A stretch of DNA of 33,308 bases from Myxococcota bacterium (GTDB lineage: Bacteria > Myxococcota > JAJVIH01): assembly GCA_022072125.1 (NCBI GenBank), contig JAJVIH010000013.1, forward strand, positions 1 to 33,308, in the 5' to 3' direction. This document shows, piece by piece, positions 1-33,308 of the stretch. How positions within the stretch are numbered: position 1 is the first letter of the stretch; every line of letters starts with the position of its first letter. Under the pieces are notes generated by a model. The model was not told the origin of the DNA. It did no database searches and saw only the letters and a program-made list of their open reading frames with translations. Both the position numbers and the translations under genes were made by a program.

Positions 1-952
<952 letters not shown>

Positions 953-1049
953 GTTTTTCACCGGAAAACCAGACTACCCATATGGGCATCTGGGTCGAGG
1001 CCGAGGTTGATGACAGCCCGGCGCGTTCCGGGCCATGCGTTCGCAAGTT

Positions 1050-1164
<115 letters not shown>

Positions 1165-1170
1165 TTTATA

Positions 1171-1208
1171 CCCCCGGTCCACAAGACCGGGGGTTCCTTT
1201 TTTTCCAG
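1171..1208 (+). terminator. Intrinsic terminator of the rrn operon
   Basis: A perfect 9-bp stem CCCCCGGTC / GACCGGGGG (1171-1179 with 1185-1193) with a five-base loop is followed by TTCCTTTTTTTT. It lies 7 bp after the 5S gene. It is a textbook Rho-independent terminator and ends the ribosomal RNA operon. Confidence 0.95.
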
Positions 1209-1366
1209 ATTTTTCTCATTCCCCGCCACGCAGCCATGGCTCCAAATAACGCCGCGAATGGCGGAGCGGCGGGGATGGCGCCTTGTCCGGGCGCCCCGCG
1301 GTTTGATCAGCGGAACGGGACGGCCCATCCGCGTCAACGAAATTCCGCCTCCATCACTCATTCGAC

Positions 1367-1395
1367 TTTACCTTGTTGACGCCAGAGCGTATAAC
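1367..1395 (+). promoter_or_regulatory. Candidate sigma70-type promoter for the ceramidase-like lipoprotein
   Basis: TTTACC (1367-1372) and TATAAC (1390-1395) are separated by exactly 17 bp. This would start transcription near 1402 and leave a leader of about 37 nt before the ATG at 1439. An AGGA lies 7 bases before that ATG. The position agrees with the lipoprotein start and argues against the in-frame TTG at 1373. It is a sequence match only. Confidence 0.5.
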
Positions 1396-1438
1396 TTCCG
1401 CCATCGGACTCCGGCTGCCCATATTTCAGGATTGCACC

Positions 1439-3499
1439 ATGCGAAAACCGCCATTTCTTCCCGCTTTTCTTGTCTTCGTTTTTCTTGCCGCCTGTTCTTC
1501 CAGCGAATCTGGAACGGATGCGGGCGTGACGGATACGGGCGCGGACGTCTCCGTTCCCGATACCGCTCCGGCGGACTCGGCTGTCACTGACGCCGCGCCC
1601 GCGGATACCGGCTCCGGTGCGGGCGACGCCGGGACAACGGACACCGGATCAGCGGATACCGGCGACGCCGGACAACCAGACAGCGGCGCGGAATGGGATC
1701 CAGCGATTCCTTCTTACACCGCCGATCCCGCGCTCAAGGCCGGTTGCGAAGCCCCGGGAGAAAATGATCTGTGCTTCGGTGTGGCCAGCCGGGATATCTC
1801 TCCCAAGGGCTTTGAAGTTCCCAAAATGGAATACCTGCGCCGCGACAAGGATTGCATCCCCGAGCAGGCCCGCTGCGACAACCTGATGAAAGACTGGCGG
1901 CGCGACTGCGGAACCGATCGTCTGTGCAAGGGCGATAAGGGATATACAGCGCCCGATGCCGATGGCACCGAAAAGGACGGGGTCTTTGATTTCTTCCGCG
2001 ACTGCGGCAGCGACAACCTGTGCAAGGGCGATCCGGGATATGCTGGTCCCGATCCGGACGGCACCGAAGGCAACAAGCTGTTTGACGGCATCTGGCTGGC
2101 GGGTCTGGGAGAAAACAAGCCCGCCATCGGCGTGCATGATCCCGTTTATGCGCGGGCGTGGGCCATGCGGCAGGGCGACAAGACCGTCGCCATGGTGGTG
2201 CTGGACATCATCGGGCTGTTCTACGATGACACCGTGCGCATCCGGAAGATCATCCAGGCCAAGGCGCCCAACCTGAAGATTGACATGGTGATCGGCCAGG
2301 CCACCCATGTCCACTTTGGTCCCGACACCATGGGCCGCTGGGGTCCGACCGATCCGGAAGCAGGCGTGCCCATTGGCCATGGCATCAATCTGCCGTGGAT
2401 GGACAAGGCGCTGGAACTTGCCGCCGACGCGGTCATCGAAGCGGTGGTCAAAATGGAGAAGGCCCGCCTGAAGGTGGGCAACGGCTTCACCGGCGACAAG
2501 AACCTGATGCGCGACTTCCGCGATCCGCAGGTGATCAACGATGAGATGATCGTCATCAAGGGTGAGCGCGTCAGCGACGGCTCGACCATCGGAACCCTGG
2601 TGCATTGGGGCAACCATCCGGAGACCCTGTACGAGCGCTCCAATTATATCACCTCCGACCATGCCTGGATGCTGCGTGAGACCGTCGAAAAAGGCATTCC
2701 GGCGACGGGGACCAAAGCGGCCATGCCCGGGCTCGGCGGCATGACTGTGTACCTGCAGGGAACCGTCGGCGGCATGATGGCTCCGCCGTCCAAAACCATG
2801 ACCCAGGACGGACGCGAACTGGAAGCGAGATCCTTCGCCATGTTGTCGGCCTACGGAACCGAACTGGGCCGCCACGCCCTGGAGATCGCGGCGAAGGCGG
2901 AACCGGCGGCCAAGTCCAACCTGCGCATGACCACGCGCCGCATGTTCCTGGAACTGCCCAACACGGGCTTCCATATCGCCTTCTTCGGCGGCATCTTCCC
3001 GCGCCGCCAAGTGGTGGGCGCCGATGGCAAGCTGTACTCCGCCAGCACCATTGATCCAAAAGATCTGCCGCGCGTGGTGACCGAGATGACCATTGTCCGC
3101 GTGGGCGATCTGTTGTCATTCTACACCGTGCCGGGAGAACTGTTTCCGGAACTGTGGGTGGGCGGCTACGATGGAAGCTGGCGCTGCGGCAAGAATACCG
3201 GGCCCGATTGCAAGACCATCATCATCGAGCCGGGGCACAAGAACCCGCCGGCGCTCGACAAGGCGCCGAAGGGCCCGTACCTGTCGCAACGCCTGGGCGG
3301 CAAATACAAGCTGTTGCTCGGACTGGCGCAGGATGAACTGGGCTATCTGGTTCCGGCCTACGACTACAAACTCAGCGAATCGTTGCCCTACCTCGACGAG
3401 GCGCCGGGCGAGCATTACGAGGAAACCGTCAGCGTGGGGCCGGACGCCTGGCCTACCCTTGAAAAGGCCCTCGACGAGTTGAATGCCAGCCTTCCCTGA
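1439..3499 (+). CDS. Neutral/alkaline ceramidase-like lipoprotein with two Asp-rich repeats
   Basis: A 686-residue predicted lipoprotein: an N-terminal hydrophobic stretch ends in the lipobox LAAC (Cys19). Residues about 22-85 are a low-complexity Asp/Thr/Ala/Gly linker typical of myxobacterial surface proteins. Residues 155-186 and 187-217 form two near-identical repeats (DCGxDxLCKGDxGY, then PDxDGTE); the DxDGTE cores resemble Ca2+-binding loops of thrombospondin type 3 or EF-hand style. The rest resembles the neutral ceramidase superfamily: 'GVHDPVYARAWAM', a strand ending in 'VVLDIIG', 'ATHVHFGPDTMG' at the position of the family's His-rich metal motif, and 'HWGNHPETL…SDH' at the next metal site. 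The repeats are inserted inside the N-terminal catalytic region, which is unusual. The ATG at 1439 is chosen from the lipobox and an AGGA 7 bases upstream. The substrate (ceramide or another amide/ester lipid) is not known. Its stop overlaps the next gene by 17 bp. Confidence 0.72.
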   Translation: MRKPPFLPAFLVFVFLAACSSSESGTDAGVTDTGADVSVPDTAPADSAVTDAAPADTGSGAGDAGTTDTGSADTGDAGQPDSGAEWDPAIPSYTADPALKAGCEAPGENDLCFGVASRDISPKGFEVPKMEYLRRDKDCIPEQARCDNLMKDWRRDCGTDRLCKGDKGYTAPDADGTEKDGVFDFFRDCGSDNLCKGDPGYAGPDPDGTEGNKLFDGIWLAGLGENKPAIGVHDPVYARAWAMRQGDKTVAMVVLDIIGLFYDDTVRIRKIIQAKAPNLKIDMVIGQATHVHFGPDTMGRWGPTDPEAGVPIGHGINLPWMDKALELAADAVIEAVVKMEKARLKVGNGFTGDKNLMRDFRDPQVINDEMIVIKGERVSDGSTIGTLVHWGNHPETLYERSNYITSDHAWMLRETVEKGIPATGTKAAMPGLGGMTVYLQGTVGGMMAPPSKTMTQDGRELEARSFAMLSAYGTELGRHALEIAAKAEPAAKSNLRMTTRRMFLELPNTGFHIAFFGGIFPRRQVVGADGKLYSASTIDPKDLPRVVTEMTIVRVGDLLSFYTVPGELFPELWVGGYDGSWRCGKNTGPDCKTIIIEPGHKNPPALDKAPKGPYLSQRLGGKYKLLLGLAQDELGYLVPAYDYKLSESLPYLDEAPGEHYEETVSVGPDAWPTLEKALDELNASLP

Positions 3500-4106
3500 C
3501 ACCCTCGATGAGCGCATCTACCGGGCGATGGTCCGTTTCGCCCGGCAGGATCGCGCGGATATCGAGGCGGCGGTGAAAGCGCTGGAGGGTTCCCATCCCG
3601 GTGAATCCCGGCGCGAACTGGCGGAGCGACTGATCGAGCGCATATCCTGGCAGGCGGGCGCCGGCGGCGCGGTGGCGGGGCTGCCTGGCGCGACTTGGCT
3701 GGGCGGCGGCCTGCGCATGGCCAACAGCCTGTGGTCGTTCCGCCTGCAATGGCGGGTTGCGGCGGGGGTGGCGGCCTGCCTGACGCCTGCCCTGCTGGAA
3801 GATGAGGAAGGCTTCGCCGCCTTCGTGATGATGCTGGTGCTGGGACTCGAGGATGAGTGGGCCGCCGGTCTCGCCGGTTCGCCCCTTCGCCTGCGCCGCC
3901 ACGCCCGCCGCGAAATGGCCCGCCGCATATGGGATTCGTTTTTTATCGCCGGGTTTGGCGCGCGGCGGATTCCCGTGGTGAGGCGGCTGGTTCCGGTTGT
4001 CGCCAGCGTCAGCGGCGCGCGGCATCAGATGCGCATCATCGAAGACACCGGAGAGCGCGCCATGCGCGCGCTGGAAAACCAGTTGAATCAGCCTGTTCAA
4101 CCATGA
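3483..4106 (+). CDS. EcsC-like protein (putative membrane-associated)
   Basis: A 207-residue protein whose ATG lies 17 bp inside the end of the ceramidase-like gene, so the two are probably co-translated. The layout resembles EcsC-family proteins: a charged N-terminal helix ('ERIYRAMVRFARQ'), a Gly/Ala-rich amphipathic stretch at about 59-83 ('AGLPGATWLGGGLRMANS'), then hydrophobic helices at about 84-122 and a C-terminal 'RRLVPVVASVSGARHQMRII' segment. EcsC was first linked to ABC transporter function and exoprotein secretion in Bacillus, but its biochemistry is unclear. No catalytic motif was seen. Family assignment is by overall pattern only; the reading frame and its coupling to the upstream gene are more secure than the name. 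Confidence 0.6.
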   Translation: MPAFPDTLDERIYRAMVRFARQDRADIEAAVKALEGSHPGESRRELAERLIERISWQAGAGGAVAGLPGATWLGGGLRMANSLWSFRLQWRVAAGVAACLTPALLEDEEGFAAFVMMLVLGLEDEWAAGLAGSPLRLRRHARREMARRIWDSFFIAGFGARRIPVVRRLVPVVASVSGARHQMRIIEDTGERAMRALENQLNQPVQP

Positions 4107-4157
4107 ATGGCCGCCGCCCGCGCCCGCGTGAAAAATGAATACGGGCGGGGCGCCGGA

Positions 4158-5012
4158 TCACTGGCCGCCGCGCAGGCGGGCTGATTTCAACGTATTCGAC
4201 AGCAGCATGGCGATGGTCATGGGGCCCACGCCGCCGGGCACCGGGGTGATGGCGCCCGCGATCTCCTTCGCGGAGTCGAAATCCACGTCGCCGCACAGGG
4301 CCCCATCCGGCAGGCGGTTGATGCCCACGTCAATCACGGCCGCCCCCGGCTTCAGCCAGTCGCCCTGCACCAGGCGGGCGCGTCCCACCGCCGCCACCAC
4401 GATATCTCCCAAACGCACCACGCCGGGCAGGTTGTTGGTGGCGGAATGGCAGATGGTCACCGTGGCGCTGCGCCGCAGCAGCATCATGGCCATGGGCTTG
4501 CCGACGATATTGGAGCGGCCCAGCACCACGGCGTGGCGTCCCTTGATTTCAATGCCATAACGATCCATCAGGACCATCACGCCGGCGGGCGTGCAGGGCT
4601 CGAAGCAGTCTTCGCCCAGCAGCAATTTTCCCGCGTTGAGGGGATGAAAGCCGTCCACGTCCTTCGCGGGTGAAATCCGCCGCAGGATGGCCTGTTCGTT
4701 GAGGTGCGGGGGGAGCGGCAGTTGGACAAGAACGCCGTCCACGGCGTTATCCTCGTTGAGGCTGTCCACCAGTTGTTCCAGTTCCTGCTGGCTGGCGGAA
4801 GCCGGGAGTTCGATTTTGCGCGAGAGGATGCCGCATTCTTCACATGCCCGCACCTTGTTGCGCACGTACACGCGCGAGGCGGCGTTATCGCCCACCAGCA
4901 CGGCGGCCAATCCGGGCGGCCGGCCCAGCCGGGGGGTTAAATCGCTGGTCGCGGCGCGGATTTCCGCGCGCAGGCGTTCCGCCGCCGCCTTGCCGTCAAT
5001 GAGGATCGCCAT
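4158..5012 (-). CDS. folD: FolD: methylene-THF dehydrogenase / methenyl-THF cyclohydrolase
   Basis: The 284-residue bifunctional enzyme interconverts 5,10-methylene-THF and 10-formyl-THF, supplying formyl groups for purine and formyl-methionine synthesis in the cytoplasm. All family hallmarks are present: the Tyr-x3-Lys catalytic motif (YVRNK), 'DGVLVQLPLP', 'PAKDVDGFHP', 'PCTPAGVM', the Rossmann segment 'VVLGRSNIVGKPMAMMLL', and the C-terminal 'TPVPGGVGPMTIAML'. The start at 5012 gives the standard N-terminus MAILIDGKAAAERLR and has an AGGAG about 8 bases upstream; a longer open frame to 5813 runs antisense through the TPR gene and is rejected. It stands alone, divergent from the TPR lipoprotein. 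It is functionally related to the purS-F cluster 13 kb away, which uses its product. Confidence 0.96.
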   Translation of the reverse strand: MAILIDGKAAAERLRAEIRAATSDLTPRLGRPPGLAAVLVGDNAASRVYVRNKVRACEECGILSRKIELPASASQQELEQLVDSLNEDNAVDGVLVQLPLPPHLNEQAILRRISPAKDVDGFHPLNAGKLLLGEDCFEPCTPAGVMVLMDRYGIEIKGRHAVVLGRSNIVGKPMAMMLLRRSATVTICHSATNNLPGVVRLGDIVVAAVGRARLVQGDWLKPGAAVIDVGINRLPDGALCGDVDFDSAKEIAGAITPVPGGVGPMTIAMLLSNTLKSARLRGGQ

Positions 5013-5102
5013 GGGAATTTCTCCTGCCCGTCTGGCCATGAGCGGCCAAAGCGGCTTACATATAGAGGAAAGAACTCTCCGCCTTTCTACTGGAAAACTC
5101 AC

Positions 5103-5909
5103 ATGAACAAAATCCCCGGCGGGCATTCTCCAGCTTTTTGGGTCCAGGTTGCGGCGGCGGCGTCCGCGCTCGCCCTGAGCGCCTGCGCCGATACCCAGGA
5201 TGCGCTGATCCGCGAGGCCGAAAAAGACCTGGGCGCCGCCACCCAGGTCAGGCGTTTTGTCCCGCAGGCGGCCACCGGCGCGCGCGCCGCCGCGCCATCG
5301 AGCCGCGCCGCCATGGCGCGTCCCCGCGCCGATTCCGGGGACGACTTCGCGGGCGTTCCGCCGCGGGCCAGGCAGCATTTCGACAACGCCATGAAGGCGC
5401 TGGAGAACGATCCCAGGGGATTTGATGTTCCGCTGGCGGAGTTGAAAAAAGCCCTGGATATCGCGCCCAATTTCACGCGCGCCTGGTATTCGCTGGGCAC
5501 CACCCAGATGAAGAAGGGCGATCTGCAACTCAACTATTCGATGTACGACGAAGCCTACGAGTCCTACATGCGGGCGTACGAACTGGGCGAGCAGTGGCCG
5601 GGGCTGTACAACAACATCGGCACGGTGCTCCGCAAGCGCGGCAAAAGCGAGGAGGCGATTCCCTTCCTGCAGCGCGGGCTGGAGAAATACCCCTACGACG
5701 CGGTGATGCTGCTCAATCTGGGGCAACTGTACCTTTCCCTGGGCGACACCAAAAACGCCCTGGATTACCTGTGCCGGGCGTTGTGGCTGCGGCCGGAGAA
5801 CAACCAGGTCCACCGCGAGTTGATGAAGTTCCGCGAGGGTGCGGCCATCTGCCAGCGGCTGCCCCGTCCGGAAGCCTTCAAGCCGGAAAACCTGCCCAAA
5901 CCCCAGTGA
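5103..5909 (+). CDS. TPR-repeat lipoprotein
   Basis: A 268-residue predicted lipoprotein: a hydrophobic leader ends in ALSAC (Cys28). Residues about 75-245 hold a string of TPR-like helical pairs, e.g. 'FTRAWYSLGTTQMKKGDLQ' and 'AVMLLNLGQLYLSLGDTKNA', with the usual W/L-G-Y/F-A-P spacing. The region between the lipid anchor and the repeats is Ala/Arg-rich and probably flexible. TPR lipoproteins act as periplasmic or outer-membrane scaffolds (PilF/Pilotin, BamD-like and others); nothing here points to one partner. It is divergent from folD across a 90-bp gap with an AT-rich patch (about 5056-5066) where promoters may lie. Convergent with the anti-sigma gene downstream. Confidence 0.82.
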   Translation: MNKIPGGHSPAFWVQVAAAASALALSACADTQDALIREAEKDLGAATQVRRFVPQAATGARAAAPSSRAAMARPRADSGDDFAGVPPRARQHFDNAMKALENDPRGFDVPLAELKKALDIAPNFTRAWYSLGTTQMKKGDLQLNYSMYDEAYESYMRAYELGEQWPGLYNNIGTVLRKRGKSEEAIPFLQRGLEKYPYDAVMLLNLGQLYLSLGDTKNALDYLCRALWLRPENNQVHRELMKFREGAAICQRLPRPEAFKPENLPKPQ

Positions 5910-5967
5910 CGGATGCGGACGTTTTCTTTCCTCCCAGCGGGCTGGCCAGGCCAGTCCGGCGGTTTGG

Positions 5968-6312
5968 CTACAGGCTGCTGACGAGGAGGGCGAAAGCCAT
6001 CAACAGCATGCCCACCATGGCGGCGGTCTCCAGGGAGGATTGATGCAGGCGCGGCGCATTGAGCAGGTCGCGCAGACGTTGCCGGAAACGGCGCGCCCGC
6101 ACGCGGGTTTTCACATGCGCCAGCAGTTCGGGAGGCGCTTTCTCCCCGGATAGAGACCGGACCAGCCGCACCGCATCAGCCACATCCTGGAGATGGCCGT
6201 CGAGTTGCGGATCCGTGGACACCCGCTGCTTGATCCGGGAAGATTCCTCCTCCGGCAGGCGGCCTTCAATCCAGGCTTCCAGTTGGTCCGTGGGAACAGG
6301 CAGATGGCCCAT
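5968..6312 (-). CDS. Putative anti-sigma factor, tail-anchored, no zinc motif
   Basis: A 114-residue protein beginning 3 bp after the stop of the ECF sigma gene, which is the normal place for its anti-sigma factor. Residues 1-30 ('LEAWIEGRLPEEESSRIKQRV') resemble the opening helix of anti-sigma domains, including the acidic 'LPEEE' turn. The HxxxCxxC zinc motif of the ZAS class is absent. A basic stretch (RVRARRFRQRLR, about 70-81) precedes a single hydrophobic segment (about 95-114) that runs to the last residue. The protein would thus sit in the inner membrane with essentially no periplasmic part, so sensing by regulated periplasmic proteolysis looks unlikely. The anti-sigma role is inferred from synteny and size. 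Confidence 0.7.
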   Translation of the reverse strand: MGHLPVPTDQLEAWIEGRLPEEESSRIKQRVSTDPQLDGHLQDVADAVRLVRSLSGEKAPPELLAHVKTRVRARRFRQRLRDLLNAPRLHQSSLETAAMVGMLLMAFALLVSSL

Positions 6313-6315
6313 GGC

Positions 6316-6978
6316 TCAACCTCCCGATCCATGCACGCCGCGGGCGCGCAGGGCGTCCGCCAGATGCGAGCGCGCCCGGTGCAGGCGTGATTTCAGGGTT
6401 CCCAGACACAGTCCGGTCACCCGGGTGATTTCCTCGTATTCCATGCCTTCGATGTCCCGCAGGATGATCAACTCACGCGAGTCTGGCGGCAGGACGCCCA
6501 ACGCTTCTTCCACCAGCGCGCGGAGGCGTCCGCCGGCCGCCTGTTGTTCCGGCGTCGCGGGCGGACGTTCCAGCGAGGCCAGGTCTCCGCCCGCCGTTTC
6601 ATCCAGCGGATCGTGTTTCCCCGCGCCGCGCCGCCGGTGGTGCTGGATGCGGTTCAGCGACAGGTTGCGGGCGATGCGCAGCAGCCAGGTCGAAATTTCC
6701 GCGTCGCCGCGAAATCCCGGAAGCGCCTGCCAGGCCTTGATGAAGCACTCCTGGGCGATTTCTTCCGCGTCCGCCGGAGAGTTCAGCATGCGCAGGCAGT
6801 AGGAATAAACCCGGTTCTGGTGGCGGCGGACCAGCAGTTCAAAGGCGGTTTCGTCGCGCGCCCTCAGGCGCTCCAGCCAGGCGTCCGCTTCATCCGCCGG
6901 CGTGCTCCAGCGGGTCCATGACATGATATGGGTCCGGGTCCGGTTCATGGAGAATGCCGGGCCATGCGGCCCGTTCAT
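6316..6978 (-). CDS. ECF-type RNA polymerase sigma factor
   Basis: The longest form is 220 residues. Region 2 is clear at about 44-110: 'HQNRVYSYCLRMLNSPADAEEIAQECFIKAW' in parts, then 'FRGDAEISTWLLRIARNLSLN', the ECF -10 recognition helix area. Region 4 is at about 155-210: 'LGVLPPDSRELIILRDIEGMEYEEI' in parts, then 'GTLKSRLHRAR', the -35 recognition helix. There is no region 3. Three starts are possible: 6978, 6948 and 6924. The upstream ECF-type promoter would begin RNA near 6977, so 6948 or 6924 may be the true start, or the RNA is leaderless; none has a good ribosome binding site. It is followed 3 bp later by its likely anti-sigma factor. Confidence 0.93.
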   Translation of the reverse strand: MNGPHGPAFSMNRTRTHIMSWTRWSTPADEADAWLERLRARDETAFELLVRRHQNRVYSYCLRMLNSPADAEEIAQECFIKAWQALPGFRGDAEISTWLLRIARNLSLNRIQHHRRRGAGKHDPLDETAGGDLASLERPPATPEQQAAGGRLRALVEEALGVLPPDSRELIILRDIEGMEYEEITRVTGLCLGTLKSRLHRARSHLADALRARGVHGSGG

Positions 6979-6982
6979 CTCT

Positions 6983-7010
6983 ATAGACCGGTCAGGGGCG
7001 GAAAAGTTTC
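6983..7010 (-). promoter_or_regulatory. ECF-type (sigmaE-like) promoter upstream of the sigma gene
   Basis: Read on the minus strand: GAAACTT (7010-7004), 15 bp, GTCTAT (6988-6983). This closely follows the GGAACTT-N15/16-GTCTAA pattern known for RpoE-type ECF factors, and lies directly before an ECF sigma gene, so autoregulation is likely. The transcription start would fall about 6-7 bases after the -10, i.e. near the first possible ATG (6978). Confidence 0.55.
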
Positions 7011-7028
7011 ATTCCCCGGGAAAGGAAG

Positions 7029-7397
7029 TCAGGCGGCGGGGAAAATTTCCACCCCGATGGTCGCCTCCGCGGCGGCGATATCCAGTGGCGAGTTGCGCTC
7101 CTTGGCGGCGGGATCGCGCACGGCCACCACGGATTCGGCCTTCCAGCCATTGACCACGTCCCAGAAGGCGTCCTCGTAACCGCGGCTGCTGGATTCGATG
7201 GTTACCGGCACGCCGCGCGCGCCGGCCAGATTGCGGATTTGCTGTTCCAGTCCGGCGCTGGCGGCGCCCGCCACCACCACTGGCAGGGAGGCCGCCGCGG
7301 ATTTGGCGACATCCAGCGCGCGTTCCGCCGCCTTTGGATTGAAACGGTTGGGGGCCACCAGCAGCAGCACTGGAGCCGCGTTTCCTGACGATGCCAT
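7029..7397 (-). CDS. Small hypothetical protein, possibly universal-stress-protein-like
   Basis: A 122-residue cytoplasmic protein. The strand-helix start 'APVLLLVAPNRFNPKAAERALDVAKSA' in parts, then 'SLPVVVAGAA', and a later 'ESVVAVRD' give an alternating beta/alpha pattern reminiscent of UspA-type folds, but the ATP-binding G-2x-G-9x-G-(S/T) motif of that family is not visible. The start at 7397 is preferred over the ATG at 7403 because GGAGG lies 8 bases before it but only 2 before the other. It follows the DsbD-like lipoprotein gene by about 30 bp and is probably its operon partner. Function unknown. Confidence 0.6.
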   Translation of the reverse strand: MASSGNAAPVLLLVAPNRFNPKAAERALDVAKSAAASLPVVVAGAASAGLEQQIRNLAGARGVPVTIESSSRGYEDAFWDVVNGWKAESVVAVRDPAAKERNSPLDIAAAEATIGVEIFPAA

Positions 7398-7430
7398 GGT
7401 CATTTCCTCCAGGAAAAAGCGGAGCGCAAC

Positions 7431-7937
7431 CTAACGGGCGGCGAGGATCACGTCAAACTCCGCCGTCTCGGGAATGCACGATTCCGGATTGCAGACGGAA
7501 TATTTCAGTTTCGCGCGGGTTTTGTGTTCGCCGGGGGTTTTGGGCGTGTAAGTGATGGGAATTTCCCACTCCGCGGCGGACTTGTCGCGGATATCCGATG
7601 CGGTGAGTTTGAGGTTGGCGAAGTTCACCGCATCATGCCCGGCCACTTCCAGACGGAGGGGATAATCCGCGTTCATCTTGTAACCGGCGGCGGGAATGAT
7701 GCGCACGGGCAGTTGAGCCGGCGCCCCCGGTTGCGCGGGAGATTCGTTGACGCGGACCGCGGAATACGGGCTGCTGTGGACCACCCGGTTCCCCGGCGGC
7801 GCCGGAGCCGGTTTTTCACCCGGATTCGCGGGCGCTGGCGCCGCCGGTGGGATTGCGGACGAAGGTTGCTCCGCCCCCGGCTCTTTCGAGCACGCGGCGG
7901 CGAGCAGGGAGATACAGAGAATCCATACCGTTTTCAT
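7431..7937 (-). CDS. Lipoprotein with DsbD-alpha-like domain
   Basis: A 168-residue predicted lipoprotein (hydrophobic leader, AAAC at 13-16) with a Pro/Ala-rich linker to about residue 55. The remainder resembles the N-terminal Ig-like domain of the thiol-disulfide exchanger DsbD: 'LPVRIIPAAGYKMNADYPLRL' in parts, 'EIPITYTPKTPGEHKTRAKLKYSVCNPESC' in parts, ending 'IPETAEFDVIL'. The closing 'C-x4-C-x-P' arrangement matches the redox pair of that domain ('C…C-x-P'). It lacks the membrane and C-terminal thioredoxin parts of full DsbD, so it would be a free-standing lipid-anchored thiol carrier or just a structural relative. The ORF extends upstream to 7994, but the start at 7937 is set by the signal sequence. 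Both genes of this pair read leftward after the amidase. Confidence 0.7.
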   Translation of the reverse strand: MKTVWILCISLLAAACSKEPGAEQPSSAIPPAAPAPANPGEKPAPAPPGNRVVHSSPYSAVRVNESPAQPGAPAQLPVRIIPAAGYKMNADYPLRLEVAGHDAVNFANLKLTASDIRDKSAAEWEIPITYTPKTPGEHKTRAKLKYSVCNPESCIPETAEFDVILAAR

Positions 7938-7990
7938 GGGGCTGCCGGTGATCCGTTCCTCACGGGTTACATCACGTGAAATGAAGGATC

Positions 7991-8006
7991 GCAAACCCGG
8001 GTTTGC
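7991..8006. repeat. 16-bp perfect palindrome downstream of the amidase gene
   Basis: GCAAACCCGGGTTTGC is perfectly self-complementary and starts 17 bases past the amidase stop. As RNA it could form a 6-bp stem with a CCGG loop followed by a moderately U-rich stretch on the minus strand (GATCCTTCATTTC), so it may be a weak terminator, or a dimeric regulator site before the lipoprotein gene. A second short palindrome, TCACGTGA, lies at 7972-7979. Confidence 0.45.
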
Positions 8007-8022
8007 AAGGGGATGCGGCTTT

Positions 8023-10401
8023 TCAGCAGCCTTGCCGGATGCGCCGCCTCAGCACAATCGCTGCCGCGGCCAAGCCCGCGATCCACCACATGCCGGCTGC
8101 CGGCCGGCGGTTCGGCTTGATATCGCATCCGCAGCCGCCCGGGTCGCCCGAGACGAAATTCTGCTCCTTGCCCGGGGATGCGCGTTTCCCGCCGTTCTTG
8201 CCGTCCTGCAGGACGCCGTCCAGGTCTTCTTCTTCGCCCGGATTGGATTGGACGTCCTTGGAACCGCCATCGGCAAAGGTGGCGGGACCTGAATCCTTTT
8301 CCGGAACCTCGGCGTCGAGCGTCACGCCGGCGTCCGGTTCCGGCGCCGGCGGCGCTTCGATATTGATTTGCACGGCGTCGGTGCCGGTATTTCCGGCGAG
8401 GTCGGCGGCGGTGGCGGTCAGATTGGTGCTGCCAGGAGGAAGGTCCATTTCCACCGTGAATTTGATCCCGGAAACCGTGGCGGGAATACCGTTGACCTCC
8501 ACGCCGGTGACGGCGTTGTTGTCGTTGACCACGCCAGAAACGGTGAACTGGCCATTGGGCAGGGTCTGACCGTCAATGGGAAATTCAATCTTCACGGTGG
8601 GCGGCTCGGTGTCCGCGCCGCCGCCGCGCGGTTCCGGGGCCAGTTCCACAAAAACGCTCTGCTGCGGCGGCACGGTGATTTGCTCCTCAGCTTCCAGATA
8701 GCCCACCGGCTGCGTGCGCACGAGGTAATCGCCCGGGTCCACGCGGAAGCTGAAGCGGCCCTGCGGATCCGTGGTGGTGCTCACCCCGCCGGCGATCAGC
8801 ACGGGCACGCCGCCCAGCGGTTTTCCCTTGCCTTCCTTGCCATCGTAGACCAGGCCGTCAATCGTTCCCTTGCGATCAACCACCGGTTTTTCATAGGTGA
8901 CGGAAACCGACGCCTTGCCTTCATTGCCTGCCGCGTCCCTGGCGGTCACGTTGATGGTGTTGCCGCCTTCGTTCAGCACCAGGGTGATGGCGAATTTCTT
9001 TCCACTGACCGGAACCACCCGTCCGTTGACCTCTACTTCCGTGACCGTGGGGTCATCCACTTCCCCGGTGATGTTCATGCTCGGGTCCTTGACCGTCGAG
9101 CCGTCTTTCGGATTGGTGATGGTGATCTTCGGCGGCGTGGTGTCGGCGGGAGGAATGGGATTCAGCCCCATGTTGGCCCATTTGTCCGTTCCCGCCACCA
9201 CGGCGGCGCTGCGCTCCAGCGGCTGGTATCCCGCGGCTTCCGCGCGGATGGTGTAGGTTCCAGCGGGAAGCCCGAAATCAAATACGCCATCGGCGGTCGC
9301 ATTCTGGGTGTCGCCGGTTTCCTTGATGAGCACGGACGCGCCAGGAATGCGCGCGGATTCTCCCACCACGGCGTTGAAGACCAGCCCCTTCAAGCGGCCC
9401 CCGGTTGGGGTGACCACCCGCTTGATTTCCACGCTTCCCCAGGTGGTTTGCCCGGCCGTGACCGTGCGGGTGACGCTCCCCGTCTGGTAGCCGGGTTTCT
9501 CCACGGTGACTGTGTAGGTTCCCGGCGGAAGATCAAATTTCCATGCGCCTTCCGTGCTCACGGTGGACTGTCCGGTGTTCAGCTTGACGGTGGCGCCCGC
9601 GACCCGTTTGTTGGTGTCGCCGTCGGTGTACACCACGCCCGTCAGGACGCCGGTCTTGACGCCGCCGCCCGTATCGGCCGCGCCGGCGTCGGTGGTTCCG
9701 CCGCCGGAGTCCGCCACGCCCGCGTCCGTTGTCCCGCCGCCGGAAGAGCCGGGGTCGAAAGCGGAGAGCCCCATATGGCGCTGCAATCCATAGAGATGGG
9801 CCAGCGCCGCGCGCTTGCGCTTGACCGGATCCTTGAGAATGGCGTTTTCAGCGGCGTTGGTGATGAACGCCAACTCCGACAGAATGGCGGGCGCCGCGGA
9901 ATTGGCGATGACGTAGAATCCCGCCGTTTTGCTGCCGCGGTTGCGCAGCCCCCACGCCTTGATCATTTCTTCCTGAACCCGGTCGCGCAGATTCGCGCCC
10001 GTCGTTCCGTTCTGATAGCTGAAGGTTTCCGTGCCGTTCGCCGAGGGATCGCTGAAGGCATTCGAATGAATGCTCATGAAGCGGGTGGCGTTTTTGGAGT
10101 TGCAGTAGTTGGTGCGTCCGGAAAGGGCGATATACACATCCGTGTCACGGGTCAGGTGGACGGTCCAGTCGCCGCCGCCGGATTTGTTGGCGGTGTCCGC
10201 GTTGAGGTAGTCGCGGAAGCGCAGGGAGGTGTCCAGCACCACGTCGCTTTCCCGCAGGGAGAAGCCGGTGCCGCCCGGATCCGTGCCGCCATGCCCGGGA
10301 TCAATACAAATGACGCCGGTCACGGCATGGGATTGCGCGGGAACGATCACCAGGGCCAGCAGGCTGGCGGCGGCAAGCAGGGATTGCAGGGAACGGATCA
10401 T
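8023..10401 (-). CDS. Exported N-acetylmuramoyl-L-alanine amidase with PEGA/Ig-like domains and MYXO-CTERM-like tail
   Basis: A 792-residue secreted protein. Signal peptide 1-26 (…AQSHA). Amidase_3 domain about 28-212 with the zinc/catalytic set His37 (DPGHGG), Glu51, His112 (SIHSNA) and Glu176 (SELAF): it should cut the MurNAc-L-Ala bond of peptidoglycan. Then a TTDAG-rich linker (218-248), two carboxypeptidase-regulatory/PEGA-like beta domains (about 250-328 and 335-413), a glucodextranase-B/Ig-like domain (422-505), a third regulatory-like domain (510-590) and another Ig-like domain (598-682), an acidic linker, and a C-terminal 'GGCGC' (756-760)-hydrophobic helix-'RRRIRQGC' module that matches the MYXO-CTERM type sorting signal. 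The start at 10401 is chosen from the signal peptide and a GGGAG about 7 bases upstream. Probably anchored at the cell surface after C-terminal processing. Confidence 0.9.
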   Translation of the reverse strand: MIRSLQSLLAAASLLALVIVPAQSHAVTGVICIDPGHGGTDPGGTGFSLRESDVVLDTSLRFRDYLNADTANKSGGGDWTVHLTRDTDVYIALSGRTNYCNSKNATRFMSIHSNAFSDPSANGTETFSYQNGTTGANLRDRVQEEMIKAWGLRNRGSKTAGFYVIANSAAPAILSELAFITNAAENAILKDPVKRKRAALAHLYGLQRHMGLSAFDPGSSGGGTTDAGVADSGGGTTDAGAADTGGGVKTGVLTGVVYTDGDTNKRVAGATVKLNTGQSTVSTEGAWKFDLPPGTYTVTVEKPGYQTGSVTRTVTAGQTTWGSVEIKRVVTPTGGRLKGLVFNAVVGESARIPGASVLIKETGDTQNATADGVFDFGLPAGTYTIRAEAAGYQPLERSAAVVAGTDKWANMGLNPIPPADTTPPKITITNPKDGSTVKDPSMNITGEVDDPTVTEVEVNGRVVPVSGKKFAITLVLNEGGNTINVTARDAAGNEGKASVSVTYEKPVVDRKGTIDGLVYDGKEGKGKPLGGVPVLIAGGVSTTTDPQGRFSFRVDPGDYLVRTQPVGYLEAEEQITVPPQQSVFVELAPEPRGGGADTEPPTVKIEFPIDGQTLPNGQFTVSGVVNDNNAVTGVEVNGIPATVSGIKFTVEMDLPPGSTNLTATAADLAGNTGTDAVQINIEAPPAPEPDAGVTLDAEVPEKDSGPATFADGGSKDVQSNPGEEEDLDGVLQDGKNGGKRASPGKEQNFVSGDPGGCGCDIKPNRRPAAGMWWIAGLAAAAIVLRRRIRQGC

Positions 10402-10622
10402 GTGTTCTCCCCCCAACTGCGGGATGGGGCATTCTTGAATCACCGCTGTGTTCTGTCAATCCGCCGCCTGGTCGAGGGTGATGGCGGTCATACCGCCCCA
10501 TCGAAATCCGCCGCGCCGGCGGGGGAGGCGTATGGAGCGGAATGGACGCCGCCGGGCCGGGAAAGGCTGGAGCGAAGGGGCGGGGACAGCGTGCGTTCCT
10601 CAAGCAGGATTGAAACCAAATT

Positions 10623-11537
10623 TCAGGGCCGGAGACCGGGTCTGCCGTCTGCTTTCTTCAGGATGGATTCGTGCGAAGTCAGCCACCAGACGCCGGCGAT
10701 GATCATCGCGCCGCCAGTCACCCCGGAAACCGTCAGCGGTTCGCCAAAAAACATCACGCCCCAGATATAGGTCAGCACGATCGTGAGCTGGTTGAGCACG
10801 CCCATTTGCGCCGCGGTGATGAAGCGCACCACGTAGCTCATGCCAAGCTGGCCCGCCATCGCCGCGGCGGCGATGATCCACAGCAGCATGCTTTCCCGGA
10901 GATCCGGGACCTGCCAGGACAAGGGATTTGTCAGCAGGCAGCAAACGCCGCCGATCAGGTTGAAGACCATCAGGATGGCCAGCGGCCCCTCGGTGCGGCG
11001 CGCCCACTTGAGCGCGGTGACGGCGGAACCGCTGAAGATGGACGAGGCGAACCCCATCACCACGCCCATGCTGGGCGACCAGTCCCCGCCCACGCCCATG
11101 GTCAGCGCCGCGCCGCCCAACACCAGCGGAAAAGCCAGCCATCCCGCCGCGCGGATGCGCTCGCCGAGAAATATCGCCGAGAACATGGCGGTGAACACCG
11201 GATAGATGTTGTTGAGCAGAACCGCCTGGGACACCGGAATGCGCGCGATCGCCTCGAAGTAGAGAATCACCGCCAGGCCGCCCGCGATCCCGCGCAGCAA
11301 TACGGGAGGCCACTCCGCCACCCGCCAGCGCGGGCGTCCCCACAACAGCAACGGCAGCAACAGCAGGGCCCCGCCCACGAACCGCACAAAGGCCACTTCG
11401 CCGCCTGGCATGCGGGCGCCCAGCGTCTTCGCGGCGATGGTCATGACCGCGAAGGCCACCGGCGACAACAGGTATACCAGCGGAGCGCCAACCGGACGGC
11501 CGGGAGACGCGGGCGATACCGGTGCGGAACTGCTCAC
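10623..11537 (-). CDS. EamA/DMT-family transporter
   Basis: A 304-residue polytopic inner-membrane protein with two EamA-type halves and about ten hydrophobic helices. The first half carries 'AFVRFVGGALLLLPLLL' and 'ARIPVSQAVLLNNIYPVFTA' in parts, followed by 'LGERI'; the second repeats this as 'AAQMGVLNQLTIVLTYIWGV' and 'FGEPLTVSG'. Members export or import amino acids, nucleotides or other metabolites; the substrate cannot be told. It starts 12 bp after hisI and is the last gene of the leftward operon. Its C-terminal tail (residues about 292-304) is basic and cytoplasmic. A 221-bp gap follows before the amidase gene, in which I saw no gene or clear terminator. Confidence 0.9.
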   Translation of the reverse strand: MSSSAPVSPASPGRPVGAPLVYLLSPVAFAVMTIAAKTLGARMPGGEVAFVRFVGGALLLLPLLLWGRPRWRVAEWPPVLLRGIAGGLAVILYFEAIARIPVSQAVLLNNIYPVFTAMFSAIFLGERIRAAGWLAFPLVLGGAALTMGVGGDWSPSMGVVMGFASSIFSGSAVTALKWARRTEGPLAILMVFNLIGGVCCLLTNPLSWQVPDLRESMLLWIIAAAAMAGQLGMSYVVRFITAAQMGVLNQLTIVLTYIWGVMFFGEPLTVSGVTGGAMIIAGVWWLTSHESILKKADGRPGLRP

Positions 11538-11549
11538 GAAGGGAAAGGC

Positions 11550-11921
11550 TCACTCAGGCTGGCGCGGACCAAAGGCGGGATTCAACCCGTCCGCGCCGCC
11601 GGAACGGCGGAAAAAACAGGTGTCCCGCCCGGTATGGCAGGCGGGACCGGTCTGCTCCACCAGGTACAGGATGGCGTCGGCGTCACAGTCCACGAAAATA
11701 TCCACAATCTTCTGGACGTGGCCGCTCTCCTCCCCCTTCTTCCACAAGCGGTTGCGGGAGCGGCTGAAATAATGGGCGAATCCGGTCTCCCGGGTGGTGC
11801 GAAAGGCTTCCTGATTGACCCAGGCCAGCATGAGCACGCGCCCGTCGCGGGCGTCTTGCGCGATGGCGGGAATCAACGGGTGGGCGGCGAAATCCGGTTC
11901 AGCCATGCGGGGGGTATTCAC
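11550..11921 (-). CDS. hisI: HisI: phosphoribosyl-AMP cyclohydrolase
   Basis: A 123-residue enzyme that opens the purine ring of PR-AMP, the third step of histidine synthesis. The core '[20 protein letters not shown]', the '[19 protein letters not shown]' stretch, '[10 protein letters not shown]', the metal-binding 'DCDAD' and the Cys pair 'ACHTGRDTC' are all present. There is no HisE (pyrophosphohydrolase) half, so this is the single-domain form. The GTG at 11921 overlaps the preceding stop by four bases (GTGA), matching the coupling seen elsewhere in this operon; an ATG at 11906 (MAEPDF…) is an equally good protein start. No other his gene is in the window, so this is a stray his gene inside an unrelated operon. 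Confidence 0.95.
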
Positions 11922-13402
11922 CGGACGCGGTCCGCCGTCAAGTAACGGCCCTGATTTTCCACCACCCGGCCCAACCCGGCCAGGTGTTCCAGGTGGGCCA
12001 GGGTGGAACGCTCCGCCAATGGCCAGGCCGCGGGCGGGGTGTCGTCATAGGCGATGGGGACGATTTCCTCCACGGTTCCAGCGCCGGCGGCGACAGCGGA
12101 GAAAATTTTTTCCTCCCGCTTGAGCCGGTGCTGGATATAGAAGCGGATGGCGTCCCGCGCATCTCCAATGGCCGGCCCATGGGCGGGCAGGATGACATGG
12201 GGGTGCAAATCGAGCATGAGTTCCAGCGACTGGAGGTAGGTCCCCATATGTCCTTCAGGCGGATCGATGAGGATGGTTCCCACGCCGGCCATCATGTCGC
12301 CGGCGATGATGGCGCGGGCGTCCTCCTCCCAGAAGATCAGGTGTCCCTGGGCGTGCCCCGGCGTGTGCAGGGCGCGCAGGCGCAGCGGCGGGTCTCCCGG
12401 GATCACGATCAGTTCGCCGCTGGCGATGAAACCATCCAGCGCTCCAGCCCCCAGCTTGTCGCGGTTGAGGGCATGGCCGCGCACCGGAACGCCATATTTC
12501 TGTCGCATCGCCTCCAGGCCGCCCACATGATCGCCATGGTGGTGGGTGATCAGGATTTCCCGGATGGGGCCCTTGCCTTCGCGCCGCAGGGTGTCGAGGC
12601 AGGTGTCCAGCACGGCCAGTTCCGCCGCCTCGCCGCTCGCCGGTTCGATCAGCACCAGTTCGCCATGCCCCGCGATATAGAGGTTGGTGTGGGTGGCGGG
12701 CGGCAGGGTGGGGGTGCGCAGTGGAACCACATGGATGCCCGGCGTGACCTCCATTTTGGTGGGAATGCTGTCTGCATTGAGAAATCCGGGATTGCGCAGC
12801 AATTCGATGGCGTGATCCCACTCCCTTTCCAGGGAGCGGAGAATATGCAGGGCCGGCGGCGGGACAAGCGCAAGTCCGCGCCGCCACAGATCAACAGCGG
12901 CGGCGGGGGCGATCCATTCACCCATGGCCAGTTCGCCCTCCCACACCTCCGGATGCTGATCTTCAGGACAATCGGCCACGAAGAAGCGGGCGGAAAAGCG
13001 CATGGGGGAAAACGGCGGCGTCACCCAGCGGGCCGCTTCATGAAAGACGACGCCGGCCGGTTGGGCCTGGTGCCTTTCCAGTGCTTCGATGAAGGGGATT
13101 TCCTTCGCCAGCAGGGCCTTGCGGGTGGCGGGCAAGTCATCGAGCCGGGCCGCGCCCAGCAGCACGCCTGTTTCTTCAAACGTCTCGCGCACCGCCGCCG
13201 CGAGAGAGGGACGCAGTTCTTCCGGGCCATGAAAATAACGGGCGGCTTCGTGGTCCGCCGGCTCCACGCCGCCGCCGGGAAAGGAGTAATGACCGGGCAT
13301 GAACGCCACACGGCTGGAGCGCCGCACCCAGAAGACCTGGCGATTGGCCAGGCGGTTGCGCGTGAGCACCACCGCGGCGGAAGGTCTGGGCGGACGGCTC
13401 AT
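11918..13402 (-). CDS. NUDIX hydrolase / metallo-beta-lactamase fold fusion
   Basis: A 494-residue two-domain protein. N-terminal NUDIX domain (about 7-200): '[10 protein letters not shown]' then '[15 protein letters not shown]' (69-83) give the Nudix box, but with an insertion of about 13 residues between the Gly and the REtfEE part, as in the NUDT19/RP2-like branch. C-terminal MBL domain (about 220-415): metal motif HHHGDH (287-292), His350 in 'TPGHAQGH', Asp369 in 'AGDMM', His408 in 'PAHGP', followed by a winged-helix-like tail (about 425-494) as in LACTB2-type hydrolases. NUDIX enzymes cleave nucleoside-diphosphate-linked compounds; LACTB2-like MBLs hydrolyse RNA or thioesters. Having both in one chain suggests consecutive or paired hydrolysis, perhaps of CoA-type or nucleotide substrates (inference). 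Its ATG overlaps the FHA stop by 4 bp. Confidence 0.88.
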
Positions 13403-14271
13403 ATCTCCGCCGCCTCCACATCGCCAAGGGTTTGTTCCTGTTCGCGGCGCATCTGCTTGAATTCGCGGTCCAGGGTTTTGCGCAGTTCCGCCAGCAATTG
13501 ATACGGAGCGGAAAACTCGATGCGCAGCCCCGCCACCTCGATGCGGCAGCCATCGGGCAACTTGAGGAATCCCACCGCCTTCACGCCGTTGATGACGCAG
13601 TCCACTTCCGGCTCGATGCGAATCCAGTGGCAATCCCCCAGCCATTCCACCGCGGCGGCGAGTTTCGGAGCGAACAGCCCCTTGTACCGGATGTCGCAAT
13701 CATCCGTCTTGCCGATGATGACCCGGGGCTTGTCCAGCAGGACCCTTTGCAGCACGGCGCCTGATTTGTCCATCACCTGGAGCGCGCCCTTCCGGCGGAA
13801 GGCGGATGCCTGGCTCTGTTTGAGCAGGGCTTCGATATCAATCACTTTTGTCGGCTCGGCCAGAATGGGATCGCCAGGCGGCACATTCGATTTCAGGAAG
13901 CGGTCACGGTCTTCTTCCAGCATGACTCCGTCCGTGGAGTTCTCGGCCCGGGCCTCCTCGCTCACGCGCTGTACATCCTGGTTGCGCATCAGAAAAAAGG
14001 AATAGGGGCCGATATCGAAACTTTCTCCGGGGGAAAGGTAATAATCGCGGACATCAATATCCGCGATGACCACCTTGGCGCGCGGTCCAAAGGTGGTGAG
14101 GCGCCAGTGCTTGCCATGGGGTTTGAGCAGGAGGTGCCGGCGCGACACGATGGGATCGGGAATCAGAATATGGGCGTGCGGATGCCTGCCGACGGCGATA
14201 AACTCCGTATCGTCGGGAAAAATGTACCGGTACAGGATATCCCTGCCCTTGGTGACAATGATGGACGGCAT
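13399..14271 (-). CDS. Double FHA-domain protein
   Basis: A 290-residue cytoplasmic protein. FHA domain 1 (about 8-97) is canonical: 'FIAVGRHPHAHILIPDPIVSRRH' in parts, with the phosphothreonine-contacting Arg29 and the Ser43/His46 motif, so it probably binds pThr peptides. Domain 2 (about 165-255) has 'RVIIGKTDDCDIRYKG' but lacks the GR and SxxH motif, so it is likely a structural or non-phospho-binding FHA. The C-terminus (about 258-290) is a charged helix. The ATG at 14271 is chosen with GAGGG about 7 bases upstream; the ORF runs to a TTG at 14343 without support. No Ser/Thr kinase gene is nearby. The 4-bp overlap with the NUDIX-MBL gene implies co-translation. Confidence 0.85.
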   Translation of the reverse strand: MPSIIVTKGRDILYRYIFPDDTEFIAVGRHPHAHILIPDPIVSRRHLLLKPHGKHWRLTTFGPRAKVVIADIDVRDYYLSPGESFDIGPYSFFLMRNQDVQRVSEEARAENSTDGVMLEEDRDRFLKSNVPPGDPILAEPTKVIDIEALLKQSQASAFRRKGALQVMDKSGAVLQRVLLDKPRVIIGKTDDCDIRYKGLFAPKLAAAVEWLGDCHWIRIEPEVDCVINGVKAVGFLKLPDGCRIEVAGLRIEFSAPYQLLAELRKTLDREFKQMRREQEQTLGDVEAAEI

Positions 14272-14318
14272 GCCCTTGCCCTCGAACCGCCGCACGTAAA
14301 CTGCCTGAACGCGGTCTA

Positions 14319-14351
14319 ATCCTCCGTGTCGCAGCAAACGCAACGGAGGAT
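14319..14351. repeat. Inverted repeat before the FHA gene
   Basis: ATCCTCCGT (14319-14327) pairs perfectly with ACGGAGGAT (14343-14351) across a 15-base gap, in the 93-bp space between the phosphorylase-like gene and the FHA gene. On the minus strand no U-tract follows it, so it is not an ordinary intrinsic terminator; it may be a regulatory hairpin in the FHA leader or a protein-binding site. Confidence 0.4.
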
Positions 14352-14364
14352 AACCACAGATGGT

Positions 14365-15105
14365 TCAGATTGCCATACTGCAATTGTATTTGATCAGCGA
14401 TTCGCGCAGGGGCCAGGCGATAATTTCAAGTTGATGCGAAACCAGCCGGGCCAGCCGCTCCCAGGACAGCCGTTCCACCCACCGGCCCGGGCGATCCAGA
14501 TAGCGCCGCATCAGGATGGCCTCTGGCGAATCCACCGCCACCCCCACCCCCAGCCAGGGAATCCCGATCCCGGCGCAAGCCCGCGCGGCGCCGGCGAAAT
14601 CCAGGTCCCACAGGCCGGCGGGCCCGGTTTCCTGCCCTGTTCCCGGGCGGGTGGTCACGGAGGCGCGGCGGATTGGAACATCCCGGGCGATGCATTGGGA
14701 AACCAGCGCCTGCAACAATTCCGGGCCGGAGTCCAGCGGCGCATCCTGCATCCGCGCGGCGTCGCGGACGGTTTCAACAGCGAGGAGATCGCCTTCTTTC
14801 AGCGGCGCCGCAAGGCCTGCCACCGGGGCGACTGTCACCACGCAGGGTGGACGGAAAGTCTTCAGCAGGCGTTCGAGCGACCGTTGGGAATCCCCCGCCC
14901 CGGCGCCGGTAATGTAGACGGGCAGGCCATCGAGTCCGCCGCGCCCCAGAAAAATCCGGCGGCCCGCTCCCTCATGGAAGAAGGAGGGAGCGCCCTGCAA
15001 CCAGTGCGAGACCTCCGCGGGCAGGGCGGCGGAGACCAGCGGACGGTCCTGAATCCGCCATTCCGGCTCACGGGAGGGGGGCGCGTGTCGTCCAAAGAAG
15101 TCCAT
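14365..15105 (-). CDS. Nucleoside phosphorylase-like (PNP/MTAN superfamily) protein
   Basis: A 246-residue protein with the alpha/beta pattern of the purine nucleoside phosphorylase / MTA-SAH nucleosidase superfamily: an opening strand 'RPLVSAALPAEV' in which Glu sits as in the 'Ax-PxE' start of the family, 'VYITGAGAGDSQRSLERLL', and the phosphate/ribose loop region 'CVVTVAPVAGLAAPLKEGDLLAVE' in parts. The C-terminal segment, which normally holds a Met-Glu and a catalytic Asp, reads 'LWDLDFAGAARACAGIGIPW' (in that region the family has 'xxMEtaaxa…'), so activity may be altered. It overlaps the end of the upstream gene by 38 bp with the ATG at 15105; no clear ribosome site was seen, and a TTG at 15120 is possible. 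Could be a hopanoid-type or other phosphorylase; substrate unknown. Confidence 0.65.
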   Translation of the reverse strand: MDFFGRHAPPSREPEWRIQDRPLVSAALPAEVSHWLQGAPSFFHEGAGRRIFLGRGGLDGLPVYITGAGAGDSQRSLERLLKTFRPPCVVTVAPVAGLAAPLKEGDLLAVETVRDAARMQDAPLDSGPELLQALVSQCIARDVPIRRASVTTRPGTGQETGPAGLWDLDFAGAARACAGIGIPWLGVGVAVDSPEAILMRRYLDRPGRWVERLSWERLARLVSHQLEIIAWPLRESLIKYNCSMAI

Positions 15106-16804
15106 CGGGCTGGTTCTCAACCAGGCCGTAATTGTTCACGGCGTATTTGCTGACCAGTTTGTATGGGGGGAGGCGGCTCCAGTCCACGAACCGCGCCATC
15201 AAGCCCAGCCGGTACAACTGTTGTTTGAAGTTGGGGGTCTTGGCGAGGCCGTAATAGTATTTGAGTTTTTCCAGACCGCTTTCAAACTGGTAGAGCACCC
15301 CGGAGGATCCCACCAGCCCGCCGCCCTGTTTGAAATCCGGAGTTCCGTCGAAGCTTTTTCCTTCCTTGCCGATCAGGCGGATCACCTGCTCGACGCCATC
15401 CGGTCCGCCGGACAGCACCATCACGTCGCCGACGAAGGCGTAGTGCGGCGTTTGCCCCCCCGGTGGAAATCCTTTTTGCACCAGTTCAACGATATTGGCG
15501 TTCAGATATTCCCGGGACTTGAGATCAAACTTTTCTGATTTGTCCACCAGTTGCCGCATGATTTCTTCCAGGCGCTTGGCGTCCGAGACCCGCGCCACCA
15601 TGGCGATGGACTGGCCATCCCAGGAATAGGGCTGGGTATAGGTGGTGAACCAGGCGAAGGAACCGGTGAAATTGCCCATCACATCCTTTTCGATGTTGAT
15701 CTTGAGCTTTTCCTCCTGCTCGGCGACCCATGCCCTGGCGGCATAGTATTTGACCCGCTGGGTCTGTTTGAACCACTCCCATCCTTCATTCCACAGCGCC
15801 ACCGGGTCCAGATGGAACTCCACGAACGACGCGGCGTTCGCCGGGGCCAGGCGCGCCATGGACACCGGCTTGTTTTCCGCCGGAATCGCCCGGAGCAGAC
15901 CGGCGCGCGCGCCCGGCATCAACACAAACACCTGCACGGTAGAGTCCTTTTCGGCGATGTCCAATCCCCCGCCGATGGCGCGCCCGGAGGATATTCTGGA
16001 TACCTTGATATACTCCGCGATTTCCTTGAGCGACGGATCGGAGCCGAGAAATTTCACCAGTTCCACCATGCTGAAGTAACCAAAGCTGGCGGCATGTTTC
16101 CGCACCTTGTTGAAGGCCGCCTGGAAATCCGGATTGCCCTTCAAGCCCCCAGCGCCGGGGTTTTTGATCAACCGCTGGGTGGCCGCGAAAGCCTTTTGGG
16201 TCAGGGCCACCACCATATGGCCGCCTTCCACGCCGGCCGCGACCACCATGGGTTTTGGAGGAGGCAGCTTGGAGCGCTCCGCCAACTGGATGCGGGCGGG
16301 GTCAATGATCTCGGTGAAGATCAACACGTCGGAGCCATTGAGCTTTTCCTGTTTGAAACGGAATTTTCCGTTCCAGTATGGCGAAGACAGGATCGTGTTG
16401 AGGTGCTTGAACGCATCCGGCGCCTTGTCGCCCGCTTCGGCGATCAGCACCACGCCAAATTCATCGCCCTTCTTCTTCGGAAACTCATGAACGCCCAGGG
16501 CCACGCCCTTTTTGGTCATTTCATAAAGCTTCTCTCCGGCCTCGGACATGGGTTTGGGCAAGGCGCCCCAGGTCTTTTTCCATTCATCCAGCCCCGGCTT
16601 GAGGAACGCCTGGACAGCGGATTCCTTCCAGAGCGGCTGATACAGCTTCGCGATCCGCTGCTCCAGTTCGCCCCAGTTTCCGGCGCTGGCGTACATCACC
16701 GTCTCCCGGGGGAAAAACGCGGCCAGCGAGGTGGAATCGGCCCGCGCCGGCGCGGACAGCATCACCAGCAACCAGGCGCCCAGAACCATCCGGACTGCGT
16801 TCAT
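15068..16804 (-). CDS. Exported DUF3352-like protein
   Basis: A 578-residue protein with a signal peptide (1-22, …SAPARA) and no other membrane segment, so it is probably periplasmic. It has the pattern of the DUF3352 group: an opening 'LAAFFPRETVMYASAG' (here family members have 'xLPAdtxxyxxx'), a middle strand 'FVLMPGARAGLLRAIPAEN' with 'PANAASFVEFHLDP', and repeated 'VVLIAEAGD'/'DVMVLSGGPDGVEQVI' segments. No enzyme motif was found. Its ATG overlaps the preceding TPR-like gene by four bases (ATGA), indicating coupled translation. The pair likely forms an envelope complex, but this is inference. Family assignment is tentative. Confidence 0.65.
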   Translation of the reverse strand: MNAVRMVLGAWLLVMLSAPARADSTSLAAFFPRETVMYASAGNWGELEQRIAKLYQPLWKESAVQAFLKPGLDEWKKTWGALPKPMSEAGEKLYEMTKKGVALGVHEFPKKKGDEFGVVLIAEAGDKAPDAFKHLNTILSSPYWNGKFRFKQEKLNGSDVLIFTEIIDPARIQLAERSKLPPPKPMVVAAGVEGGHMVVALTQKAFAATQRLIKNPGAGGLKGNPDFQAAFNKVRKHAASFGYFSMVELVKFLGSDPSLKEIAEYIKVSRISSGRAIGGGLDIAEKDSTVQVFVLMPGARAGLLRAIPAENKPVSMARLAPANAASFVEFHLDPVALWNEGWEWFKQTQRVKYYAARAWVAEQEEKLKINIEKDVMGNFTGSFAWFTTYTQPYSWDGQSIAMVARVSDAKRLEEIMRQLVDKSEKFDLKSREYLNANIVELVQKGFPPGGQTPHYAFVGDVMVLSGGPDGVEQVIRLIGKEGKSFDGTPDFKQGGGLVGSSGVLYQFESGLEKLKYYYGLAKTPNFKQQLYRLGLMARFVDWSRLPPYKLVSKYAVNNYGLVENQPDGLLWTTRAPLP

Positions 16805-17706
16805 TTTTCCGCCTTTCCGTATTTCTTTTCAAACTCGCTGTTGATTTCCTGCAGCCCGTCGCGGTTGTACTTGCAGGCGATCTGGGGCTCGCGCACCAGC
16901 CATTTGGAATGTTGCACGTCCACTTCATCCAGTTTGGTGCGGATCTTGAGCTTCGGAATCTTCTTTAACGCCTCTAATCCTTCCTCCCGGATTTTTTGGT
17001 CGTTGTTCTCGTTGGATACGCACAGCGCCGCCACGCCCAGTTCCTTGTTGTAGTTGATGCTGTTGGGTTCGAGTTGGACAGCCTTGCGCATGAATTCGAG
17101 CGATTTTTCAGGGTCGCCCGACATGCCGGTGACCATTTTGGCCAGCACGCCGCGCGGGGCCTGGCGATACATGGTCGCCAGAATCAGGTAGGAGTCGCCC
17201 AGCGTGTTGCTCTGTCCGGTGGGCAGGCGGTAAGTGGGCTTGAGTTCATGCACCTTTTCCAGATGAGCGAGGATTTCCCTGGGTTTGAACACCCCCTGAA
17301 CGAACGCCTTGGCCACGCCCATGGTGGTCGCCTTGCGGCCCGTGGACGCCGCGTACCAGAAATGCAGTTCAGCGACATGCGGAGCGAATTTGAGCGCTTT
17401 CCGGGTCAGTATCTGGGCCTTGTCGAACTGCTCCAGACGGAAGTCTTTCTTGTCAAAAGGGGAGGACTCGCCCTTGAGCCAGTAATTCCGGGCCATCCGC
17501 CAGTAAAACCCCGGCTCCTGCTTGTTGAGCGCGTAGACTTTTTCCAGAATCTTGTTGGATCCATCCAGATCCCCCGCCAGCATCCTGTCCTCGGATTCCT
17601 TGAACAGATCCTCGATTTCCTTGCTGGATGCGTTTTGGGCGAGAACGGCTCCGGGGGCCAACGCGAGCAATACCGCAAGGGTCCGGAAAAACACGGCGAC
17701 CTTCAT
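16801..17706 (-). CDS. Exported TPR-like protein
   Basis: A 301-residue protein with a signal peptide (1-24, …GAVLA) and mostly helical, TPR-like repeats: 'DLDGSNKILEKVYALNKQEP', 'QILTRKALKFAPHVAELHFW' and 'SLEFMRKAVQLEPNSINYNK' show the -A--L- and -P- pattern. The segment 'HFWYAASTGRKATTMG' resembles the RMDN/TRAP-T-like subgroup of TPR proteins. It is not a lipoprotein. The start at 17706 is chosen from the signal sequence (the frame extends 18 bp further upstream). It is the first gene of the leftward operon and overlaps the DUF3352-like gene by 4 bp. Confidence 0.8.
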   Translation of the reverse strand: MKVAVFFRTLAVLLALAPGAVLAQNASSKEIEDLFKESEDRMLAGDLDGSNKILEKVYALNKQEPGFYWRMARNYWLKGESSPFDKKDFRLEQFDKAQILTRKALKFAPHVAELHFWYAASTGRKATTMGVAKAFVQGVFKPREILAHLEKVHELKPTYRLPTGQSNTLGDSYLILATMYRQAPRGVLAKMVTGMSGDPEKSLEFMRKAVQLEPNSINYNKELGVAALCVSNENNDQKIREEGLEALKKIPKLKIRTKLDEVDVQHSKWLVREPQIACKYNRDGLQEINSEFEKKYGKAEK

Positions 17707-18070
17707 GGGGCCGGAACCTAACACGCGGCGATCACGCCCTTCAAGGCGGCGCCGTTCCGGATTGACGGGGCGGACGGCCCGGCCCTGTGTTTTTCCCGGC
17801 GGCGGATACCGGCGGACGGAGCAGAACCATCCGGTTCCGCCATCAAGCCATTGTATTGTTATAGGGGCGGACCTCGTCTTGGAAGAGCGGGGCTTGCGGC
17901 GCCAGAGCTTGGTTCGCGAAACCCATCTCCATCATTACAATCGCGGTCTCCGGTGTCCCGCCTCCCCCGGCTGGAAGCCTGCCTGGCGCGGGCAGGAACA
18001 GGGACCGTGGGGCGCGGGTGAGGGCTTTCATGCGGGCATGGGCCATCCCGGTTCGCTTCGTTTGGCGTAC

Positions 18071-18122
18071 GAGGTCAAGGCGGGACTTGAACCGGTTTGA
18101 ACGCCGCCGGGCCTGTGACCTC
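18071..18122 (+). ncRNA. Candidate structured RNA element in the purS leader
   Basis: GAGGTCA-AGGC (18071-18081) pairs with GCCT-G-TGACCTC (18111-18122), eleven pairs with a single bulged G, enclosing 29 bases that include the palindrome AACCGGTT. It does not match a tRNA: the apparent T-arm has no stem and no anticodon arm is found. It does not match the ZTP, guanidine-I/PRPP or purine riboswitch consensus as far as I can recall. With the downstream terminator it looks like the aptamer-side helix of a cis-regulatory RNA (inference). Confidence 0.35.
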
Positions 18123-18215
18123 CGCGGCCTGTCCGCCCCCGGATACCGGGGTTCCGCGAGCAGGACCCTCCGCCGGGCTTTTCCTTCCCGGGGAAATGGG
18201 GTAAGTCTCGCGTCC

Positions 18216-18246
18216 CCGGCGGGCGGTCCGCCGGTTCTTCTTTTTT
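18216..18246 (+). terminator. Intrinsic terminator just upstream of purS (attenuator)
   Basis: CCGGCGG (18216-18222), loop GCGGT, CCGCCGG (18228-18234): a perfect 7-bp all-GC stem, followed by TTCTTCTTTTTT. It stands 14 bases before the purS ATG, so it can only act on RNA destined for the pur operon. The 5' half (with the base before it) is exactly complementary to CCGCCGGG at 18170-18177 and at 18104-18111, and CCGGGGA (18188-18194) can pair with TCCCCGG (18213-18219); each would be an antiterminator. Confidence 0.75.
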
Positions 18247-18260
18247 CCCGGGCGGATACG

Positions 18261-18500
18261 ATGAAAGCCAAAGTGTACGTCACCCTCAAAAACGGCGTCC
18301 TGGACCCCCAGGGCAAGGCCGTGGAGCACGCCTTGCATTCGCTGGGCTTCAGCGAAGCCGGCGAGGTCCGGCTGGGCAAGTTCATCGAGGTGCAACTCTC
18401 CGGAACCGACAGGGCTGCGGCGGCGGAGCGGGTCCGGCAGATGTGCGAACAACTGCTGGCCAATACGATCATCGAAAATTACCGGTACGAAATCGAATGA
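18261..18500 (+). CDS. purS: PurS: FGAM synthase small subunit
   Basis: The 79-residue PurS bridges PurL and PurQ in the three-part formylglycinamidine ribonucleotide synthase, fourth step of purine synthesis. Features: '[20 protein letters not shown]', '[11 protein letters not shown]', and a C-terminal '[18 protein letters not shown]', all standard. The ATG at 18261 gives the normal length; the open frame reaching 18018 crosses the terminator and is not used. Ribosome site is weak (GGGCGGA about 4 bases upstream) and lies immediately after the attenuator U-tract. It shares an ATGA overlap with purQ. Confidence 0.95.
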
Positions 18501-19180
18501 AAACGGCGGTGGTGGTTTTTCCCGGCTCCAACTGCGACCGGGACATCTATCATGTGTGCCGGCACGTCATGCGCTGGTCCACGGAGTTCGTCTGGCACAA
18601 GGAGACCACGCTCCCGGCGGGAACCGATCTGGTCATCCTGCCGGGCGGATTCTCCTACGGCGATTATCTGCGTTCCGGCGCCATCGCCCGTTTTTCCGCC
18701 ATCATGTCCGCCGTCAAATCCCATGCGGATCGCGGCGGCGCGGTCATCGGCGTATGCAACGGATTCCAGATTCTGACCGAATCCGGGCTGTTGCCGGGCG
18801 CGCTCTGCCGCAACCGTGATCTCAAATTCATCTGCGCGCCGGTGGGCCTGCGGGTGGAAAACGCCGGTTCCATCGTCACCCGCGCCTACAGGGCTGGCGA
18901 GCGCATCCGCATGCCTATCGCCCATGCGGATGGCTGTTACCAGGCCGGCGAGGAGACCCTGAAACGGCTGGAAGGCGAAGGGCGGGTGCTCTTCCGCTAT
19001 GTGGATGAAGCAGGCGAGCCCAGCGAGCGCGGCAATCCCAATGGTTCGCTCCACAACATAGCGGGCGTCCTGAATGATCGCGGCAACGTCGCCGGGTTGA
19101 TGCCCCACCCGGAGCGCTGCGCGGAGACCATTCTCGGCTCGACGGACGGCCGCCGGTTTTTCGAATCCCTGGTGAAATGA
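18497..19180 (+). CDS. purQ: PurQ: FGAM synthase glutaminase subunit
   Basis: The 227-residue class-I glutamine amidotransferase delivers ammonia to PurL. Seen: the start '[15 protein letters not shown]', the nucleophile elbow '[19 protein letters not shown]' with its catalytic Cys, '[12 protein letters not shown]' with the catalytic His near the end, and the '[14 protein letters not shown]' oxyanion segment. The start is the ATG inside purS (4-bp ATGA overlap), giving the standard N-terminus. It is separated by one base from purL, so the three subunits are made in register. Confidence 0.97.
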
Positions 19181-19181
19181 C

Positions 19182-21425
<2,244 letters not shown>

Positions 21426-21441
21426 AGCCGGGGATTTCCGC

Positions 21442-22797
21442 ATGGGTTTTCATGATGAATGCGGCGTTTTCGGGGTATATGACCACCCCGAGGCGGCCAA
21501 CTTCACCTACCTGGGACTGCATTCGCTGCAACACCGGGGCCAGGAGTCCGCGGGCATTGTCGCCACCGACGGAACCTCGTTTTTCCAGCACAAGGGCATG
21601 GGCCGCGTGGGCGATGTCTTCCGTCCGGAGGACATCAAGGACCTCAAGGGGCGAAGCGCCATTGGTCACGTGCGCTATTCCACCTCGGGCAAATCCACCC
21701 TCAAGAACGCCCAGCCCATCGCCATCGAATACAGCCTGGGCAAACTCGCGGTGGGGCACAACGGCAACCTGGTGAATATTGACAAAAAGCGCCGCGAACT
21801 GGTGGAGCACGGCTCCATCTTCACGTCGGAAATAGACACGGAGATTCTGGTCCACCTGATCGCGACTTCGCGCAAGCCCACGGTGGTGGACCGCATCCGC
21901 GACGCGCTGTCGCAGGTCAACGGAGCCTATTCGCTGGCCATTCTCACCGACAAGCAATTGATCGCGGTACGCGACCCGTATGGATTCCGCCCGCTGGTGC
22001 TGGGAAGCGTGCAGGGGTCGCCCGTCATCGCCTCGGAAACCTGCGCGCTGGAGTTGATTGACGGAGAATATGTCCGCGAGATCGAACCGGGAGAAATTCT
22101 GGTCGTGGACTCGAAGGGCATGCACAGTGAACATCTGGAGCCCGCCCCGCGGCTGGCGAAATGCATCTTCGAGCACGTCTATTTCGCGCGTCCGGACTCC
22201 CACCTCTTTGGCCGCGGCGTATACGAAACCCGCAAGGAACTGGGACGTCAGCTCGCCCGCGAATCCCATGTCCCCGCGGACGTGGTGATTCCCGTGCCGG
22301 ACTCCGGTGTTCCCGCCGCCCTGGGATACGCCGGAGAAGCGAAAATCCCCTATGAAATGGGATTGGTGCGCTCCCATTATGTCGGGCGCACCTTCATCGA
22401 ACCGCGCCAGAGCATCCGCCATTTCGGCGTTCGCCTGAAGCTGTCACCCAACCGCGATCTGTTGCAGGGCAGGCGGGTGGTCGTCATTGATGACTCCATC
22501 GTGCGCGGCACCACCAGCCGCAAGATTGTCAACATGATCCGCGCGGCGGGAGCGAAGGAGGTGCATATGCGCATCAGTTCGCCGCCGACCACCCATCCGT
22601 GTTTTTACGGCATTGACACGCCCACCCGCGAGGAATTGATCGGCGCCAACATGGGCACGCCGGAGATCAACCGCTATCTGGGTTCCGATACGCTGGCGTA
22701 CCTGAGCATGGAAGGCCTGCACAGGGCCGTGGGCAGCGATCGCAAGTCCTTCTGCGACGCCTGCTTCAGCGGCGCCTACCCCATTCCGGTGGAATGA
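21442..22797 (+). CDS. purF: PurF: amidophosphoribosyltransferase
   Basis: A 451-residue glutamine-PRPP amidotransferase, the committed first step of purine synthesis. A six-residue propeptide (MGFHDE) precedes Cys7 ('CGVFGVYDHPEAANFTYLGL' in parts), which becomes the N-terminal nucleophile, so it is the Bacillus-type self-processing form. The PRPP loop 'VVVIDDSIVRGTTSRKIV' is intact. Four cysteines sit as in the [4Fe-4S] form: 'KCIFEHVYFARPDS', 'HPCFYGID' and 'SFCDACFSGAYP'. It lies 16 bp after purL in the same operon. Having the first committed enzyme under the leader makes feedback at the RNA level plausible. Confidence 0.97.
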   Translation: MGFHDECGVFGVYDHPEAANFTYLGLHSLQHRGQESAGIVATDGTSFFQHKGMGRVGDVFRPEDIKDLKGRSAIGHVRYSTSGKSTLKNAQPIAIEYSLGKLAVGHNGNLVNIDKKRRELVEHGSIFTSEIDTEILVHLIATSRKPTVVDRIRDALSQVNGAYSLAILTDKQLIAVRDPYGFRPLVLGSVQGSPVIASETCALELIDGEYVREIEPGEILVVDSKGMHSEHLEPAPRLAKCIFEHVYFARPDSHLFGRGVYETRKELGRQLARESHVPADVVIPVPDSGVPAALGYAGEAKIPYEMGLVRSHYVGRTFIEPRQSIRHFGVRLKLSPNRDLLQGRRVVVIDDSIVRGTTSRKIVNMIRAAGAKEVHMRISSPPTTHPCFYGIDTPTREELIGANMGTPEINRYLGSDTLAYLSMEGLHRAVGSDRKSFCDACFSGAYPIPVE

Positions 22798-22946
22798 TGG
22801 GGGGATGCGGGCCGCCGTTCAGGCTTGCCCCGGCCTGGAAGCGGATGACAGGCATGATGGCCGCCTGCGTTCGCTGGGCCGGCTGAATCCATTTGTATTC
22901 CCGGCGGCTCTGACAGGCGAGGTTATCCCCCCTCGCGCGGCGAAGG

Positions 22947-22974
22947 TTGCCGGACGCGGGGGAGGGGTTACACT
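22947..22974 (+). promoter_or_regulatory. Candidate promoter for the OsmC-like gene
   Basis: TTGCCG (22947-22952) and TACACT (22969-22974) are 16 bp apart; the -10 has only four matches and the -35 three or four. It would leave a leader of about 17 nt with AGGAGG before the ATG. A weak match, listed because the 200-bp gap after purF otherwise holds nothing. Confidence 0.25.
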
Positions 22975-22997
22975 TTCGCTTGAACCAGGAGGCCATC

Positions 22998-23474
22998 ATG
23001 TCCGCCCCAGCCAACAGCCATTTGTTCAACGCCCACCTGACCTGGACCGGCGCCGCCAAAGGCCCCACCGCCACTCCGGATTTCTCCCGGGATATGAAAG
23101 TGAGCATCGAAGGAAAGCCGGACATCGCCGGTTCGTCGGCTCCCGGTTTTCGCGGCGATCCCAAGGCGCATAATCCGGAGGACCTGTTGTTGAGCGCGCT
23201 GTCCATGTGCCACGCCCTGACCTACCTCGCGGTCTGCGCCGGATCGGGCGTGCAGGTGCTTGCCTACGAGGACCATGCGGAAGGCGTGCTGGAAAAGGTG
23301 GAGCGCAACTTCAGGTTCACCGGCGCGACGCTGCGTCCGCGCGTGGTGGTGGCGGCGGGAAGCAACCTGGATCGCGCCAACAGCCTGCATGACAAGGCGC
23401 ACGCCAACTGCTTCATCGCCAACTCGATCAACTTTCCGGTGAAGATCGAGGCCGAAATCACCATCCGGGAGTGA
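22998..23474 (+). CDS. OsmC/Ohr-family protein (probable thiol peroxidase)
   Basis: A 158-residue protein of the OsmC family, which reduces organic peroxides with two cysteines. 'NPEDLLLSALSMCHALTYLA' carries the first Cys, and 'DKAHANCFIANSI' the second, at the conserved positions; 'GFRGDPKAHNPEDLLL' and 'VRVVAAG'-like strand 'RPRVVVAAGSNLDRA' complete the fold. The ATG at 22998 has AGGAGG 7 bases upstream. Both cysteines are in place, so it should be active; whether it is OsmC or a YhfA-like variant is not decided. It is monocistronic and convergent with the BtuF-like gene. Confidence 0.9.
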   Translation: MSAPANSHLFNAHLTWTGAAKGPTATPDFSRDMKVSIEGKPDIAGSSAPGFRGDPKAHNPEDLLLSALSMCHALTYLAVCAGSGVQVLAYEDHAEGVLEKVERNFRFTGATLRPRVVVAAGSNLDRANSLHDKAHANCFIANSINFPVKIEAEITIRE

Positions 23475-23581
23475 GCCGGACTCCGATCAATCATCTGTTC
23501 GATTCTTGCATGTCCCGTGGCGGCGGGAAGCGCTTTTCCGTTGTGATTCCGCAGTATGTGTGGGGCGCCTGGCCCGCCCAA

Positions 23582-24469
23582 TCATCTCCGTCTGGACAAC
23601 ACCTGCCCCGCAACGGGAGCGGGGATGGATTCCAGCCGGCGGCGGAGGTCTTCCAGGTAGCGCAGGCCGCGGGCCGTGCTGGGGCCCCACCAGGAGCACA
23701 ACTCGCCGTCCACCAATTCCACCGCGCACTCCGGGGACAACTGCAACTCCTCGCGCACCCGGGCGACATGCCGCTCGCCGAAGCTGTAGGGTTCGCTGGA
23801 CAACATGACCACCCGCGGTCTCAGGCGGGCCACGGTATCCGCGTTGATTTCCGGGTAGCGGGCCGCATCCGCCAGCACGTTCCCAAACCCGCACGCATCC
23901 AGCATGGCGTGAATGAAGGTGTCCCCGCCCACGCTCATATAGGGCTTGCGCCAGATCAGGTAGAGGCAACGCAGCCCCGGCGGCCCTGGCGAGGCGGCCC
24001 GCACCCGCCGCCATTCGCTCTCGATCTCCGCCGCCATGGTTTCTCCGGCGGCGGATTGTCCGAGCAGCGCGCCCAGTTCGCGCAGCAGTTGCGCCGCGTC
24101 CGGCACGGTCCGCACATCGTTGATGAAGACCGGCGCATGGCGGGCGATGGCGGTCACATCGTCCTTGCGATTCTCTTCCTTGTTGGCGAGCACCAGCGAG
24201 GGGCGGAGTTCCGCGATTCGCTCCACATCGGGATTTTTGGTGCCGCCGATGCGCTCAATCCTTGTGAGGGATTCCCGGGGGCTGGTGCAATAGCGGGTGC
24301 AGGCGATCAGCCGGTCCAGCGCGCCAAGCGCCGCCACCGCCGCGGTCAGGCTGGGCGCCAGCGAGACGATGGAGGAAAACTCCCGCGCCGGCGGCGGACC
24401 CATCCACCAGGTCAGCGGTCCGGCGCGCTCCAGCGCGCTCCCGGAGGGGTCTGGAGCGGCCATGCTCAT
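23582..24469 (-). CDS. BtuF/TroA-like metal- or cobalamin-binding protein without signal peptide
   Basis: A 295-residue protein of the helical-backbone metal-receptor superfamily: 'IVSLAPSLTAAVAALGALDRLIACT' in parts, 'IGGTKNPDVERIAELRPSLV', 'AFINDV'-like 'APVFINDVRTVPDAAQLLREL', and 'LYLIWRKPYMSVGGDTFIHA' are typical of BtuF-type vitamin-B12 binding proteins. Unlike true binding proteins it has no signal peptide or lipobox, and no ABC permease or ATPase is next to it. It may bind its ligand in the cytoplasm. The ATG at 24469 overlaps the GH57 stop (ATGA); a second ATG at 24463 is possible. Confidence 0.8.
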   Translation of the reverse strand: MSMAAPDPSGSALERAGPLTWWMGPPPAREFSSIVSLAPSLTAAVAALGALDRLIACTRYCTSPRESLTRIERIGGTKNPDVERIAELRPSLVLANKEENRKDDVTAIARHAPVFINDVRTVPDAAQLLRELGALLGQSAAGETMAAEIESEWRRVRAASPGPPGLRCLYLIWRKPYMSVGGDTFIHAMLDACGFGNVLADAARYPEINADTVARLRPRVVMLSSEPYSFGERHVARVREELQLSPECAVELVDGELCSWWGPSTARGLRYLEDLRRRLESIPAPVAGQVLSRRR

Positions 24470-26607
24470 GGGTGTTGTCCCAGCGGCTCGATATCAAGGG
24501 TGATCAGCCGGGTGTGAACGGAGGGCCCCGCCGGGAAGATCGCCATCAAACAGGCGCCCTGATACGAGCGCTCGAAGCCATCCTCCGATTGCGCGACGGT
24601 TTCAATGGGATAAACCACCAGGCGCGGCGGCGGATCAAAACTCAGGCGCGCCTGATAGCCTTCGTATTCATCGCGCAGAAGGACAAACGGCGCCGCCGGC
24701 GTATCCAGGCGCTGGTTCATATCGTGACGCGAGTCACCGGGGAGGATCATCTGACGCCTGGGATCGGCGCTGGACAACAGGGTGAGGTTGAACTCGACCG
24801 CGCGCAGGAAACCATCCGGCGGAGAGCGGCTGTCTTCGTAGCGCGCCTGCAGGCGCCCGGGATCGGACAGGACGAAAGTCTTCGTGAATCCGCCTTCGGG
24901 GTGGGTGAGGATCGCCCCGGCCTCGCCGTGGAGCCAACGGACTTCCATCTTCGCGCTGGCGTGACCGGCGTCGAGGCCTTCGTAGCGTTCCAGCGCCGCT
25001 GGGGAGGATTTCTCCGGGACCAGCCAGTCGCGGAAGCTGGCGCGCATCACCGGATCGTAGGTCAGCAGGTTTTCCAGACCGGCTTCGCGGGCGCGCACGC
25101 GCTCATGGATGGTGGCGATGGCGGGGTCTTCTCCATTCCGCCGGGCTTTGCCGCGATCCGTCACCACGGCGGAGGCCACGAGATGATGATAGGCCTCCTC
25201 GCGCCGGGTCAGCACGTTGGCCAGGTTGTGGCGCCAGTGTTTGTGCAGGATGTCGTGGACCGCGCCGCCATCGGCCGGATCGGCGGCGATGAACAGCCGA
25301 TCGGATTCCAGCGCGATCTGCTGCTGGAAATCGCGCCGCAGATCAATGGGATAACAACGGGGCTGCTGGGATGAATGCAGGCTGTCCAGCAACTCCCATG
25401 CGCGGAGGATATGGTGAATCAGGGCGTGCCGCAGGTGAACCAGGTAGAGTCCGCCGAACATGCCGTGCCAGTAGGCGCAGTTGCACTGACCGCGGAACAG
25501 GTGCGCGCGCGCCTCGTCGAGAATCCGCGTGGTGTTTTGCGCGCCGTCCGGACGCCAGACGCCGCTTTTCAGGTTGCGTTCCGCGTCATCCAGCTTTTCG
25601 CTGACCAGCACCATCAGCTTGTGGATGCGATTGGATTCCGGATAACGCGCGAGGAAATTCTCCCAAACACCTCCGCGCATGAACCGGAGATCGGTCTCGC
25701 CCGCCTCGCCCAGTTCCTCCAGTTCATGGCGGCGTGTGGCGAAAGCGCGAGCCGCCGGCGTGGGCAGCGCCCATTCCATCATCTCCATGTAGCTGGCGGT
25801 TGGCAGGTAGGCGCGCCCGCGCGGCGCATGACTGGCGAACCAGTCGCCGAAGGAGCCCGTGCGGACGGTGTCCGTGTTCCGGCACAGCGCCTCGCAGAAC
25901 TGACGGAGCCAGCCCTTTTCCTGCACCCACTCGAAGGTGTCGGGCCACAGGCCGAATTTTTCGCCGTCGTCGGCGTAGATGGCGGCGGGAACCCCGCGCT
26001 CCGCCTCCGCCGCCAGATAATCCATGACCTCGCCGGCGCGCCAGAAGGGGATGCGGTAACGCAGGTTTTTGGAGATGGGAAAAACCGCGAGCGGGCTGCC
26101 CGCCTTGTCGGTGATGTAATGGCCGTCAAGCCGGGCCGGATCGAGACCCGAGGCGATGAAATGCGTGTCGTCCAGGATGGTGTAGGTCAGCCCAGCGGCC
26201 GCGGCCAACTCCGGAACGGCGGGATCCCACACCCGTTCGGCGAGCCAGAACCCGCGCGGACGAACGCCAAAACGCCGTTCGCAGGCGCTATTCATCATCT
26301 CAAGCTGCTGGATGGCGTCGCGCCGGGGGATCGCGGTCAGAATGGGCTCGTAATACCCCCCGCCGAGGATTTCCGCCTGGCCGCGTTTCACCAGTTCCGC
26401 GAGAAGATCCAGGTATCGCGGCTGCCTCTGCTCCATCCAGTCGAGCAGCGGCCCGGAATGGTGAATGGAGAAACGCACCGGCGGGTACTCAGCCAGGGTG
26501 TCGAGCACCGGCTGGTAACATTTCCGGAAGGCCATTTCGAAAACATCGTCGAAATTGCCCACCGGCTGGTGGTTGTGAATGCCAATCAATAGGGTGATGG
26601 GCGGCAT
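24466..26607 (-). CDS. GH57 4-alpha-glucanotransferase-like enzyme
   Basis: A 713-residue glycoside hydrolase family 57 enzyme. 'HNHQP' (11-15) opens the barrel, Glu124 in 'GFWLAERVWDP' is the nucleophile and Asp214 in 'YADDGEKFG' the acid/base; these fall at positions 123/214 in the Thermococcus litoralis enzyme TLGT. The C-terminal region carries the DUF1925/DUF1926-like beta domain (about 330-710). It would transfer maltooligosaccharides between alpha-glucans, or hydrolyse them as an alpha-amylase. No signal peptide, so cytoplasmic. It follows the second GH57 gene and glgC, suggesting a role in glycogen breakdown or remodelling. Confidence 0.93.
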   Translation of the reverse strand: MPPITLLIGIHNHQPVGNFDDVFEMAFRKCYQPVLDTLAEYPPVRFSIHHSGPLLDWMEQRQPRYLDLLAELVKRGQAEILGGGYYEPILTAIPRRDAIQQLEMMNSACERRFGVRPRGFWLAERVWDPAVPELAAAAGLTYTILDDTHFIASGLDPARLDGHYITDKAGSPLAVFPISKNLRYRIPFWRAGEVMDYLAAEAERGVPAAIYADDGEKFGLWPDTFEWVQEKGWLRQFCEALCRNTDTVRTGSFGDWFASHAPRGRAYLPTASYMEMMEWALPTPAARAFATRRHELEELGEAGETDLRFMRGGVWENFLARYPESNRIHKLMVLVSEKLDDAERNLKSGVWRPDGAQNTTRILDEARAHLFRGQCNCAYWHGMFGGLYLVHLRHALIHHILRAWELLDSLHSSQQPRCYPIDLRRDFQQQIALESDRLFIAADPADGGAVHDILHKHWRHNLANVLTRREEAYHHLVASAVVTDRGKARRNGEDPAIATIHERVRAREAGLENLLTYDPVMRASFRDWLVPEKSSPAALERYEGLDAGHASAKMEVRWLHGEAGAILTHPEGGFTKTFVLSDPGRLQARYEDSRSPPDGFLRAVEFNLTLLSSADPRRQMILPGDSRHDMNQRLDTPAAPFVLLRDEYEGYQARLSFDPPPRLVVYPIETVAQSEDGFERSYQGACLMAIFPAGPSVHTRLITLDIEPLGQHP

Positions 26608-26622
26608 GGGGGTCTCGCGGGT

Positions 26623-28740
26623 TTACACCAGCCAGCGTCGCGACGGAGCGAGGTTGCTTTCCATGTCAATCTCCAATGGCGCGTCCGGAGGGTGTTGTTC
26701 GATCACCAGACCATCCCGCATGAGTTCCACTGTCAACCTCACGCGCCGCTGTCCATCCAGATTGAGCAGGCTCAAGGGAATCGCGGCGCGCACAACCCCG
26801 TACGGAAGCGCCTGCGCGCGGACGCCGCCATCCGCCGGCGCAACGGCCCGCACTTCGCCATCGCCGCCGCGCTCCAGGGCGATCAGGATATCCGCGCTGG
26901 TCCCGGCGGCGGCGCGGATGCGCAACATTTGGCCGTCGTTGGCGTGTTCACCCAGGGTGATGCGCAAATACATATCCCGGTCGCTGGCGCCGTACAGAAT
27001 CAGCCGCAGAAGACCTGGCTGGGCCATGGCGCCGCCCGGGCCGGGCAGGTATTTGCCCGCGCCATGCCAGGAAAAATAGCTGTCATGGGGGCTGCTGAAA
27101 TCCGGGGCGATGGCGGCGAAGGGCGGTTCGACGCGGGCGAGCCTGCCCGGCTGACGGATGGGGCGGTACAGCGTTTCCGGAATCTCCTCGCCGATCAGCC
27201 GGTAAACCTCCGCCAGGTTGGCGCGGAAGAGCCGGTCGTAGATGCTGTCGGTTCCGCTGTCGAATTTGTCGCCGTACCACCAGAACCAGTCGCTGCCCTC
27301 GGCGATGCGCAGCCGCCGCCAGGCCAGCTCGCCGCGTTCGCCGCCGTGCTCCTGGCTCCATTCACTCAGGCGCGCATGGGCGGCTCCAAGGGCTTCCCAG
27401 GCGGTATTTTCCTCGCCGCCGCCGATCCAGATACGGAAATTGCTGTCCACCCACGAGCCTGAATGCAACTGGCGGATGCGCCGTTTGGCCGGGTATTCCC
27501 GCAGGAACCCGGAGATGGTGGTGGTGGCGATCCAAGGCGTGCTGGAGAGGGTCTGGTACAGTTCGCGCAGGAAGGGCTCGCCGCGCCCTTCGTAATGCTC
27601 CCAGGGGTTTTCACCGTCGAGGATGATCGCCACGAGAGCGGGGTCTCCAGTATCGCCGCGGGGAATGCGCCGGAGGGTTTCCATGAAATGGGCGATGGCG
27701 CTGGGACCGGCCGTGCGGTGGTACTGGAACCCGAAGGCGTCGGACAGCGCATGGTGGCGTCCGATGAGGGTCATTTCACGGCCATCCGCCTCGCAGAGCC
27801 ACGGCCGGTTGGGTTCAAACGCGCCTTCGATCCGCGAGCGGGCAATATTGTTTTCATCGGTCGCCAGCCACTCGAAACCCGCCTCGCGCGCCAGCGGGAT
27901 GACTTCGGGAGAAACCGCGCCTTCGCTGGGCCACAGTCCGCGGGCGGGCGAGCCGGAGATCTCCTGAAAACGCCGCTGGGCCTCGCGCAGATGCCAGCGC
28001 GCTTCCTCTGGCGCCCGCATGCGGCGCGGCCGGGGCGACTCCGGCTGGCAGCGCGCGGCCGCATCCGTATCCGCCAGCAATGGCAGAATGGGGTGGTAAT
28101 ACGGCGAGGTGGTGAATTCCGGCAGGCCGCCTTTGGCCGCCGCGATATAGCGGTCCCGGGTGCGCGCCATCATCCGCAGGTGAAGGTCCAGCACCGTGCG
28201 CTTGTCTTCCTCGGTGAATCCCCGCCCCTTGGCGATCAATTCGCGCAGTTCCGGATATTCCCGCCGCGCGCTGAAACCCGTCCACGCCAGGTTGAACAGG
28301 GTCTGAAGGTCAAGAAAATCGGCGTCGCTCAACTGCCGGGCCAGGCTGGCGCCTTGTTTTCCGGCGGCCGCGCGTTGATCATCCAGTTTGCGGTAACGGG
28401 GCAGCGGTTCGATCATGGTCCGCCGGTTGGCCATGAAAAAATAGCGGACGATCTGCTCGCGATCCTGGTGTGTCAGCTCCCGTGCGGGGATTTCCGTCAA
28501 CCGGAAACACAGATCGCGTTTGCCCCGGTCCAGGATATCGTCCACCTGATCCATCAGCGATGGAACCAGATTGAAACCCAGTTTCATCTGCGGAAACGCC
28601 AGCGCCATGTCGAGCATGTCCGCGTATCCGGCGGCGCCGTGCAGGCGCACCCAGGGCAGGGCGAAGTCCCCCGTGGCGGGGTCTTCGTAATGCGGCTGGT
28701 GCATATGCCAGAGAAACGCGACGTGCAGTTTGCCGCTCAT
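26623..28740 (-). CDS. GH57-family glycoside hydrolase (second, amylopullulanase-like branch)
   Basis: A 705-residue GH57 protein of a different branch from its neighbour: 'HMHQP' (12-16), Glu273 in 'GLWPSEGAVSPE' as likely nucleophile, and Asp375 in 'IILDGENPWEHY' as likely acid/base, the pattern of amylopullulanase/alpha-amylase type GH57. A helical domain (about 380-530) follows, then a beta-rich C-terminal domain (about 545-700) with 'DMYLRITLGEH'. No signal peptide. It starts 9 bp after glgC and ends 15 bp before the other GH57 gene. Substrate (glycogen, starch, maltooligosaccharide) is inferred from context. Confidence 0.92.
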   Translation of the reverse strand: MSGKLHVAFLWHMHQPHYEDPATGDFALPWVRLHGAAGYADMLDMALAFPQMKLGFNLVPSLMDQVDDILDRGKRDLCFRLTEIPARELTHQDREQIVRYFFMANRRTMIEPLPRYRKLDDQRAAAGKQGASLARQLSDADFLDLQTLFNLAWTGFSARREYPELRELIAKGRGFTEEDKRTVLDLHLRMMARTRDRYIAAAKGGLPEFTTSPYYHPILPLLADTDAAARCQPESPRPRRMRAPEEARWHLREAQRRFQEISGSPARGLWPSEGAVSPEVIPLAREAGFEWLATDENNIARSRIEGAFEPNRPWLCEADGREMTLIGRHHALSDAFGFQYHRTAGPSAIAHFMETLRRIPRGDTGDPALVAIILDGENPWEHYEGRGEPFLRELYQTLSSTPWIATTTISGFLREYPAKRRIRQLHSGSWVDSNFRIWIGGGEENTAWEALGAAHARLSEWSQEHGGERGELAWRRLRIAEGSDWFWWYGDKFDSGTDSIYDRLFRANLAEVYRLIGEEIPETLYRPIRQPGRLARVEPPFAAIAPDFSSPHDSYFSWHGAGKYLPGPGGAMAQPGLLRLILYGASDRDMYLRITLGEHANDGQMLRIRAAAGTSADILIALERGGDGEVRAVAPADGGVRAQALPYGVVRAAIPLSLLNLDGQRRVRLTVELMRDGLVIEQHPPDAPLEIDMESNLAPSRRWLV

Positions 28741-28749
28741 GGATTGGAA

Positions 28750-29994
28750 TCAGGCTTCGGGGAAACGGTAGCCCTTGGGCGCCACGACAATTCCGGCGGA
28801 GTCAATGACAAAGCCCCGTTTGCGGTCCAGTTCGTGATCATGGCCCACCGTGGCGCCGGCGGGGATGCTCACGTTTTTGTCTATGATCGCCCGCTTGACC
28901 CGGGCGCCTGGCCCCACATGCACATTCTCGAAGAGGATGGAATCCGTCACCTCCGCGTGGGGATGCACGCGCACGCGCGGGAACAGGATGCCGCGGTGAA
29001 CGCTGCCGCCGGCGATGATGGCGCCTTCCGCGATCAGGGAATCGGTGGCCTCGGCGCGCTTTCCGTTTTCGCCGCCGCCATGGACCAGTTTGGCCGGGGG
29101 ATGGGGCAGGTAACTGCTGTAGATGGGCCAGTCCGGGTTATAGAGCGAGAACACCGGCATGGGCTGGATCAGGTCCATGCTGGCCTCGTAATAACTTTCG
29201 ATGGTTCCCACGTCCTTCCAATAGGCCTGCTCGCGGGCGTCCACCCCGGGGATGCGGTTGGTGGCGAAGTCGTACACGTAGACCTGCAACTCCTTGTAGA
29301 CCCGCGTCAGGATATCCTTGCCGAAGTCGTGGCTGGAGCCGGGCCGGGCGGCGTCGTCCTTGAGCAGGGCCATCAGCGGCCCGGTGCTGAACACGTAATT
29401 GCCCATGGATGCGAGGATGCGGGTGGGGTCGCCCGGCATGGTTTTGGGAGCCGCGGGCTTTTCCTCGAAACCGATCATGCGGTGGTTGTGGTCCGCCTCG
29501 ATCACCCCGAAATGAATGGACATCGCGGCGGGCGCCGGAACCGCCGCCACGGTGATGTCCGCGCGGGTGTCGCGGTGAAACTGGATCATCTGCCGCACAT
29601 CCATCTTGTAGATATGGTCGCCGCCGAACACACAGGTGATATCCGGCATTTCATCGGTCAGGATGTTGAGGTTGTGGTAGATGGCGTCGGCGCTGCCGCG
29701 GTACCATTCCTTGCCGATATTCATTTGCGGCGGCACCGCCTCGATATAATGGCCCAGCATGGTGGACAGGTTCCAGCCGCGCACGATGTGCTGATTCAGG
29801 CTGTTGGACTTGTACTGGGTCAGCACCTTGATCTTGTGAATCTGGCTGTTCACGAAATTCGACAGCACGAAATCAATGATGCGGTAGCGTCCGCCGAAAG
29901 GCACGGCCGGCTTGGCGCGGTCCAGGGTGAGAGGCAGCAGGCGTTTGCCTTCTCCGCCCGCCAACACCATTGCAAGGGTGCGATCACGAATCAT
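28750..29994 (-). CDS. glgC: GlgC: glucose-1-phosphate adenylyltransferase
   Basis: The 414-residue enzyme makes ADP-glucose from glucose-1-P and ATP, the regulated step of glycogen synthesis. Seen: 'TLAMVLAGGEGKRLLPLTLD' with the nucleotide loop, 'KPAVPFGGRYRIIDFVLSN', 'GDHIYKMD', 'FEEKP' and the C-terminal left-handed beta-helix with allosteric site. The ATG at 29994 is preferred to the GTG at 30030 because GGAG lies about 8 bases upstream. It sits between sspB and two GH57 genes. Confidence 0.96.
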   Translation of the reverse strand: MIRDRTLAMVLAGGEGKRLLPLTLDRAKPAVPFGGRYRIIDFVLSNFVNSQIHKIKVLTQYKSNSLNQHIVRGWNLSTMLGHYIEAVPPQMNIGKEWYRGSADAIYHNLNILTDEMPDITCVFGGDHIYKMDVRQMIQFHRDTRADITVAAVPAPAAMSIHFGVIEADHNHRMIGFEEKPAAPKTMPGDPTRILASMGNYVFSTGPLMALLKDDAARPGSSHDFGKDILTRVYKELQVYVYDFATNRIPGVDAREQAYWKDVGTIESYYEASMDLIQPMPVFSLYNPDWPIYSSYLPHPPAKLVHGGGENGKRAEATDSLIAEGAIIAGGSVHRGILFPRVRVHPHAEVTDSILFENVHVGPGARVKRAIIDKNVSIPAGATVGHDHELDRKRGFVIDSAGIVVAPKGYRFPEA

Positions 29995-30034
29995 GGATGG
30001 TTCTCCGTCCGGAGATTCCGGATCTCTCACGCAC

Positions 30035-30553
30035 TTACTTCACCAGGCGCAGGTGTCCGCGCCGCGGCGCCGCGGGCTGGGGCGCTTCCTCGCCGCCGGA
30101 CTGCGCCCCACCGTTGACCACCTGGAGCCGCGGCCTGGGAGGAGCCTCTTCACCGGCTTCTTCCGCCGGTCCGGACCCGTTCTGCTGCTGAGCCTGTTCC
30201 ACCTGGGCGGCCAGCACCCTCTTCATATGCTCGCGCAGGTCCTGGGGGATGGACTCCTCCCAGATAAATCCGCCGTCCGCCGTCTCGCTGGTCATGCCGT
30301 AGATGGAATCCCAGGGCAGGCGGCAATAAAACGGCTGGCGATTGAACGACAGGGTTGCTCCCAGCCCATCATCCCCGATGGTGAGATCGGGAATATGGAA
30401 TTTGTAACTGAGGTTCAGACGCAGGCAGGGGTTGATTTTCAGATGGCTGGGGACCAGCACGTCATCGCGGCGCGCATCGAGATGGATCATGGTCAACCCC
30501 ATCTCCATCAGTTCCAGCAGCGCGGCTTTTTTTTCGGCGTTGATAGTTTCCAT
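30035..30553 (-). CDS. sspB: SspB-family ClpXP adaptor
   Basis: A 172-residue protein of the SspB type that delivers ssrA-tagged or other proteins to ClpXP. The folded domain (1-115) has 'MIHLDARRDDVLVPSHLK', 'LRLNLSYKFHIPDL', 'GATLSFNRQPFYCRLPWDSI'. A flexible linker rich in Gln, Pro and Glu (about 120-160) ends in 'RRGHLRLVK', the conserved ClpX-binding tail (E. coli SspB ends similarly). It is the first gene of the glgC-GH57 operon; the link to glycogen is unexplained. A plausible promoter lies just upstream. Confidence 0.9.
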   Translation of the reverse strand: METINAEKKAALLELMEMGLTMIHLDARRDDVLVPSHLKINPCLRLNLSYKFHIPDLTIGDDGLGATLSFNRQPFYCRLPWDSIYGMTSETADGGFIWEESIPQDLREHMKRVLAAQVEQAQQQNGSGPAEEAGEEAPPRPRLQVVNGGAQSGGEEAPQPAAPRRGHLRLVK

Positions 30554-30573
30554 CTCTGAATGGTTCCGGAAGC

Positions 30574-30603
30574 ATTATGAATTCATCCCGCGCGAGAATG
30601 CAA
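30574..30603 (-). promoter_or_regulatory. Candidate sigma70-type promoter for sspB-glgC operon
   Basis: On the minus strand TTGCAT (30603-30598), 18 bp, CATAAT (30579-30574), ending about 21 bases before the sspB ATG. The -10 has five matches. The RNA would begin near 30567. Confidence 0.45.
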
Positions 30604-30773
30604 TTGCTCCGGCGCGTGACGCGGCGGAATGATTTTCACGCGGGCGTTCCAGCCGCCTGCCCGTTGAACGCGGCGGCGCGGGATGTGGAGGGATAAATTG
30701 CGGGCCCCCGGTTGTCATGGTAGCGTCCAGCATGCCCTCGCTGTGGATGCTGGGCATTTTCAGGCTGGTTGTA

Positions 30774-31268
30774 ATGTCCGCTGAACGCCCCATTTATATC
30801 ACCCAACCCCTGCTGGACAAATGGGTCAGCCAGGGAAAGGTGATTCTGACGGGTACGCATCTGACCATTCCCGCGCAGAACAAGGCGTATGATCTGGTGC
30901 CCGCCGTCCGCTTCATCAAGGTCGTGTCGGGAGAGGGCGATCCCCACGGCCTGATTGGAAAAATCCGCACTCCCGAGCAGATCAAGGCGCTCAATGGCGA
31001 ACACTACATGGACTCCGTGCTGCTGGGTGAAATCGCCTATGAGGTGGAAGAAGGTTTTCTGGGATTGCTGGCCGGCGGAGACACTCCCGCGCCAGAACCC
31101 ACCCGTCCCGACACCAACCAGGCGGTGGCGATAGCGCCCCAGCAACCGGCTTCCGTGGCGCAGGCTTCCGTTCCCGCCGCTCCGCCAGCCGCCAACGCAT
31201 CCACTCCCGCCGCAAAGCCCGAGGACGATATCGCCGCCCTCACCAGCTTCCTGCTCAAGAATATGTGA
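30774..31268 (+). CDS. Conserved-looking hypothetical protein, Pro/Ala-rich C-terminus
   Basis: A 164-residue protein of unknown function. Residues 1-100 look folded: 'ERPIYITQPLLDKWVSQGKV', 'AVRFIKVVSG', 'DPHGLIGKIRTPEQIKAL', 'HYMDSVLLGEIAYEVEEGF'. Then comes a Pro/Ala/Thr linker (about 105-145) and a short terminal helix 'DDIAALTSFLLKNM', an arrangement like an adaptor with a docking tail. The start at 30774 is chosen because the folded sequence begins there; 30717, 30732 and 30747 are in-frame alternatives, and no good ribosome site was seen. It is divergent from sspB and convergent (2 bp) with bufC. No family was recognised with confidence. Confidence 0.7.
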   Translation: MSAERPIYITQPLLDKWVSQGKVILTGTHLTIPAQNKAYDLVPAVRFIKVVSGEGDPHGLIGKIRTPEQIKALNGEHYMDSVLLGEIAYEVEEGFLGLLAGGDTPAPEPTRPDTNQAVAIAPQQPASVAQASVPAAPPAANASTPAAKPEDDIAALTSFLLKNM

Positions 31269-31270
31269 GG

Positions 31271-32017
31271 CTATTTCAGCGGCAGGATGGCGAAGCCCTC
31301 CGCCGCCGCGGCCTTCAAAAACTGCTTGACCAGCGGCCCGGAGCAGCCCGCCTCTTCCGCGGCGTTGCGGACGGTCAATCCCTCGTGAAGCATTTTGAGC
31401 ACGAACAGATGCCCGTCCCGCGCCGGGATGGTCCGGACAAAACCGGTATCCGGGCGGCGGAAGACAAAGGCGATTTCCCCGGTTTCCGGCGGCGGCCAGG
31501 CGGGTTTCGCCCTCTCCTCGTCATGCATCCATGAACGCATTTCCCCAATGAACGAGGCGGTGGCGTACCGGCATTGATGGATCTCCAGCGTCGGATTCAG
31601 CACGGGCTCCGTGAGATCATGTCTGGGCGGGATTTCTTCCCGGTTGCTCAACGCCACCCATTCCAGCCATTCAATCCGGCTTAATTCCACAAGGGCGGGG
31701 CCGGGAATTTCCTGACTGGCGGATATCCGATCAGCCAGGAAATCCGGAAACGGCTCCGCGCTGTGGTTCAGTTCCGGCTGCCTGGGCGGGAACCGCCGGA
31801 TGTAATCCGCCGTCAGTTCATCCCACAGGTCTCCAGGCAGGACGGCGCGGGTGAGGGCGAAATTGGACTCCAGCGCTCCGGCGACATGCCCGCGCACCGC
31901 ATCACGGTAATATTCCATCCGTTCGCGGGGAATATTCCATTGTTCCGGAAGATTTTCCGCTTCCGCCTCCCCGCGCAGAAAGGCGTGCATCCGATCCACG
32001 GCTTCCCGCAGATTCAT
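31271..32017 (-). CDS. BufC/HvfC-like partner protein (DUF2063)
   Basis: A 248-residue DUF2063-type protein, the partner that binds precursor and DUF692 oxidase in bufferin/oxazolin-type clusters. Seen: N-terminal helical part 'YYRDAVRGHVAGALESNFAL' and 'LTADYIRRFPP', 'FPDFLADRI', 'LVELSRIEWLEWVAL' and a C-terminal winged-helix-like segment. Its ATG overlaps the DUF692 stop by 4 bp (ATGA), so the enzyme subunits are made together. No Cys-rich metal site of its own. The DUF2063 call rests on these motifs plus the neighbour. Confidence 0.85.
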   Translation of the reverse strand: MNLREAVDRMHAFLRGEAEAENLPEQWNIPRERMEYYRDAVRGHVAGALESNFALTRAVLPGDLWDELTADYIRRFPPRQPELNHSAEPFPDFLADRISASQEIPGPALVELSRIEWLEWVALSNREEIPPRHDLTEPVLNPTLEIHQCRYATASFIGEMRSWMHDEERAKPAWPPPETGEIAFVFRRPDTGFVRTIPARDGHLFVLKMLHEGLTVRNAAEEAGCSGPLVKQFLKAAAAEGFAILPLK

Positions 32018-32844
32018 GCCGCCTCCCCGGGGTTTGCGCACAGGCCGGACTCCGCCGCCTTCCGCATCTTGTCCGCTTCCTTCAGGAGCACATCCAGCGG
32101 GGGCACGCTGTTGTCCCATTCATACAACACCCAGGCGTCCGGGATTTTTGGGGCGGTCCAGGCCAGCAGATCGTATACCGCGTCAACGGCATGGTCGCCG
32201 TGGGTGTCCACAATGAAGGGGCCGCTGGCGTCATGGCCCGCGACATGAACCTGCTTGACCCGCTCCAGCGGCATGGACAGGATGAATTCCCGTGCGCCGT
32301 AGCCATGGTTCACGGCGTTGACGTAGACATTGTTGATGTCGAGCAGCAGGCCGCAGCCGCTTTGCTCCAGCACTTCACGGATAAACTCCGCCTCGGTCAT
32401 CTCCGCGCCGGGCATGACGAAATAGTAGCTCGGGTTTTCCAGCAACAGCGGCAGCCCCACGTGGTCCTGCGCCTGCCGCGCCCGCTCCGCCACGCGCCGC
32501 GCCGCTTCCCGGGTGAATGGCATGGGAATCAGGTCGAAATACTGTTCGCCGTGGGCGCCCGAGTAGCACAAATGATCGGAAAACCAGGGCGGCTGAACCT
32601 CGCGGAAGAGTTCGCGCAGCAGATCCAGGTATTCCCTGTCCAGATCATCCAGCCCGCCGATGTTCAGACCGACGCCATGGGCGGCGACCGGCCAACGCTG
32701 GAGAACCTGCCGGAGCACGGTCCGGGGACGGCCGCCGCGAAACATGTAATTGTCCGATAGGATTTCCAGGAAATCCAGCCGGTTGCGGCGGATATCCATG
32801 ATCTCCCCAAAATGTTCGCGGCGCAGGCCGATACCGAATTTCAT
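32014..32844 (-). CDS. BufB/HvfB-like multinuclear iron oxidase (MNIO, DUF692)
   Basis: A 276-residue TIM-barrel iron enzyme of DUF692/MNIO type (MbnB, TglH, BufB, HvfB), which oxidises peptidyl cysteine to oxazolone/thioamide or related groups. Candidate iron ligands on view: His56 (AHGVGLNIGG), His91 (SDHLCYS), Glu136 (ENPSYYF), Asp169 (LLDINNVYVN), His200 (QVHVAGH), His215/His218 (THGDH), Glu242 (YEWDNSVPP). The strand-end motifs 'LENPSYYF' and 'DINNVYVNAVNHGY' are strong family marks. The start at 32844 gives the standard 'MKFGIGLR'. Its substrate would be the precursor just upstream. Confidence 0.93.
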   Translation of the reverse strand: MKFGIGLRREHFGEIMDIRRNRLDFLEILSDNYMFRGGRPRTVLRQVLQRWPVAAHGVGLNIGGLDDLDREYLDLLRELFREVQPPWFSDHLCYSGAHGEQYFDLIPMPFTREAARRVAERARQAQDHVGLPLLLENPSYYFVMPGAEMTEAEFIREVLEQSGCGLLLDINNVYVNAVNHGYGAREFILSMPLERVKQVHVAGHDASGPFIVDTHGDHAVDAVYDLLAWTAPKIPDAWVLYEWDNSVPPLDVLLKEADKMRKAAESGLCANPGEAA

Positions 32845-32891
32845 GCCGGGATTCTCAGGCGTTTCATGGGGTGAAGGCAACAGCCGGAGCG

Positions 32892-32927
32892 AAAAAAAAC
32901 ACTCCCCGCCCTGATGAGGCGGGGAGT
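32892..32927 (-). terminator. Hairpin and U-tract between RiPP precursor and enzymes
   Basis: On the minus strand ACTCCCCGCC (32927-32918) pairs with GGCGGGGAGT (32910-32901), a perfect 10-bp stem with seven-base loop, followed by G and eight T. It lies 38 bp after the precursor stop and about 50 bp before the DUF692 start, so it can end most transcripts after the precursor, letting a minority read through. Confidence 0.85.
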
Positions 32928-32965
32928 AAGTGATCACCCTGCTGGTGATGGCGGAAGGAGAAGGG

Positions 32966-33208
32966 CTACTCCTTCTTATCTTCTTTCTTTTCCTCTTTCT
33001 TGTCTTTCCCGCACTTTTTGTCGCCGCCGCACTCCTTGTCCTTGCCGCACTCCTTGTCCTTGCCGCACTTTTTGTCGCCGCCGCACTTCTTTTCTCCGCC
33101 CTTTTCATGGTCGTCGGCGCTGGCGAGCATGGGGGCGCTCACGGCCAGGCTTCCGAGCGAGAGGGCCGCGGCGAGGGCTCCGATGTTGATTTTCTTGCTG
33201 AGCTTCAT
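32966..33208 (-). CDS. Bufferin/oxazolin-like RiPP precursor with five CGxDK repeats
   Basis: An 80-residue exported peptide. Signal peptide 1-31 (KLSKK…, cut after …MLASA). Then five cysteines at 42, 48, 54, 60 and 66, exactly six residues apart, each in the repeat K/E-CG-K/G-DK. The tail (70-80) is Lys/Glu-rich. This is like the EGKCG repeats of HvfA (Haemophilus oxazolin) and the Cys-rich bufferins, which carry copper after MNIO modification, but with a Lys/Asp-rich variant motif. The ATG at 33208 has AGGAG about 9 bases upstream. It is the first gene of bufABC. The metal bound is unknown; copper is the default from the family. Confidence 0.9.
   Translation of the reverse strand: MKLSKKINIGALAAALSLGSLAVSAPMLASADDHEKGGEKKCGGDKKCGKDKECGKDKECGGDKKCGKDKKEEKKEDKKE
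32996..33091 (-). repeat. In-gene 18-bp tandem repeat (five copies) of the precursor core
   Basis: Five 18-bp units coding for xCG-x-DK follow each other without gap. The near-identical DNA could expand or shrink by slippage or recombination, changing the number of modifiable cysteines between strains. Confidence 0.75.
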
Positions 33209-33308
33209 GTGTTTCTCTCCTGAGGCGATATCGCGCTCATGGTTGTGGTGTTGCGCGTGAAGGAAATCCCCTCCAGTTGCTGGATAAGGATACGCCATCA
33301 CGGGATCC

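Follow-up and report, generated by a model that had tools for sequence, protein, structure and literature searches.

The pur operon of Bacillus subtilis has a purine riboswitch and is attenuated at a leader terminator, one example of the attenuation known for bacterial purine operons. The PurR regulator of enterobacteria is of the LacI type. Upstream of purS, the purS motif (WRC-75-1) is classed in the accessible part of its source as a weak candidate for a riboswitch; its six representatives are all from Corynebacterium, and translational control by an anti-Shine-Dalgarno loop was proposed for it (PMC11109978). In the accessible parts of two sister papers, no pur motif was found (PMC8632094, PMC6429828), and a search of the openly licensed literature found no description of premature-termination control of purS operons in Myxococcota.

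Here, we describe the region upstream of the purSQLF operon of a Myxococcota bacterium. Like WRC-75-1, whose ligand is unknown, it is a structured-RNA candidate located directly 5′ of an FGAM synthase operon; unlike WRC-75-1 with its anti-Shine-Dalgarno loop, it carries a predicted intrinsic terminator, which sets the two apart by description. As far as the accessible text of the source goes, the Corynebacterium motif is the nearest published counterpart, compared by description (PMC11109978). The region also resembles premature-terminator attenuators in combining a 5′-leader terminator with a possible competing antiterminator, whereas the examples in the accessible part of that work rest on sets of related leaders and ours is a single sequence (PMC2965389). 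Our best reading, which we hold to be about as probable as its negation, is a candidate attenuator of transcription that is specific to this lineage and follows the usual terminator/antiterminator scheme.

The purSQLF operon and its upstream region

The window is the whole stretch of DNA that was analyzed, 33,308 nucleotides (bases 1 to 33308 of contig C8), from a draft genome of 3.97 Mb in 78 contigs; all positions refer to it and, unless noted otherwise, to its plus strand. According to Pfam, the operon is opened by purS (PF02700; 18261-18500, with the ATG at 18261), followed by purQ (GATase_5; 18497-19180), purL (AIRS, AIRS_C, and FGAR-AT linker; 19182-21425), and purF (GATase_7 and Pribosyltran; 21442-22797). 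The gene caller over-extended the purS start to 18018. The nearest PurL proteins in named genomes are ∼60% identical and belong to Deltaproteobacteria, Myxococcales, and unclassified bacterial MAGs. On the upstream side, a divergent TPR-like gene (minus strand, 16801-17724; Pfam) bounds the intergenic region, leaving 536 bases between it and purS. ARAGORN detected no tRNA in the window.

A scan for a sigma-70 promoter of the purS leader returned no 9-of-12 match. The plus strand of 17725-18230 contains only two TANNNT words, and TACAAT (17937-17942) looks, judged by its sequence, like the better −10 candidate of the two.

The same part of the intergenic region may contain the remains of a repeat. 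Two collinear plus-strand fragments, at 17944-17979 and at 17983-18024, correspond in the same order to two parts of a ∼350-bp GC-rich repeat that abounds in inverted repeats (blastn E values of 8e-6 to 1e-3 in a 429-kb sample of the genome), with copies at L111:8118-8450, L116:6503-6859, and L114:679-842. One repeat copy used as a query gave 32 matches in the genome, a number that includes pieces of single copies and reverse-strand self-matches of the palindromes. A profile built from eight copies recovered 17940-17979 only at an E value of 0.01, and because this match is weak, a decayed interspersed repeat copy at 17940-18024, 5′ of the pur leader, is probable rather than certain. This part of the intergenic region may be left over from a repeat and bring in hairpins that belong to it, which further cautions against a functional reading of any fold that includes 17940-18024.

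A near-palindrome, CTTGAACCGGTTTGAAC, lies at 18086-18102, and one other site in the genome, C58:13086-13102, matches it with one mismatch. Its symmetry and the second site would be in keeping with a repressor site, in which case the region might mainly be a promoter/operator, with the RNA starting inside or after CTTGAACCGGTTTGAAC. We regard this as very unlikely: with up to three mismatches, the pattern had 13 matches, itself included, versus 4 for a reversed control, and a start within CTTGAACCGGTTTGAAC would still keep the hairpin described below in the leader. An operator of the LacI type was rejected because no LacI-family helix-turn-helix domain (PF00356) was detected in the genome.

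A terminator-like hairpin precedes purS

Directly before purS lies a terminator-like hairpin (18216-18234; −13.9 kcal/mol), in which a 7-bp all-GC stem (18216-18222 paired with 18228-18234) encloses the loop GCGGT. It is followed by a T-rich tail, TTCTTCTTTTTT (18235-18246), that ends 14 nt upstream of the purS ATG. A GC-rich hairpin with a T-run is thus present ahead of the first gene, at 18216-18246, as would be expected of an attenuator. The preliminary description had reported an all-GC intrinsic terminator ending 14 nt before purS, and we found this hairpin and tail as described, except that position 18215, given there as part of the 5′ arm, is outside the 7-bp stem. Gene calling returned no sense gene in the interval from the divergent gene to purS, so every leader transcript must cross the hairpin, and there is no gene upstream whose transcription it could end.

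Sites of this kind are rare in the genome. A strict terminator scan (stem of at least 6 perfect pairs, at least 4 of them GC, and at least 7 T's in 10 positions) of 429,129 bases, consisting of the window and 20 stretches of the same genome, returned 22 hairpins with T-tails, compared to 1.5 per pass over mononucleotide shuffles (∼15-fold). When 20 further stretches were added (829,129 bases), 45 hairpins were found, among which the purS hairpin ranks 25th by strength. By the gene calls of a crude open reading frame (ORF) picker, 16 of the 24 stronger hairpins sit 5 to 115 nt 3′ of a called gene, which argues that they are mostly true terminators and that this genome does use intrinsic terminators.

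These counts bear on whether there is a working terminator at all. The structure could be a chance GC hairpin beside a pyrimidine tract whose role is perhaps to load ribosomes on purS. Consistent with this, a looser consensus scan of 2.5 kb found 4 terminator-like sites versus 3.0 expected, and a hairpin similar to the purS one in strength and tail lies deep within a called gene (L120:7375). We nevertheless consider a chance hairpin unlikely, given the ∼15-fold excess of strict-scan sites over shuffled sequence and the exact placement ahead of purS, the opening gene of an operon that lacks an upstream sense gene, which would be an improbable coincidence.

Alternative pairings and folding of the leader

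The 5′ arm of the hairpin can pair elsewhere in the leader. The word CCCGGCGG (18215-18222) is complementary to CCGCCGGG, which occurs on the plus strand at 18104-18111 and again at 18170-18177, the latter being the closest full-length candidate antiterminator arm. In addition, CCGGGGA (18188-18194) is complementary to TCCCCGG at 18213-18219, which overlaps the arm. Further upstream, an 11-bp bulged stem-loop is predicted at 18071-18122 (18071-18076 paired with 18117-18122 and 18080-18084 with 18112-18116). All of these words, as well as the bulged stem in the predicted fold, had been listed in the preliminary description and were located at the positions given there.

We asked how often such complementarity arises by chance. 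Two copies of CCGCCGGG in the leader are rare among shuffles (P = 0.001), and at least three separate 7-mer sites for the arm were present in 0.57% of 6,000 GC-matched genomic stretches (P = 0.006, with the limits of the arm chosen post hoc). At the other 26 hairpins of −13.0 kcal/mol or stronger, a single complementary site was found in 2 cases and none in 24, although the sequences upstream of these hairpins are mostly less GC-rich (0.52 to 0.72) than the purS leader (0.69). Less specific counts were less striking: when any pair of 8-mers able to base-pair with the arm region was counted, the P value against shuffles was 0.06 to 0.08, and CCGCCGGG occurs 101 times on one strand of 429 kb.

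In the predicted ensemble of 18071-18234, the purS hairpin has a probability of only 0.03, whereas all 24 stronger hairpins reach at least 0.994 when folded with their own upstream 145 nt. Hairpins within genes, such as that at L120:7375, often have low formation probabilities too, so the suppressed hairpin fits an attenuator but also a chance hairpin. Moreover, it was suppressed to the same extent by 24% of 300 dinucleotide shuffles and by 27% of 300 GC-matched genomic upstream sequences; as about a quarter of random upstreams do this, the low probability by itself proves little. The value also depends on the assumed 5′ end, from which it ranges between 0.003 and 0.92. When 18160-18234 is folded, part of the 18170-18177 region is paired with the terminator arm, and when 18130-18234 is folded, the terminator forms. 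Taken over its full length, the leader shows no stability beyond chance (z = 0.10, with 100 of 200 shuffles folding as well). The predicted anatomy allows switching between two structures; it does not prove it.

The same data can be read more simply, as a plain intrinsic terminator that works without regulated antitermination, the complementary 7- to 8-mers being a side effect of the GC richness of the spacer. Such a terminator might end a short leader or a small RNA, for which a length of ∼180 nt would be suitable, or it might let a fixed share of polymerases pass. We consider this explanation somewhat unlikely. The shuffle-like stability of the leader, the competition exerted by a quarter of GC-matched upstreams, the borderline result for any 8-mer, and the abundance of CCGCCGGG are in its favor; against it, a single arm with three sites is uncommon, and such sites are mostly absent at other strong hairpins. 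With respect to a small RNA, no Rfam family matched (see below), and the genome encodes its 6S RNA elsewhere (C61:9200-9376 of genome G000; RF00013, 63.6 bits, above the cutoff). As this is the only RF00013 match in the genome, the leader was rejected as a 6S RNA.

A leader peptide could likewise act on an attenuator. A TTG-started ORF of 35 amino acids (18097-18204) ends 11 nt before the hairpin, so that its stop codon has a geometry suitable for leader-peptide attenuation. It lacks a clear ribosome site and a run of any single amino acid, its composition is that of GC-rich sequence, and its start codon is a TTG, for which reasons we find this mechanism most improbable.

Conservation and known RNA families

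PurS was found in 55 of the 195 genomes of the phylum, including the genome of the window. Together with named genomes, 99 purS matches were collected, 97 of which had enough upstream sequence: the window, 52 loci of the same phylum, and 44 loci from named genomes of several phyla. Within 150 nt upstream of purS, 7 of the 97 loci (window counted) have a terminator-like site, and of the six others, only the one in the alphaproteobacterium L049 equals that of the window in T-tail richness. Two same-phylum loci that were inspected by hand, L124 and L125, have purS behind a divergent gene that starts ∼100 nt upstream, with no terminator; gene caller and ORF lists agree on the divergent gene, which is CorC/CNNM-like by Pfam in L125. 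Among the relatives, upstream-gene calls were used for these two loci only. Nearly all sampled 60-mers of the purS loci of L125 and L127 recur in named Myxococcaceae MAGs (L025 and L024, respectively), which makes Myxococcota the most likely identity of the phylum.

No relative of the leader was found upstream of purS at the 96 other loci, where the best blastn match had an E value of 0.39 and nhmmer returned nothing, and no second copy was found elsewhere in its own genome. A blastn search of the 195 phylum genomes returned the leader itself and four short matches of 23 to 36 bp. The latter were rejected as leader relatives and treated as coding coincidences, because each lies in a long open frame with a high third-position GC content (0.89 to 0.99). 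The purS relatives compared, all from outside the class of this genome, are distant, with PurS identities of 68% or less; the lack of a similar leader among them argues that the element is not ancient and leaves room for it in close relatives. The preliminary description had named helices unconserved in related genomes as evidence against its proposal, and at the distance of the phylum (96 purS loci), nothing is conserved.

At gathering scores, Rfam identified only 23S and 5S rRNAs in the whole window and nothing at 34 of the 134 relative loci. In 17700-18320, no Rfam 15 family matched at an E value of ≤10, so that, within Rfam 15, the leader belongs to no known class, in keeping with the earlier statement that it has no obvious match to the purine, ZTP, or guanidine/PRPP riboswitches. 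A search of 17900-18262 gave one microRNA match (E = 6.8), which is far below the cutoff and was taken as chance. Like the B. subtilis pur operon, the operon described here is a purine operon with a leader terminator; unlike the B. subtilis pur leader, its leader has no Rfam match in the range searched and is therefore not the purine-riboswitch aptamer of B. subtilis. A missing Rfam match does not, in turn, make the leader a riboswitch.

A metabolite-binding riboswitch that controls purSQLF, with 18071-18200 as its aptamer, would be a special case of the attenuator. Position, length, and the upstream bulged stem would suit it, and purS leaders have been proposed as candidates before, as in the Corynebacterium purS motif (accessible part of PMC11109978). 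It is possible but unsupported, and we rate it as quite unlikely. The leader shows no excess stability, has no match at the 96 other purS upstream regions or a second time in its genome, matches no Rfam family, and is represented by a single sequence. The riboswitch suggested in the preliminary description was not borne out by these results. A new riboswitch class that senses a purine-pathway metabolite, controls purSQLF by transcription termination, and comes from an unsampled class of Myxococcota appears more doubtful still.

Attenuation as a model for purSQLF

The attenuator remains our preferred reading: a candidate of a familiar type, found in one genome. We observed the sequence anatomy itself, the rarity of a hairpin with such a tail, and an ensemble that disfavors the hairpin; we infer that termination occurs in the cell, that the alternative pairings are used, and that a signal chooses between them. 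The attenuator proposed in the preliminary description gains partial support from a rare strong hairpin placed before the first gene and from unusual competing sites, whereas the shuffle-like folding of the leader (z = 0.10) speaks against it.

In such an attenuator, transcription would start somewhere in 17725-18200 and would reach purSQLF only by crossing the hairpin and its tail at 18216-18246. RNA polymerase would stop ahead of purS whenever the hairpin formed. If an upstream segment paired first with the 5′ arm, for which 18170-18177 is the best candidate and 18104-18111 and 18188-18194 are alternatives, the operon would be read. The choice between the two folds could be made by the purine supply, or merely by the speed of RNA polymerase, a protein, or a ribosome. 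If it works, the element would represent premature-termination control of purine synthesis in a myxobacterial lineage in which no regulator of the LacI type was detected.

A further gene cluster of the window

The minus strand of the window at 31271-33208 carries a gene for a small Lys/Cys-rich, secreted-looking peptide without a Pfam match (∼33208-32966), followed by a gene for an enzyme of the MbnB/TglH/ChrH kind (PF05114) and by a DUF2063 gene; the cluster resembles a bufferin-type RiPP operon. A strong terminator (32926-32902; −20.1 kcal/mol) is located between the peptide gene and the PF05114 enzyme gene.

Follow-up and report, generated by a model that had tools for sequence, protein, structure and literature searches.

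Three minus-strand genes at positions 33208–31271 of the window (the whole stretch of 33,308 nucleotides of Myxococcota bacterium contig JAJVIH010000013.1 that was analysed) very probably (about 0.8) form a captophorin cassette of the bufferin/oxazolin type, whose product would be a Cu(I)-buffering thiooxazole peptide; what we infer within this reading is the chemistry, the role of the signal peptide as leader, the export, the binding of copper and the partial termination. The genes lie in the order precursor, MNIO (DUF692, an iron enzyme) and DUF2063 partner. The reading is supported by the MNIO and DUF2063 profile matches, the MNIO fold, the conserved residues, the recurrence of similar precursors and the homology of their signal peptides. 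A sequence-only reading of the window had likened this trio of MNIO, DUF2063 protein and exported Cys-repeat peptide to HvfABC and the bufferins, and the gene content indeed matches that of captophorin and bufferin clusters. Judged by sequence, the type of cassette is known and its hexad, Lys/Asp-rich core repeat is new; it would extend the captophorin class to a six-residue repeat beyond the Pseudomonadota studied so far.

The MNIO gene (32844–32014, minus strand, start ATG at 32842–32844) encodes 276 residues and matches PF05114 with an E value of 1.2e-94 (316.9 bits, cut-off 25). The partner gene (32017–31271, minus strand), which encodes a 248-residue protein of PME type 1 (HvfC-like), matches PF09836 with an E value of 3.1e-15 (56.7 bits, cut-off 27.2), so that the profile check proposed in the sequence-only reading was positive for both genes. 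Their 4 bp overlap was also confirmed and consists of a common ATGA. The best NCBIfam model for the MNIO is MNIO_BufB (NF050167; 295.8 bits, cut-off 310), the HvfB model gives 264.3 bits (cut-off 360) and the HvfC model, the nearest in NCBIfam for the partner, gives 53 bits (cut-off 142); these scores below the BufB, HvfB and HvfC cut-offs count against the captophorin reading. In most searches the MNIO reference was 32841–32014, without the first Met. Modeled with AlphaFold from four sequences (pLDDT 84), the MNIO resembles PDB entry 3BWW most closely (E value 2e-21, TM score 0.80), followed by TglH and MbnB. The model of the partner is of low confidence past approximately residue 124 (the RRE half), which is a further point against the captophorin reading; its top three PDB matches, none of them at E ≤ 0.001, are TglI, NGO1945 and MbnC, each of them an MNIO partner. 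A profile of eight partner proteins reaches 3DEE at 6e-5, and the Pfam search reported no PF22106 match for the partner. The C-terminal part of the partner resembles a region near the N-terminus of SbtM (TIGR04082; E value 6e-11), the radical-SAM maturase of a thio(seleno)oxazole and thus of a related product chemistry, but the cassette contains no radical SAM enzyme. TIGR04081 (SbtA-type) has no match in the genome, a result of little information given that the controls were likewise without a match.

The precursor gene (33208–32966, minus strand) is directly preceded by a clear Shine–Dalgarno sequence, AGGAGAG; the MNIO gene has no clear one. The precursor gene encodes a predicted exported peptide of 80 residues, MKLSKKINIGALAAALSLGSLAVSAPMLASA followed by DDHEKGGEKKCGGDKKCGKDKECGKDKECGGDKKCGKDKKEEKKEDKKE, where the cut is placed by the A-x-A rule. 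Inspection and homology assign approximately residues 1–31 to a Sec-type signal peptide (KLSKK, then INIGALAAALSLGSLAV, then APMLASA), and cleavage is predicted between ASA and DDH. The precursor has no Pfam or NCBIfam match and hence no DUF2282, the domain by which Buf1 is recognized. Its five cysteines (residues 42, 48, 54, 60 and 66) follow a period of exactly six, in agreement with the coordinates and spacing of the sequence-only reading; when the predicted mature peptide was shuffled 200,000 times, exactly even spacing arose 31 times. The hexad is encoded by an 18 bp tandem repeat (33009–33100, minus strand; 5.1 copies, score 100), and no further copies were found elsewhere in the same genome. 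Codon differences between the repeat units are not mainly synonymous (12:16 synonymous to non-synonymous), which counts against the captophorin reading; in the CGxDK-type precursor of genome G001 the units differ mostly synonymously (48:18 pairwise codon differences).

Read around the cysteine, the repeat is [D/E]-K-[K/E]-C-G-[G/K], and all five sites carry D or E at −3, K at −2, either K or E at −1 and Gly at +1; the −3 acid and the +1 Gly follow the logic of EGKCG, here with a period of six residues. The definition of Buf_EGKCG/oxazolin precursors (repeated EGKCG with five-residue spacing, or 17-residue repeats) does not describe the peptide. The contrast drawn earlier between CGxDK and EGKCG therefore holds for the repeat as such but was overstated, given the −3 acid and +1 Gly at five of five sites and a signal peptide homologous to those of EGKCG-type precursors. 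In FonABC, where each site is E-G-K-C-G, FonB contacts the acid at −3 through Arg15 and Arg16 and the residues at −1 and +1 through Phe250, with Asp249 as its proposed base; it accepts K, A, R or T at −1 but neither E nor F, and calls for a small residue at +1 (PMC13097082). The window MNIO retains the Arg pair (R8-R9), the metal-site residues and D244, the equivalent of FonB D249, and has N245 at the Phe250 site. The metal-site residues and the Asp are conserved across the aligned MNIOs.

Sites 3 and 4 of the peptide are KECG, and because of these two Glu residues before Cys the earlier wording of 'up to five' modified cysteines is the right one. It is possible, if rather unlikely, that the same cassette modifies the three K-C-G sites only and leaves the cysteines of the two E-C-G sites unmodified, so that the ligand would combine free thiols with thiooxazoles. 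The severely impaired processing of FonB variants with Glu at −1 (PMC13097082) speaks for such a product. The window enzyme, however, has Asn rather than Phe at the contacting site, tolerance at −1 was altered in FonB F250D (PMC13097082) and MNIOs of the same lineage adjoin precursors in which Cys is preceded by S, H, G or Q, all of which favor the captophorin reading without this restriction. A tight pairing of the pre-Cys residue with the residue at the Phe250 site was considered and rejected, since the two are only loosely associated (CG-type precursors are seen with N, Q, H, A, V and F alike). With Lys- and Glu-preceded cysteines in one peptide and an altered gate residue in the enzyme, the cassette offers a natural test of MNIO substrate choice.

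The second Arg of the pair places the window enzyme with the CG-type (Lys-Cys) MNIOs: in Planctomycetota MNIOs this residue is T, A, S, N or V with CKG-type precursors and is retained with CG-type precursors. The one exception to this rule is locus L103 (G362:C60), where an MNIO with the Arg pair adjoins an ECK-type precursor. In the MNIO tree, the window enzyme groups with those of G001, G197 and G024 (support 95/92), that of L044 lies with 3BWW and those of L046 and L056 are separate. The tree bears on whether the MNIO makes some other Cys modification (e.g. an oxazolone-thioamide) or whether the product has its role with another metal or in redox stress rather than with copper. The relatives found share no more than ∼50% identity with the enzyme, which lies outside the curated equivalogs, and a precursor sequence is no proof of chemistry; both points leave room for such a departure. 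We nevertheless consider it distinctly unlikely, as the tree puts the enzyme on the BufB/HvfB-like MNIO-PME1 side, apart from the TIGR04222-associated MNIO, and all characterized MNIO-PME1 products contain 5-thiooxazole and generally bind Cu (PMC13097082).

The CGxDK motif is rare but recurrent and is not private to this genome. A DNA pattern scan for CGxDKxCGxDK over approximately 85,000 genomes gave 21 stretches, four of which encode short proteins that have a signal peptide and adjoin an MNIO: L044 in a deltaproteobacterium, L046 and L056 in Phycisphaerae and L050 in a member of the Planctomycetota. A looser pattern added one more among 195 genomes of the window's phylum (G001, directly upstream of an MNIO), and when 392 genomes from the phylum of G197 were scanned with a still looser one, seven matched, G197 alone among the seven loci read having an MNIO alongside. 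In G288, the genome with the best MNIO match in that phylum, CGGDK units occur at longer spacing. CGxDK-type precursors adjoin MNIOs in five other genomes (G001, G197/L050, L044, L046 and L056; Myxococcota-like and Planctomycetota), where a short signal-peptide repeat protein lies directly upstream of the MNIO gene. The precursor had been called unusual; it is rare, as that word implies, but not unique.

This recurrence, together with the homology of signal peptides across MNIO precursors, makes it very unlikely that the precursor stays unmodified, as a Lys/Asp/Cys-rich peptide that binds metal or is structural, and neighbors the MNIO by chance. Such a peptide is favored by two hits of the pattern scan: L047, with CGGDK repeats in a genome that gave no MNIO match, and L091, in which a DKKCC stretch is fused to a further domain and 2.9 kb contain no MNIO. 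The L047 frame, however, runs off the contig end and is without a signal peptide. The L091 protein (genome G306) has a signal peptide and carries CGDKKCCADKKC at its start. L047 and L058 (Zixibacteriota) are CGGDKK-encoding repeats near contig ends and perhaps not a gene. A single clade of hexad precursors was also considered and rejected; the tree places the MNIOs of L044 and of L046/L056 apart from the group of the window enzyme, and therefore the repeat is either common to them or arose more than once. In the L044 cluster, an ECF sigma-factor gene and a probable anti-sigma gene (L044:5451–6703) follow the DUF2063 gene, which suggests stress control there.

When 401 signal-like N-termini were ranked against the window signal peptide, the 14 nearest were all those of MNIO precursors and other proteins came only after them; the N-termini were taken from all fetched loci, which are precursor-rich and include many frames that are not real genes, and the result is thus a ranking and not a probability. 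The signal peptide is common to the window, EGKCG-type and SCG-type precursors, the cores of which have diverged, and this persistence fits a role as leader. In HvfA the signal peptide is kept for efficient modification, and its removal cut modification sharply (PMC13419390). Sequence comparison thus indicates that the signal peptide probably doubles as a leader, and its retention beside diverged cores speaks for a Sec signal that acts as the leader. According to the captophorin reading, the MNIO with its DUF2063 partner would use the signal peptide to bind the precursor in the cytosol and would turn Cys in [D/E]-K-[K/E]-C-G into 5-thiooxazole, a four-electron oxidation with a loss of 4 H per Cys. 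The peptide would then be exported by Sec and cut after ASA, and the mature form, an unanchored and highly charged thiol-heterocycle ligand in the periplasm or outside the cell, would buffer Cu(I).

With the captophorins of the Lys-Cys group (fontiphorin FonABC, oxazolin HvfABC and gonophorin; PMC13097082), the cassette shares the A-B-C gene order, a Sec-exported Cys-repeat precursor, an MNIO with a DUF2063 partner, the −3 acid and small +1 residue, the Arg pair and the Asp equivalent to the catalytic base. It differs in that the five-residue EGKCG gives way to a six-residue period with an extra G/K spacer, the −2 residue is Lys, two of the five cysteines are preceded by Glu and Asn occupies the Phe250 site; it also lacks DoxX and scores under the HvfB and HvfC cut-offs. 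The bufferins Buf1 (DUF2282) and Buf2 (6/12 Cys; PMC12452194) are similar in the nearest MNIO model (MNIO_BufB), the DUF2063 partner and export, whereas the window cassette has no DUF2282 and no CKG-type Cys pattern, keeps the second Arg and has an MNIO outside those tree groups. The Myxococcaceae-type EGSCG/EGKCG precursors (L006–L033) have homologous signal peptides, MNIOs that are 47–51% identical and a hairpin in the A-B gap, but they are lipoproteins with few cysteines and S, K, H or G before Cys. Some of them are plain EGKCG, and the precursor of G024 mixes EKKCG and EGKCG. Whereas a lipobox is present in the precursors of the nearest relatives, the window peptide, with its Lys/Asp-rich hexad, has none. 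We speculate, as an unlikely elaboration, that the hexad precursors represent a captophorin branch (Myxococcota-like and Planctomycetota) with a code of its own (D/E at −3, K/E at −1) and Asn replacing the Phe250-type gate, in which the peptide described here lost its lipid anchor and would, if cut at ASA/DDH, expose an X-X-His (ATCUN-like) N-terminus for Cu(II). Were this so, the peptide could hold copper in both oxidation states.

The 121-nucleotide gap between the precursor and MNIO genes contains an intrinsic-terminator-like hairpin (32900–32928, minus strand; z −4.3), with a 12 bp GC-rich stem followed by eight T and no match to a curated RNA family. Stable folds (z ≤ −2) are present in the same gap in five of the six other loci of CGxDK or mixed type (G001 being the exception), in seven of eight Myxococcaceae-type loci and in two of five Pseudomonadota plasmid clusters; a stem with a T-tail is found in the window, G024, L044, L046 and some Myxococcaceae-type loci. 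From its sequence, the hairpin is probably a partial terminator that sets precursor output above that of the enzyme, and read-through past it would keep the peptide in excess. Its recurrence suggests a possible common read-through control of the peptide-to-enzyme ratio, of which the main papers searched make no mention. Hairpins in the A-B gap are spread across phyla (L013, L044, L046, L050, L056 and L007–L031).

The three genes of the cassette stand alone. They adjoin neither a DoxX nor a sigma-factor gene nor a known copper regulator, which is a point against the captophorin reading. The sequence-only reading had reported no DoxX within the window and an upstream side that is cut; the absence of DoxX is now confirmed past the edge, but the upstream side is no dead end, as the contig is 118 kb long and continues past the window. 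The neighborhood beyond the window was checked in the 30–49 kb part of the contig. A DoxX hidden past the edge was rejected from the open reading frames ∼9 kb beyond the window and a genome search, the sole DoxX being on contig C46 among unrelated neighbors. The window end is followed by 68 N (contig 33309–33376) and then by a divergent gene for a secreted protein of 774 residues (L003:3616–5940), which has weak metallopeptidase and MopE-type copper-site matches below cut-off. Downstream of the cassette is a convergent 183-residue open reading frame with no family match, and positions 26623–30553 of the window encode ordinary neighbors: a GH57 glycosidase, a GlgC-like nucleotidyltransferase and a weakly SspB-like protein. 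A second MNIO in the same genome (G000:C15:18753–19529; L002, L063:8721–10534) adjoins a TIGR04222 membrane protein with a Cys/Gly-rich tail and is a different MNIO system.
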